DNA of 64,000 nt from assembly GCF_947497915.1 (NCBI RefSeq), contig NZ_CANMIJ010000001.1:1051611-1115610 (forward strand), given 5' to 3'. Under the pieces are notes generated by a model that was given only the letters and a program-made list of their open reading frames with translations, did no database searches and had not been told where the DNA came from. The position numbers and the translations under genes are program-made. The stretch is from an uncultured Erythrobacter sp. (GTDB taxonomy: Bacteria > Pseudomonadota > Alphaproteobacteria > Sphingomonadales > Sphingomonadaceae). Within the stretch, counting starts at the first letter, position 1. Each line of letters begins with the position of its first letter. Shown in pieces: positions 1 through 64,000 of this stretch.

Positions 1-302
1 AGAGCCATGATAATGTAATCGATCCCGAGCATGAAGAGCGTGAAAAGCAGGATCGGCCGGCGGCCATAGCGATCAGACAGGCCTCCCATGATCGGGGCAA
101 ATAGGAACTGCATCACGGCATAAGCGAACAGGAGCCAGCCGCCGATTTCAGCCGTGCGATCAAGGCTTTCACCGGTTAGTGATTCGAGCAGCGTCGGCAT
201 GACAGGGATGATCAATCCTATGCCAACCATATCCACGAAAACGATAAAGGCGACGAATGCTAGGGTTGCGTTCTTGCCGTTTGGGTGTGTTTCGCTGCTC
301 AC
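1..302 (-). CDS. MFS transporter, TetA-like (partial, C-terminus outside window)
   Basis: This is the first 100 residues of a major facilitator superfamily drug/proton antiporter of the TCR/Tet group. After a short polar N-terminus comes a first membrane helix (FVAFIVFVDMVGIGLIIPVM), then a second helix followed by the cytoplasmic loop motif GGLSDRYGRRP, the classic MFS motif A. The start is a GTG two bases past the stop of the upstream gene, so the two are probably cotranscribed. The substrate cannot be told from the sequence. The remaining ten or so helices lie beyond base 1. Confidence 0.85.
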   Translation of the reverse strand, partial: MSSETHPNGKNATLAFVAFIVFVDMVGIGLIIPVMPTLLESLTGESLDRTAEIGGWLLFAYAVMQFLFAPIMGGLSDRYGRRPILLFTLFMLGIDYIIMA

Positions 303-303
303 A

Positions 304-2876
<2,573 letters not shown>

Positions 2877-2891
2877 GCAGAGCCACTTAGA

Positions 2892-3566
2892 TCACGCGCT
2901 CGGCGCCGCCAAGCCACCTCGGTGCACGAAATAGCGGTTCTCCCCGACCCACGCAGCGATTCCGGTAACAATTGCGAACGCGACGAGCGCCTGAATGTAG
3001 AGGAACGGGCCGGCGGCCTCTGGTTCAGGCCCGAACCAGTTGACCGCTTGCATGGCAAGCAAGATGACGAGAAGAATCAAAGGCTGACCAATCGGCCCGC
3101 GCGAACGGCGGATGTAGAACAGAAACGCCGCAAGCGTGATGCCGATTTCCAAAGGCATAGCGATAGCCGGATAGTTCCAGAGGCCAAGACCATAAGTTGC
3201 CTCGCCGCCAGCCATTGTCAGGTCAGGGCGGTGGGTAAGCCAGTCCAAGAACCAATGCGACATGACGACGAGTCCTGCCAGAAACCCGCCGAACACATTG
3301 CGGCTCCACAGCATCACGATCAGCGCGAAGGCAACGGCCCATATGCCGGTACCCGCCAAACTGTGGGTGTATGGCATGTGATAAAGGTCAAATGGCACCA
3401 TTGCGGTCGCACCCGGTTCCACGCGCATTTTTTCCACGCCTGCCAAAGCAAGGCCGAAGAATCCCCAATCGACAAGCTGCGCCGCGACAAAGGTTGTCGC
3501 CAATTTCGGCGCACGCGGGCCGAGCGCAGCCGCAACAAAGGCAGGCGCGAAGTGACCGATAAACAT
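2892..3566 (-). CDS. multi-pass membrane protein, metal-dependent-hydrolase-like
   Basis: This 224-residue integral membrane protein has about six hydrophobic segments. Its N-terminus MFIGHFAPAFVAAALGPRAP, the YHMPYTHSL motif and the MSHWFLDWLTHRPD motif resemble the YdjM/YfhO-type inner-membrane proteins annotated as membrane-bound metal-dependent hydrolases. The spaced His and Asp residues would be the metal ligands. It stops 15 bases before the purL start and begins 32 bases after the DUF2177 gene, so all three are probably one transcript. The reaction is unknown. Confidence 0.7.
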   Translation of the reverse strand: MFIGHFAPAFVAAALGPRAPKLATTFVAAQLVDWGFFGLALAGVEKMRVEPGATAMVPFDLYHMPYTHSLAGTGIWAVAFALIVMLWSRNVFGGFLAGLVVMSHWFLDWLTHRPDLTMAGGEATYGLGLWNYPAIAMPLEIGITLAAFLFYIRRSRGPIGQPLILLVILLAMQAVNWFGPEPEAAGPFLYIQALVAFAIVTGIAAWVGENRYFVHRGGLAAPSA

Positions 3567-3598
3567 TCAAACTTTCCCCTGTGTCGCCCCGATGCGCG

Positions 3599-4003
3599 TT
3601 ACTTGGTAAACCGAAGTGTGACGAATGTCGCCACCGCGCTTGTCACTCCAGTAGCAAACCCGCCCCAGATGATGTCCATAACCGTTACTTTGGTTGCCCA
3701 CACTTTGAACACAGCTTGGCTGGTGAGGTCGAAGGTGGCGTAACATAGCGCGCCCAACAAAACACCGTTCAGCAGTGCGGTCGAAACTTTGCCGCTTTGA
3801 AGGCCGGGGCGGATCGCGAACCAGACCATTCCGGCGAGATAAAGGAAATAGAACGCTCCAGCGGCGCCGACATTGAAGTTTTCGGCCATAATCTCACCGA
3901 TGACTGGCTGATAGAGATTGGGGCCAGCCCAGCTTAACCACATGGCATCAAGCGCGCCGAACACGATTGCGGCGCAGACATAGGCGATGAGATATTTGGA
4001 CAT
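3599..4003 (-). CDS. DUF2177 family membrane protein
   Basis: This 134-residue protein has four predicted membrane helices. The pattern AIVFGALDAMWL near the N-terminus and GALCYATFDLTSQAVFK in the third helix match the DUF2177 family of small inner-membrane proteins. The ATG start is followed by a hydrophobic segment with no cleavage site. It is first in the minus-strand run that continues into the hydrolase-like gene and purL. It is divergent from xseB across a 64-base gap. No function has been established for the family as far as I know. Confidence 0.8.
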   Translation of the reverse strand: MSKYLIAYVCAAIVFGALDAMWLSWAGPNLYQPVIGEIMAENFNVGAAGAFYFLYLAGMVWFAIRPGLQSGKVSTALLNGVLLGALCYATFDLTSQAVFKVWATKVTVMDIIWGGFATGVTSAVATFVTLRFTK

Positions 4004-4067
4004 TCGCGTTTCCCCGTTCGTGCTCTGTATTATTTCAGAGCCTTGACCGTGCCGTTAGTCGCGGTCA

Positions 4068-4349
4068 ATGCTCCGAAGCATGGATGAGGATAATGGTTCC
4101 GCAGGACACGCGGCAGAAATCGATCAAATGAGCTTTGAAGAGGCGCTGACCGCGCTTGAAAGCATTGTGCAGCAATTGGAGCGCGGTGATGTCCCGCTCG
4201 ACGAATCGATCACGCTGTATGAGCGCGGCGAACAATTGCGCGGCGCGTGCCAAAAACGGCTGGATGCCGCACAGGCACGGATCGAGAAAATCGTGACCGG
4301 TGCAGATGGCAAACCGAGCGGCACCGCGCCGCTTGATGGAGCCAATTGA
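4068..4349 (+). CDS. xseB: exodeoxyribonuclease VII small subunit
   Basis: XseB is the small, coiled-coil regulatory subunit of exonuclease VII, which with XseA digests single-stranded DNA during repair. The family core is clear: SFEEALTALESIVQQLERGD, then SITLYERGEQL and the C-terminal CQKRLDAAQARIEKI. It is 93 residues from the first ATG. A second in-frame ATG at 4080 gives 89 residues and is equally possible. It ends one base before the ispA start, the common xseB-ispA pairing of proteobacteria. No xseA is in the window. Confidence 0.93.
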   Translation: MLRSMDEDNGSAGHAAEIDQMSFEEALTALESIVQQLERGDVPLDESITLYERGEQLRGACQKRLDAAQARIEKIVTGADGKPSGTAPLDGAN

Positions 4350-4350
4350 G

Positions 4351-5265
4351 ATGGCATTGGCTGAAGTTGGCAGTGATGTCCTGGGTGAGGGGTTGAAACG
4401 GGTTCAGGAAGAAATCGATTCCGTTTTCGACGCATTCCTGCCTGTACCGGATGATACGCGTGCGCGGCTTGTCGAGGCGATGCGTTATGCTGCGATTGGC
4501 GGCGGTAAGCGGGTTCGGCCATTGCTAGTTGTCAGCACTGCCGAATTGTTTGGCGTAGACCGCACAGCGGCCCTGCGTGCAGGCGCAGCTATCGAGGCGA
4601 TCCATGTCTATTCGCTGATCCATGATGATCTGCCGTGCATGGACGATGATGATTTACGTCATGGCAAACCGACCCTTCACAAAGTTTTTGACGAAGCGAC
4701 CGCTGTACTTGCCGGGGACTCGCTGCACGCATTGGCGTTCGAAATCCTAGCGGACACCGAAACCAGCGCCGATCCGTTTGTGCGTAGCGAATTGATCGCC
4801 ACGCTTGGCACGGCCAGCGGCATGAACGGCATGGCTGGGGGACAGATCATGGACATGGTCGCCGATGAGGAGGGCATTGATTATGACCTTCACTCGATCA
4901 CAAAGCTTCAACAGCTGAAAACCGGCGCTTTGCTCGCCGCGAGCGTCGAAATGGGCGCGATTATGGGCAAAGTCCCTCCGGAAGGCCGCACCCATTTGAG
5001 AGCCTATTCGCGAGATATCGGCCTCGCTTTCCAGATTGCTGACGATTTGCTGGATGTAACCGGCGATCAGGAGAAAGCTGGCAAGGCGCTGCGCAAAGAT
5101 GAGGAGCAGGGCAAGCAAACGTTCGTGACGCTGATGGGCGTTGATCAAGCCCGCGATCAGGCGCGTGCGCTTGTCGATCAGGCCGTTTCGCACCTTGGCT
5201 CTTATGGTGAGGAGGCAGATCTGCTGCGCTCGCTCGCTCGTTTTATTGTGGAGCGTGACCGTTGA
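4351..5265 (+). CDS. ispA: polyprenyl synthetase (farnesyl/geranylgeranyl diphosphate synthase)
   Basis: This enzyme condenses isopentenyl diphosphate with allylic diphosphates to make C15 or C20 isoprenoids for quinones, undecaprenol and carotenoids. Both aspartate-rich motifs are present: DDLPCMDDDD (first) and DDLLD (second). GGKRVRPLL and the GQIMDM/KTGALL region are also there. The ATG at 4351, one base after the xseB stop, gives 304 residues, normal for the family. In-frame upstream starts at 4336 and 4300 would overlap xseB and are less likely. Chain length is not certain from sequence alone. The gene overlaps the next one by four bases. Confidence 0.93.
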   Translation: MALAEVGSDVLGEGLKRVQEEIDSVFDAFLPVPDDTRARLVEAMRYAAIGGGKRVRPLLVVSTAELFGVDRTAALRAGAAIEAIHVYSLIHDDLPCMDDDDLRHGKPTLHKVFDEATAVLAGDSLHALAFEILADTETSADPFVRSELIATLGTASGMNGMAGGQIMDMVADEEGIDYDLHSITKLQQLKTGALLAASVEMGAIMGKVPPEGRTHLRAYSRDIGLAFQIADDLLDVTGDQEKAGKALRKDEEQGKQTFVTLMGVDQARDQARALVDQAVSHLGSYGEEADLLRSLARFIVERDR

Positions 5266-5708
5266 AACATTCAATTTTCATTGCCGTGGTAGCGACCGCG
5301 CTTTTGACTGCATGCTCGGCTGAAACCGGCACTAACGACAGTTCATCCAGCGATGATCCTCATGCCGGGCACCATATGGGGCCATCAAAGGAGGCCGCGC
5401 GCGAGAAAGCAGAATTCGTCGAGGTTTTTGTCGATCATTTCGATGCGCAAGAGTGCAAGAGCTCTGAACTGATCGGAACGATGCAACGCAAAGAGCCAGA
5501 TGGTTCAGGCCTGTACATCCGCTCGTATCAAACCTCTCCATCCTGCGTGGATGATTTGAAGACTGTGTTTGAAACCCGCGGTTTTGATGAATTCGAAGCT
5601 GGTCGCTACATCAGCGAGACCGACGACGGTACGACAGAGCGGGTGGTCATCCGGATGGCGGATGATGGTTCGAGAGCCGGCGTCGAATGGGAGGTCGAGA
5701 AAGAATGA
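5262..5708 (+). CDS. predicted lipoprotein, unknown function
   Basis: This 148-residue protein begins with a lipoprotein signal, hydrophobic then LLTAC with the lipidated Cys, so it is predicted to be membrane-anchored in the periplasm. A His-rich patch (HAGHH) follows the Ser/Asp-rich linker and could bind metal. The mature part is acidic. The start is a TTG whose last two bases belong to the ispA stop (TTGA overlap), and no better start exists in frame. It ends in an ATGA overlap with coaD, so translation of ispA, this gene and coaD is probably coupled. I do not recognise the family. Confidence 0.75.
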   Translation: MKHSIFIAVVATALLTACSAETGTNDSSSSDDPHAGHHMGPSKEAAREKAEFVEVFVDHFDAQECKSSELIGTMQRKEPDGSGLYIRSYQTSPSCVDDLKTVFETRGFDEFEAGRYISETDDGTTERVVIRMADDGSRAGVEWEVEKE

Positions 5709-6217
5709 CTCAGCGCATCGGAATTTATCCGGGCACATTCGACCCGATCACCCTTGGCCATGCCGATATTATCCGTCGCGGCTCCAAACTGGTCGACAAG
5801 CTGATCATCGGAGTGACGACCAACCCGTCTAAAAACCCGATGTTCACAACCGAAGAACGCTTTGCGAGTGTAGAGCGTGAGGTGAAACAGCTCGGCCTGA
5901 CCAATGTCGAAGTTGTTGGCTTCAATGCCTTGCTGGTTAAATTTGCACAGCAACAGGGCGCGAGCGTCATTATTCGCGGCCTTCGTGCGGTCGCCGATTT
6001 TGAATACGAATATCAAATGGCGGGCATGAACCAGCAGCTTGATGATGATATCGAGACTGTGTTCCTGATGGCCGACGTTTCGTTGCAACCGATTGCGAGC
6101 AAGCTGGTGAAGGAAATTGCCCTATATGGCGGTGATATCACTCCATTTGTAAGCGAGCCTGTGCGCGCCGAAGTGAATGTCCGTGTCGAGAAAATTGGCC
6201 GTAAAGGCGACATTTGA
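5705..6217 (+). CDS. coaD: phosphopantetheine adenylyltransferase
   Basis: CoaD transfers AMP from ATP to 4'-phosphopantetheine, giving dephospho-CoA, the penultimate step of CoA synthesis. The nucleotidyltransferase HxGH-type signature is present (GTFDPITLGHADII), as are IIRGLRAVADFEYEYQM and SKLVKEIALYGGD. The ATG at 5705 overlaps the upstream stop (ATGA) and gives 170 residues, the usual length. A longer reading from 5687 adds only a non-conserved tail. It is third in a tight plus-strand cluster after ispA. Confidence 0.97.
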   Translation: MTQRIGIYPGTFDPITLGHADIIRRGSKLVDKLIIGVTTNPSKNPMFTTEERFASVEREVKQLGLTNVEVVGFNALLVKFAQQQGASVIIRGLRAVADFEYEYQMAGMNQQLDDDIETVFLMADVSLQPIASKLVKEIALYGGDITPFVSEPVRAEVNVRVEKIGRKGDI

Positions 6218-6311
6218 CGTCAATCGGGCGTGGGCAAGTCTGGCCGTCTGCACACTCATTCATTGAAGTGTCAGGCACGCACCGTTACACGGCACCTCAA
6301 CAGAACAATTG

Positions 6312-7004
6312 ATGAAGATGACCATGATCAAGAAAACCCTTGGCGCGCTTGCCGCTCTTTCGCTGTTTGCTGCTCCTACTGCCGCTTTTGCGCAGGATGA
6401 CGAAGAAGTTGTCGCAAAAGCGCGCTCATTCGTTCCGATCAATTATGATCCAAGCGAAGATCTGGAAAACGTTTGGGTCTTGGACCTGTCGAATGGTGAG
6501 CGGGTGAAGATCCGCCTGATGCCGGAATGGGCGCCAAACCATGTTGAGCGCATCAAAACGCTGACGAGCCAGGGTTTCTATGACGGCATCATTTTTCACC
6601 GTGTAATCGATGGTTTTATGGCCCAAGGCGGCGATCCAACGGGCACGGGACAAGGCGGCAGTGAACTTCCCGATCTTGATGAAGAGTTTAACCCGATGCC
6701 GCATGTTCGCGGATCGCTGGCCATGGCCCGTGCGACGGAAGAGAACAGCGCGAACAGCCAGTTCTTTATCGTCTTCTATCCACGTTTCAGCCTCGATAAA
6801 CGCTACACCAATTTCGGCCGCGTGATCGACAATATGGCTGCGGTGGACAGCATCAATCGCGGTGAGCCACCGCGCGATCCGACCCGCATTTTGCAAGCGT
6901 CACTGGCTAGCGACAGCAAAGCGCCGCCGGTTGCACCTGCTGCACCTGCGACGATGGATGTCGACATAACGTCTGACATGCTGAGCGCACCTATCACTCA
7001 GTAA
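6312..7004 (+). CDS. peptidylprolyl isomerase, cyclophilin type, periplasmic
   Basis: This cyclophilin catalyses cis-trans isomerisation of proline bonds during folding. A Sec signal peptide (MIKKTLGALAALSLFAAPTAAFA, then QDDEE) predicts a periplasmic enzyme. The catalytic fold shows FHRVIDGFMAQGGDPTGTG and then NSANSQFFIVF, the standard cyclophilin active-site blocks. The mature part is about 205 residues with a short Pro/Ala-rich C-terminal tail. Three in-frame ATGs (6312, 6318, 6324) are possible starts and the last leaves the cleanest signal peptide. It lies alone between coaD and queA with about 95 bases upstream and 40 downstream. Confidence 0.9.
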   Translation: MKMTMIKKTLGALAALSLFAAPTAAFAQDDEEVVAKARSFVPINYDPSEDLENVWVLDLSNGERVKIRLMPEWAPNHVERIKTLTSQGFYDGIIFHRVIDGFMAQGGDPTGTGQGGSELPDLDEEFNPMPHVRGSLAMARATEENSANSQFFIVFYPRFSLDKRYTNFGRVIDNMAAVDSINRGEPPRDPTRILQASLASDSKAPPVAPAAPATMDVDITSDMLSAPITQ

Positions 7005-7043
7005 GGCTTTCCCTAGCGGGATAGCACGGCTAGGCGCGCTGCC

Positions 7044-8078
7044 ATGCGTGTAGATCTTTTCGATTTTGACCTTCCGCAAGAGCGGATTGCGCTGCGACCT
7101 GTGCGGCCGCGCGATGCGGCGCGTATGCTGCTTGCGCGCGGTGATGAACCGTTCGCCGATATGGGCGTGCGCGATCTTCCTGATCTGCTCAGTCCCGGCG
7201 ATGTGCTCGTGTTCAACGACACACGCGTCATCCCCGCTCAACTCGAAGGGCGCCGCGCCGCCGGTGAGGCAAAAATTGGCGCGACGCTGCACAAACGGAT
7301 CGATTTGCGCCGGTGGCAGGCTTTCGTCCGCAATGCCAAGCGGGTGAAGGTCGGTGACCAGTTGATCTTCGGCGGCGGAGTGACTGCCATCGCCGAGGCG
7401 CGCCTTCCCGATGGCAGCATCACATTGATGTTCGAAGGCGAAGAGCCCGTCGAGGTCCTGCTCGACCGCGCGGGCACGATGCCGTTGCCGCCATACATTG
7501 CGCAAAAGCGCGGCGTGGATGAGCAAGACTTGTCAGATTACCAGACGATGTTTGCCAAAGAAGATGGTGCAGTGGCCGCGCCCACCGCGTCGCTGCATTT
7601 CACCGACGAATTGATCGCTGCAATCGATGCGCGTGGCATCAAACGCGAAACGCTCACCTTGCATGTCGGTGCAGGGACATTCCTGCCGGTTAAGGCTGAC
7701 GATACGGATGACCACGCGATGCATTCTGAGTTTGGCCGGATCACTTCTGATACAGCGGAACGGCTTAATGCGGCTCGGGCGGCGGGCGGACGTATTATCG
7801 GCGTCGGCACAACGGCGCTTAGACTGTTGGAAAGCGCAGCGACGCCTGACCGCGTCATTCACCCGTTCGCAGGCGACACCGATATCTTCATCACGCCCGG
7901 CTACACGTTCAACGGGGTCGATGGTTTGATGACCAATTTTCACCTGCCCAAATCAACCCTGATGATGCTGGTGAGCGCTCTTATGGGTCGTGACCGCATG
8001 ATGGCGGCTTACGAACACGCTATCACAAACGAATATCGCTTCTATTCCTATGGTGACTCCTCGCTCCTGCTTCCCTAA
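7044..8078 (+). CDS. queA: S-adenosylmethionine:tRNA ribosyltransferase-isomerase
   Basis: QueA transfers and rearranges the ribosyl group of SAM onto 7-aminomethyl-7-deazaguanine in tRNA, producing epoxyqueuosine. Family marks include the N-terminal [16 protein letters not shown], the [10 protein letters not shown] block, [16 protein letters not shown] and FITPGY with the [15 protein letters not shown] segment. Its 344 residues are normal. It is followed by a two-gene ABC exporter and then tgt, the other queuosine gene. The queA-tgt pair is therefore split by an unrelated transporter on the same strand. Confidence 0.97.
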
Positions 8079-8087
8079 TCGGGTTGC

Positions 8088-9028
8088 ATGTCCGAACCGA
8101 TCCTTTCCATTTCCGGCCTCTCAAAGGTCTATAAAGGCGGCGTCAAAGCTCTTGATGACGTCAATCTTGAAATCAAAAAGGGCGAGATATTCGCTCTGCT
8201 GGGGCCGAATGGCGCTGGCAAAACAACGTTGATCGGCGCGGTGTGCGGTCTGGTTCGTCCCAGCGGCGGAACAATCGAAGTTTTTGGAAATGACTTAGGC
8301 AAGGAATGGCGCTCTGCCCGAGCGCGGATTGGCTTGGTTCCGCAAGAGCTTAGCACCGACATGTTCGAAACTGTCTATCGCGCGGTATCGTATTCGCGCG
8401 GTCTCTTCGGACATGCACCGGACAAAGTCCGTATCGAGGAGGTTCTGCGCAGTCTTTCGCTTTGGGAGAAGAAGGACAGCCAGATCCGCGAACTTTCGGG
8501 CGGGATGAAGCGGCGCGTATTGATTGCAAAAGCGTTGGCTCATGAACCTGATCTGCTTTTTCTAGATGAGCCAACCGCAGGCGTGGATGTAGAGCTGCGC
8601 AAAGACATGTGGCAGCAGATTGCTGCGCTTCGCGAACGCGGCACGACTATAATTCTGACGACACATTACATCGAAGAAGCCGAGGAAATGGCGGACCGTG
8701 TGGGCATTATCCGCAAGGGCCAGATCCTGATGGTGGATGATAAGGATGCGATGATGCAGCGCATGGGCCGCACAGAGGCGGTGATCGAGCTAGCCGAACC
8801 GCTCGCGAGCTTGCCTGCATCTATCGCAAAATTTCCGGTCGAGCTGCGCGATGATGGCAAAGAAATTTGCTATCGCGGCGGTGACGGGGCAGGCGGCGGA
8901 CGCCAGGATGTTGCTGACTTAACCAAGGCTCTGATCGCCGCGGATATCAATTACCGGGGCATCGATATTCATGACAGTTCGCTTGAGGATATCTTTGTCG
9001 GTCTCGTGTCCGAGCAGGAGGAAGCGTG

Positions 9029-9029
<1 letters not shown>
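8088..9029 (+). CDS. ABC-2 type transporter, ATP-binding subunit
   Basis: This is the ATPase of an ABC exporter. In order it has the Walker A motif GPNGAGKTT, the Q-loop, the ABC signature LSGGMKRR, Walker B LLFLDEPTAGVD and the switch-histidine segment TTHYIEEAE. It has 313 residues including a C-terminal regulatory extension of about 90 residues. It resembles the DrrA/NodI/YadG type, whose substrates range from drugs to oligosaccharides. The cargo cannot be deduced here. Its TGA overlaps the permease ATG by one base, so the two are translationally coupled. Confidence 0.93.
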
Positions 9030-10928
<1,899 letters not shown>

Positions 10929-10998
10929 ACACGGCTTTCACTTGAATTCAGATCATAGGTCTGTAGCTTCGCCGATAAGAAAACGGGGAAGTAATCAA

Positions 10999-12987
10999 AT
11001 GAATTTGTTTGGAAAAGCCATCAGTGCTGCGGCACTGGTCGCAAGCTCGGTATTTGTGGTTAGCGTTCCGGCCAACGCGCAGCAGGAAAGCGCGGAAGAG
11101 CTCGCCGCGCGTTTTGGTGCGCGCCCGAACGTACTCGATATCAGCATCTCCCCGTCGGGCGATAAGGTCGCCTACATTACCTCTGATAACGCTACGACGG
11201 AGCTCCTCTATGTTGTCGATCTGACAGGAGATGCAGAGCCGCTATTGCTGACCAGCGCAAATGAAGCGAATGCCGAGCTTTCCTCATGCAATTGGGCCAA
11301 TGATGTTTGGCTTGTTTGCAATATCGTGGGGATTACCCGCGTTGACGGGCAGATCCCGATTTATGTGAACAGATTGGTGTCGGTCGCCACGGACGGGTCC
11401 GAACCAAACCTGCTAACTTCGCGAACTTCCACCCGCGCAAGCGGCGTGCAACAAGATGGCGGCAGTGTCTTATCATTGGATGTGCAGGGCGAGAAAAACC
11501 GCATTCTGGTTACACGCCAGTTCCTGGAAGAGACTGCAACCAATTCTCGATTGGGCAATGCCGATTCCGGTTTGGGTGTGGAGATGATTGATGTCACCCG
11601 CAATCGCCGGAAAACGGTCGAGAAACCAGACGAAGCTGCCTCCCGCTATGTCGCTGATGAAAACGGTGTGATCCGCGTCAAAGTTCGGCGTTTGAGCAAT
11701 GGTGCCGGCCGTCTGACGGGTGAAACCCGCTATTCCTATCGCCAGCCGGGATCGCGCGAATGGCAGCCATTTGGCGATGCATTGAAAGGCTTTGTGCCGG
11801 TGGCCGTGGATGCGGGCGACAACGTTGCATATGGTTACAAGAGCAAGGACGGTTTTGACGCGGTCTACCGCGTGCCCCTCGATGGATCGGGCGCGGCCGA
11901 AGTGGTTGCCTCGCGCAGCGATGTCGATGTGGATGGTTTGATCAGGATTGGTCGGAAGCAGCGTGTGGTCGGCGCGACCTTCGCAACAGAAAAACGGCAA
12001 GTCGAATATTTCGATCCAGAACTCGCTAAGCTTGCTCGCGGATTGCAGAACGCGCTACCGGGTAAGCCGCTTATCGATATCATTGACGCATCAGCCGACG
12101 AAAACACGCTGCTAATAGTCGCATCAAGCGATGTTGATCCAGGCATGACGTATCTGCTTGAGCGCGACACCAGAGCGCTTTCACCGCTTCTCCCGCTGCG
12201 TGATCCGCTCGCCGAACGTGCGATGGCTCCGATGAAGCCTGTGACGTTTCCTGCACAGGATGGCACAGAGATTCCCGGCTACCTCACATTGCCGCTGAAC
12301 GCAGAAGGGCCGGTGGCCGCCATTGTATTGCCACATGGCGGCCCCGGCGCGCGTGATTATTGGGGCTTTGACTGGATGGTGCAATTCTTTGCAGCGCGCG
12401 GATACGCCGTTCTACAACCCAACTTTAGAGGCTCCACGGGTTACGGCGACGCATGGTTTGGCCGCAATGGTTTCAAGGCATGGGAAACCGCCATTGGCGA
12501 TGTGAACGATGCAGGGCGCTGGCTCGTATCAGAAGGCATCGCCGATCCAGACCGTCTCGGTATCGCTGGCTGGTCTTATGGCGGGTATGCCGCCCTGCAA
12601 TCGCAGGTTCTAGACGCTGACCTTTATAAAGCCGTGGTTGCCATCGCGCCGGTCACTGACTTGCAACTGACGATTGAGGAAGCGCGCGATTACACCAATT
12701 TCAACGTCGTGCGGCGGTTTATCGGTGATGGCCCTCACGTGAAAGCGGGCAGCCCAGCCAATTTCGCCGCGCAGTTCAAGGCTCCTGTGCTGATGTTCCA
12801 CGGCACCGAGGACATGAATGTCGGCCATCTCCAGTCGCGCCGTATGGAAGATCGACTGAAAGATGCGGGACGTTCTGTTCGGTATGTCGAATATGAAGGC
12901 TTTGATCATTATTTGGACCATGGCCAAGTGCGCGGAAATATGCTGAAGGCTATCGACGAATTCCTGGCCGAGAACCTCGGCGAATAA
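10999..12987 (+). CDS. S9 family prolyl oligopeptidase-like peptidase, secreted
   Basis: This is an exported serine peptidase of the S9 (acyl-aminoacyl/dipeptidyl peptidase) type. From the ATG at 10999, which follows a GGGGAAG ribosome site, it has 662 residues. A Sec signal peptide ends near VPANA-QQE. A beta-propeller-like region of about 400 residues follows, and then the alpha/beta-hydrolase domain. The catalytic triad reads Ser526 (GWSYGGYAAL), Asp605 (GTEDMNV) and His637 (GFDHYLD). The oxyanion motif HGGPGARD is present. It probably degrades peptides in the periplasm. It stands alone between tgt and chorismate mutase. Confidence 0.93.
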   Translation: MNLFGKAISAAALVASSVFVVSVPANAQQESAEELAARFGARPNVLDISISPSGDKVAYITSDNATTELLYVVDLTGDAEPLLLTSANEANAELSSCNWANDVWLVCNIVGITRVDGQIPIYVNRLVSVATDGSEPNLLTSRTSTRASGVQQDGGSVLSLDVQGEKNRILVTRQFLEETATNSRLGNADSGLGVEMIDVTRNRRKTVEKPDEAASRYVADENGVIRVKVRRLSNGAGRLTGETRYSYRQPGSREWQPFGDALKGFVPVAVDAGDNVAYGYKSKDGFDAVYRVPLDGSGAAEVVASRSDVDVDGLIRIGRKQRVVGATFATEKRQVEYFDPELAKLARGLQNALPGKPLIDIIDASADENTLLIVASSDVDPGMTYLLERDTRALSPLLPLRDPLAERAMAPMKPVTFPAQDGTEIPGYLTLPLNAEGPVAAIVLPHGGPGARDYWGFDWMVQFFAARGYAVLQPNFRGSTGYGDAWFGRNGFKAWETAIGDVNDAGRWLVSEGIADPDRLGIAGWSYGGYAALQSQVLDADLYKAVVAIAPVTDLQLTIEEARDYTNFNVVRRFIGDGPHVKAGSPANFAAQFKAPVLMFHGTEDMNVGHLQSRRMEDRLKDAGRSVRYVEYEGFDHYLDHGQVRGNMLKAIDEFLAENLGE

Positions 12988-13013
12988 CCTCTTTGCCCGA
13001 AAGGCTTGGCGAT

Positions 13014-13316
13014 ATGCCGCAGGCGCCCGACGATTGTTCAACTATGTCCGAAGTGCGCCTTGGCGTGGATGCGACAGATCGAGAGCTTGTCGCTCTGCTA
13101 GACCGCCGGTTTGGCTATATGCGCGCCGCGGCGCGGATTAAGCCGACACGCGATGCGGTGCGCGATGAAGATCGCAAGGCCAGCGTCATTGCGGCCGCTG
13201 TGAAGGAAGCGGAAGCGGTTGGCATTCCCGGTGACGTCATCGCAGATATCTGGGAACGGCTTGTCGAGGGCTCAATCGCTTATGAATTTGAAAAGTGGGA
13301 TCAAATTCGAGACTGA
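13014..13316 (+). CDS. chorismate mutase, AroQ/PchB-like
   Basis: This 100-residue all-helical protein of the AroQ class converts chorismate to prephenate or acts as an isochorismate pyruvate lyase-like enzyme. Family marks are the N-terminal helix DRELVALLDRRFGYM, IKPTRDAVRDEDRKASV and VIADIWERLVEGSIAYE. The order of Arg, Lys and Glu residues matches PchB-like chorismate mutases. The ATG at 13014 is preferred over a TTG at 12993. A strong terminator lies about 35 bases after the stop, so it ends the plus-strand cluster. Confidence 0.88.
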   Translation: MPQAPDDCSTMSEVRLGVDATDRELVALLDRRFGYMRAAARIKPTRDAVRDEDRKASVIAAAVKEAEAVGIPGDVIADIWERLVEGSIAYEFEKWDQIRD

Positions 13317-13350
13317 TGCGTATAATAAGTCTCATTACGAGGCACATATG

Positions 13351-13379
13351 AAGGCGGTCCATTCGGGGCCGCCTTTTTT
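13351..13379 (+). terminator. rho-independent terminator of the chorismate mutase gene
   Basis: Arms AAGGCGGTCC and GGGCCGCCTT pair with a short loop and run straight into a T-tract (TTTTTT at 13374-13379). It lies 35 bases after the chorismate mutase stop and faces the rpsD terminator 30 bases further on. Confidence 0.88.
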
Positions 13380-13408
13380 GTTTGTCGCGCAGGCGCGCTC
13401 TGCACAAA

Positions 13409-13436
13409 CAAAAAGGGCGGCTTCGAAAAGCCGCCC
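13409..13436 (-). terminator. rho-independent terminator of rpsD
   Basis: On the minus strand a perfect 9-bp stem, GGGCGGCTT paired with AAGCCGCCC, is closed by a TTCG tetraloop and followed by TTTTTG. It lies about 26 bases past the rpsD stop. With the facing terminator it insulates two converging transcription units. Confidence 0.9.
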
Positions 13437-13461
13437 CGTTTGATTTGGTTTCCCGCGACAA

Positions 13462-14076
13462 TTAGCGCGAGTAGAATTCGACCACGAGGTTCGGTTCCAT
13501 CGTTACCGGATACGGCACTTCGTCGAGTTTCGGCACGCGGGTGAAAGCGACCTTGTCGTTGCCTTCTGGAGCAACATAGTCAGGGATTTCACGCTCTGGC
13601 AGGCTTTGCGCTTCAATCACGAGAGCCATTTCCTTAGCTTTGCTGCCCAGGCTGATGACATCGCCCAGATCGCAGCGACGCGATGGGATGTTGCACTTCA
13701 CGCCGTTCACATAAATGTGACCGTGGTTGACGATTTGACGTGCAGCAAAGATCGTAGGAGCGAATTTTGCACGGTACACGATCATGTCCAGACGGCGCTC
13801 AAGCAGGCCGATCAGGTTTTGGCCGGTGTCGCCCTTCATGCGGGTGGCGTCTTTATAGGTCGAACGGAACTGTTTCTCGGTTACGTCGCCGTAATAGCCT
13901 TTCAGCTTCTGCTTGGCGCGCAGCTGAAGACCAAAGTCGCTCATCTTGCTCTTGCGACGCTGACCGTGCTGGCCCGGGCCGTAAGAACGCTTGTTCACTG
14001 GAGAATTTGGACGGCCCCAGATGTTTTCACCCATCCGGCGGTCGAGTTTGTACTTGGCGCTTTTGCGCTTCGACAT
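13462..14076 (-). CDS. rpsD: 30S ribosomal protein S4
   Basis: S4 binds 16S rRNA early in 30S assembly and is part of the mRNA entry helicase. From [18 protein letters not shown] it has 204 residues, the normal length. An in-frame extension to 14142 is not conserved. The S4 RNA-binding domain is seen in the middle ([20 protein letters not shown], then [13 protein letters not shown]). It is monocistronic here with its own terminator, unlike the alpha operon of enterobacteria. About 180 bases upstream hold no gene. Confidence 0.97.
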
Positions 14077-14252
14077 AAGTCTTTCCTTCAAATTTGCTGG
14101 CCCGCCCCATTGGCAGGCATTCAACCCGGCATCGCACCGCAAGACCTAATGTGTCCTGCGCGGCCACCGCTTCACCGGGATGCGGAGCCAATTGCGAGCG
14201 CGCCCATTACCATGACTGGGCGGCCCGTCAAGTTTCAGCTGTTACGAAAACG

Positions 14253-14266
14253 CGCTAAATTTAGCG
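14253..14266. repeat. 14-bp perfect palindrome over a stop codon
   Basis: CGCTAAATTTAGCG is a perfect palindrome that overlaps the TAA stop of the small secreted protein gene. It has no loop and no T-tract, so it is a poor terminator. It may be chance or a weak 3' stabilising element. Confidence 0.4.
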
Positions 14267-14536
14267 GCGCTGGTTGAAATCGCGCCATTCATCCTTGGTC
14301 TTGCACACTTTGGTAGCGCGGCGGCTGCTCATATCCAGCTTTACCCGGCGGCAGATGCGCTTCTCTTCTGCTTTCACTTCAGGAACGATGATAGGGGCGG
14401 CTTCATCGCCTTTTTCCTTAGTCGCTGCGTCCTGCGCGGTCTCGGCCTTTTCCTTGCCATTCGGCTCATCGGAAAATGCCGGGGCAGCAAACAGCAAAGC
14501 AATCGGCGCAGCGGCGCGTGCTAGGGTAATTTTCAT
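14261..14536 (-). CDS. small secreted protein, probable general-stress gene
   Basis: This 91-residue protein has a Sec signal peptide (hydrophobic core ending near APAFS-DEP). A Lys/Glu/Ala-rich linker is followed by a short basic C-terminus with two Cys residues (ICRRVKLDMSSRRATKVC), which could form one disulfide in the periplasm. I have seen similar short ends in sphingomonad proteins of unknown function but cannot name the family. The ATG at 14536 is preferred over an in-frame one at 14548. A consensus EcfG promoter lies upstream, suggesting induction under stress. Confidence 0.75.
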   Translation of the reverse strand: MKITLARAAAPIALLFAAPAFSDEPNGKEKAETAQDAATKEKGDEAAPIIVPEVKAEEKRICRRVKLDMSSRRATKVCKTKDEWRDFNQRR

Positions 14537-14627
14537 GAATATTCTCACGGGGTTCGTGTGGACAGGGGATGTAAGAGCTAACGTGCGAGCACGAGCGTGT
14601 CTACGCCTTCAAGCCGTTGAAATCATA

Positions 14628-14653
14628 AACGACATTATCTGTCGTTTCGTTCC
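14628..14653 (-). promoter_or_regulatory. EcfG (general stress sigma) promoter upstream of small secreted protein
   Basis: On the minus strand GGAAC (14649-14653) is followed by exactly 17 bases and then CGTT (14628-14631), the alphaproteobacterial EcfG consensus. It would start transcription near 14620, about 85 bases before the ATG. The -10 element lies inside an 8-bp inverted repeat, AAACGACA at 14627-14634 and TGTCGTTT at 14640-14647. A repressor could use this repeat, or it could be chance. Confidence 0.65.
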
Positions 14654-14668
14654 CGTAACTTTGAAATT

Positions 14669-15514
14669 TCAGGTAACCTGCGGCGTGGCGAGGACATCAT
14701 AATGCTTGCCTCGCCCGTAGATTTTGGAATGTTCAAAACCCGCATTGTCCAAAAGCGCGTTGACGGCGTTCTTGTCCGTCCAGCGATCATCGTGTTCGTA
14801 GAAAATCGCAATGATCCGCTTTGCATGAGACGAGCCAAGCAGTTCGCGGATCACGGTTTCCTCATGACCCTCAACATCGATTTTCACAAAAATCGGCAGA
14901 TCATCGGGCAAATGCTGCGCCAGCGCATCCATTGTTTCAAGCCGCACGCTGGCCTGTGAGTGCTCACCCGCTAGGTGAGCCCCGTGTTCGCCCAATGTCG
15001 CGAGACCGCTATGCCCTTTGCTCAGCGTGATCGGAAAATCGCCGGCTTTATCGGACAGACCAAAATTTAGCGGCTGTGAGCGATCATCAAGTCCATTGGC
15101 GGTAAGGTTCGCGGCGAGGCGATCATAGGTGGGCCCTACCGGCTCCAGTGCAATAATCTTCTGGCAGGCTGCATTCTGACCTGCAATCAAAGAGAAGAGG
15201 CCTTGATTTGCGCCAATATCGACAAAGCAAAACGGGTGTTCAACCGCGCCAAGCAAGTCGGCGAGATACGTCCCGTATGTGCCGTAATGGCAATAGGCGT
15301 AGGTCTTGTCGCCCCAATTGGGCCACATCTTTACGCCGTATGTTGTGGTGACGGGTGCCGCCTGACCTGCGCTGAAAATGCTGCGCACGTGGCGCATTGT
15401 GCGCGCGCGAACCACACGTAAGTGCCGCCACAACAAAAAGTCGCGTGCCATGTGCTGTTGATCATGTTCTGGCCACGCAGGTTTAAAGGTGCTGGCCGGG
15501 TCAATCCGGTTCAT
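14669..15514 (-). CDS. FkbM family SAM-dependent methyltransferase
   Basis: This 281-residue protein carries the FkbM methyltransferase fold. The SAM-binding segment is FCFVDIGANQGLFSLIAG, followed by the acidic IIALEPVGPTYDRL and the hallmark VKIDVEGHEETVIREL. FkbM enzymes typically O-methylate sugars or other small hydroxyl substrates. The target here is unknown. It ends about 15 bases upstream of an EcfG-type promoter that serves the next gene. It starts 15 bases after the trmJ stop, so it may be the tail of the trmJ operon. Confidence 0.88.
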   Translation of the reverse strand: MNRIDPASTFKPAWPEHDQQHMARDFLLWRHLRVVRARTMRHVRSIFSAGQAAPVTTTYGVKMWPNWGDKTYAYCHYGTYGTYLADLLGAVEHPFCFVDIGANQGLFSLIAGQNAACQKIIALEPVGPTYDRLAANLTANGLDDRSQPLNFGLSDKAGDFPITLSKGHSGLATLGEHGAHLAGEHSQASVRLETMDALAQHLPDDLPIFVKIDVEGHEETVIRELLGSSHAKRIIAIFYEHDDRWTDKNAVNALLDNAGFEHSKIYGRGKHYDVLATPQVT

Positions 15515-15529
15515 ACGAAGTCCACGGCT

Positions 15530-16267
15530 TTAATCGCGCCGGTCCCTGCCAAGTGTTTTGAGAATTCCCCGCAAGGTCCGCACCTCAAGATGGTTCCAGC
15601 CCGGCTTTGTGAGCACACTGCGCAGGGTGCGGCGCGTGGCCTCGGCGCGGCCTTTGGGTAAGAAATATCCGCGCGGCTCCAACATATTCTCGATATGCTC
15701 GATTAAGGCATCCAGCTCGATCTGCGGGGCAGGGGGGAGCAATTTATCTTCGGCCGTCGGCTGCACCAGATCGCTGCCTTCGCCAGCCTCGCGCCCGATC
15801 CGGGACCATTCATAGGCAGTCAGGATTACGGCCTGAGCCAAGTTCAATGATCCAAATTCAGGATTGATCGGAACTGTCAGGATGTGGCGGGCAAGCGATA
15901 CGTCTTCGGTCGCGAGCCCTGAGGCCTCTCGGCCAAACAGGATGGCGTGACGGCCCGTTTCGCTATGCATCAAACGGGCTGCACCATCCGGCCCAACGAC
16001 GGGTTTTGTCACGCCGCGTTTGCGCACCGTCGTTGCATAGACATGCTCGCAATCGGCGACTGCTTCGGCAGTGGTGTCATAGATTTGCGCATTGTCCAAA
16101 ACTACGTCCGCGCCCGCAGCAGCAGGGCCTGCAGACGGATTGGGCCAGCCATCGCGCGGATTGACGATCCGCATTTCCGTAAGCCCGAAATTGAGCATAG
16201 CGCGAGCGGCTTTGCCGATATTCTCGCCCAGTTGCGGACGAACAAGCACTATGATCGGAGCGGTCAC
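15530..16267 (-). CDS. trmJ: tRNA (cytidine/uridine-32-2'-O-)-methyltransferase TrmJ
   Basis: TrmJ methylates the 2'-OH of nucleotide 32 in tRNA using SAM. The SPOUT (trefoil-knot) fold is clear: IIVLVRPQLGENIGKAARAM at the N-terminus, ILFGREASGLATEDV in the middle and PEFGSLNLAQAVILTAYEW, which forms the knot. Its 245 residues are normal. It lies five bases after nrdR in a minus-strand run starting at rpiB or above. The specificity (C32 only or C/U32) cannot be told from sequence. Confidence 0.92.
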   Translation of the reverse strand: MTAPIIVLVRPQLGENIGKAARAMLNFGLTEMRIVNPRDGWPNPSAGPAAAGADVVLDNAQIYDTTAEAVADCEHVYATTVRKRGVTKPVVGPDGAARLMHSETGRHAILFGREASGLATEDVSLARHILTVPINPEFGSLNLAQAVILTAYEWSRIGREAGEGSDLVQPTAEDKLLPPAPQIELDALIEHIENMLEPRGYFLPKGRAEATRRTLRSVLTKPGWNHLEVRTLRGILKTLGRDRRD

Positions 16268-16272
16268 TCCGG

Positions 16273-16746
16273 TCAGTCCTTCGCCGCTTCCTGAACGGTG
16301 CTGGCGAATTCTTCAAAATCGCGGGCTTCGGAAAAATCGCGGTAGACGCTGGCGAAGCGGATATAGGCTACGCTATCGATCTGCTTCAGGCCGTCCATCA
16401 CCATCTCACCAATTTTGGACGAGGCGATCTCCGGTTCACCGGCGGTTTCAACCTGTCTTTGAATACCCGAGATCAATTGATCGATCCGTTCTTGGCTAAC
16501 ACCGCGCTTGCGGCAAGCAAGGGAAACGGACTGCTCAATCTTTGACCGGTTAAAGGTTTCACGGCGCTCTTCGCCTTCGTTGCCCGATTTCACAATTGTG
16601 ACCTCGCGCAATTGCACGCGTTCAAACGTGGTGAAACGCGCGCCGCAAGACGAGCACTGCCGACGCCGCCGGATCGAGGTCGCGTCCTCTGTAGGGCGCG
16701 AATCTTTTACCTGACTGTCGTCAAAGGCGCAGAAGGGGCATCGCAC
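16273..16746 (-). CDS. nrdR: transcriptional repressor NrdR
   Basis: NrdR is a zinc-finger and ATP-cone repressor of ribonucleotide reductase genes that senses dNTP/ATP levels. The N-terminal zinc ribbon has CPFC and [12 protein letters not shown], and the ATP-cone follows (VTIVKSG to the C-terminal third). Its 157 residues are typical. It sits between glyA and trmJ with gaps of 12 and 5 bases, so it is in one transcript with them. The glyA-nrdR pairing is common in proteobacteria. No nrd gene is in this window. Confidence 0.96.
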
Positions 16747-16758
16747 AGGCGGCGGCCC

Positions 16759-18081
16759 TTACGCGTTCGGGTACACTGGGAAAGCGGTGCAAAGGTCTGC
16801 AACGCGGCTGCGCACGCTTTCCTCGACTTGCGCATCGCCCTCGGCGCCGTTCTTGGCTAGGCCATCGACCACTTCCGCGATGAGTTTACCGATGGTGCGG
16901 AACTCAGCAGGGCCAAAGCCGCGCGTGGTGCCCGCTGGCGTACCAAGGCGGATGCCACTGGTCACGAATGGTGAACGCGTATCGAAAGGAATACCGTTTT
17001 TGTTACAGGTAAGCCAAGCGCGATCGAGGCCTTTCTCCGCGTCCTTACCTGTCACGTCCTTCGCCGTGAGATCGACCAGCATCGAATGGTTGTCTGTACC
17101 GCCAGAGACAATCCGCAAGCCGTTTTCTTCTAGGCTAGCCGCCAAAGCGCGGGCATTTTCAACAACACGGTGGGCATAGTCTTTGAAATCGGGGGCCAGC
17201 GCTTCACGGAACGCAACCGCCTTTGCCGCAACGACATGCATCAGAGGGCCGCCTTGCAATCCTGGGAACACCGCCATGTTCAGCGGCTTGGTGAACTTCT
17301 CGTCATTCCACAGGATGATACCGGAACGCGGGCCGCGCAGCGATTTGTGCGTGGTTGAGGTGACAATATCGCAATGCGGGAAAGGCGATGGATGCGCGCC
17401 GCCGGCCACAAGGCCGGAAATGTGGCTCATATCGCACAGCAAAATCGCGCCAACTTCATCGGCAATCGCACGGAAAGCGGAGAAATCCCAAGTGCGTGAA
17501 TAGGCCGTGCCGCCGCAGATGATCAGCTTTGGCTGATGCTCGCGCGCTGTCGCCGCAACTGCATCCATATCAATCAACTCGTCTTCAGCGCGAACGCCGT
17601 AGCTGACAGGATTGAACCACTTGCCGCTCATATTGACCGGCGAACCATGCGTCAGGTGACCGCCTGAGTTCAGGTCGAGGCCCATGAAAGTGTCGCTCGG
17701 CTGCAATAGCGCGAGGAACACGGCTTGGTTCATTTGGCTGCCGCTGTTTGGTTGAACATTGGCGAAGCTGCATCCGAACAGTTCTTTTGCCCGATCGATG
17801 GCCAGCGTTTCGACCACGTCGGCATAGTCGCAGCCGCCGTAATACCGTTTGCCCGGATAGCCTTCGGCATATTTGTTTGTGAAAACGCTTCCCGTCGCTT
17901 CCAGCACAGCTTTCGAAGCGATGTTCTCACTCGCGATCAGTTCGATCTTGTCCTGTTGGCGCGCAAGTTCATTGCCGATGGCCGCTGCGATCTCTGGATC
18001 AGCGGTTGCAAGGTCATCGTTCCAGAACGGGTCCATGGAGTTCGCGGCTTCGGAGGTCAGAGTGCTAGGGTTCGTGCTCAT
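16759..18081 (-). CDS. glyA: serine hydroxymethyltransferase
   Basis: GlyA interconverts serine and glycine with tetrahydrofolate, feeding one-carbon metabolism. It is a PLP enzyme. The lysine that holds PLP is in [14 protein letters not shown] (Lys246). The N-terminal [21 protein letters not shown] and [13 protein letters not shown] blocks are standard. At 440 residues it is slightly longer than the usual 417-430 because of an N-terminal extension. The first 16 residues are not conserved, so the real start may be the second Met at residue 16. The ATG overlaps the rpiB stop by four bases, suggesting coupled translation. Confidence 0.97.
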
Positions 18082-18557
18082 TGGTGCGTCTCAATATGGT
18101 CGGGAGAGGTAGGCGGGTTGCCGAGCTTGGCAACGCGGCGTTGGTGACGGCCAGCAGGATCACCCGCATCGGCAAATTCGGTCTCTAGAAATGTAGCTAC
18201 GCAGCTCTTGGCCATTTCGATGCCTGTCAGGCGCGCGCCAAGGGCAATGCAGTTCGCATCGTTGTGTTCCCGCGCGAGTGCTGCGGACAATGGCTCCGAC
18301 ACAAGCGCGCAGCGAGCGCCAGGATGGCGATTTACACTGATAGAGATGCCAATGCCGCTTCCGCAAAGTGCAATGCCGCGCTCTACAGTGCCGTCGGCAA
18401 CGACGCTGGCGAGTTTGTAGCCGTAATCGGGGTAGTCAACGCTTTCACCCGGGTCAGGGCCGAGATCGGCGACTTGGTGTCCAATATCGATCAACCATTC
18501 GGCAAGTTCAGCCTTTAGGTCGGTCGCGGCGTGATCTGATGATATCGCTATACGCAT
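18078..18557 (-). CDS. rpiB: ribose-5-phosphate isomerase B
   Basis: RpiB interconverts ribose-5-phosphate and ribulose-5-phosphate in the non-oxidative pentose phosphate pathway. Family motifs are [17 protein letters not shown] and the catalytic-Cys block [17 protein letters not shown]. At 159 residues it is slightly longer than usual, with about ten extra C-terminal residues. It heads the rpiB-glyA-nrdR-trmJ run. The 80 bases upstream hold a GC-rich hairpin-like stretch (CCACC and GGTGG) without a T-tract. Confidence 0.95.
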
Positions 18558-18637
18558 GCGGGGGCATATAATGGCACCGGGCGTAACACTCCACCCCGCC
18601 GAGGTGGCTTTTCTACCGTCTGGTCATCTAAATTCGC

Positions 18638-19255
18638 TCAGGTGGTCTCGGCAGGCTCGCCTTTGCTTTCCTGATGTTCCTTCAACTGCTTGACCAGCTC
18701 ACGCTGGGCAGGGATCATTGAGGCAACGCTTTCGTCCAAATAGGCTTGGTTTGCATCAGCAAAACTGGCCGAGCTGACGACGTCGGGCATTCTGTCAAAG
18801 AATTGTTTGCCGCTGGGCGTTTCAACAAATGCAAGAATGTCGCGAAGTTCGCCTTCGGTGAAAAGCTCTGCGTATGCTGCTGTCATCCCTTCCATAATCG
18901 AAGGAATATGTTTGCGCAGAATGATTTTGGATTCGCCTGTATATTTGACGATCCAGTCGTCGAAAATTTTTACCGCTTCCGGATCACCTTCGGGCATAAA
19001 GTCGCCGAGCGCGGCGCGCATTTGGACGATCATCTGATCCATGGAGCCAAAGAAAATCGCTTCTCGATCATCCTCTGGATAGCCAATGTCGACAATTTTT
19101 TCGGCGAGGTCGAGCGATACCGCCTCAGCTTCAAGGGCTTCAGCTTCGCTTCGCTCGGTTTCTGCGTTGATAGCCTCTTCGGCTAGCGCAGGAAGTGGTG
19201 CTGCCAATACGGCGATGAAAATGGCGATGAGCGAAGCTGTTTTGAGAAGAGGCAT
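18638..19255 (-). CDS. DUF2059 domain protein, exported
   Basis: This 205-residue protein has a Sec signal peptide (LIAIFIAVLAAPLPALA-EEA) and a mature part with the DUF2059 signature ELFTEGELRDILAFVETPSG. The rest is helical and acidic. It is predicted to be periplasmic. The ATG at 19255 is preferred to an in-frame one at 19306, which would place 17 polar residues before the signal. Function is unknown. Its neighbours are the rpiB operon and a ParA-like ATPase. Confidence 0.85.
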   Translation of the reverse strand: MPLLKTASLIAIFIAVLAAPLPALAEEAINAETERSEAEALEAEAVSLDLAEKIVDIGYPEDDREAIFFGSMDQMIVQMRAALGDFMPEGDPEAVKIFDDWIVKYTGESKIILRKHIPSIMEGMTAAYAELFTEGELRDILAFVETPSGKQFFDRMPDVVSSASFADANQAYLDESVASMIPAQRELVKQLKEHQESKGEPAETT

Positions 19256-19317
19256 AAACGAGAGACTGACGGCACGTTGGAATAGATGCAACGCACATTC
19301 GACCAAATGTGACTATA

Positions 19318-19953
19318 TCAGTCGAGTTTTTTCTTCAGCCACTTCCAAAGCGCTTCGATTTCTTTTGCGGCTTTGCCGTCTGGCTTCACTTCAACAGCGG
19401 TTTCACCTTTGGCTGAAGAGCGATGAAAGGCTGCGCGGTCGCCGAGTTCTACCGGGCACACGTCTAGCCCCATCTCTTGCGCAATGCTGCGGGCATCTTT
19501 CGCGAGGATGGTGGCGCCCGATGGCACCGCGTTGAGCACAACATAGGCCGGTTTCTTCGCAAAACTGACGAGGTCGGCAATCGGCTCCAGCGCGTGGAGG
19601 TCGAATGCACGTGGTTTGGTCGGGATCAGCACGACGTCGGCCGCCTTGATCGCCTCACGAGCCGCAGCGTCGGCATGCGGCGGCGTGTCGATAACGATAA
19701 AGTCGACCTTGTTCTTTTTCGCGCTTTCTATGGTGCGGCCAAGGCGAGCGGGCGGGGCTGTAACCACGACCGGCAGAAAGTCACCGCGCCAATCCCCCCA
19801 GGCCGCAGCGGTCGCCTGCGGATCGGTGTCGATCACACAGCTTTCAAACTTCGCCTGAGCAGCACGCGTCGCAAGGTGGACGGCGAGGGTAGTTTTCCCC
19901 GAGCCGCCTTTCTGGCTGACGATGGCGATGACGAACGGCATTGTTTTCGCCAC
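19318..19953 (-). CDS. ParA-like ATPase (orphan)
   Basis: This 211-residue P-loop ATPase is of the ParA/MinD/Soj superfamily. It has the deviant Walker A motif SQKGGSGKTT with its signature lysine, Walker A' DFIVIDTPPHAD, and the adenine-contact segment near VLIPTKPRAFDLHALEPI. Such proteins move plasmids, chromosomes or protein clusters along the nucleoid or membrane. No ParB partner is adjacent, which suggests a cargo other than plasmid DNA. That is inference. It lies 18 bases after the rpoD stop on the same strand, so it may be cotranscribed with rpoD. The start may be the second Met (19941). Confidence 0.85.
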   Translation of the reverse strand: MAKTMPFVIAIVSQKGGSGKTTLAVHLATRAAQAKFESCVIDTDPQATAAAWGDWRGDFLPVVVTAPPARLGRTIESAKKNKVDFIVIDTPPHADAAAREAIKAADVVLIPTKPRAFDLHALEPIADLVSFAKKPAYVVLNAVPSGATILAKDARSIAQEMGLDVCPVELGDRAAFHRSSAKGETAVEVKPDGKAAKEIEALWKWLKKKLD

Positions 19954-19971
19954 TTCGGAGGCCTTTCAGGC

Positions 19972-21999
19972 TTATTGGTCGAGGAACGAACGCATTTTGC
20001 GCGAACGGCTCGGATGTTTGAGCTTACGCAGCGCTTTTGCCTCGATCTGCCGGATACGTTCGCGGGTAACCGAGAACTGCTGGCCGACTTCCTCGAGGGT
20101 GTGGTCGGTGTTCATGCCGATGCCGAAACGCATACGCAGAACGCGCTCCTCACGAGGCGTAAGCGAGGCGAGGACGCGAGTGACCGTTTCCTTGAGGTTT
20201 GCCTGAATTGCAGCGTCCACAGGGATGATCGCGTTCTTGTCTTCGATGAAGTCGCCAAGGTGCGAATCTTCCTCGTCGCCAATCGGCGTTTCGAGAGAGA
20301 TCGGCTCTTTCGCGATTTTCATAACCTTGCGCACTTTTTCAAGCGGCATGGAAAGACGCGCAGCCATTTCCTCTGGAGTAGGCTCGCGGCCTTCCTCGTG
20401 CAGGAATTGGCGTGATGTACGGACCAGTTTGTTGATCGTCTCGATCATGTGGACTGGGATACGGATCGTACGTGCTTGGTCGGCAATCGAACGGGTGATT
20501 GCCTGACGGATCCACCACGTCGCGTAGGTCGAGAATTTATAACCGCGGCGATATTCGAATTTGTCGACGGCCTTCATCAGGCCGATATTGCCTTCCTGAA
20601 TAAGATCAAGGAATTGCAGGCCGCGATTGGTGTATTTCTTGGCGATGGAAATCACGAGACGCAGGTTGGCCTCAACCATTTCCTTCTTGGCGATACGTGC
20701 CTCACGCTCGCCTTTCTGCACCATGTTCACAATGCGACGGAATTCGGCCAGCGCCATGCCGGTTTGCGCAGCGATGTCGGTGATTTCCGCGCGGATGCGG
20801 TCAATCGCGGCTTCTTCCTTCTCGGCGAAGGCTTTCCACTTCTTGTCCTTTTTCGCGTTGGCGATGATCCAGCTGTCGTCCAGCTCGTTACCAACGTAAG
20901 ATTTCAGGAAGTCGATGCGTTTGATTTTGTGACGCTCGGCAAGGCGCAGCATCTGGCCGCCAAGTGCGGTCAGGCGGCGGTTGAACGCATAAAGGTTGTC
21001 GACCAGGAATTCGATCTTGGTCGCGTGGAACTGCATGCTTTCCACTTCGGCGGTGAGTTCTTCGCCGAGCTTTTCGTACTTGTTTTCTTTTGCCTTCGGG
21101 AATTCGCCGCCAGCCGCGAGTGTTTCCACGCGCTCGGCCTGCAGTTTTTCGAAGGTTTTGAAGAGTTTTGTGATCCGTGCAAAACGCTCGATTGCGTCCG
21201 GCTTAAGAGTGGCTTCCATCTGGGCGAGGGAGAGGGTGTTGTCCTCTTCTTCCTCTTCCTCTTTTTTGGACTCGCCGCCTTCGCCTTCTTCGGCGTCGAT
21301 ATCTTCTGAATCGGAATCGTCTTCGTCGTCGTCACGAATCGTCGGGCCAGCGGTCTCTTCCGAGATTTCGCCGTCGTCGTCTTCGTTTTCCTCTTCCATC
21401 TTGTCAGGCGGCGGCTCTTTGGAAAGCATCGCGTCAAGATCTAGAATTTCGCGCAGCTGCATGTCTTCTGCATTCAGCGCTTCGGACCATTGGATGATGG
21501 CGTGGAAGGTGATCGGGCTCTGGCACAGGCCCATGATCATCATGTCGCGGCCGGATTCGATCCGTTTGGCAATCGCAATCTCGCCTTCGCGACTGAGCAG
21601 CTCAACAGCGCCCATTTCACGCAGATACATGCGCACCGGATCATCCGTGCGGCCATCCGCAGCAGCCTTTTTAACAGGCGCGGCTTTCGTATCTTTCTTG
21701 GTGTCTTTTTTATCCGCACCAACAGCGATTTCTTCGACTTCGTTTTCCTGCTGGGCTTCCGCTTCGGCTTCCTCGTCATTCTCGACGATCTGCACGCCCA
21801 TTTCGGAAAGCGCGGTCTGGATGTCCTCGATCTGATCGGGGCTCATCTCACCCGAAGGCAAAGCAGTGTTGAGCTCATCATAGGTGATGTAGCCCTTCTT
21901 CTTGCCCTTGGTCATCAGCTTCTTCACTGCCGACTCATTAAGGTCGATCAGCGGAGCATCTTCGTTATCGGACTTATTCTTTTTAGCGGTCGTGGCCAT
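19972..21999 (-). CDS. rpoD: RNA polymerase primary sigma factor
   Basis: RpoD directs core RNA polymerase to housekeeping promoters. Region 1.1 is at the N-terminus, a very acidic non-conserved insert spans about residues 200-253, and regions 2-4 are canonical. Region 2 has [20 protein letters not shown] and [15 protein letters not shown], region 3 has [12 protein letters not shown], and region 4 has the helix [17 protein letters not shown]. Its 675 residues are typical for alphaproteobacteria. It follows dnaG after 47 bases, the conserved dnaG-rpoD (macromolecular synthesis) arrangement. Confidence 0.98.
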
Positions 22000-22046
22000 G
22001 TAACGCTATCAATCCATTTCGCGGTTTGCCTGCGGGAAGGGCTTGT

Positions 22047-23924
22047 TTAGCCGTCCGAAGACACCGAATTTTCATCTCTGACCGCATTGGTTGCGGCCCT
22101 TTTGCGCCCGAATGCCTTCAGACGTTCTTCAACTGTAATGAGCTGCTGTCGCAACCGGGCCTGCTCTGCGAACGACCCTTCCGGATCATCGTCAAACCTC
22201 GCAATCGTCGCTGCCATAGCAGCTTCGAGCGCTGGTTTATGGGCCAGCAACGACACAGCTTCAGCCAATTCCTCGCGCGCTTCACCGGGGGGCGTGCCTT
22301 CTCTGAGGAAGGTGTAACGATTGTCTACCGGTGGGGCAGGATAGCCTAGTTCGCCTGATATGGCGTTTGTTGCGTCCGAATCAAGCGTTTCCGACAGCTC
22401 TATCAGCGATTCAATTGCAGGCGCGGCTTTCGCGTCATGTTTGGCGAGTGCAATTAGTGTCTCCGAATGACGCGCGATCTCATTTGGATGGCGCAGCAAT
22501 CCGGCGATAATCGCGCCAAACAGATCGGAGCGCTGTCCGCCTGCCATCGCTTTCTGCAAGGTTGAGCGTGCGCCGCTTGAAAGAGTGCGAGGGGCCGCGG
22601 GTTTGCCGTTCCACGGGCCGCGCTTTGCGGGGCCATTGTATGGCTGTTTTGGCGCGCGGGGCGGGTAGGCAAAGGCTGAGAAGCGATCGAGCAACTCGCG
22701 GCGATACAGCGATTGGATGTCGCGATCCTGGATTGTGTCCACATGTTCCATCAGCCGAGCTTTCAGACCGGCCTTCGATTCGGGACTGCTCAATGGCTGC
22801 GATGACAGTTCGTAATCCCACAGCATATCGAGAAGCGATTTGGGCTGTGATAGCAGCGTCTCCATCGCACCGGCGCCTTGCTCATTGATCAAATCGTCTG
22901 GGTCTTTGCCGGTCGGCAATTGAACAATGCCGAGAGATCGCATGGGCGCGAGCATTGGAAGTGCGCGTGAAATCGCTCTCATGGCCGCTTTTTGCCCCGC
23001 TGCATCCCCGTCGAAACACAGGATCGGCACCTCAACCATGCGCCACAGCATTTCGAGCTGCATTTCCGTTAGCGCGGTGCCAAGCGGTGCAACCGCGTCC
23101 TCAAAACCGGCCTGAGCCAGCGCGACGACATCCATGTATCCTTCGACTACGATCACGCGGCCCGACTGGCGAGAGGCCGGTGCAGCGCGGTGCAGATTGT
23201 AAAGCGTGCGCCCCTTGTCAAAGAGCGGCGTGTCAGGCGAATTAAGATATTTCGCAACGCCTTCGCGCTTGTCGAGGATGCGTCCGCCAAACGCGATTAC
23301 GCGGCCACGTGCGTCCTGAATAGGCAGCATGACCCGTTCTCTGAACCGGTCATAGGTGTTGCCGTCATCGGTGCGGATGCGCATTCCCGTATCGACAAGC
23401 ATTTCCTCATCAAACCGGGTGAGGGCGCGTTTCAATGCTTGCTTGCTTTCAGGTGCGTAGCCGAACCCGAATTCTTTCAAAATTTCTGGCTTCAGTCCGC
23501 GTCGTTCTAAGTATGCAAGCGCTTCGCGACCTTGATAATCGTACAATTGGTGAACGAACCAATCCTGCGCTTCGGTCGTCACATCGATCAGGCTGGCGCG
23601 CTTTTCCGCCTTTTTCGCTGCGATGGGATCAGGCGCGGGGACTTCCATGCCCGCTTCGGCGGCCAGTTCTTTAACCGCATCAATAAAGGACAGCCCCCGC
23701 TGCTCTGTCATCCAGCTGATAACATCGCCATGCGCGCCGCAGCCAAAGCAGTGATAGAACTGTTTCTGATCGTTGACGTAGAAGCTCGGCGTCTTCTCGT
23801 CATGGAACGGACAGCAGCCTTTCCATTCGCGTCCCGCCTTGGTGATCTTGTCCGTGCGCAGGATGACCGTCGATAAGGTCACGCGTGCGCGCAGCTCGTC
23901 CTTCCATTGCGGGGTGATCGTCAT
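22047..23924 (-). CDS. dnaG: DNA primase
   Basis: DnaG synthesises RNA primers for replication. From MTITPQWKDEL it has 625 residues. The N-terminal CHC2 zinc finger is formed by CPFH (Cys38, His41) and HCFGC (Cys59, Cys62). The TOPRIM core follows with VVEGYMDVVALAQ and FDGDAAGQKA, then a helicase-binding C-terminal part that is Ala-rich and poorly conserved. The in-frame reading from 23951 adds nine non-conserved residues. It lies between yqeY and rpoD. Confidence 0.96.
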   Translation of the reverse strand: MTITPQWKDELRARVTLSTVILRTDKITKAGREWKGCCPFHDEKTPSFYVNDQKQFYHCFGCGAHGDVISWMTEQRGLSFIDAVKELAAEAGMEVPAPDPIAAKKAEKRASLIDVTTEAQDWFVHQLYDYQGREALAYLERRGLKPEILKEFGFGYAPESKQALKRALTRFDEEMLVDTGMRIRTDDGNTYDRFRERVMLPIQDARGRVIAFGGRILDKREGVAKYLNSPDTPLFDKGRTLYNLHRAAPASRQSGRVIVVEGYMDVVALAQAGFEDAVAPLGTALTEMQLEMLWRMVEVPILCFDGDAAGQKAAMRAISRALPMLAPMRSLGIVQLPTGKDPDDLINEQGAGAMETLLSQPKSLLDMLWDYELSSQPLSSPESKAGLKARLMEHVDTIQDRDIQSLYRRELLDRFSAFAYPPRAPKQPYNGPAKRGPWNGKPAAPRTLSSGARSTLQKAMAGGQRSDLFGAIIAGLLRHPNEIARHSETLIALAKHDAKAAPAIESLIELSETLDSDATNAISGELGYPAPPVDNRYTFLREGTPPGEAREELAEAVSLLAHKPALEAAMAATIARFDDDPEGSFAEQARLRQQLITVEERLKAFGRKRAATNAVRDENSVSSDG

Positions 23925-23991
23925 GCTATAAAAATGCGCCGGATCGCCCACACACGCAAGCGCGCATTGTGGACGATCCTGTGCGTGAAAA

Positions 23992-24444
23992 TCAGCTAAG
24001 CGCTGCTTTCACCAATCCGCTGGCCAGCTTGCCGTCCAAAACGGCACCATGGCGGCTCTTTAGTTCGCCCATTACGGTGCCCATGTCTTTCATGGACGAT
24101 GCCCCTGTTTCGGCTTTGATCGCCTGGATGGCAGCGGCGGTTTCTTCCTCGCTCATCATCTTGGGCAGAAACTCTTCGATCACGCTGAGTTCGGCTGTCT
24201 CTTTCGCGGCGAGTTCATCGCGCCCACCCGTTTCAAACATTTCGATAGATTCGCGGCGCTGCTTTGCCATTTTCTGCAAAACAGATGTGACCAGCTCATC
24301 GTCAGGGATGTCTTTACCGCTAGTGCGTTCGGCAATGTCGCGGTCTTTGATCTTGGCCGAAATCTGGCGGAGCGCAGCCGTGCGTTCCTTTTCTTTGGCC
24401 TTCATCGCGGTAATCGTGGCGGCTTTGATGTCATCGCGGATCAT
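23992..24444 (-). CDS. GatB/YqeY domain protein
   Basis: This 150-residue protein is the stand-alone YqeY family, related to the tail domain of GatB. Marks are IRDDIKAATITAMKAKEKER, LRQISAKIKDRDI, EEFLPKMMSEEE and the C-terminal MGTVMGELKSRHGAVLDGKL. GatB tails contact tRNA in amidotransferases, but the role of free YqeY is unclear. The ATG at 24444 matches the family start. It precedes dnaG on the same strand, a common arrangement, and is divergent from carA across 160 bases with no recognisable gene. Confidence 0.92.
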   Translation of the reverse strand: MIRDDIKAATITAMKAKEKERTAALRQISAKIKDRDIAERTSGKDIPDDELVTSVLQKMAKQRRESIEMFETGGRDELAAKETAELSVIEEFLPKMMSEEETAAAIQAIKAETGASSMKDMGTVMGELKSRHGAVLDGKLASGLVKAALS

Positions 24445-24604
24445 GGTGTTTTGCTTCTTTTTGTCATTAGTTGTGGATGGATTGGTATATGGGCGCGCTC
24501 TAACGCATTGCGCCCCCACGGGCTAGGTTGACGAGGCGGCAGTTGGCGCTTAGCCGATGGGACTTAGCGACATTGCTGGAAACACCTGACTCGGAGAGCC
24601 CCGA

Positions 24605-25781
<1,177 letters not shown>

Positions 25782-25789
<8 letters not shown>

Positions 25790-26120
25790 CGACCCATATC
25801 GCCGCATTCCAAAATCATTGGAGCTAGTCGCAGATATTGCAGATCGCGGTGTCGATCTGGGCGAAGATCATGCCGTAGAGCACTTCTTTGTTGGCGCTTT
25901 CGACAACGCGGAGGCTGTCTCAGCATTGTTTAATAAAGGCGGCTATGCTGTCGCGGAGGCTCGCCAGTCCAAGGACGACGACATCTTTGGTGTAGTGGTC
26001 AATCAAAAGATCGACGCTGAAACAATCAAGCAATCGATCATCGACGCATGCAAGTATTCAGAGACTCACGATCTTGGCTATGACGGCTGGGATGTCGACG
26101 TATCGCGGTGGAAAATCTGA
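25782..26120 (+). CDS. RraB-like regulator of ribonuclease E activity
   Basis: This 112-residue acidic protein has the RraB fold signature: a pattern of short helices, the VEHFFVGAFDNAEAVSAL block, GYAVAEARQ and the C-terminal YDGWDVDVSRW. In E. coli RraB binds RNase E and alters which transcripts it cleaves. Whether this one does so is inference. The ATG at 25782 lies inside the end of carA and the stop overlaps the next ATG by one base. It is therefore translationally tied to the carbamoyl-phosphate genes, an unusual place for an RNase regulator. Confidence 0.78.
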
Positions 26121-26641
26121 TGAGAGCTGTCGCAATCCTCCCCGTACTCCTGTTCCTCCCAGCTTGCTCGCTATTCGACAACAGCGATCCGCGCGAGGGC
26201 GTTGAGCCGCAGGCCGAGTGCATGGCGCGCTACGCCGATACGCTTGGGCGGCAGGGACGGAACCTGTTGGTTGAATCGAGCGACGATGTCGTGCCCACCT
26301 TCACATACGATGTGACCAAGATGGACCTTGAGGCGATGAAAGTGCTGATGGTCGACGGAAGCGATCAAAGCGCCGGGCGTAGATTAACGGGGCAGCATAA
26401 CGAACTCTCGACCGCAGTCGCCCGCTTTAAAGCGGAGCCGGTGAGCGAAAAGGGTGCATTTTTCCTGGGCCATGATCCCGCGCTGTACCGTGTTCGCGGA
26501 AAGACCCAGCCGCTTAAGAACGTCCTTGCCGCAGCGTGTGAGCGCCAGCAGGCCAATATGCGGCTGGTCGGGATTGACTTCACGACCCCGACTGCTGCGC
26601 CCGAACAAACAGATGCATCTAACGACGAGACCGGAACCTAA
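26120..26641 (+). CDS. predicted lipoprotein between carA and carB
   Basis: This 173-residue protein has a lipoprotein signal ([12 protein letters not shown] then SLFDN) with the lipidated Cys. The mature part is soluble, with no membrane segment and no domain I recognise. The ATG overlaps the rraB stop, and its TAA shares a base with the carB ATG. The whole run carA-rraB-lipoprotein-carB is thus overlapped end to end. Function is unknown, and a role in pyrimidine synthesis is not implied by the sequence. Confidence 0.72.
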
Positions 26642-29600
26642 TGCCTAAACGTAGCGACATATCCTCGATCCTCGTCATTGGTGCCGGGCCGATCATTATC
26701 GGTCAGGCGTGCGAGTTCGATTATTCGGGCACTCAGGCGATTAAGGCGCTGAAAGAGGATGGCTACCGCGTCGTTCTGGTGAACAGCAATCCGGCGACGA
26801 TCATGACCGATCCGGAATTTGCAGACGCGACCTATGTCGAGCCGATCACGCCGGATATCGTTGCCAAAATCATCGCCAAGGAAAGGCCAGATGCGCTGCT
26901 GCCGACAATGGGCGGTCAAACTGCGCTGAACTGCGCGCTCGCGTTGGATGCTGACGGCACTTTGGAAAAGTATGGCGTCGAAATGATCGGGGCGAAAGCC
27001 GATGCGATCGACAAGGCGGAGAACCGCCAGCGCTTTCGTGAGGCAATGGATTCCATCGGCCTCGAAAGCGCTCGAAGCGGTGTTGCGAACACACTTGAAG
27101 AAGCGCGTGCCCTGATCGAGCACACCGGCCTTCCTGCGATTATCCGTCCCAGCTTTACGCTCGGCGGCACGGGCGGCGGTATCGCCTACAACAAGGCGGA
27201 ATTCGACAAAATCGTGGGTGAAGGACTGGATGCCTCCCCAACCACGGAAGTGTTGGTCGAAGAATCGCTGCTCGGCTGGAAGGAATACGAGATGGAGGTT
27301 GTCCGCGACAAAGCCGACAACGCCATCATCATTTGCGCAATTGAAAACGTCGATCCAATGGGTGTGCACACTGGCGATTCCATTACGGTCGCTCCCGCAC
27401 TGACGCTGACCGACAAAGAATATCAGATCATGCGTACAGCCAGCATCGATGTCCTGCGGGAGATCGGTGTCGAAACCGGCGGTTCCAACGTCCAGTTTGC
27501 GGTGAACCCAAAGGACGGACGGCTCATCGTAATTGAGATGAACCCGCGCGTTTCACGTTCTTCTGCGCTGGCATCGAAAGCCACCGGTTTCCCGATTGCA
27601 CGCGTGGCTGCGAAACTGGCGGTTGGATACACGCTCGACGAGATCACCAACGAAATCACAGGCGCGACTCCGGCGAGTTTTGAGCCGACAATTGACTACG
27701 TCGTGACCAAGATCCCGCGCTTTGCGTTCGAAAAATTCAAAGGGGCGGAAGCAAACCTGTCGACGGCGATGAAGTCGGTTGGCGAAGTCATGGCGATTGG
27801 CCGCAACTTTGCCGAAAGCATGCAAAAGGCGCTTCGCGGGTTGGAGACAGATCTTGACGGGTTCAACCGCGTACAAGACCTCGAAGGTGTATCGCGCGAA
27901 GTCGTAACCGCGTCTCTTTCTCGCCGGACACCGGACCGCCTGTTGAAAGTCGCACAGGCCTTTCGCGAAGGTTTCACGGTTGAAGATATCCAGAATATTA
28001 CCGGTTATGACCCGTGGTTCCTGCGCCAGATCGAAGCGATCATTGATGCGGAACGCGAAGTGCAATCCAATGGTCTGCCGCAAGATGCGGCGGGTCTTCG
28101 CCGACTGAAAGCGATGGGTTTCTCCGACAAACGGCTGGCGACCCTCGCAGTTCGATCAGTCGGCGTGGCGGGAGGCATGGCGGAGACACAGGCGCGGCGT
28201 TCGGGACTGCTACATGATGCGCTTCAAGCTATGGCAGGGGCCACCAGCGAAAGCGAAGTGCGTGCCCTTCGTAAGAAACTCGGCGTGATGCCGGTGTTCA
28301 AACGGATTGACAGCTGTGCAGCTGAGTTTGAGGCGATTACGCCGTATATGTATTCGACATACGAAGCGCCCAGCTTTGGCGAGGCCGAGTGCGAAGCTGA
28401 GCCGTCGGAACGCAAGAAGATCGTCATTCTCGGCGGCGGTCCAAACCGGATCGGGCAGGGCATTGAGTTCGATTATTGCTGCGTGCACGCCTGTTTTGCA
28501 CTGGCAGAGCAGGGCTATGAAACGATCATGGTCAACTGCAATCCAGAGACAGTCTCGACCGATTACGACACGTCCGACCGTCTCTATTTTGAGCCTCTCA
28601 CCGGCGAAGACGTTCTCGAAATCCTTCGGGTTGAACAATCAACCGGCGATTTGGTCGGCGTGATCGTACAGTTTGGCGGGCAAACCCCGCTGAAACTCGC
28701 TCAGGCTTTGGAAGATGAAGGCATTCCGATCCTTGGCACTTCGCCTGATGCGATTGATCATGCTGAAGACCGTGAGCGCTTTGCCAAACTGGTCGATCAG
28801 CTCGGTCTGAAACAGCCGGAAAACGGCATTGCCTACACCCGTGATGAAGCCGCAGCCGTTGCTGCGCGCATTGGCTATCCCGTTCTCTTGCGCCCGTCAT
28901 TCGTGCTTGGCGGCCGCGCAATGGAGATCGTCGATTCCGAGGCGCAGCTTGATGATTACATTAAGACGGCGGTGAATGTGTCGGGTGAGAGCCCGGTTCT
29001 GGTCGATCAATATCTGCGCGATGCCATCGAATGCGATGTTGATGCCCTGTGCGACGGCGATGAAGTCCGCATTGCGGGTGTGATGCAGCATATCGAGGAG
29101 GCTGGCGTCCATTCCGGCGATAGCGCCTGCACCCTCCCGCCATACTCTTTGCCAGCTGAAATCGTTGAGGAAATGGAGCGTCAGGCCGATGCTCTTGCCC
29201 GTGCATTGAAAGTTCGCGGGCTGATGAATGTTCAGTTCGCGGTGAAAGAGGGTGAGGTATACTTGATCGAGGTGAACCCGCGCGCCAGTCGAACTGTGCC
29301 ATTTGTGGCGAAAGCCATCGGTCAGCCAGTCGCAAAAATCGCGAGCCGGATCATGGCTGGCGAAAAGCTCGCTGACTTTGAACCGTTCCGGCGCGACCTC
29401 GATTACATGGCAATCAAGGAAGCGGTCTTCCCGTTCAGCCGTTTCCCCGGTGCCGACCCTATTTTGACACCTGAAATGAAATCGACGGGCGAGGTTATGG
29501 GCATCGATAAGACGTTCCCCGCGGCCTTCCTAAAATCGCAAATCGGCGCAGGTATGACCTTGCCGCGCGAAGGAACCGTGTTTGTCTCGGTCAAAAATAC

Positions 29601-29964
29601 AGACAAGCAAGTCATTGTTCCCGCTGTACAAAACCTGATCAACCAAGGGTTCTCAATCGTCGCAACCGGTGGAACTCAGGAATATCTGAGCGAGCAAGGG
29701 CTTGAAGTCGCGAAGGTCAACAAAGTGGCAGAGGGACAGCCGCATATCGTTGATAAGATTATCGATGGCGAGATCGCTTTGATCTTCAACACAACAGAGG
29801 GTTGGCAGTCGCTTTTGGACTCCAAATCGATCCGCGCGACGGCTCTGGAAAAGAAGGTTCCGTACTATACAACGGCAGCAGCTTCGGTGGCCGCCGCACA
29901 GTCAATTGCAGCGATTACGCCAGAGCAGCTTGAAGTCCGCAGCTTGCAAGACTATTATAGCTAA
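26641..29964 (+). CDS. carB: carbamoyl-phosphate synthase large subunit
   Basis: CarB makes carbamoyl phosphate from bicarbonate, ATP and the ammonia delivered by CarA. The 1107-residue protein shows the internal duplication of two ATP-grasp halves. The first has [17 protein letters not shown] and [12 protein letters not shown], and the second has [17 protein letters not shown] and [14 protein letters not shown]-terminal MGS-like allosteric domain follows (about residues 940-1090). Length and order match the family. The following gene, greA, is separated by 114 bases. Confidence 0.98.
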
Positions 29965-30002
29965 GCATTAAAGCTGTCCTTCCCGACATTTTACCACGTC
30001 AA

Positions 30003-30025
30003 GGCCGCCTCCACCGGAGACGGCC
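30003..30025. repeat. inverted repeat between carB and greA
   Basis: GGCCGCCTCC and GGAGACGGCC form a 10-bp stem with one mismatch around a 3-base loop (ACC). It lies 39 bases after the carB stop. There is no T-tract, so it is not a standard terminator. It may stabilise the carB mRNA end or lie in the greA leader. Confidence 0.55.
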
Positions 30026-30078
30026 ACAGTCGAAATGACGCGGGGTAATAGGGGCGCGGACGTATAGAAAGAACTGGA

Positions 30079-30555
30079 ATGGCTACGATGGAAAAGGTTC
30101 CGATGCTCGCCGAGGGGTACGAGCGTCTGACAACTGATCTCAAGGCGCTTCGTGATGAACGCCCGCGCATCGTTGATGCGATTGAGGAAGCTCGCGCGCA
30201 TGGCGATCTCTCTGAGAACGCCGAATATCACGCTGCAAAAGAGCGTCAGGGTCAGGTTGAAGCCATGATCGGCGACATCGAAGGCAAGATTAGTCGTGCG
30301 CAGATCATCGATCCGACGACTCTGACGGGCGATAAAGTCGTGTTCGGTTCTACCGTCACGCTGCTCGACGAAGACGACAAGCCTGTGAAATATCAGATTG
30401 TTGGCGAAACCGAAGCGGATGCCGCATCGGGCCGCATCTCTTACAGCTCGCCATTGGCGCGCGCGATGATCGGTAAGCAGGTCGAAGAAGAGATCGAAGT
30501 GACTGTCCCCTCAGGTGACAAGTTCTACCTCGTCCAAAAGATCGAATTTATCTGA
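30079..30555 (+). CDS. greA: transcription elongation factor GreA
   Basis: GreA rescues backtracked RNA polymerase by stimulating transcript cleavage through the secondary channel. The N-terminal coiled coil carries the acidic tip ([17 protein letters not shown]), and the C-terminal FKBP-like domain has [16 protein letters not shown] and [13 protein letters not shown]. Its 158 residues are normal. The start could also be the next Met at 30088, which matches the family slightly better. carB-greA adjacency is common in alphaproteobacteria. Confidence 0.97.
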
Positions 30556-30567
30556 TTTTAGCGAAGT

Positions 30568-30592
30568 AAGCCTTTCAATTAAGAGGCTTTTC
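30568..30592. terminator. possible bidirectional terminator between greA and the GNAT gene
   Basis: AAGCCT and AGGCTT form a 6-bp stem with a 10-base loop, followed on the plus strand by a short T run (TTTTT). It lies 12 bases after the greA stop and overlaps the last codons of the converging GNAT gene. The stem is short, so this is tentative. Confidence 0.4.
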
Positions 30593-31066
30593 CATCGCAT
30601 AATTGTGGATCGCCACGGCTTCGCCCTTGTAAGGGATTTCGAAGTCGCGGCGGCCGCTGACAGCGTATCCTGCCCGCTCGAAAGCGGGGCGGGCGAGTTC
30701 GCTGGCCTCGGTGTAAAGCCGCTTCATGTCGTTTGCACGGGCATGTTGTTCGGCCACCGCAAGCAACTCATCGGCTAGGCCGCGCCTTGTATGGCGCGGG
30801 TGGCAATACAGCATGTCGAGATGGCCATCTTCTTCGAGGAGCGCGTATGCCACTGCGATGTCATCAGCATCGGCGGCGACGACGATATGATGTCCTGCAG
30901 CCGCGCGTTCCAGAAATCTTTCGGCGCCCGGGTGGCGGTGCGCCCACGCTGCAACTTGGTCAGGCGAATAGCTAACCGCGCCAACCGCACGAATTGCGGC
31001 CAGCGTTAGATCGGCGAGGGCTGGAGCATCTTCAGCGGTGAAGGGGCGAATTGCGTAAGCCACCAT
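30575..31066 (-). CDS. GNAT family N-acetyltransferase
   Basis: This 163-residue protein has the GNAT fold with the acetyl-CoA motif at LYCHPRHTRRGLADELLAVAE (Q/RxxGxG/A-like as RRGLAD). The typical N-terminal beta-alpha start IRPFTAEDAPALADL is also visible. GNAT enzymes acetylate amines on small molecules or proteins, and the substrate here is unknown. It follows the DUF4170 gene by 19 bases on the same strand, so the two are probably cotranscribed. Confidence 0.87.
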   Translation of the reverse strand: MVAYAIRPFTAEDAPALADLTLAAIRAVGAVSYSPDQVAAWAHRHPGAERFLERAAAGHHIVVAADADDIAVAYALLEEDGHLDMLYCHPRHTRRGLADELLAVAEQHARANDMKRLYTEASELARPAFERAGYAVSGRRDFEIPYKGEAVAIHNYAMEKPLN

Positions 31067-31085
31067 CGCCTCCTTCGGCGTGAGA

Positions 31086-31316
31086 TTATACGTCAGGTGT
31101 CAGCAATTTGTGGATGTGCACGACGACATATTTCATCTCGGCATCATCGACAGTCCGCTGAGCCTGCGCCCGCCATGCGTCGACAGCAGCATCGTATGAG
31201 CTGAACACGCCCACGACGTGGAGGCTTTCCGGATCTTGAAATTCAATGCCGCGCGGGTCGGATACGCGTCCACCCATGACGAGGTGGAGGCGCTGTTCCG
31301 GTGTTGTTTCTTCCAT
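31086..31316 (-). CDS. DUF4170 family protein
   Basis: This 76-residue protein matches the DUF4170 family of small alphaproteobacterial proteins as I remember it, with LHLVMGGRVSDPRG, VVGVFSSYDAAVDAWRAQAQ and the C-terminal YVVVHIHKLL. The ATG at 31316, after AAGGAAAG, is a better start than the in-frame reading from 31397, which adds non-conserved residues. It lies upstream of the GNAT gene and 87 bases downstream of the yqjD-like cluster on the same strand. Function is unknown. Confidence 0.85.
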   Translation of the reverse strand: MEETTPEQRLHLVMGGRVSDPRGIEFQDPESLHVVGVFSSYDAAVDAWRAQAQRTVDDAEMKYVVVHIHKLLTPDV

Positions 31317-31403
31317 AATTCTTTCCTTGGGGAGGAGTTTTTGGTTCACCGGCGCTTTAGCGAAAACCACGCAGCGGACAAGTGCCGCGCCTGACAAAGA
31401 AGC

Positions 31404-31979
31404 TTAGTTTACCACGCGATCCTTGATATCGCGCACCGTTCGTTCAGCGCGGCGGCGCGTCCGGCGCGTAACAGTGCGGCCCTTGTCGACAACATTTCCA
31501 GCAAAATAGTCTGCGTCCCGGCGCACTTCGCGCGCTTTTGCCGATGCGGTGTCGCTGATGTCTTCAACTTTGTCTTTGCCAGCCTTCGCGGTGTCGAGAG
31601 CGTCGTCGATTAGTTTTACGCCGTAAGCGACAACAGCATCGGCCAGCAGCGTGCCGAATGCGGTGCCTCGGCTTTTGGCTGCGGTTGTGACGGTTTTCGC
31701 GGCACCCGACGCGGCGCCATTCACGGCTTTCGCTGCGCCAGTCGCCGCACCGTAAGCTGCGCGGCGACCCGGGCTTGTCATCGCGCCGATGACGATGCCA
31801 GCCGCAATCGCACCGCCAAGCACTTTCAGCGGGTTCTCTTTGACATAAGTCGTGGCTGCGCCGGCAACTTCTTTCGCCTGATCTGCAACAGTACGCTCGG
31901 CAATGCGGCGCTCGCTGGCTTCGATCTTGGCGCGCAGCGTATCGCGCTTGTCGACGGGAACGATCTTTGTATCAGTCAT
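31404..31979 (-). CDS. glycine/alanine-rich membrane-associated protein, yqjD-like cluster gene 4
   Basis: This 191-residue protein has a helical N-terminal part (RDTLRAKIEASERRIAERT), a glycine-zipper-like hydrophobic stretch (VLGGAIAAGIVIGAMTSPGRR), then an Ala/Thr-rich repeat and a basic tail. The pattern of amphipathic helix plus short Gly-rich segment recalls the DUF883/ElaB-YqjD proteins that associate ribosomes with the inner membrane in E. coli. Similarity is by pattern only. The ATG lies inside the end of the preceding gene (8-base overlap). It closes a four-gene operon starting at 33436. Confidence 0.65.
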   Translation of the reverse strand: MTDTKIVPVDKRDTLRAKIEASERRIAERTVADQAKEVAGAATTYVKENPLKVLGGAIAAGIVIGAMTSPGRRAAYGAATGAAKAVNGAASGAAKTVTTAAKSRGTAFGTLLADAVVAYGVKLIDDALDTAKAGKDKVEDISDTASAKAREVRRDADYFAGNVVDKGRTVTRRTRRRAERTVRDIKDRVVN

Positions 31980-32379
31980 GGGTGTCTCCGATAGGGGGAG
32001 GTTCGCGAATATCTGCCTCTTCCTGAAGAGGCTCTGAATCGGCTTCGGGGTCATTTGCGGCCTCATCGGCAGTTTCTTGAGCCGCGTCTTCGATCTCTTC
32101 AACAGGTTCCAGGCCGAGGATTTCCAGGATTGGTCCGCGTGTTAGCCACAAGATAAGGGCTCCAAGCAACACGGCTATGATTCCTCGATTGTCTTCGCCT
32201 TGGGTTTTGGCGACTTCAAACACATCTTTCGCGCCGTCACCGATCCGGCCCGTGATGCGTCCGGCAATACTCTTGCCTGAGAGCGAAGCCTTGGCATGGG
32301 CGATATCCGCCATCAAAACTTCGCGCGCGGCGTCGCGCATCGCGCGGTCTTCGTAGAATTGGCGGTCCAGTTTGCTCAT
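31972..32379 (-). CDS. small single-pass membrane protein, yqjD-like cluster gene 3
   Basis: This 135-residue protein has a charged N-terminal helix, one membrane segment (GIIAVLLGALILWLTRGPIL) and an acidic Pro/Glu-rich tail likely to face the cytoplasm or periplasm. Its place after a holin-like gene and before a glycine-zipper protein suggests a role like YqjK of the enterobacterial yqjDEK operon, but I see no sequence match. It overlaps the upstream gene by four bases and the downstream one by eight. Confidence 0.65.
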   Translation of the reverse strand: MSKLDRQFYEDRAMRDAAREVLMADIAHAKASLSGKSIAGRITGRIGDGAKDVFEVAKTQGEDNRGIIAVLLGALILWLTRGPILEILGLEPVEEIEDAAQETADEAANDPEADSEPLQEEADIREPPPIGDTHD

Positions 32380-32813
32380 GCTCCGCCATCCTTGTTCGAT
32401 GATCCAAACATCAGGCCAAGCCGTTCGGCGTGACCTTTCGCTTTCAGCACCAACAAGATCGTGCCTAGCAAAAGAACGCCGACGACGATCGCGATTGCGC
32501 CCCAGATCGTGACAAGCGGTTCAAGCGCCATAACCATGCCCACGGCCAGTGCGAGGACGGCGATGTGCAAGGAAATGATGGCAACAACGACATAGGCGAC
32601 CGAGAAACCAATGCTTTTCCCGGCAATGCCCGCGCGGGTTTTTTGAAAGGCGATTTCCGCCTCAGCATAGGTGCGCCCGTCGTCGATCAGGGCGGCGATC
32701 TCGTCAGCTATGGATTCGTCAATTGTATCGGGCGGGGCAGTGTCCGCGCTGGGTGAGCCTGACGGATCAAGAGCGTCATGCTCCGTATCCGCTGGCCTTT
32801 CGTCATCGCGCAT
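32376..32813 (-). CDS. phage-holin-superfamily-III-like membrane protein, YqjE-like
   Basis: This 145-residue protein has two adjacent hydrophobic helices (VAYVVVAIISLHIAVLALAV and AIAIVVGVLLLGTILLVL) after a disordered acidic N-terminus, the form of the Phage_holin_3_6 family that includes YqjE. These are chromosomal membrane proteins, not prophage lysis genes. No other phage gene is nearby. In E. coli yqjE follows yqjD, and here it follows a DUF883-like gene by 23 bases. It probably sits in the inner membrane, and its role is unknown. Confidence 0.75.
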   Translation of the reverse strand: MRDDERPADTEHDALDPSGSPSADTAPPDTIDESIADEIAALIDDGRTYAEAEIAFQKTRAGIAGKSIGFSVAYVVVAIISLHIAVLALAVGMVMALEPLVTIWGAIAIVVGVLLLGTILLVLKAKGHAERLGLMFGSSNKDGGA

Positions 32814-32836
32814 TCACTGCCCCCGATATGTTTTGA

Positions 32837-33436
32837 TTAGTCGCGCGAACCGCGGAACAAGCGCGCGATCAGGAAACCTGCAACCGCGGCGATGCCAACG
32901 GCAGTGCCCGGGCTTTTACGCACGAATTCGCGGGCATCTTCGCCAATTTCATCAACGCTTTTCGCGTCGAGCTTTGCCGATGTTTCCGCCAGTGTACGCG
33001 AAGCAGAGCGGGCATAATCGCCATATTGCTCACCCAGATGCTCGTCGATTTGCGGTGCAGTATCAGCGATCACTTTACCGATCGATGCGATACCGTCGCT
33101 GGTTGCTGACTTGGCATCCACCGCAAGATCACCGGCGCGCTCTTTGGCTTTTTCGCCGTAGGCGCGGGCTTCACCCACCAGATCGTCGCTCTTGCTCATT
33201 GCCTGCTCCCGGTATCCATCCGCACGCTCGGTCGCTTCGACACGCAGTGCAGCTGCACCAGCCTTAGCCTCTTCGAGCGCAGCATTGAAGCGGCTCTTTG
33301 CTTCTTCCGCCGGTTTTGCGGTCGCAGCGGTTTTCTTAGGAGCAGCCTTTTTGGCGGTTGTGCGCTTTGCAGCAGGCTTACGCGTCGCCGATTTGGTTGC
33401 AGATTTTGTCGTTTTGGTCGTTTTTGTGTCAGCCAT
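32837..33436 (-). CDS. DUF883-like protein with histone H1-like N-terminus, yqjD-like cluster gene 1
   Basis: This 199-residue protein begins with about 45 Lys/Ala/Thr-rich residues (TTKSATKSATRKPAAKRT and similar) like histone H1 or AlgP tails. A long amphipathic helical region follows (SRFNAALEEAKAGAAAL and after). The C-terminus has RKSPGTAVGIAAVAGFLIARLF, which is the YqjD/ElaB-type membrane anchor. In E. coli YqjD ties stationary-phase ribosomes to the membrane. The basic tail could bind RNA, ribosomes or DNA, which is inference. It is first in a four-gene run and has a consensus EcfG promoter upstream. Confidence 0.75.
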   Translation of the reverse strand: MADTKTTKTTKSATKSATRKPAAKRTTAKKAAPKKTAATAKPAEEAKSRFNAALEEAKAGAAALRVEATERADGYREQAMSKSDDLVGEARAYGEKAKERAGDLAVDAKSATSDGIASIGKVIADTAPQIDEHLGEQYGDYARSASRTLAETSAKLDAKSVDEIGEDAREFVRKSPGTAVGIAAVAGFLIARLFRGSRD

Positions 33437-33504
33437 AGTGTTCCTATTGCCCTCCAATGTGTTGCTTTTCCAGTTAGAAAAGGCGGGGTTGTTGTTTATA
33501 AATG

Positions 33505-33529
33505 AACGCGCCTTGCGCCCTGATGTTCC
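33505..33529 (-). promoter_or_regulatory. EcfG (general stress sigma) promoter of the yqjD-like operon
   Basis: On the minus strand GGAAC (33525-33529) is followed by exactly 16 bases and then CGTT (33505-33508), the EcfG consensus. Transcription would begin near 33498, about 60 bases before the ATG at 33436. The nearest gene in that direction is the DUF883-like one, and no other promoter-like motif competes. Confidence 0.72.
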
Positions 33530-33538
33530 GACGAATAG

Positions 33539-35475
<1,937 letters not shown>

Positions 35476-35682
35476 GAAGGCTTCCGGGCCGAAAGGTATT
35501 CGCGGTCGATGAGATGCACGAGGCAGCGGCAAGGGCCAGCCACCCGCATCGCTGCGCACTACTTGCCATTCGCCCCTGTTTCACGCCGCCTCCTTGCACG
35601 GGGCGCGTCCTGACTGGCTAAAACCAGTTCTCTACGCCCGACGGCAATACGTAAGCGAGCGTTAGGCAAAGCGCATTACGGA

Positions 35683-35937
35683 CTAATCCCTAGTCGAGCG
35701 AAAAAGCCCGCGAGCACGCTCAATGTGATCAGGAACCAAGCACAGCAAAGCGGGGTCAAACGCACCATGATCATTGTCATTCACAATGGCGAGGTTGGCG
35801 TGAAGCTGTTCGATAGCTGCATTGACATGCACAGCAGCAAGGCCGGACCCGATCTCGTCCAACCGTTTAAGCTGGATTTCGAGTGATTGAATTACTGAAT
35901 AGAGCTCATGCGCTTTTGGCAGTGGCTGATTTGCCAT
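35683..35937 (-). CDS. hypothetical small helical protein
   Basis: This 84-residue protein has no signal peptide or membrane segment. Heptad-like spacing of Leu and Ile (LYSVIQSLEIQLKRLDEIG) suggests a coiled coil. I do not recognise a family. The ATG at 35937 is the best start, and the reading could begin at 35985. The 150 bases between it and the ribH stop contain no gene. It is a low-information reading frame, so it may not be expressed. Confidence 0.5.
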   Translation of the reverse strand: MANQPLPKAHELYSVIQSLEIQLKRLDEIGSGLAAVHVNAAIEQLHANLAIVNDNDHGAFDPALLCLVPDHIERARGLFRSTRD

Positions 35938-36088
35938 AATACGTATCCCGTCACGTTTATCATTATGCACCCTTACAACTGGCATGCATCGCTGCTTACC
36001 GGTTGGTGGGTTTCTAGCGGGGGCTTATGAAACTCTATATACGGGGAACTACGTAACCCGGACGATTTTACACTTTAGATAGGCCAGT

Positions 36089-36508
36089 TTAGCCAAATCG
36101 GCGTGACAGATCGAGCAAGGCAATGGCCGCTTGAGCTGCTTCGCCGCCTTTGTTTTTCTGGCTTGAATCTGCGCGAACCAATGCTTGCGCCTCGTTCTCA
36201 ACTGTCAGGATGCCGTTGCCGATTGGGATGCCGTCCATCGTCAGCGCCATAATCGCCCGCGCGCTCTCACTGGCAACAATTTCAAAGTGATACGTCTCGC
36301 CTCGGATGACGACGCCGATGGCTACAAAGCCGTCATACTCGCCGCTTTCAGCGGCCAGCGCGATGGCTCCGGGGATTTCTAGCGCGCCCGGAACGGTGAG
36401 CACTTCGGCTTCGTGACCGGCAGCAACAATCGCGGCTTTTGCGCCTTCGATCAGCATATCGTTGAGCTGTGCATAAAAACGCGCTTCGACAATCAGGAAT
36501 TTGGCCAT
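36089..36508 (-). CDS. ribH: 6,7-dimethyl-8-ribityllumazine synthase
   Basis: RibH joins 5-amino-6-ribitylaminouracil and 3,4-dihydroxy-2-butanone 4-phosphate to give lumazine, the step before riboflavin. The 139-residue protein has [14 protein letters not shown], the catalytic-His block [15 protein letters not shown] and a C-terminal [10 protein letters not shown] helix. It begins six bases after the ribBX stop, so enzyme and supplier of its substrate are cotranscribed. Type I or II lumazine synthase cannot be separated from sequence alone. Confidence 0.95.
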
Positions 36509-36514
36509 GATGAA

Positions 36515-37762
36515 TTACTCCGGGATGGATTTGAAATCAGAGATGGTCAGGCCATAGCCTTCGATCGCGACAAGGTCTGGACGGGAATTGGACAGCAGGA
36601 TCATGTCGTTCACACCCAAATCGGCAAGGATTTGTGATCCGATGCCGATATTGCGCAGTTCCTCATCCTCGGTCCATTCGCGCCCGCCAATCCGGCTAGT
36701 CAGGATGACGATAACGCCCGATCCGTGATCGCCAATCGCGCCCATCGCGCGTTGCAACGTGCGTTTACGCGCGCCGGGCTGGCCCAGAATATCATCGAAT
36801 ACCGAGATCGGGTGGACACGGGCGAGGGTGGGCTCGTCTGGCGTGATGTGCCCCTTTTGCAGGACATATGCCTGATCATTGGCCACTCGGTTGCGGTAAG
36901 TGATCAAGCGCCATTGGCCGCCATAATCGCTTTCAAAGCTGCTTTCATCGAGACGCTCGACCAAGTGATCGTTGCGCATACGGTATGCGATCAAATCCCG
37001 GATGGTGCCGATCTTGAGGTCATGCTTGCGCGCAAACGTGACGAGATCATCAAGACGCGCCATCGTGCCGTCTTCGTTCATGATCTCGCAGATTACACCG
37101 CTGGGGTTCAGGCCTGCGAGGCGAGAAATGTCGACCGCCGCCTCTGTGTGGCCGGCGCGCACGAGAACGCCTCCATCGCGCGCGGTCAGGGGGAAGACAT
37201 GGCCCGGCGTCACAATATCGTCAGGGCCCTTGCTCGCATCAATCGCGACCGAAACTGTCCGCGCACGGTCTGCGGCGGAAATGCCGGTCGTCACGCCTTC
37301 TTTTGCTTCGATGGAGATTGTGAAAGCAGTTTGCATGCTCTCTTTGTTGTTGCGGCTCATCGGTTCCAGCGCGAGCTGGTCAACGCGAGACTTGTCGAGC
37401 GCGAGGCAGATAAGACCTCGGCCATGCGTCGCCATAAAGTTGATGGCTTGCGGGGTGGCCATCTGGCCGGGAATGATCAGGTCGCCTTCGTTTTCGCGGT
37501 CCTCATCATCGACGAGGATGTACATCCGGCCATTACGAGCTTCGTTGATGATTTCCTCTGCGCCGACAAGGACAGGACGGTCATCATTGGCATCCAGAAA
37601 GTCTTGCAGCTTTGCCAGAGTATCCGACGTGGGGTTCCAATCCGGCTCTGCGGCATCGCGCAAAGTGTTAGCATGGAGGCCAGCGGCGCGGGCGAGGCCG
37701 GCCTTGGTGAACTTGCCAGATGTGACGAGGTCGCGAACGCGTGTGATTGTTGATGTGCTCAT
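36515..37762 (-). CDS. ribBX: HTH-containing RibBX: 3,4-dihydroxy-2-butanone-4-phosphate synthase with degenerate GTP cyclohydrolase II domain
   Basis: This 415-residue protein has three parts. Residues 4-58 form a Cro/Xre-like helix-turn-helix (FTKAGLARAAGLHANTLRDA). Residues 62-265 are RibB, making 3,4-dihydroxy-2-butanone 4-phosphate from ribulose-5-phosphate, with DDEDRENEGDLI and GHTEAAVD. Residues 280-415 resemble GTP cyclohydrolase II but have no Cys at all, so the zinc site is lost and GCH-II activity is unlikely. Proteobacterial RibBX variants of this type are described, and a separate ribA is expected elsewhere. The HTH is odd for an enzyme. A perfect palindrome lies 11 bases upstream. 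The start is the ATG at 37762, and a TTG at 37771 is possible. Confidence 0.92.
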   Translation of the reverse strand: MSTSTITRVRDLVTSGKFTKAGLARAAGLHANTLRDAAEPDWNPTSDTLAKLQDFLDANDDRPVLVGAEEIINEARNGRMYILVDDEDRENEGDLIIPGQMATPQAINFMATHGRGLICLALDKSRVDQLALEPMSRNNKESMQTAFTISIEAKEGVTTGISAADRARTVSVAIDASKGPDDIVTPGHVFPLTARDGGVLVRAGHTEAAVDISRLAGLNPSGVICEIMNEDGTMARLDDLVTFARKHDLKIGTIRDLIAYRMRNDHLVERLDESSFESDYGGQWRLITYRNRVANDQAYVLQKGHITPDEPTLARVHPISVFDDILGQPGARKRTLQRAMGAIGDHGSGVIVILTSRIGGREWTEDEELRNIGIGSQILADLGVNDMILLSNSRPDLVAIEGYGLTISDFKSIPE

Positions 37763-37773
37763 TTCCGGCAATT

Positions 37774-37791
37774 ATCACATTTAAATGTGAT
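37774..37791. promoter_or_regulatory. 18-bp perfect palindrome upstream of ribBX (candidate operator)
   Basis: ATCACATTTAAATGTGAT is a perfect 18-bp palindrome ending 11 bases before the ribBX ATG. A second perfect 10-bp palindrome, GCAAGCTTGC, follows at 37793-37802. An ATGTGA half-site recurs at 37817-37822, 32 bases from the one in the palindrome. The placement suits a repressor. The HTH of the RibBX protein itself is a candidate, which is inference. The order is TCACA-N6-TGTGA, reversed from a CRP site. Confidence 0.7.
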
Positions 37792-37834
37792 TGCAAGCTT
37801 GCTTGAGCATAACGTGATGTGAAATTCTAAGAGT

Positions 37835-37910
<76 letters not shown>

Positions 37911-38012
37911 ATTCCGATCATTTGATCGGCTCGCCAATTCCGGGCATTAGCGACATGCGCCGTTTTTCGCCGAGACGCTGCATGTAGTACACCTTTTGCC
38001 GATGAAAAGGGA

Positions 38013-38498
38013 TCAGGCGGCGTCGCGTGCGCCTGCTTTATCCAGATTGCTGCGGATTTCATCGTTGAGCGTTATCGTCGACTCGAATTCGTCGTGAATA
38101 TTCTGATCGATTGTCACCATCTCCATACGCTCTAGCTCGTTCAGTGCTTTCAATGCTCTGGATTGAGAGATGTCGGTGATTTTGTTCAACTGACGCAAGC
38201 TTGTGCTCTGGCCTGTGTTTGCACGCAGGTGGATTGCACGGGCGATAGTCGCCTGATCGGTGAAAATAGACACAGTATCGTTGCCGCTGCCGCGTTTGAT
38301 CGCGGCAAGCCTTTGGCAAAACGATACTGTCTTCGCGCGGATGCGAAACATCGGAAACTCCATCAATTTGATCTCGTGCCTGGCGACAGTTCCATTGGGG
38401 GGGAATGCTGCCGCCAGGTCTTTCACGTCCAACTGTGGCTTTGCGGCAAACCGCTGGCCTGCGACCCGAACGCGGGTGCTCTTACGAACAACCTCCAT
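38013..38498 (-). CDS. putative winged-helix protein divergent from a LuxR-type gene
   Basis: This 161-residue protein has a C-terminal part with a MarR-like order: a helix (SLRQLNKITDISQSRALKAL) followed by NELERMEMVTID and an acidic wing. The N-terminal half is basic and not recognised. The recognition-helix pattern DISQSRALKALNELE suggests DNA binding, but confidence is moderate. The gene is divergent from luxR, and a near-perfect dyad lies in the 69-base gap. The start at 38498 follows a purine-rich AGGTGAGG. It could instead start further in. Confidence 0.6.
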   Translation of the reverse strand: MEVVRKSTRVRVAGQRFAAKPQLDVKDLAAAFPPNGTVARHEIKLMEFPMFRIRAKTVSFCQRLAAIKRGSGNDTVSIFTDQATIARAIHLRANTGQSTSLRQLNKITDISQSRALKALNELERMEMVTIDQNIHDEFESTITLNDEIRSNLDKAGARDAA

Positions 38499-38528
38499 CC
38501 ATATGGCCTCACCTTACGTAAACGGAAA

Positions 38529-38546
38529 GTCGCCTAATTGGGCGAC
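38529..38546. promoter_or_regulatory. 18-bp near-perfect dyad upstream of luxR-type gene
   Basis: GTCGCCTAATTGGGCGAC matches its reverse complement at 16 of 18 positions and sits 21 bases before the luxR-type ATG, between two divergent regulators. It does not resemble the classic lux box. It could bind either neighbour. Confidence 0.55.
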
Positions 38547-38567
38547 ATGTTGTAAACGAATGTAACG

Positions 38568-39278
38568 ATGCAGGGATATTTCGAGAAAATCGAAGCACTC
38601 ATCGATGTGGGAGAGGTGCTCTGGTACGCAGTTGGTGTCTGCGAAGAGCAAGGCGTGCTGCGCCAAAGCTATCATTTTACACCTTTATTTGATGCACCCA
38701 CATCTGAACGCACCGTTGTTCAAGCGCATGGCTTCGATCCCGAATGGCTCAAATGTTACGACGACTCGGGGTTTCGGAAAAACGACCCCATACCGTCTCG
38801 GGTGATGTCGTATGGCTCAATGGTGACATGGGAAGATGCGCAAAACTTGGCCCCCAACACGCCCGAAAATGAAGTGTTTTTCGCTGCAATGAAGAGATTT
38901 GGCTTGATCCACGGCTTTGGCGTGCCGTTATTCGGGCCGCGCAGCCGCAACGCCTATGCGTCATTCGATTTCGGATATCCTGTAAACCGTGTTCCGGCGA
39001 GCAAGATGGGCATTGTGCGGAGCGTTTCACAAGCCGCGCATCAACGGGTTTGTGTCCTGCTCGAAGCGACGCGAGACAAGGTTGAGCTGTCGAGCCGCGA
39101 GAAAGAAGTGCTTCAGTGGCTCATTCGCGGCAAATCACTGTCTGTGATCGGCGATATTTTGGAACTGTCGCCGGACACAATCAAAACTTACGCAAAACGG
39201 ATCTACGCGAAACTGGGGTCGAATGACCGTGTCGGCGCCGTTGTTAAGGCGTTAAAACTGGGCCTAGTGACGGCCTAA
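38568..39278 (+). CDS. LuxR family regulator with acyl-homoserine-lactone-type domain (solo)
   Basis: This 236-residue protein has an autoinducer-binding domain and a GerE-type C-terminal HTH (LSSREKEVLQWLIRGKSL, then ELSPDTIKTYAKRIYAKL). The six invariant ligand-pocket residues of LuxR/TraR are all present at the right spacing: Trp60, Tyr64, Asp73, Pro74, Trp88 and Gly116. It therefore looks competent to bind an AHL-type signal. No luxI synthase is in the window, so it is a candidate solo. It is divergent from a putative winged-helix gene and its stop overlaps rodA's by four bases. Confidence 0.88.
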   Translation: MQGYFEKIEALIDVGEVLWYAVGVCEEQGVLRQSYHFTPLFDAPTSERTVVQAHGFDPEWLKCYDDSGFRKNDPIPSRVMSYGSMVTWEDAQNLAPNTPENEVFFAAMKRFGLIHGFGVPLFGPRSRNAYASFDFGYPVNRVPASKMGIVRSVSQAAHQRVCVLLEATRDKVELSSREKEVLQWLIRGKSLSVIGDILELSPDTIKTYAKRIYAKLGSNDRVGAVVKALKLGLVTA

Positions 39279-40399
39279 AGCGTTCCCGACAATCCGCCGC
39301 GCGGTGCCTTACGGTTCCAGCTGTTCACCATCATCAATGCGCCAATACAGATCATGTTTGTCAGCATCGATGATCCGCCGTGGCTCATAAACGGCAATGG
39401 GATGCCAACCACAGGCGCAAAGCCCATGACCATTAGCAAGTTGACCGCGATGTAGAAGAATATCGTCGCAACCATGCCGGCGGCCAAGAGCTGGGAAAAA
39501 CGGTCTTGCGCGGCACGTGCGACATCCCAGCCCCAGCGCAAGATGATGCTAAACACGGCGAGGACGAACAGGCCGCCGATCAGACCCCATTCCTCTGCCA
39601 TGGTTGCGAAGACGAAATCCGTGTGCGGTTCTGGCAGATATTGCAGGTGGCTTTGTGAGCCATTGTTGAAGCCTTTGCCAAAGATGCCGCCCGATCCGAT
39701 TGCGATCTTCGATTGAATGATGTGATAACTTGCGCCCAAGGGATCGGCTTCGGGATCGAACATCGTCAACACGCGGCGCTGCTGATAATCCTGTAGGCCG
39801 AAGTAAAAGAGCAACGGGGCCGCAGCGGCGGCAACGGCTCCTCCGCCGACGAACCACTTCACGGGTAATCCGGCGAGGAGCATGACTACGCCGCCGCCAA
39901 ACGCGATGGCGAGTGACGTGCCAAGATCAGGCTGCAACAGGACGAATGCGACTGGCAGACCGATCATTGCGCCCGGTATAATGAGCGCGCGCCAGCTTGC
40001 GATTAAGCCGACGGGGAGCGTCGAATAGAAAAATGCGAGCGTCACAACGACGACGGGCTTCATCAACTCTGACGGTTGAAGCACCATAAAGCCAAGGTCG
40101 AGCCATCGTTGGCTCCCGCCTCCAACCTGTCCAATAATCTCCACCGCGATCAAGAGTAAGAGCACGGTGATGTAGGCGGGGTATGTGAAAAACTTCACCA
40201 ACTCCCGCGGGAGCGAGGCGATGATCGATGCCATCAAAAGAAAAACGGAGAAGCGCACTAAATGCGATGAGGCATAGGGATCCATCGATCCGCCTGCGGC
40301 GGAATACAGCACCGCCGCGCCAAACGCGACGAGCATGAAAAGCGGGATGAGCATGCGCCAAGGTTGCCGGGCTATCGGTGCGGGAATGATGCCGTTCAT
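39275..40399 (-). CDS. rodA: rod shape-determining SEDS glycosyltransferase RodA
   Basis: RodA is the glycan polymerase of the elongation machinery and pairs with PBP2. The 374-residue protein has about ten membrane segments. SEDS signatures include SRRWLDLGFMVLQPSEL-like text (here QRWLDLGFMVLQPSE), ALQPDLGTS-like LLQPDLGTSLA, and the loop motif ATMAEEWGLIGGLF. The ATG overlaps the mrdA stop by four bases, so the two are coupled. It is the last gene of the mreB-mreC-mreD-mrdA-rodA operon. Confidence 0.96.
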   Translation of the reverse strand: MNGIIPAPIARQPWRMLIPLFMLVAFGAAVLYSAAGGSMDPYASSHLVRFSVFLLMASIIASLPRELVKFFTYPAYITVLLLLIAVEIIGQVGGGSQRWLDLGFMVLQPSELMKPVVVVTLAFFYSTLPVGLIASWRALIIPGAMIGLPVAFVLLQPDLGTSLAIAFGGGVVMLLAGLPVKWFVGGGAVAAAAAPLLFYFGLQDYQQRRVLTMFDPEADPLGASYHIIQSKIAIGSGGIFGKGFNNGSQSHLQYLPEPHTDFVFATMAEEWGLIGGLFVLAVFSIILRWGWDVARAAQDRFSQLLAAGMVATIFFYIAVNLLMVMGFAPVVGIPLPFMSHGGSSMLTNMICIGALMMVNSWNRKAPRGGLSGTL

Positions 40400-42471
40400 T
40401 CGGCTGTTCCGGTTGCAGAAGGCGGAGTGCCGGATGCGACAGGATTTGGGCGGGGCGCAACGAAGTCTTCGCCCACTTCCTGAACCTGCTCGGCGGCCAG
40501 ACGGGCCTCGGCCTCGACTTGGTCAAAGATATCTTCGTCACGGCGCGGGGGCAGAGTAACGGCTGCGCCGCGTTCTGCAGCGTAGGCGGCATAGCGTTTC
40601 TCAAGCCGTTGTTGGGCTGTTCCGCCCCATTGCTTTTCGAGGGCTTGCAGCTTTTCCAGACCCTTTGCCGGATCAAACATGAAAGTCATCACGTCGCGGG
40701 CAATCGGATAGGCCGCGCCGGATCCGCCGCCGTGTTCAATCACAACGGCGCCAGCATAACGCGGGTTTTCGAGCGGAGCGAAGAACGTGAAAAGGCCGTG
40801 ATCGCGGTATTTCCAAGGGCCGCTGCGGCCATCGGACACGCTCAGCGAAACGACCTGTGCCGTGCCGGTCTTCCCTGCCATTTTGATATCGGGGAAAGGC
40901 AGCCGCCCGCGTCCCGCCGTGCCGGGGCCATTCACAACGTCGCTCATCGCCTGACGAATGTACGCGATCTCGTCATCTTGGAAATTGTAGCTCACCGGAT
41001 CATTGGTTGATCCGTCCAAAACAAGGCGCGGATTCAGCCGTTTACCCGTCGCAAGTCGCGCGCTCATCACGGCGAGTTGCAGAGGGCTGGTGAGGTAATA
41101 TCCCTGACCAATCGATGCGTTCACGGTGTCGAACGGTGCCCATGCACGGTCGAATTTCTTCTGTTTCCAATCTGGCGTCGGAACGGTGCCATAAAACTGG
41201 GATTGGACGGGCAAAGGGTATTGTTTGCCAAGGCCAAGATCGCTGGCCATCGCGGCGACTTTGTCGAACCCGATTTGCTGGGCAAAATGATAGAAATAGC
41301 TGTCGCAGCTTTGGTAAATCGCTTTACCCATGTCGACGACGCCGTGATTGCTCCAGCAATTGAAGAAGCGGTTCCCGATGCGCCGTCCGCCGCCGCATAC
41401 AATTGATTCCGTCGGCTTAATCCCGGCCTTAAGAAATGCCATGCAGTGCATAGGCTTTACCGTGGAGCCGGGCGGGTAAAGGCCCTGAAGCACTTTGTTG
41501 CGCAGCGGAACGCGCCGGTCCTCGCGCAGCATCGAATATTCGAGACTGCCAATCCCCGCCGAAAAACTGTTCGGATCAAAACTGGGCATGGATGCCATGC
41601 AAAGCAAATCACCCGTTTCACAGTCCATCACCACAACAGAGCCGCTTTCAAGGCCGATGCGCCGCGCGGCGTAATCTTGCAGCGGACCATCAATCGTCAG
41701 CTTGACCGGATCGCCTTGAATATCGTCGCGCGTTTCCAAATCGCGGATGATGCGCCCGGCTGCGGTGACTTCGACACGGCGCGCTCCGGGCGTCCCGCGA
41801 AGGTCTTGCTCGAATTGTTTCTCCAGCCCGTCTTTGCCGATTTTGTATCCCGGCGTGATCAGGATCGGGCTGCGGTCTTCCTCGTATTCTTCGGCGGAGG
41901 CTGGCCCGACATATCCAATCAGGTGGCCGACCGTCGAAGCTGTCGGGTAAAAGCGGGAGAAGCCGCGCTGCGGGACAACTCCTTGCATATCAGGAAGGCG
42001 CACGCTGAGTGCGGCGAATTGTTCGTAATCAAGTCCGCTTGCGACCTCGACCGGAGCAAATCCGCGTGCGGCGGTCACCTCCTGCTTCAGATCGGCGATG
42101 CGGTCTTCTTCAAGCGCGAGCAGAGATCCGATTTCGTCGATGGTCGCCTCTGGATCGGACAGTCGCTCTGGAATGACATCGACACGGAAATCGGCGCGGT
42201 TTGAGGCCAGCGGAGCGCCATTGCGATCCAATATCCATCCGCGGCGCGGCGGGATCAGGGTTAGATTGACGCGGTTGCTTTCGGATTCCAGCCGGTACTT
42301 CTCATTCTCGGCAATCGCGAGATAGCCCATGCGCACCGCCAGCAGAACGCCAACGCCGCCTTGGATTGATCCGATCACAACGCTGCGGCGATCAAACATA
42401 TTTTTGATCTTCGAAGCGTTCATCGGCGGACCGCGCCGCTTTTGAGCCTTGCGACTGAAGAAACCCGCCAT
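40396..42471 (-). CDS. mrdA: penicillin-binding protein 2 (peptidoglycan transpeptidase)
   Basis: PBP2 cross-links side-wall peptidoglycan with RodA. The ATG at 42471 gives 691 residues, starting MAGFFSRKAQKRRG. A longer frame to 42735 overlaps mreD. After one membrane helix come the PBP dimerisation domain and the transpeptidase domain with the active-site Ser in GSTVKPMH (SxxK), the SCDSYFYHF (SxN-equivalent) block and the KTGTAQ box. It is 40-50 residues longer than E. coli PBP2 through a Glu/Ala-rich C-terminal tail. Start and stop overlap both neighbours by 1-4 bases. Confidence 0.95.
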   Translation of the reverse strand: MAGFFSRKAQKRRGPPMNASKIKNMFDRRSVVIGSIQGGVGVLLAVRMGYLAIAENEKYRLESESNRVNLTLIPPRRGWILDRNGAPLASNRADFRVDVIPERLSDPEATIDEIGSLLALEEDRIADLKQEVTAARGFAPVEVASGLDYEQFAALSVRLPDMQGVVPQRGFSRFYPTASTVGHLIGYVGPASAEEYEEDRSPILITPGYKIGKDGLEKQFEQDLRGTPGARRVEVTAAGRIIRDLETRDDIQGDPVKLTIDGPLQDYAARRIGLESGSVVVMDCETGDLLCMASMPSFDPNSFSAGIGSLEYSMLREDRRVPLRNKVLQGLYPPGSTVKPMHCMAFLKAGIKPTESIVCGGGRRIGNRFFNCWSNHGVVDMGKAIYQSCDSYFYHFAQQIGFDKVAAMASDLGLGKQYPLPVQSQFYGTVPTPDWKQKKFDRAWAPFDTVNASIGQGYYLTSPLQLAVMSARLATGKRLNPRLVLDGSTNDPVSYNFQDDEIAYIRQAMSDVVNGPGTAGRGRLPFPDIKMAGKTGTAQVVSLSVSDGRSGPWKYRDHGLFTFFAPLENPRYAGAVVIEHGGGSGAAYPIARDVMTFMFDPAKGLEKLQALEKQWGGTAQQRLEKRYAAYAAERGAAVTLPPRRDEDIFDQVEAEARLAAEQVQEVGEDFVAPRPNPVASGTPPSATGTAE

Positions 42472-43034
42472 CAGCCGACCCTCCGCGCGCGGGCGAGACG
42501 GAACAGATCTAGCCACGCAATGATGCGGGCGAAAAGAGGATAAAGCAGCACGGTCAAAACGATCTGCGGGATCGTCGCTAGAAACATGTGAGAAGTGATA
42601 GTCGCGCCGGATACCGCCATGGCTGCAAGGATGTAGATAACCAGCGCTAGACCTGCGGTGAACCAGTCCTGCCAAAATCCGCGCCATGGAAAACGCGTTT
42701 CGACCAGTTCCAAAATGATCATCGCAATAGACCAAAGCAGGATTGCGCTGCCAAAAGGTTGGCCGCTGAAAAGATCATCAAACGCGCCCAACGGGACACC
42801 GACCCAAAGCGGAAGGAAACCTGGCCGCATAATGCGCCACCCGATCAGCATCATAAAACCAAGCGGGGGCAAGATCGGCATCACATCGGCGAGCAGAATG
42901 AACGGCAGCAGCGATCCCATCACGATCGAGATGTAAGGGATGGTCTGAGCGCGCCACGGCGATTGAACGCGGTTGATCCCGCCGCCAAAACGGTTTGCGC
43001 TATGCCGAGGCGGGGAGCGTAGCCGGTCTCTCAA
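42471..43034 (-). CDS. mreD: rod shape-determining protein MreD
   Basis: MreD is a small membrane protein of the elongasome. The 187-residue sequence has about five membrane segments, including the family-like VGVPLGAFDDLFSGQPFGSA. The first 30 residues are polar and vary. It overlaps mreC by four bases and mrdA by one, consistent with coupled translation in the operon. MreD sequences diverge strongly, so the call relies on both the motif and its place between mreC and mrdA. Confidence 0.9.
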   Translation of the reverse strand: MRDRLRSPPRHSANRFGGGINRVQSPWRAQTIPYISIVMGSLLPFILLADVMPILPPLGFMMLIGWRIMRPGFLPLWVGVPLGAFDDLFSGQPFGSAILLWSIAMIILELVETRFPWRGFWQDWFTAGLALVIYILAAMAVSGATITSHMFLATIPQIVLTVLLYPLFARIIAWLDLFRLARARRVG

Positions 43035-43939
43035 TCCTCGGTCTCCGCAGGATTGATGGATTCGCGTTCAGGCGTTTCAGATGCTTCGACGGCTTCGGGC
43101 ACGTAGACCGGTTCGACAGAAACGAAATCAGTCGCTGCCGGTGCCGCGACAAGGCGTGCAATCCCGCCATCGGGGGTCAGCTCGTTCAGCACCGCAACCG
43201 CCACGCCCGGTCGGTAATATCCGCCTGCGCCGCTGGTCACGAAAACATCGCCGACTTCGAGTGGATTTAGGCCAAGATTGATGAGGCGGATACGGACCAG
43301 CCCGTCGCCGCGCCCTTCGGCAAAAGCGACAGTGTCATCCGATGATCGGCGCACTGGAAGCACGCTTTCGCTGTCAGTTAGGAGCAATATGCGAGACGAT
43401 CCGCGCGCCACTTCGAGCACGCGCCCAACCACGCCGCGCGGGCTGCGCACCGGCATGCCCACTTCAACGCCGTTGATCCGGCCTTTCGCGATATAGGCAA
43501 AGCGGCGGCTGCTGGTTGCGCTTGACCCGACAAGCCGCGTGACCGCCACAGGCTCTATCTCGCTTTCGGCAAGTGCGACGAGTGACTTCAGCCGTTCGTT
43601 TTCTTGCGCGACAGCTTCAGCTTCGGCGAGCTTGATACGGGCAAGCTCAACCTCTTCGCGTAATGCGGCGTTCTGGCTGCCTGCGTAGAAATAGCCTGAC
43701 AGCTTTTCCCACGTGGAATTGCCCGCAGAGCGAACCGCCGCAGGGCCTTCGCCCACTGTCGCGACGGCATCTTGTGTTCCGCCGCGTATGGGGGCGAGCG
43801 AAGAGGGCTGCCAAAGCGACAGTGCAAGCAAACCAAGGCCAAGCAATGCGCCGAGCCCGGCCAGCAAATAGCCGGTGAAGACCGAGTATTGGGCCCTTTT
43901 TGAAAAGCCCGCTGATCGGCGCGATGACGGCGGCGCCAT
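43031..43939 (-). CDS. mreC: rod shape-determining protein MreC
   Basis: MreC is a bitopic inner-membrane protein whose periplasmic part scaffolds the PBP2-RodA pair. One N-terminal membrane helix (GYLLAGLGALLGLGLLALSL) is followed by a coiled coil (AALREEVELARIKLAEAEAV) and the MreC beta-barrel domain (GRINGVEVGMPVRSPRG and GVVGRVLEV). Its 302 residues are normal. A Glu/Pro-rich tail ends the protein. It begins 51 bases after the mreB stop. Confidence 0.95.
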   Translation of the reverse strand: MAPPSSRRSAGFSKRAQYSVFTGYLLAGLGALLGLGLLALSLWQPSSLAPIRGGTQDAVATVGEGPAAVRSAGNSTWEKLSGYFYAGSQNAALREEVELARIKLAEAEAVAQENERLKSLVALAESEIEPVAVTRLVGSSATSSRRFAYIAKGRINGVEVGMPVRSPRGVVGRVLEVARGSSRILLLTDSESVLPVRRSSDDTVAFAEGRGDGLVRIRLINLGLNPLEVGDVFVTSGAGGYYRPGVAVAVLNELTPDGGIARLVAAPAATDFVSVEPVYVPEAVEASETPERESINPAETED

Positions 43940-43990
43940 GCCCGCTATCCCCTTTAATCAAGCATCCGGTCCACCGCCGGATGGTAATGT

Positions 43991-47050
<3,060 letters not shown>

Positions 47051-47092
47051 GCCGGTTAAGCGTGTTCCCAATCTGCTTTTGGGGTCTAATTC

Positions 47093-48700
47093 ATGAAATC
47101 TCTTCGTTTCGCGTTTGCTTGCAGTGCACTCGTTATAGCTGCTGTTCCTGTCGCTGTTTCAGCGGATGAAGCCGGCGCGAATGCGCAAATCATCGATGAG
47201 GGGCTGAACCGCTCCCAAATTCAGCAAATGGCACACGAATTGGTCGATGATATCGGCCCGCGCCTCACCAACTCCACCAATATGCGCAAGGCAGAAGCGT
47301 GGGCTGTCGCAAAGATGAAGGAGCTGGGCCTCGAAAATGTCCGCAAGGAAGGTTTCGAATTTGGCCGCGGCTGGGAAGTTGTCTCGTCTCATGTCGAAAT
47401 GATGGGGCCGCGCCCGCTGGAACTCACAGCCATTCCTGTGGCGTGGACACCGGGCACAGACGGGCCAGTCGAAGGCGAAGTGATTGTCGCCCCGATCTCA
47501 AGTCCCGGGCAATTTGCAGCCTATAAAGGTAAGCTTGAAGGCAAGATCGTGCTGATCTCTCGCCCAGGTACAGGTGATGAACCATCGCGCGTGCCGTTCC
47601 GCCGCCTTGACGATGAGGACATTTCTTCGCGCGATCTGATCGCCATTCCTCAACACAATCCCGATAGCCCCGGCGGCTTTGCTGGTTTCGTGAATTCCAT
47701 TAAAGTCTTCCCGAAGAAGCTCGATGAATTCCTCGCCAGCGAAGGCGCAGTTGCATGGGCCAAAATTTCTTACCGCGATGCGAAATTGCTGCACGGGACG
47801 GGATACAATCACGAAGTTGGCAACACGCAAACGCTGCCCGGATTGGAAATCGCTGCTGAAGATTATCGCCGCCTCGCGCGCCTCTCCATCGACGGGGAAG
47901 CGCCGCGCATGCGCATCGATACACGGGTGCGCTTTATCGACGACGACACCCAGTCGTACAATATTATCGGCGAAATTCGCGGCACCGATCCAAAGGCCGG
48001 ATACGTCATGGCCGGCGCGCATATTGATAGCTGGCACGGGGCAGACGGCGCTGTTGATAACGCGGCGGGCGTGGTAACCGCTCTCGAAGCGGCGCGCATT
48101 ATCAAGACGCTGGGTAAACGGCCCAAACGCACAATCCGTATCGCCCTATGGGGTGCGGAAGAGCAAGGGCTTTACGGTTCGGCTGCTTATGTCCGCAAAC
48201 ATATCGTCTCGCGCGCAGGTGAGGAGGGCATGACGAACGCCGAGCTTCTCGCCAATTGGACCAATCTTTTTCCGATCACGCCAAAGCCCGGCTTTTACGA
48301 CATGAAAGCCTATTTCAACATGGATAACGGATCAGGCAAATTCCGCGGCATCCATGCCGAGGAGAATATCGGTGCGATCCCGATGTTAGAAAAGTGGATG
48401 AAGCCGTTTAACGGTCTCGGTGCGAAGCATGTTGTCGCCGGTGCGACCGGCGGTACGGACCACATCATGTTTCAGGCAGTTGGCCTACCGGGCTTCCAGT
48501 TCATTCAAGACCCGCTCGATTACGGCGCGCGTTTGCACCACACCAACGCCGATACGTTTGACCATTTGCGTCCCGACGATTTGCGTCAGGCATCGGTCGT
48601 GATGGCCGGAATGCTGCTGGCCGCGGCGAATGATGAAAAGACATTGCCGCGTGAGCCGCTGCCACAGAAACCCACTGACACAAATCCATTTGGGGGGTGA
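47093..48700 (+). CDS. M28 family zinc peptidase, exported
   Basis: This 535-residue exopeptidase of the M28 class starts with a Sec signal peptide (LRFAFACSALVIAAVPVAVSA-DEA). A PA-domain-like insert spans about residues 130-210. The catalytic domain has metal ligands in AGAHIDSWHGADGAVDNAAG, the Glu pair WGAEEQGLYGS, the Asp of YFNMDNGSG and the final His in HHTNADTFD. It probably cleaves N-terminal residues from peptides in the periplasm or medium. It lies 42 bases after mutL and converges on DUF1206. Confidence 0.93.
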   Translation: MKSLRFAFACSALVIAAVPVAVSADEAGANAQIIDEGLNRSQIQQMAHELVDDIGPRLTNSTNMRKAEAWAVAKMKELGLENVRKEGFEFGRGWEVVSSHVEMMGPRPLELTAIPVAWTPGTDGPVEGEVIVAPISSPGQFAAYKGKLEGKIVLISRPGTGDEPSRVPFRRLDDEDISSRDLIAIPQHNPDSPGGFAGFVNSIKVFPKKLDEFLASEGAVAWAKISYRDAKLLHGTGYNHEVGNTQTLPGLEIAAEDYRRLARLSIDGEAPRMRIDTRVRFIDDDTQSYNIIGEIRGTDPKAGYVMAGAHIDSWHGADGAVDNAAGVVTALEAARIIKTLGKRPKRTIRIALWGAEEQGLYGSAAYVRKHIVSRAGEEGMTNAELLANWTNLFPITPKPGFYDMKAYFNMDNGSGKFRGIHAEENIGAIPMLEKWMKPFNGLGAKHVVAGATGGTDHIMFQAVGLPGFQFIQDPLDYGARLHHTNADTFDHLRPDDLRQASVVMAGMLLAAANDEKTLPREPLPQKPTDTNPFGG

Positions 48701-48747
48701 TGCGGACAAGAGGTGGGGGCATCCATAATGGCGCCCACCGGATCCGG

Positions 48748-49548
48748 TTAGGTTCTGAAATTCGGAATTCCTGCGTCTTTATCGAGCTCGGGAATGATCT
48801 GATACCGTGCCAAAATCAGGCTGAAGATGCCGAACATCAAAAGGCCGATGGCCGTCAGTGTGAATAGCCATCCCGACCCGGTAAGCGAGGCGACAGCCGC
48901 TCCGAGAGTTTTGATATTGTCTGCGCCGCTGGAGAGAAACCCCGTCTGGACCAGTGACCAGCCGATTACGGTGTAAACTACAGCTCTTGCCGCATAGCCG
49001 AGACCGCCGAGCATTCTCGTTGAGCTAGGTGCGTTACCCGAAATACGGTTCATGAAATCGCCGCTGATTGCCTTTTTCGCTTGCGCCAATGCCGCGATGA
49101 AGAAGGCTAGACCAAGTACGCCGATGACGGCGGCTCCGAACTGAATGGACAAGACGCCCGATGCGGCCTGCGATGCGCCGCCGCCATCAGAAGCCGATCC
49201 TGAAGAAGCAAATTGATATGCGGTCCAAGCAAGGGCAACGTGCGCGATCGCGCTGCCCGCATGGCCTATGCGCTTGCCCCAGCCTTTGGCATCCGTGCCG
49301 TTGTTCTCAATGTCGAAGACTGGCGAAGCGAAGCGGAAAAGAGCGTAAGCAAACAGGCCGATGACAAGTATCCATAGCAACAACGTTCCACCTGGCAGGC
49401 CGTTGATGGTGTTGAATATACCGTCGGTTCCCTTGCCGATTTTACCGGCGCTGGTCAGTGCTATTATGCCGAGCACCGAGTAGAGAACGGCGCGGCTGAA
49501 ATAGCCTAGGCGCACAAGCCAATTGAATTTCTCAGTTTTGTCGACCAC
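48748..49548 (-). CDS. DUF1206 membrane protein, probable general-stress gene
   Basis: This 266-residue protein has about six membrane helices in three similar hydrophobic pairs (LVRLGYFSRAVLYSVLGI, then HAGSAIAHVALAWTAYQ, then GGLGYAARAVVYTVIGWSL). Each pair shows an R-A-V-x-Y pattern typical of DUF1206. The start is GTG after GGGAAAG. It carries an EcfG-consensus promoter 33 bases upstream, so stress induction is likely. Function is unknown. It converges on the M28 peptidase, and a weak hairpin (GGTGGG and CCCACC, 48712-48739) lies between. Confidence 0.85.
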   Translation of the reverse strand: MVDKTEKFNWLVRLGYFSRAVLYSVLGIIALTSAGKIGKGTDGIFNTINGLPGGTLLLWILVIGLFAYALFRFASPVFDIENNGTDAKGWGKRIGHAGSAIAHVALAWTAYQFASSGSASDGGGASQAASGVLSIQFGAAVIGVLGLAFFIAALAQAKKAISGDFMNRISGNAPSSTRMLGGLGYAARAVVYTVIGWSLVQTGFLSSGADNIKTLGAAVASLTGSGWLFTLTAIGLLMFGIFSLILARYQIIPELDKDAGIPNFRT

Positions 49549-49561
49549 GCGAACTTTCCCT

Positions 49562-49583
49562 GTTGAGTGTTTGAAAACTCAAC
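49562..49583. repeat. inverted repeat in the DUF1206 promoter region
   Basis: GTTGAGT and ACTCAAC are exact inverted repeats with an 8-base spacer. The upstream arm on the minus strand touches the EcfG -10 element (CGTT). It could be an operator at the start of transcription or a leader hairpin 14 bases before the GTG start. Confidence 0.5.
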
Positions 49584-49606
49584 GGAATTCGGCGCGATAG
49601 GGTTCC
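49581..49606 (-). promoter_or_regulatory. EcfG (general stress sigma) promoter of the DUF1206 gene
   Basis: On the minus strand GGAAC (49602-49606) is followed by exactly 17 bases and then CGTT (49581-49584), as in EcfG promoters. Transcription would start near 49573, about 25 bases before the GTG at 49548. The element starts nine bases after the ychF stop, so it fits the gap between genes. Confidence 0.72.
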
Positions 49607-49614
49607 AATAAATA

Positions 49615-50715
49615 TCAGACGTTGAATTTGAACAGCATTACATCGCCGTCTTGAACAACGTATTCCTTGCCTTCTTGCCGCAATTTACCAGCATCGCGCG
49701 CGGCGCTTTCACCGCCCAAGCCAATGTAGTCGTCATAGGCAATGGTCTCTGCGCGGATGAAACCGCGTTCGAAATCTGTGTGGATCTCGCCAGCCGCCTG
49801 CGGAGCTTTCGCACCATCGGGAAACGTCCATGCGCGGGATTCTTTCGGCCCAGCGGTAAAGAATGTCTTGAGGCCGAGCAGCGTGTATCCAGCGCGAATT
49901 ACGCGGGCGAGGCCGCTTTCTTCTAGCCCAAGCTCAGTCAGGTATTCGGCGCGGTCTTCCATCGGCATCTCGACCAGTTCGGCTTCGATGGCGGCAGAGA
50001 CGACGACGGCTTGCGCGCCTTCGTCTTCGGCTTTTGCGAAGACTTTGGCGGACAATTCATTGCCGTCAGACGCGTCTTCTTCGGCGACGTTGCATACATA
50101 AAGCACGGGCTTTGCCGTCAGCAGCTGGGCTTGTTCAAACAGACGCTCTTCTTCGTCGTCTTTCGGTTCGGTTAGCCGGGCAGGCTTCCCGTCTTTGAGC
50201 AATTCCAGCGCTTGGCCCAGCACACTCGCGAGCGCTTTGGCCTCTTTGTCACCGGACTTGCCGCGCTTTTCCGCATTCGGAACGCGCTTTTCCAAGCTTT
50301 CGAGGTCGGCGAGCATCAGCTCGGTTTCAACAACCTCGGCATCGGCCAGCGGGTCAACATGGTTGGAGACGTGCTGGATATCGTCATCTTCGAAACAGCG
50401 CAGGACGTGCACAATCGCGTCAACTTCGCGGATATTGCCGAGGAACTGGTTGCCCAGACCTTCACCAGCGCTCGCGCCTTTAACAAGGCCCGCAATGTCG
50501 ACAAAGCCGAGCTGCGTTGCGATCACTTTCGCGCTGCTGGCGATGGCGGCAATTTTGTCGAGCCGCTCATCCGGCACGGCGACTTGGCCGACATTCGGCT
50601 CAATCGTGCAAAACGGATAGTTCGCAGCCTGCGCGGCCTGCGTCTCTGTAAGAGCATTAAAGAGGGTCGATTTGCCGACATTCGGCAGACCCACGATTCC
50701 ACAGCGGAAACCCAT
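49615..50715 (-). CDS. ychF: ribosome-associated ATPase/GTPase YchF
   Basis: YchF (OLA1 class) is a universally conserved P-loop NTPase that binds ATP better than GTP and associates with ribosomes. The G1 motif GLPNVGKSTLFN, the G3 block FVDIAGLVKGASAGEGLGNQ and the G4-like YVCNVAEEDA are visible, followed by a C-terminal TGS domain (YTLLGLKTFFTAGPKESRAW). Its 366 residues are typical. It is near pth, its common neighbour, but three other genes and a terminator lie within this run. Confidence 0.96.
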   Translation of the reverse strand: MGFRCGIVGLPNVGKSTLFNALTETQAAQAANYPFCTIEPNVGQVAVPDERLDKIAAIASSAKVIATQLGFVDIAGLVKGASAGEGLGNQFLGNIREVDAIVHVLRCFEDDDIQHVSNHVDPLADAEVVETELMLADLESLEKRVPNAEKRGKSGDKEAKALASVLGQALELLKDGKPARLTEPKDDEEERLFEQAQLLTAKPVLYVCNVAEEDASDGNELSAKVFAKAEDEGAQAVVVSAAIEAELVEMPMEDRAEYLTELGLEESGLARVIRAGYTLLGLKTFFTAGPKESRAWTFPDGAKAPQAAGEIHTDFERGFIRAETIAYDDYIGLGGESAARDAGKLRQEGKEYVVQDGDVMLFKFNV

Positions 50716-50782
50716 GACTGTTCTCTTCTAAACTTGAAAATTGCGCCGCGCTTAGACCGTACGGGAGTGAATAGCTAGTCCG

Positions 50783-51775
50783 TCACACGTTATGAACGTC
50801 CTTGATCCACGGGCCGTATCCCGACGCGCCCAGCCAATCGACTTGCACTTTCGCGGTGAGTTCATTGATTGCAAGCTGCGGTTTTAGCCCTGGATGGACA
50901 GCACGGCGCAGCGGACGGGTGCCAGCGGGCATTGCGATGACTTCAGCCATTGCGCGCGGGACGTCCATCGGATCGGTTGATCCGCCGCCCGTGCGGTTGC
51001 CAAGCTGGGCGATGAGAGCGGCGTAGCCGTCAGTGTGCTTTTCCTCAGCACGGCCAAGCAGTGCCAGACTGTTCTCGTTCGCGTTTTTCCAGATCATCGT
51101 AGGATAACCGCCGGGCTCAATCACGGTCACTTCGATACCGTGCGGCACCAGTTCATAGGCGAGGCTCTCGCTCATAGCCTCTAGCGCAAACTTAGTCGGC
51201 GAATATTGCCCGTAAGCAGGCACAATGACACGGCCAAGCTGTGATGAGACATTGATAATCAAGCCGCTTTTCGCAGCGCGCATCGCGGGCAAAACTGCGC
51301 GTGACATCCGGTGCGGGCCGAACACGTTGGTGTCGAATGTCAGCTGCGTCGCCGCCATGTCCTGAATTTCAATCGGGCCGCCGAATGAAATACCTGCATT
51401 GTTGATAAGCACGTCGATCGCGCCGCCATTGATCTCCATCGCTTTCGCAACGCCCGCCGCGACTTGCTCATCCGACGTCACGTCGATTTCGATGACGTGC
51501 AGGTCAAGCTGATCGTCGATTGCGATCTGTGTGAGTTCTTCCGCTTCGGCGCGCGGCAGGTTGCGCATTGTTGCAAAGACGCGGGCACCCTGACGGGCAT
51601 AGGCCTCTGCGGCGAGGCGGCCAAAACCGGTTGAGCAACCCGTGATCAAAACGCTCTTGCCCGAGAGATCAGGTTCGGTTTTGATCACATCCTCGGCTGC
51701 GACTGTGGCAGTGGCGGCAAGGGCGCCTGTCGCGGCAGCTCCGGCAAGTAGGGTGCGGCGGTTGATCTGGGTCAT
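50783..51775 (-). CDS. SDR family oxidoreductase with twin-arginine signal
   Basis: This 330-residue short-chain dehydrogenase has the NAD(P) motif VLITGCSTGFGRLAAEAYAR, the NNAG motif (LINNAGISFGG) and the catalytic YxxxK (YSPTKFALEAMS). The N-terminus MTQINRRTLLAGAAATGALA is a Tat-type signal, so folded export is predicted, which is uncommon for this family. An in-frame extension to 52009 is non-conserved. It overlaps the following P-loop gene's stop by four bases. The substrate is unknown. Confidence 0.88.
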   Translation of the reverse strand: MTQINRRTLLAGAAATGALAATATVAAEDVIKTEPDLSGKSVLITGCSTGFGRLAAEAYARQGARVFATMRNLPRAEAEELTQIAIDDQLDLHVIEIDVTSDEQVAAGVAKAMEINGGAIDVLINNAGISFGGPIEIQDMAATQLTFDTNVFGPHRMSRAVLPAMRAAKSGLIINVSSQLGRVIVPAYGQYSPTKFALEAMSESLAYELVPHGIEVTVIEPGGYPTMIWKNANENSLALLGRAEEKHTDGYAALIAQLGNRTGGGSTDPMDVPRAMAEVIAMPAGTRPLRRAVHPGLKPQLAINELTAKVQVDWLGASGYGPWIKDVHNV

Positions 51776-52281
51776 GTGGTTGCCTCCAATGAATTGAGCC
51801 AAGCCTCTAGGGCTTTTGGGTGTTTGAAACGCAGTATCGGCGTTTGTGTCTGTGCCAGCAAGGCCTCTGTCTTGGGTCGTACGTCGCGGTTCCAATTGAT
51901 AATGTATAGGAAGAATTCCAGGTCGAACCTTTCCGGGCATCCCTCGGTCATATCGGGCCGGCTTTTTCCGTGAAACTTCCAAACGCGCTTTACTGCGCGC
52001 CAGAAGCACAGGGGTATGGGGTAATCGAGATAGACAACGGTGTCGGCACGTTCCAACCGGACATCCATCGATCCTTTGTAATTGCCATCAATGATCCAGC
52101 GATCCTGCGCCATAATCGGATCCAATCTCGCATGGAGTTCATCGCGGTCGCCCTCAACCCAACCGGCGCTCCAATGAAGCTTGTCGAGATGGATGAGCGG
52201 CAGATTCATTTTCTCGGCCAGCGTTCCAGACGCCGTGCTTTTTCCCGCGCCGCAGGGGCCGATGACCATAATGCGCTGCAT
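51772..52281 (-). CDS. P-loop NTPase, adenylate-kinase-like (DNA topology modulation/FlaR type)
   Basis: This 169-residue protein has Walker A GPCGAGKST at the N-terminus and an otherwise shortened nucleotide-kinase fold, with HLDKLHWSAGW, DRWIIDGNYKGS and YLDYPIPLCFWRAVKR. The last of these is typical of FlaR/DNA topology modulation proteins annotated near adenylate kinase. The role is unknown. It lies two bases after pth and overlaps the SDR gene, so pth, this gene and the SDR are likely one transcript. Confidence 0.85.
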   Translation of the reverse strand: MQRIMVIGPCGAGKSTASGTLAEKMNLPLIHLDKLHWSAGWVEGDRDELHARLDPIMAQDRWIIDGNYKGSMDVRLERADTVVYLDYPIPLCFWRAVKRVWKFHGKSRPDMTEGCPERFDLEFFLYIINWNRDVRPKTEALLAQTQTPILRFKHPKALEAWLNSLEATT

Positions 52282-52283
52282 GA

Positions 52284-52856
52284 CTATTCAGTCTGCATTC
52301 TGAGGGCCATCTCGCTCATAAAGCGCGGGTCGTTGCCGTCCGCAAGCCATGACGCCTCGGCTCCCAGTCCGCCAAGCATTTGGACGAGGTCATCCTGTTC
52401 CGATTTGGCGTAATTGCCGAGGACATAGCCGTGAACCCGGTCTTTGTGCCCCGGATGTCCGATGCCGATACGAACACGGCGAAAGTCCGGGCCAACGTGC
52501 TGGTCGATAGAGCGAAGGCCGTTGTGGCCCGCATGTCCGCCGCCTTGCTTTACCTTCACTTTGAAAGGCGCAAGGTCGAGCTCATCATGAAAGACGGTCA
52601 GCGCGTCTGTTTCAAGTTTGTAGAAACGCAGCGCCTCGCCGACACTGCGGCCACTTTCATTCATGAATGTTGCGGGCTTTAACAGCAGGATTTTCTCATT
52701 GCCGATCCGGCCTTCCTGCACCCAGCCAGAGAATTTCTTCTGGATCGGGCCAAAGCTGTGCATGTCGGCAATGACGTCCATCGTCATAAAACCGATATTG
52801 TGCCGGTGAAGCGCGTAACGCGGTCCGGGATTTCCAAGGCCTGCCCAAATTTGCAT
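52284..52856 (-). CDS. pth: peptidyl-tRNA hydrolase
   Basis: Pth recycles peptidyl-tRNA released from stalled ribosomes. The 190-residue sequence has the N-terminal GLGNPGPRYALHRHNIGFM with its catalytic His, TFMNESGRSV, FHDELDLAPFKVKVKQGGGH and GLRSIDQHVG. It lies downstream of rplY, as in many bacteria, but with a rho-independent terminator and about 200 bases between them. That suggests separate or partly read-through expression. No membrane segment is present. Confidence 0.96.
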   Translation of the reverse strand: MQIWAGLGNPGPRYALHRHNIGFMTMDVIADMHSFGPIQKKFSGWVQEGRIGNEKILLLKPATFMNESGRSVGEALRFYKLETDALTVFHDELDLAPFKVKVKQGGGHAGHNGLRSIDQHVGPDFRRVRIGIGHPGHKDRVHGYVLGNYAKSEQDDLVQMLGGLGAEASWLADGNDPRFMSEMALRMQTE

Positions 52857-52991
52857 TTTTGTTCTTTAGCAAGCGCATCCGCGCTCGCAACCTCCTCGCT
52901 CATGCGGTCTATCGGCTGCGTCGCTGCGTGCGGCCGCCCGCCCGCAGCACCGATGGTGCGAGGACGTCGCGCGCCGGATGGCGGGCGCAAA

Positions 52992-53024
52992 CAAAAATGC
53001 CGAGCCCCGCGAAGGGCCCGGCAT
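52992..53024 (-). terminator. rho-independent terminator of rplY
   Basis: On the minus strand ATGCCGGGCCC and GGGCTCGGCAT form an 11-bp stem with one mismatch and a 6-base loop, followed by TTTTTG. It lies 35 bases after the rplY stop and before pth. Confidence 0.88.
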
Positions 53025-53058
53025 CTTGGTGATTTGTGCTTTAAAGCAGGTGGGCAGC

Positions 53059-53730
53059 TTATTCGCTGTCGCCGCCTTCTTCTTCAGCTTTCTGAGAAGT
53101 GGCTTCCACTGCATCTGCAGCGATCTCTTCGCCTTCAGTCTCTTCTTCTTCGCTCTTCTTGAGCGCCGATGGAGCGACGAGGGTGGCGATGGTGAAGTCA
53201 CGATCGGTGATCGCGCTTTCGCTGCCCGCTGGCAGTTTCACTTCGCTGATGTGGATCGAATCGCCGACATCCTTACCTTCGACCGAAATTTCGATCTGAT
53301 CAGGGATGGCGTCCGACTTACAAACAAGGTCGAGCTCGTGACGGACCACGTTAAGTACGCCGCCTTTTTCGAGACCAGGCGAATCTTTTTCGCCCACAAA
53401 GACAACCGGGACCTGAACTTCAATCTTGGAATCTTTCGACAAGCGAAGGAAATCAACGTGAAGCGGGCGATCGGTGACCGGGTGCAGAGCGACGTCTTTA
53501 GGGATCGTACGAACCTTGTCACCGCCGATTTCGACCTGGACGATCGAGTTCATGAAGTGACCGAGGTTCAGTTGCCTGACCAGCTCTTTCGCTTCAACGT
53601 GGATGGTGATTGGTTCTTCGTTACCGCCATAAATTACAGCGGGTACCCGACCTTCGCGGCGAATTGCACGGGAGGCTCCCTTGCCTGCCCGTTCGCGCGC
53701 TTCAGCCGGCAGAGTAAGAGCGTCGCTCAT
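53059..53730 (-). CDS. rplY: 50S ribosomal protein L25/general stress protein Ctc
   Basis: L25 binds 5S rRNA. The 223-residue protein is the long Ctc-type form with an L25 domain ([19 protein letters not shown] and [14 protein letters not shown]) and a C-terminal beta domain followed by a Glu-rich acidic tail ([12 protein letters not shown]-like). It lies upstream of pth, the usual pairing, but is separated from it by its own terminator. The 100 bases upstream hold no gene. Confidence 0.95.
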
Positions 53731-53832
53731 GATACGTGCCTTTCGAATGCGTTTATGAAAATTCGTTTGCCGATGTCCGCCTCCAGGGATGACCGAGACA
53801 CCGAAGAGCGGCCCGTTACAGGGGGAGGGGCG

Positions 53833-54741
53833 CTAAGGCAAGGGAATTTGCTCAATGCGGCGCACGGTGTAACCACGCTTTTCCAGCATAACGTTGAGGC
53901 TGTCATCACCCACAAGATGCCCTGCGCCGACCGCGATCAATGGTCTGGGCGCGGCTTTAAGTGTTCGCTCGAGCCGGTCTGACCAATCTGAATTGCGCGA
54001 AACGATCAAGGCTGCGTGGATTTCGGGGTCTTCCATAATGCCAGTGCGCGTGGCCTCTTCCAGAAACGTTTCCTCACCAGTCAGCCACGCATTTCGCAAT
54101 TGCGCAGGATTGCTGTCCGGGTCTGACGCCTCGATCACGACCCCTTCCAGTAAGACGCGCTGATCATCCTCAGCAAGGCCATCGAATATCCGCAATTGCC
54201 CCAAGGCTCCTTCAAGCTCGGTGACGCCGCGATCGGAAAAATCGTTGATGATGGCGCGGTCTACGCCATTGGCCGGATCCCCGGTCGATTGCGTACGGGC
54301 AAGCATCAGAGCCGCGGCCCACGTCTCCGTCGAGGAGAAGTCATATTCTGCGTAATCCGACTTAGCGACCAGCTCATACAACGGAGCTTTCAAGTCGGAA
54401 TTGACCCTCTCGGATAAAGCGGGCTGCCGGGGCGTTGTCGCAAGCTGGGCAAATGTCGCGGCAATCGCAGTGCTATCATCAAGGTTCGCGACTTCGACAA
54501 TTGCAAAGTCCGCGCGCTCGATGACGCTCTCGATTGCGTCGGTCCGCCACCTCAGCCCATCGGGAAGAGCGTGGATTGTGCCCAACATCCACCCTTCGAT
54601 TTCGCCCGACGCATTGGTGATTTCATACAGCGGCGGGTTGGGGTCAGGCTGCGGTTCTCCGCCAAAAGGAGCCTCGGAGCAACCAGCCAAAGCCAGCGCT
54701 CCGAGGAAGCATCCATAAATTTTAGCGCGTTGAACGATCAC
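53833..54741 (-). CDS. TraB/GumN family lipoprotein
   Basis: This 302-residue protein has a lipoprotein signal (YGCFLGALALAGC) and a TraB/GumN domain, related to the TIKI metalloproteases. The N-terminal GTIHALP motif and the C-terminal VGAGHLVGDDSL motif give the two GxxH sites expected for metal binding. The start is a GTG overlapping the stop of the upstream paralogue (GTGA), so the two are translationally coupled. It is predicted to be anchored facing the periplasm. A substrate has not been established. Confidence 0.85.
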   Translation of the reverse strand: MIVQRAKIYGCFLGALALAGCSEAPFGGEPQPDPNPPLYEITNASGEIEGWMLGTIHALPDGLRWRTDAIESVIERADFAIVEVANLDDSTAIAATFAQLATTPRQPALSERVNSDLKAPLYELVAKSDYAEYDFSSTETWAAALMLARTQSTGDPANGVDRAIINDFSDRGVTELEGALGQLRIFDGLAEDDQRVLLEGVVIEASDPDSNPAQLRNAWLTGEETFLEEATRTGIMEDPEIHAALIVSRNSDWSDRLERTLKAAPRPLIAVGAGHLVGDDSLNVMLEKRGYTVRRIEQIPLP

Positions 54742-55682
54742 TGCACCCGTGTGGTTTCGATATCGCGCACTGAAAGATAATCTTGCACACTGCGCTCGCC
54801 AGCAAGGTGCCCTGCGCCAACGGCGATAAAGATCGTGCCCGGCGTATCCAGACGTGTGTCGATCCAGTCCGCCCATTTTTCGTTGCGCTGATACAGCAAA
54901 CGTTCGCCCAGATTGGGGTGCGGGGCGAAGCCTTCATTCATCATCTTGCCCAGCTCTTCAGGTTGGCCATTGGCCCACACTTTGACGAGATCATTGAGCA
55001 TCGTGATCCCTTCGAGCGGGTTTTCGGCCCCTTCGAGCAGGAATAGGATTTGCTGATCAATTGGCAGTTCGTCGAAAAGCGAGATTTGGAATTCGATTGT
55101 TTCGAGCCCGATCCGCTTCGTGTCTTCGCCGACGGCTGCTTCAAGAACAGTTTCAACACCTTTGCTCTCTTCAAAGCCCGAAGCCTGAGCAATGATTTGA
55201 GTCATCGCAATTGAAGCGAGCCACGGTTCCATGCCATCAAAAGTTTCCGCAGGAATACCGATCCTTGCAAGGCCAGCTTCAAATGTCGCTTTCTGCTCTT
55301 CGGTCATCAAACCGCGCAAGGTGCTGCCATCTGTGAGCATTCCTTTTGATCCAACAAGCTGACCCATTGCTTCGATCTTTTCAGGCGTAAGATCAATTTC
55401 GGTGACAAGCGCTTGGGAACTGGCGAGAGCATCGCTGACCATCTTGGTCTTCCAATTCACGTCATCGGGCAGCAGGTGCACGGTGCCAAAAAGGTAGATC
55501 GTCGTGTCTTCATCGGCGACTTTCCACATGGCTGGCACACCGGGTGCATCATCCATCTCTTTTTCAGAGGCGAGGACTTTTTCATCGTCGACAGGCTGAG
55601 TGGATTGCTGCGCAATCGCAGGCGCACCCGCAAACAAAGCAGCAGCGGCGGCGGAAGCAGTGAGGATTGAACGGAATTTCAT
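54738..55682 (-). CDS. TraB/GumN family protein, exported
   Basis: This 314-residue protein has a Sec signal peptide (ILTASAAAAALFAGAPAIA-QQS) and a TraB/GumN domain with GTVHLLPDD and the C-terminal VGAGHLAGERSVQDYL. It is a paralogue of the lipoprotein gene that follows it, with the same GxxH pair and a similar spacing. The ATG at 55682 follows GGAAC. In-frame codons up to 55868 are not conserved. Two family members in one operon suggest a soluble periplasmic copy and a membrane-anchored copy, which is inference. Confidence 0.86.
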   Translation of the reverse strand: MKFRSILTASAAAAALFAGAPAIAQQSTQPVDDEKVLASEKEMDDAPGVPAMWKVADEDTTIYLFGTVHLLPDDVNWKTKMVSDALASSQALVTEIDLTPEKIEAMGQLVGSKGMLTDGSTLRGLMTEEQKATFEAGLARIGIPAETFDGMEPWLASIAMTQIIAQASGFEESKGVETVLEAAVGEDTKRIGLETIEFQISLFDELPIDQQILFLLEGAENPLEGITMLNDLVKVWANGQPEELGKMMNEGFAPHPNLGERLLYQRNEKWADWIDTRLDTPGTIFIAVGAGHLAGERSVQDYLSVRDIETTRVQ

Positions 55683-55756
55683 AGGGATGTTCCTTTTTCG
55701 GAGGGGATAAATAGATGAAAGTGGATTGAAGGTGAATATGCGCGTTGCTCCGCGCC

Positions 55757-56392
55757 CTAAGCATATTTGCGATAGAGCCAGAACGCCGACCACACGGCGA
55801 TGACGATTGAGCATACAATCATCGGGTCCTGCGCAGGAACCCAACCTGCGCGGGATGCCAGCCACCATGATGGGGCCAGGAAGAAATAGACATGCGCTGC
55901 GACGGCCGAACTTTGCAGATAGATTGCGGCTTCGTGTTCATCGACCGATTTCCACCACACCCATGAAACCAGCGGTACGATTATCAGCCAACCGAACAGA
56001 ATAGAGGCTGCCAAGGTGGGGTTTATCGGACCGTTCGAAAACAAAGCGATGTCTCCCGGTTCCCCGCTAAGCGCGAAAGCCATACCCATCACAAAGCCAA
56101 TGCCTGTCACGAAGATCATCAAGTTGCGCGACTTTTTGGCGCTTGGCGCAATTGGTTCGGGAGCGGCGATCGGCCATAATTTCCAAGCGCCGAACGCGAT
56201 AAAGACTATTGCCAAAATTGTGCTGATCAGGATGCCAAAGTCGATACCCGACATCGCTCCGTTGTCGAGCATGGCCTTTGTCAGGCCAAAAAGAACACCG
56301 AGTAAGAACAAGATCATGATACCGGCTATGATCGCGATGATCGCTTTGCGAACTCCGTAAGTCGGTCCGTTTTCTAAATCAGCTTTCGTCAT
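55757..56392 (-). CDS. integral membrane protein paired with Xre regulator
   Basis: This 211-residue protein has six or seven membrane helices (VRKAIIAIIAGIMILFLLGV, ISTILAIVFIAFGAW, LMIFVTGIGFVMGMAFAL and others). No enzyme motif is seen. The ATG lies inside the end of the Xre-type gene (14-base overlap), an arrangement I recognise from proteobacteria where a small Cro/Xre repressor precedes a membrane protein of unknown function. The regulator probably controls both genes. The in-frame reading from 56482 is non-conserved. Confidence 0.75.
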   Translation of the reverse strand: MTKADLENGPTYGVRKAIIAIIAGIMILFLLGVLFGLTKAMLDNGAMSGIDFGILISTILAIVFIAFGAWKLWPIAAPEPIAPSAKKSRNLMIFVTGIGFVMGMAFALSGEPGDIALFSNGPINPTLAASILFGWLIIVPLVSWVWWKSVDEHEAAIYLQSSAVAAHVYFFLAPSWWLASRAGWVPAQDPMIVCSIVIAVWSAFWLYRKYA

Positions 56393-56573
56393 CGAAAATC
56401 TCTTCAATTGTAAGGTGAAATAGGCGTGACAATTTGAACGCAAGGGGAAGGGATGGATCGTGTTTGCCGGTTTCAATGGCATTCACGGCCTGACGTGACA
56501 CATCGAGATGAACAGCCAATTCGGCTTGGCTCCAATTGCGTTCTGCTCGCAGGACTTTGAGTCGATTTTTCAT
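56379..56573 (-). CDS. Xre family helix-turn-helix regulator
   Basis: This 64-residue protein is a single Cro/C1-type HTH with WSQAELAVHLDVSRQAVNAIE as helices 2-3 and a short C-terminal KLFHLTIEEIF-like helix (LFHLTIEEIFDDES). Such minimal regulators usually repress their own operon. A palindrome straddles its start codon, which fits autoregulation. It overlaps the membrane protein gene and is divergent from glyQ. Confidence 0.9.
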   Translation of the reverse strand: MKNRLKVLRAERNWSQAELAVHLDVSRQAVNAIETGKHDPSLPLAFKLSRLFHLTIEEIFDDES

Positions 56574-56587
56574 AGTGGTTCCACTAT
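56572..56587. promoter_or_regulatory. 16-bp palindrome over the Xre start codon (candidate operator)
   Basis: ATAGTGG and CCACTAT are exact inverted repeats separated by TT. The first arm overlaps the Xre ATG. A repressor bound here would block its own gene and the membrane protein after it. Confidence 0.65.
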
Positions 56588-56618
56588 TGCGTATATGTAC
56601 CGTCTCACATCAAGCTGT

Positions 56619-56695
56619 GTCAGGTTACCCTTACTTTATGTCATGCCTTGCTGACCATGTCAAGAAGACCTGACATTGCGTCATGCTAACCTGAC
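56619..56695. repeat. repeat cluster upstream of glyQ
   Basis: GTCAGGTTA (56619-56627) and TAACCTGAC (56687-56695) are an exact 9-bp inverted pair 59 bases apart. GTCATGC occurs at 56640-56646 and 56680-56686, exactly 40 bases apart. CCTGAC recurs at 56669-56674. The cluster lies about 100 bases before glyQ in the gap shared with the Xre gene and may bind a regulator. Confidence 0.5.
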
Positions 56696-56791
56696 CAAAA
56701 CCGCAGAATTGCGCGGGTTTGAAGTGGGCAAAACTGTACATGCTGCGCTGCGGCATTGACGCTGTCGGGGGCATCCGCCATTGCCCGAATC

Positions 56792-57736
56792 ATGGAATCC
56801 GAGGTCAAAACCGCCAGCTCCGAATCGCCTGTCCTGCAGCGCGATCCGACGCGTTCATTTCAGGACATGATCCTGACGCTGCACGATTTCTGGAGCGCGA
56901 ATGGATGCGTCATCCTGCAACCCTATGACATGCGCATGGGGGCGGGCACATTTCACACCGCGACGACACTGCGGGCGCTCGGCCCAGAGCCGTGGAACGC
57001 CGCGTTCGTTCAGCCATGCCGCCGCCCGACAGATGGGCGCTATGGCGAGAACCCGAACCGCCTGCAGCATTACTATCAATATCAAGTCATCCTGAAGCCA
57101 TCGCCGTCCGATATTCAGGAGCTGTACCTCGACAGCCTGAAAGCGATCGGTGTCGATCCGCTCAAGCACGATATCCGCTTTGTCGAGGATGACTGGGAAT
57201 CGCCAACACTGGGCGCATGGGGCCTAGGCTGGGAAGTGTGGTGTGACGGTATGGAAGTCACTCAATTCACCTATTTCCAACAGATGGGCGGGTTTGACTG
57301 CAAACCTGTCGCGGGCGAATTGACCTACGGGCTTGAGCGTCTCGCCATGTATATCCAAGGCGTCGACAGCGTTTATGACCTCGCTTTCAACCAGCACGGC
57401 GTAAGCTACGGCGACGTGTTTCTCGAAAACGAGAAGCAGATGTCGAAAGCCAACTTTGAAGTGTTCGACACCGATCTGCTGTTCAAGAAGTTTGAGATGG
57501 CGGAGGCGGAATGCCGCAACCAGATCGCGAACGATGTGCCGATCGCCGCTTATGAAGAAGCGATCGAGGCGAGCCATATCTTCAACCTGTTGCAAGCGCG
57601 CGGCGTGATCAGCGTTCAAGAACGCGCGAGCTACATGGGCCGAGTGCGCGATCTGGCGCGCGGCTCGTGTGAGAAATATGCCGAGCTGAAAGCGCCCGAA
57701 TGGGCCGAGAAGTATCCGGAATGGAGCCTGCTCTGA
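56792..57736 (+). CDS. glyQ: glycyl-tRNA synthetase alpha subunit
   Basis: GlyQ holds the catalytic class II core of the alpha2beta2-type glycyl-tRNA synthetase. The 314-residue sequence has [58 protein letters not shown] and [20 protein letters not shown]. The ATG at 56792 gives a slight N-terminal extension over the usual 290-300 residues. The stop overlaps the glyS ATG by one base, so the subunits are made together. The repeat cluster upstream is a possible control site. Confidence 0.97.
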
Positions 57737-60033
57737 TGGCCGATTTCCTGCTTGAACTCCGATCCGAAGAAATCCCTGCACGCATGCAGAAAGGCGCGCG
57801 CGGCGAACTGGAGAAACTGTTCCGCCGCGAAATGGACGCTGCCGGTATTGGGGCCGGTGTCGCCTCTGGTGACCTGACGGTATGGTCCACCCCGCGCCGC
57901 CTTGCCTTGATTGCGCGCGGTTTGCCGACCGAGACAGAAGCTGTGCGCGAGGAAGCCAAAGGGCCGCCCGTTGGCGCGCCGGATCAAGCCGTTGACGGGT
58001 TCTGCCGCAAGAATGGCGTGGACCGCGATGCACTGGAAGTGCGTGAAGTTAAGGGCCGTGAGACGTATTTCACTGTCATCGAAAAGCCGGGTCAGGCTGT
58101 CACCGATCTGCTCGCCGCGGCGATCCCAGCGATCATCCGCGATTTCTCTTGGCCGAAAAGCATGCGTTGGGGCGATGCCTCGATCAGCAGCGAAAGCCTG
58201 AAATGGGTGCGGCCTTTGTCGGGCATCATCGCATTGCTCGACGGCGAAGTGGTGCCTGTCGTCGCGTACGGCATTGTCAGCGGCAATGTGACGCGAGGCC
58301 ACCGTTTCCACTCTTCTGGCGAAATCGCGATTTCGGGCGCGGAAACCTATGCCGGAAACCTGCGCGAAGCCTCTGTGATCGTCGATCACGAAGAGCGCGC
58401 CGCGATCATTCGCGAAGGCGCGCGCAAAGCCGCCGAGGCTGCCGGCCTAAAACTGGTTGAAGATGAAGGCTTGGTGGTCGAGAATGCCGGCCTGACCGAG
58501 TGGCCAGAGCCGTTGCTTGGCCGGTTCGAAGATGATTTCCTAGACGTGCCGCCGGAGACGATCCAGCTGACGGCGCGGGTGAACCAGAAATATTTCGTGT
58601 GCGAGTATGCAGACGGCAATCTGGCCAACGCCTTTATCTGCACCGCCAATATCGACGCCGCCGATCCGGCTGTGGTGGTGGATGGCAACCGCAAGGTTCT
58701 GGCCGCACGTTTGAGCGATGCGCGGTTCTTCTGGGAATTGGACCAGAAGAAAACGCTGGCTGAACACGCCAAGGGTCTGGAGCGGATTACGTTTCACGAG
58801 AAGCTGGGCACCGTCGCCGACAAGGTAGAGCGTGTGGCGAAGCTGGCGCGATGGCTGTGCGAAGAGGGCATCGTCAAAGGTGATCCTGATCTGGCCGAAC
58901 AGGCGGCGCGGCTTTGCAAAGCCGATCTGGTCACCGAAATGGTTGGTGAATTTCCCGAACTACAGGGCCTAATGGGTGGATATTACGCCGCCAAGGAAGG
59001 CTTGCCAGTCGAAGTGTCAGACGCAATCCGCGATCACTACAAGCCGGTGGGGCAGGGCGATGATGTGCCGACTGCTCCGGTAACGGTTGCGGTGAGTTTG
59101 GCGGATAAATTAGATAGCCTACTTTCCCTATACGCCGTCGTTGGACCACCGACAGGATCTAAGGACCCATTTGCACAAAGAAGAAGCGCTTTGGGCATTT
59201 TGGCAACGGAACAGCAGAATAATCTTCGCTTAAGTATCAATGCAGTCTTCGATCTCTTGTTCACATCTGCAATTGATCTTCAGCTAGAAAAAGCGGCTCG
59301 TTCCGAGCAAGATTCTCCCGCGAACGAGGGAAAATCCACATTCCACGATTTCCGTGAGAAGCGTCGAGCTGATGGAAGCTCACCGTTGGAAATATTGGTG
59401 GATTTTGTCGCACCCGAAGGCGGGCTGGATCGGGAAAGTGAGCGGTTGGTCGCTAAACTCAGAATGTCAAAGCGGGCTCATGAAGCAATCCAAATTGGTT
59501 TCAATTATGGAGTGAGTGCCGATAAACAGGCTGACATTATCGATTTCTTCGCAGACCGCCTCAAAGTCCAACAACGCGAAGCGGGCGTTCGTCACGACCT
59601 GATTGACGCGGTGTTTGCGCTTGGCGGTGAAGACGATCTCGTCCGCCTCCTCGCCCGCGTCCATGCGCTTCAGGCCTTTGTCGAAACCGAAGACGGCACA
59701 AACCTCCTCGCCGGATACAAACGCGCGGCCAACATCCTGAAGAAAGAAGAGTGGGAATCGAAAGATGTTTCCTACTCGCCCGAGCCCGCCGAAAAGGCTC
59801 TGATCGATGCGCTCGACGCAGCCGAGCCGAAAGCGGCCACGGCGATTGAGGCGGAGGATTTCGCCGCCGCCATGTCCGCTCTCGCCAGCTTGCGCGCGCC
59901 TATCGACCGGTTCTTTGAAGATGTGATTGTCAATGCCGATGAGCCGCATGTCCGCGCGGCGCGGCTCGATTTGCTCGCGCGGTTCCGCGATGCGGTGCAC
60001 CGTGTGGCAGATTTCAGCCGGATTGAAGGATGA
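57736..60033 (+). CDS. glyS: glycyl-tRNA synthetase beta subunit
   Basis: GlyS binds tRNA-Gly and completes the synthetase with GlyQ. The 765-residue protein has the N-terminal DFLLELRSEEIPARM, the central RLSDARFFWELDQKKTLAEH and EKLGTVADKVER, ADKLDSLLSLYAV with TGSKDPFAQRRSALG, and a C-terminal anticodon-binding part. Length is normal. A segment of about 420 bases (59101-59520) is visibly richer in A+T and uses different codons from the rest, though the frame and conserved residues continue through it. This hints at a gene-conversion patch or local divergence. Confidence 0.96.
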   Translation: MADFLLELRSEEIPARMQKGARGELEKLFRREMDAAGIGAGVASGDLTVWSTPRRLALIARGLPTETEAVREEAKGPPVGAPDQAVDGFCRKNGVDRDALEVREVKGRETYFTVIEKPGQAVTDLLAAAIPAIIRDFSWPKSMRWGDASISSESLKWVRPLSGIIALLDGEVVPVVAYGIVSGNVTRGHRFHSSGEIAISGAETYAGNLREASVIVDHEERAAIIREGARKAAEAAGLKLVEDEGLVVENAGLTEWPEPLLGRFEDDFLDVPPETIQLTARVNQKYFVCEYADGNLANAFICTANIDAADPAVVVDGNRKVLAARLSDARFFWELDQKKTLAEHAKGLERITFHEKLGTVADKVERVAKLARWLCEEGIVKGDPDLAEQAARLCKADLVTEMVGEFPELQGLMGGYYAAKEGLPVEVSDAIRDHYKPVGQGDDVPTAPVTVAVSLADKLDSLLSLYAVVGPPTGSKDPFAQRRSALGILATEQQNNLRLSINAVFDLLFTSAIDLQLEKAARSEQDSPANEGKSTFHDFREKRRADGSSPLEILVDFVAPEGGLDRESERLVAKLRMSKRAHEAIQIGFNYGVSADKQADIIDFFADRLKVQQREAGVRHDLIDAVFALGGEDDLVRLLARVHALQAFVETEDGTNLLAGYKRAANILKKEEWESKDVSYSPEPAEKALIDALDAAEPKAATAIEAEDFAAAMSALASLRAPIDRFFEDVIVNADEPHVRAARLDLLARFRDAVHRVADFSRIEG

Positions 60034-60105
60034 AACGGGGCGCCGCTCGCCTGTCCGTCACCTTTGAGACAGTTGAAGAAAAACAATGATTTAATCTTGA
60101 TTGTG

Positions 60106-60126
60106 AAAGTGACACGGTGTCACTTT
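60106..60126. promoter_or_regulatory. 21-bp palindrome upstream of ppdK (candidate operator)
   Basis: AAAGTGACAC (60106-60115) and GTGTCACTTT (60117-60126) are exact inverted repeats around a single G. The site ends 22 bases before the ppdK ATG, a place suited to repression. The regulator is unknown. TGACA/TGTCA dyads are common for TetR- and GntR-class proteins, but nothing here identifies one. Confidence 0.7.
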
Positions 60127-60148
60127 TGTCAACTTCGTAGGAAATTAA

Positions 60149-62821
60149 ATGTCGCAGCAAACGGTCTACACTTTCGGCGGAGCAGCCCCGCACGACGATC
60201 CCCGTCAGCGCGACAAGACCATCACCGGCGGCAAGGGCGCGAACCTTGCCGAGATGGCGAGCATCGGCCTGCCGGTGCCCCCGGGCTTCACGATCACGAC
60301 CGAAGAAAGTGTTCGCTATCTGCGCGAAGGCGCGGATTTCTCCGATGCTCTGCGCGGCGAGGTCGCGAATGCGCTAACCCATATCGAAGCCGCTGCGGGC
60401 AAGAGTTTCGGCGATGCGTCTGATCCGCTGCTTGTATCGGTTCGATCCGGCGCACGGGTTTCGATGCCGGGTATGATGGACACCGTCCTCAACCTGGGCC
60501 TCAACGATGCGACGGTTGAAGGGCTTGCAAATACTTCCGGTGACGAGCGTTTTGCATGGGACAGTTACCGGCGGTTTATCCAGATGTATTCGGACGTGGT
60601 GCTCGGCCTAGATCACGGATTATTCGAAGAAGCTTTGGAGATCGTCAAAGAAGACAACGGCTTTTACGCCGATACGGAGCTTTCTGCCGACGACTGGCGC
60701 GCTCTGGTTGCGGAGTTCAAAGCTCTAGTCGAGCAAGAGCAGGGTAAGCCGTTCCCGCAGGATGTGACCGAGCAGCTATGGGGCGCAATCGCCGCCGTCT
60801 TCGACAGCTGGGATAGCGACCGGGCGAAGGTATACCGCCGCCTGAACGATATTCCCGCCGATTGGGGCACCGCCGTCAATGTGCAGGCGATGGTGTTCGG
60901 CAATATGGGCGACACATCGGCAACTGGCGTGGCCTTCACCCGCGATCCGGCGACCGGCAACCGCGACTATTATGGCGAATATCTGATCAACGCTCAGGGT
61001 GAGGACGTGGTTGCGGGCATTCGCACGCCGCAATATCTGACGAAGGATGCGCGCGAGACGGCAGGCGCAAAACCGCTTTCGATGGAAGAGGCGATGCCGG
61101 ATGCTTACGGGGAGCTGGCGCGCGTGTTCGACCTACTCGAAGCGCATTACAAAGACATGCAGGACATCGAATTTACCGTGGAGCGCGGTAAGCTTTGGAT
61201 GCTGCAAACCCGATCAGGCAAGCGGACGGCGAAAGCGGCGCTTAAAATGGCGGTCGAGATGGTTGGCGAGGGGCTAATTGACGAGCAAGAGGCTGTGCGC
61301 CGCGTCGATCCGATGGCGCTCGATCAACTGCTTCACCCGACGCTGGACCCCGATGCACCGCGCAATATCATGACGACGGGGCTTCCAGCCTCACCGGGCG
61401 CAGCAGCGGGTAAGATCGTGCTGGATGCCGACACGGCGGAGCAATGGTCGCAGCGCGGCGACAAAGTGATCCTCGTGCGCGTCGAAACTTCGCCAGAGGA
61501 CATTCACGGCATGCACGCGGCGCAAGGCATCCTGACCGCTCGCGGCGGCATGACGTCACACGCCGCCGTTGTTGCGCGCGGTATGGGCCGGCCTTGCGTG
61601 TCAGGCGCAAGCGCCGTTTCGATTGACCGCGACAGCCGGACTTTACGGATCGGCGAAAAGGAATTGAAAGAAGGCGACGAAATCACTCTCGACGGTGCCA
61701 AAGGTGAGGTGATGCTCGGCATTGTGCCGACCGTTGAGCCAGAGTTGGTTGGCGATTTCGGCACTCTGATGGATTGGGCGGACAAGCTGCGCCGGATGCG
61801 GGTGCGCACCAATGCGGAAACGCCGGACGATTGCCGGATGGCGCGTCAATTTGGCGCAGAGGGTATCGGCCTTTGCCGGACGGAGCACATGTTCTTTGAC
61901 GCAGGGCGGATCAGCGCAGTGCGCCAGATGATTCTAGCAGAAGACGAAGCGGGACGGCGCAAAGCTCTCGACGTATTGCTGCCCGAACAGCGCGCTGATT
62001 TTACCGCGATTTTTGAGGTGATGGCGGGGCTTCCTTGCACCATTCGCTTGCTCGATCCGCCGCTGCACGAATTCCTGCCGCATGGCGATGCAGAGTTTGC
62101 TGACCTTGCCGATGCAACCGGCCTTGGTGTCGATCACTTGAAGCGCCGCGCTGGTGAATTGCATGAATTCAACCCGATGCTGGGTCATCGCGGCTGCCGC
62201 CTCGGGATCACTTTCCCAGAGATTTACGAGATGCAGGCCCGCGCGATTTTTGAAGCCGTTTGCGCCGTGCAAAAAGAAAGCGGTGAAGCGCCGCTACCTG
62301 AAATCATGATCCCGCTGGTGGCGACACGGCGCGAGTTGGAATTGCTGCGTGCCCTAATCGAACGCGTCGCAGAAGAGGTTTTCGAAGAGCAAAGCGCGCG
62401 GGTTGAGTATCTGGTCGGCACAATGATCGAATTGCCTCGCGCGGCATTGATGGCGGGCGAGATTGCACACGAAGGCGCGTTCTTTAGCTTCGGCACAAAC
62501 GACCTGACGCAGACAACGCTGGGCGTGTCACGAGACGATTCCGCGCGCTTCCTCGCACCGTATGTCGACAAAGGCATCTTCCCACGCGATCCATTCGTCA
62601 GTCTTGATATTGATGGCGTGGGTCAGCTGGTGGAGATGGCGGCAGATAGGGGCAGGGCGACGCGGCCCGATATCAAGCTGGGCATCTGCGGCGAACATGG
62701 CGGCGATCCGGCCAGCATCGCGTTCTGCGAAGAAGTTGGTCTCGATTACGTCAGCGCGTCGCCGTACCGGGTTCCGATCGCACGGCTTGCGGCGGCTCAG
62801 GCGGCCTTGGCCAAAAAATAG
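60149..62821 (+). CDS. ppdK: pyruvate, phosphate dikinase
   Basis: PPDK interconverts pyruvate, ATP and phosphate with PEP, AMP and diphosphate, either for gluconeogenesis or PPi-dependent glycolysis. The 890-residue protein has the N-terminal nucleotide-binding domain (GGKGANLAEMASIGLPVPPG), the phosphohistidine block GGMTSHAAVVARGMGRPCVSG with catalytic His, and the C-terminal PEP/pyruvate domain ending near GICGEHGGDP with its catalytic Cys. Length is normal. A palindrome lies upstream. It follows glyS by 115 bases with no gene between. Confidence 0.97.
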   Translation: MSQQTVYTFGGAAPHDDPRQRDKTITGGKGANLAEMASIGLPVPPGFTITTEESVRYLREGADFSDALRGEVANALTHIEAAAGKSFGDASDPLLVSVRSGARVSMPGMMDTVLNLGLNDATVEGLANTSGDERFAWDSYRRFIQMYSDVVLGLDHGLFEEALEIVKEDNGFYADTELSADDWRALVAEFKALVEQEQGKPFPQDVTEQLWGAIAAVFDSWDSDRAKVYRRLNDIPADWGTAVNVQAMVFGNMGDTSATGVAFTRDPATGNRDYYGEYLINAQGEDVVAGIRTPQYLTKDARETAGAKPLSMEEAMPDAYGELARVFDLLEAHYKDMQDIEFTVERGKLWMLQTRSGKRTAKAALKMAVEMVGEGLIDEQEAVRRVDPMALDQLLHPTLDPDAPRNIMTTGLPASPGAAAGKIVLDADTAEQWSQRGDKVILVRVETSPEDIHGMHAAQGILTARGGMTSHAAVVARGMGRPCVSGASAVSIDRDSRTLRIGEKELKEGDEITLDGAKGEVMLGIVPTVEPELVGDFGTLMDWADKLRRMRVRTNAETPDDCRMARQFGAEGIGLCRTEHMFFDAGRISAVRQMILAEDEAGRRKALDVLLPEQRADFTAIFEVMAGLPCTIRLLDPPLHEFLPHGDAEFADLADATGLGVDHLKRRAGELHEFNPMLGHRGCRLGITFPEIYEMQARAIFEAVCAVQKESGEAPLPEIMIPLVATRRELELLRALIERVAEEVFEEQSARVEYLVGTMIELPRAALMAGEIAHEGAFFSFGTNDLTQTTLGVSRDDSARFLAPYVDKGIFPRDPFVSLDIDGVGQLVEMAADRGRATRPDIKLGICGEHGGDPASIAFCEEVGLDYVSASPYRVPIARLAAAQAALAKK

Positions 62822-62831
62822 ACGCGAAGGT

Positions 62832-63584
62832 TTAGCGCCAGCCCGTCAGGACGAGAATTTCAAAGGTCTCGGTGACTTTGCCATCCTCGTCGCGGAGGCT
62901 GTCGAAAAGTTCGCTAGCACGCCGCCATCCTTCACGGGTTATCGGCGGGGCGGGACTAGCCAGCGAGCTGGTCAAACCGTGATCGCGCAAGTCCGAAATC
63001 AGGGTTTCCAGCTCGCCAAACCGAACTTTGAGAGGGTAGGAATCGACGACTTGCCGCGAGAAACCCGCGCGTTCTAGCAAGGCCGTGCCTGCGCGAATAT
63101 CGACCTGAGGGTGAATGCGGGCGGCGGGCCTGTCTCCATCCGCGGCAAGCGCCAATTGACGAAGTGTGGGCACACTGCCAGCCCCCGGAAACGCGGCCAC
63201 AAACAAGCCTCCTTCAGCGAGGGAATTGCGAGCATGGATCAGAGCGCCGGGCAAATCATTCACCGTGCCAAGGCCGAGTAAATGGACGTAGAGATCGTAA
63301 GTCGCGGTGGCGATCGGCTGTTCTTCATCAAGGTCGCCAAGTGCAGCCGTTTCCAGCTTTCCTACTCCGGAACTGAGACGTAGCGACAATTCATCTGCCC
63401 CGCCGCCCGCAACCATGGCGTTGGCCGGATCGAACTGCATAAAGTCTAGCCGTTCGGCAATGTCATCCGCGAGCGCTTTGGTAAGGTAATTTGCAGCATC
63501 AATGGAGGATTGGCGCGAACGAGCTCGCTTCCATTTTGCAGCGGCTCGCTGACGGTCAAAAATGCGGGGCGGGGCGCGTTCCAT
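62832..63584 (-). CDS. SAM-dependent methyltransferase (BioC/NDUFAF5-like)
   Basis: This 250-residue protein carries a class I methyltransferase-like fold. ERAPPRIFDRQRAAAKWKRA at the N-terminus, DLYVHLLGLGTVNDLPGALI in the middle and GGLFVAAFPG later are typical of the BioC/NDUFAF5-type proteins of alphaproteobacteria. Their substrates vary. The glycine-rich SAM loop is weak (MVAGGGADELSLRL). An in-frame ATG at 63638 leaves only one base to the divergent comF start, so 63584 is preferred. It converges on ppdK. Confidence 0.8.
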   Translation of the reverse strand: MERAPPRIFDRQRAAAKWKRARSRQSSIDAANYLTKALADDIAERLDFMQFDPANAMVAGGGADELSLRLSSGVGKLETAALGDLDEEQPIATATYDLYVHLLGLGTVNDLPGALIHARNSLAEGGLFVAAFPGAGSVPTLRQLALAADGDRPAARIHPQVDIRAGTALLERAGFSRQVVDSYPLKVRFGELETLISDLRDHGLTSSLASPAPPITREGWRRASELFDSLRDEDGKVTETFEILVLTGWR

Positions 63585-63639
63585 GCTTTGCCCCTGCCGC
63601 GCTTGCCAGCGCAGTGCAAGCCATGCGAGGTCATCCATA

Positions 63640-64000
63640 ATGAAGATTGGGGCACAAATTGCAGAAGGGCTGAGACCGGTTGTCGACTTGGTGTACCCGC
63701 CGCGCTGTCCACTTTGCGGCGATGCGGTCGCGGATCAGGGCGGGCTTTGTAGTGAATGTTGGCGCGAGTTGGAGGCACCGGGAGAGCCTGCATGCTCTAG
63801 TTGCAACCGCCCCCTTGGCTCCGCCGATGCAAAGGGGTTTAGCGAGTGTTTCACTTGCACAAATCATCCGCCGATCCACTCCGGCGTTTACGCTGCAAGC
63901 ATCTATAATGACGCATCACGCCGTTTAATTTTGAATTACAAACACGGGCGCAAGATTGCTCTGGCCCCGCTTTTGGCGCGCCTGATTGCTCCGCGCCTCC
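63640..64000 (+). CDS. comF: ComF family phosphoribosyltransferase-like protein (partial, C-terminus outside window)
   Basis: The first 120 codons are present. ComF proteins aid DNA uptake in competent bacteria and are related to phosphoribosyltransferases. The N-terminal zinc-binding region has paired Cys (RCPLCGD, LCSECW, ACSSCNR, CFTCTNH), followed by the family block IYNDASRRLILNYKHGRK. The nucleotide-binding part is beyond the window. It is divergent from the methyltransferase gene with a gap of 1 or 55 bases depending on that gene's start. Many carriers are not known to be competent. Confidence 0.9.
   Translation, partial: MKIGAQIAEGLRPVVDLVYPPRCPLCGDAVADQGGLCSECWRELEAPGEPACSSCNRPLGSADAKGFSECFTCTNHPPIHSGVYAASIYNDASRRLILNYKHGRKIALAPLLARLIAPRL

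Follow-up and report, generated by a model that had tools for sequence, protein, structure and literature searches.

A RibBX enzyme with an N-terminal helix-turn-helix and a conserved promoter palindrome: a probable autoregulator of riboflavin synthesis in Sphingomonadaceae

The window, a stretch of 64,000 nucleotides from an uncultured Erythrobacter species, carries on its minus strand a riboflavin gene, ribBX, whose product has an additional N-terminal domain and whose start codon is preceded by a perfect palindrome. The features on which the argument below turns are the following, in order of coordinate.

36089..36508, minus strand: ribH, directly downstream of ribBX and presumed to lie on the same transcript
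36515..37762, minus strand: HTH-RibBX gene, 415 amino acids, ATG at 37762, stop at 36515-36517, the same frame being present in relatives
36518..36949, minus strand: RibX, a GTP-cyclohydrolase-II-like domain without zinc cysteines (from an alignment with 4i14)
36983..37558, minus strand: RibB (DHBP synthase) domain, residues 69-260 (PF00926; no variation in DRENEGD and GHTEA within alignment A3)
37583..37762, minus strand: N-terminal Cro/C1-type helix-turn-helix (HTH), residues 1-60 (profile matches in relatives, AlphaFold domain model)
37658..37681, minus strand: GLHANTLR at residues 28-35, presumed to be the recognition helix (109/109 agree in G, L, H, N, L and R)
37769..37774, minus strand: -10-like hexamer of a putative promoter, beginning with a TA that is invariant in 49 Erythrobacter-clade rows and ending 6 nt before the ATG
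37774..37791, no strand: putative proximal operator, a perfect 18-bp palindrome seen in the sequence and conserved in relatives, core TCACATTTAAATGTGA at 37775-37790
37793..37796, minus strand: TTGC, a -35-like element (TTG at 97-100% in 49 Erythrobacter-clade rows)
37807..37822, no strand: putative distal operator, a degenerate site (TCACATCACGTTATGC; 3 mismatches) that lies 32 bp further upstream than the proximal operator
37835..37910, minus strand: tRNA-Lys (CTT), upstream of ribBX on the same strand

Beyond the tRNA, which is all that Rfam finds in the window at gathering thresholds, two ORFs look by eye like regulators (38013-38498, minus strand, and 38568-39278, plus strand), the second with a LuxR-like HTH at its end.

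The enzymatic part of the protein is readily recognized. In a Pfam search with the window protein, PF00926 matches residues 69-260 at 6.6e-84 and residues 272-356 give a partial match to GTP cyclohydrolase II (PF00925). Among the NCBIfam models, the ribB domain model TIGR00506 passes (236.4 bits versus a cut-off of 177.45), and the whole-protein RibB/GTP cyclohydrolase II models score below their cut-offs. An active GTP cyclohydrolase II has three zinc-binding cysteines. Those of the RibBA structure 4i14 are absent from the aligned part of the window protein, and a fuller GTP cyclohydrolase II match lies elsewhere in the genome (G000:C2:571203-571709). For these two reasons we call the protein RibBX, which we take to be the name for a proteobacterial DHBP synthase joined to an inactive GTP-cyclohydrolase-II-like domain. 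The RibB motifs are unchanged across the 41 sequences of alignment A3, from which an active RibB enzyme is to be expected.

The N-terminal domain is less easily recognized from a single sequence. The original prediction placed a Cro/Xre-like HTH here; Pfam, applied to the window sequence alone, gives only weak matches below cut-off in the first 60 residues (CP76, E 0.059; HTH_35, E 0.19). Relatives of the protein bear the assignment out. Among 50 of them, 37 match the Cro/C1-type profile HTH_26 (E<=1, best 1.5e-4), 36 match HTH_3 (E<=1, best 1.7e-5), and 46 match phrog_8, a family of phage transcriptional regulators. Modeled with AlphaFold (pLDDT 86.5), the domain resembles HipB, P22 c2 and restriction controller proteins, as well as the N-terminal domain of AcrIIA15 on a palindrome, with the reservation for all of these comparisons that the presumed recognition helix is not assigned as a helix by DSSP in that model. 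A model of full-length HTH-RibBX is too poor for use (pLDDT 59), and sequence searches of the PDB with the HTH domain returned chance-like matches only. We place the recognition helix at GLHANTLR because of the Cro/C1 profile match. Within it, G28, L29, H30, N32, L34 and R35 (GLHxNxLR) are identical in 109/109 HTH-RibBX proteins, as is WNPT at residues 42-45; the recognition-helix residues, whose loss in homologues the original prediction had regarded as telling against it, are kept in all 109.

The first 102 residues of the protein are matched in 386 of 396 genomes of the order, and the matches fall into two groups by E-value. The group in which the HTH is present (about 1e-32 or better) occurs in the window's family only, in 268 of its 313 sampled genomes. 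In the second group only the RibB part is matched. E-values there are 8e-15 to 5e-5 for other families; for the window's family they run from 6e-16 to 4e-13, and of its genomes 43 carry an HTH-less RibBX and 2 have no match. HTH status within the family was thus read by eye from E-values, and the 2 matchless genomes were left out. At the level of the class, 385 genomes yield domain matches below 1e-30 in 4, all of the window's family, and 13 further genomes give weaker domain matches (best 4.7e-11) in other frames. Among the matches listed from named genomes, the best 80 bear names that belong to this family or to Sphingomonadales, or that are resolved no further than alphaproteobacterial or proteobacterial; these 80 loci overlap others and were kept out of the counts.

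The palindrome itself lies where the original prediction had it, at 37774-37791, 11 bases from the ATG. It generalizes to TCACAT-N4-ATGTGA, in which the half-site centers are 10 bp apart. The exact site occurs only once in the 2.9-Mb window genome, at the ribBX promoter. Besides it, there is a single near-site with 1 mismatch; the ORF in which it lies looks by eye like truA. Around ribE of the same genome, beside which stands a ribD-like ORF (by eye), the best match has at least 4 mismatches.

If this palindrome is the operator of HTH-RibBX, it should accompany the domain. We fetched 109 HTH-positive loci of known coordinates, drawn from the 268 HTH-positive family genomes and those of a further protein search; they represent 47 genera of one family, with 49 loci from the Erythrobacter clade (48 of genus g1, 1 of g38) and 60 from 45 other genera. 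The best match within 90 nt upstream is exact in 57 of them and has one mismatch of 12 in 40, two in 10, and three in 2, so that 97/109 loci have at most one mismatch and 107/109 at most two. Among 2180 shuffled 150-nt upstream stretches, 8 reach two mismatches or fewer and 93 reach three or fewer. Against this stand 39 HTH-less copies, 10 of them from other families and the rest from the window's family (a first 20 and 9 more), which have nothing under 4 mismatches within 200 nt upstream; within 900 nt, 4/39 reach 3. Conservation of the palindrome where the domain is present, the check proposed with the original prediction, is therefore seen at all 109 HTH loci, and the site is absent from the 200 nt upstream of the 39 HTH-less copies.

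An exact site anywhere in the genome is found in 156/268 HTH-positive genomes, in 0/43 HTH-negative genomes of the same family, and in 6/83 genomes of other families; the reversed pattern, counted by eye as a control, occurs in 6/313 and 4/83 genomes of the family and of other families, respectively. Seven exact sites away from known ribBX places were picked by eye among the matches listed. Two of them (G258 and G355) proved to be ribBX promoters after all, and next to the other five no riboflavin gene was recognized by eye. Novosphingobium sp. ES2-1 has an HTH-RibB copy on a plasmid, with the annotation ribB (3,4-dihydroxy-2-butanone-4-phosphate synthase), with other neighbors and with an exact site. 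In two genomes with both kinds of RibBX, G291 and G074, the HTH copies have the site (L092 with 1 mismatch, L099 with 0), whereas the HTH-less copies (L261 and L266) have best matches of 5 and 4 mismatches within 900 nt.

A maximum likelihood tree was built from the enzyme part with 109 rows (10 taken from the 49 Erythrobacter-clade loci, 60 other HTH-positive, 29 HTH-negative, and 10 outgroup). On it, HTH presence requires 10 changes, and at least 5 of these changes are forced by well-supported branches, although single placements are unsure because several HTH-negative copies sit on long branches. The site is present in 70/70 HTH-positive rows and in 0/39 others. The co-occurrence of HTH and operator is not one inherited event; the site switches along with the HTH.

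This pattern bears on the possibility that a separate transcription factor binds the palindrome and that the fused HTH has another role, for example in protein contact. Palindromes of this kind are, in general, targets of many dimeric regulators, and weak relatives of the HTH do occur in other proteins of other Alphaproteobacteria. But such a factor would have to contend with the absence of the site wherever the HTH is absent, even between two RibBX copies of one genome, and with the invariance of the presumed recognition helix. Moreover, the window genome has no second exact site, so the ribBX promoter would have to be the main target of such a factor, and the factor would be lost in step with the HTH. 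We consider this explanation very unlikely.

In the HTH-less genomes of the family that were checked, ribBX lies directly after the riboflavin synthase gene ribE in 9/10, and because of this position it presumably shares the promoter of the ribE operon. In the HTH-positive family genomes checked, ribE adjoins in 9/26 and lies elsewhere in 17/26, and the site is present at fetched loci of both kinds. Thus, the operator goes with the HTH-ribBX gene and not with ribE. In the window genome the riboflavin operon is split, ribE (G000:C1:264663-265229) lying about 0.8 Mb from ribBX-ribH (ribBX at G000:C1:1088128-1089372); in other genera of the family, ribE is often immediately before ribBX.

The sequences around the site suggest how it might act. 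A base profile was built from 100/109 loci, the 9 without a proximal site being left out. The operator arms are nearly fixed and the center is variable, with a pyrimidine/purine preference only at the edges, as expected for the site of a dimer. In the 49 Erythrobacter-clade rows, TTG stands 4-6 nt before the core and TA right after it; in the 51 rows of other genera, the same flanks are weaker and partly shifted. The ATG lies 12 nt past the core in 71/100 rows, with no clear Shine-Dalgarno consensus between them. From this conservation, the operator probably occupies the spacer and -10 element of a -35/-10 promoter. The ribBX mRNA may then be leaderless or nearly so, because the -10-like hexamer ends 6 nt before the ATG.

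Two further elements had been pointed out upstream of the palindrome. The TCACAT half-site 32 bp away is there, as part of a degenerate second operator at a recurrent spacing of 31-33 bp. A second site (<=4 mismatches) at this offset is found at 30/60 loci of other genera versus 0-6/60 in 22 other 3-bp bins; in the Erythrobacter clade it is found at 8/49 loci versus 0-1/49 in other bins, 41/49 having none by this test. The adjoining 10-bp palindrome, GCAAGCTTGC, can be read by eye at 37793-37802, but it lies outside the conserved pattern. Only its CTTGC part is kept, at the -35-like position and in the window's own clade, and we have dropped it as a functional element.

A palindrome so close to a start codon could also be an RNA hairpin in the mRNA leader, acting in translation control or processing. 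A stem of 6 bp with a loop of 4 nt is possible, and at pairs 5/10 and 6/9 many changes preserve the pair or leave a G-U. Yet pair-breaking changes outnumber pair-preserving double changes by 17:1 at the outer pair, 18:5 at pair 5/10, and 28:13 at pair 6/9. Further, the promoter-like flanks would put the transcription start near the ATG, and Rfam at gathering thresholds yields just the tRNA in the window. We have set this reading aside because uncompensated changes outnumber compensated ones, and regard it as extremely improbable.

Thus, we consider it highly probable, from the pattern of conservation, that HTH-RibBX is bifunctional, an enzyme that also binds at its own gene as an autoregulator. 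The original prediction of autoregulation is in this respect supported in part: the site co-occurs with the HTH, the recognition helix is invariant, and no FMN riboswitch was found in the sampled genomes of the family (see below), but the 10-bp palindrome is no part of the conserved pattern. As to the sign of the regulation, autorepression of ribBX-ribH appears to be the best reading, and more likely than activation, because the operator overlaps the probable core promoter. HTH-RibBX could alternatively bind the operator and activate, or mainly silence read-through from upstream genes (the tRNA here, ribE elsewhere). A distal site upstream of the -35-like element is in the usual position for an activator, and the upstream neighbors can be co-directed; it is the overlap of the nearly always present proximal site with the probable core promoter that makes these alternatives quite unlikely.

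In the autorepression reading, the RibB part would make 3,4-dihydroxy-2-butanone 4-phosphate, and the same chain would act at the promoter. RibB is a homodimer. In the dimer, two N-terminal Cro/C1-type HTH domains would be available, one for each TCACAT half-site, the half-site centers being 10 bp, or one helical turn, apart. A second dimer could occupy the second site about 32 bp upstream, on the same face of the DNA because 32 bp corresponds to three turns. The bound protein would block RNA polymerase, as might be expected because the proximal operator fills the space between the -35-like TTGC and the presumed mRNA start, and ribBX-ribH would be repressed.

Ligand control of the repression is plausible. 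Our tentative proposal, which we hold to be somewhat less than an even chance, is that the dead GTP-cyclohydrolase-II-like RibX domain, or else the active site of RibB, acts as sensor for a flavin or pathway intermediate and thereby shifts the spacing of the HTH domains, making HTH-RibBX a ligand-gated autorepressor. If so, one polypeptide would combine enzyme, sensor and repressor, and in much of Sphingomonadaceae it would do the work of the FMN riboswitch of the order's other families. The inactive RibX domain would then have a possible role.

The FMN riboswitch (RF00050) would perform the same task, feedback on riboflavin genes, but as an RNA element. With stricter filters it was found in 16/196 genomes of the order; these all belong to families f2, f5 and f8, and neither the window genome nor any other sampled genome of its family is among them, in agreement with the prediction that riboflavin synthesis proceeds here without it. 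To our knowledge, riboflavin control in bacteria without this riboswitch seems largely unsettled. One domain and one operator over 47 genera offer, for a bacterial family, an answer that can be tested directly, and the repeated joint switches of domain and operator amount to a natural experiment on an enzyme becoming, or ceasing to be, a regulator.

Enzymes that regulate their own pathways are known. BirA, PutA and NadR are metabolic enzymes that repress genes of their own pathway through a DNA-binding part of their own; they differ from HTH-RibBX in enzyme, DNA-binding fold and operator. Compared with proteobacterial RibBX, which likewise joins RibB to a zinc-less RibX, the protein here has the HTH added, and its HTH-less relatives in the family have no operator that we found; their ribBX follows ribE directly in 9/10 genomes checked. 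The closest analogy is RbkR, an archaeal riboflavin kinase with an N-terminal HTH (HVO_0326, TA1064), listed in one paper as "bifunctional as gene regulator and enzyme" (PMC8305020); control of a riboflavin operon by RbkR is cited as predicted in another (PMC10746257). As described there, RbkR is, like HTH-RibBX, a riboflavin-pathway enzyme with an N-terminal HTH. HTH-RibBX shows two traits of such an enzyme-regulator: an HTH fused to a pathway enzyme, and a pathway promoter with a conserved operator that is found together with the HTH. The analogy is not one of family, however. RbkR is archaeal, a late-pathway kinase with another enzyme fold, and HTH-RibBX is a bacterial DHBP synthase with a Cro/C1-type HTH; the window protein has no riboflavin kinase domain, its Pfam matches being PF00926 and PF00925 only. 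The literature searched, which left most subscription papers and all preprints outside its scope, yielded no HTH-RibB fusion and no RibB or RibBX regulator, and a term search of two riboflavin reviews (PMC12542839 and PMC13028884) found no mention of RbkR, of an HTH or helix-turn-helix, of DNA-binding, of autoregulation, or of Alphaproteobacteria or proteobacteria. The original prediction knew of no described case; within that literature this holds for RibB and RibBX, but the general idea has a precedent in archaeal RbkR.

Several observations concern the wider history of the gene. Two genomes of the window's genus (G006 and G191; both listed as 100% complete, in 3 and 4 contigs) have no RibBX match (full protein for G006, first 102 residues for both), nor a riboflavin synthase, a lumazine synthase or an exact operator match; they are apparently riboflavin auxotrophs within the genus, unless parts of these genomes are missing from the data. 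In six genomes of the family (G246, G291, G339, G372, G392 and G074) there are two or three copies of RibBX type, and some of these sit on long branches. Finally, three proteins of other Alphaproteobacteria (L238, L241 and L250) contain, by eye, a relative of the HTH with the motif W-x-P-x-x-x-T-L-x-x-L-E or a variant of it, and proteins of this type are a possible source of the HTH domain.
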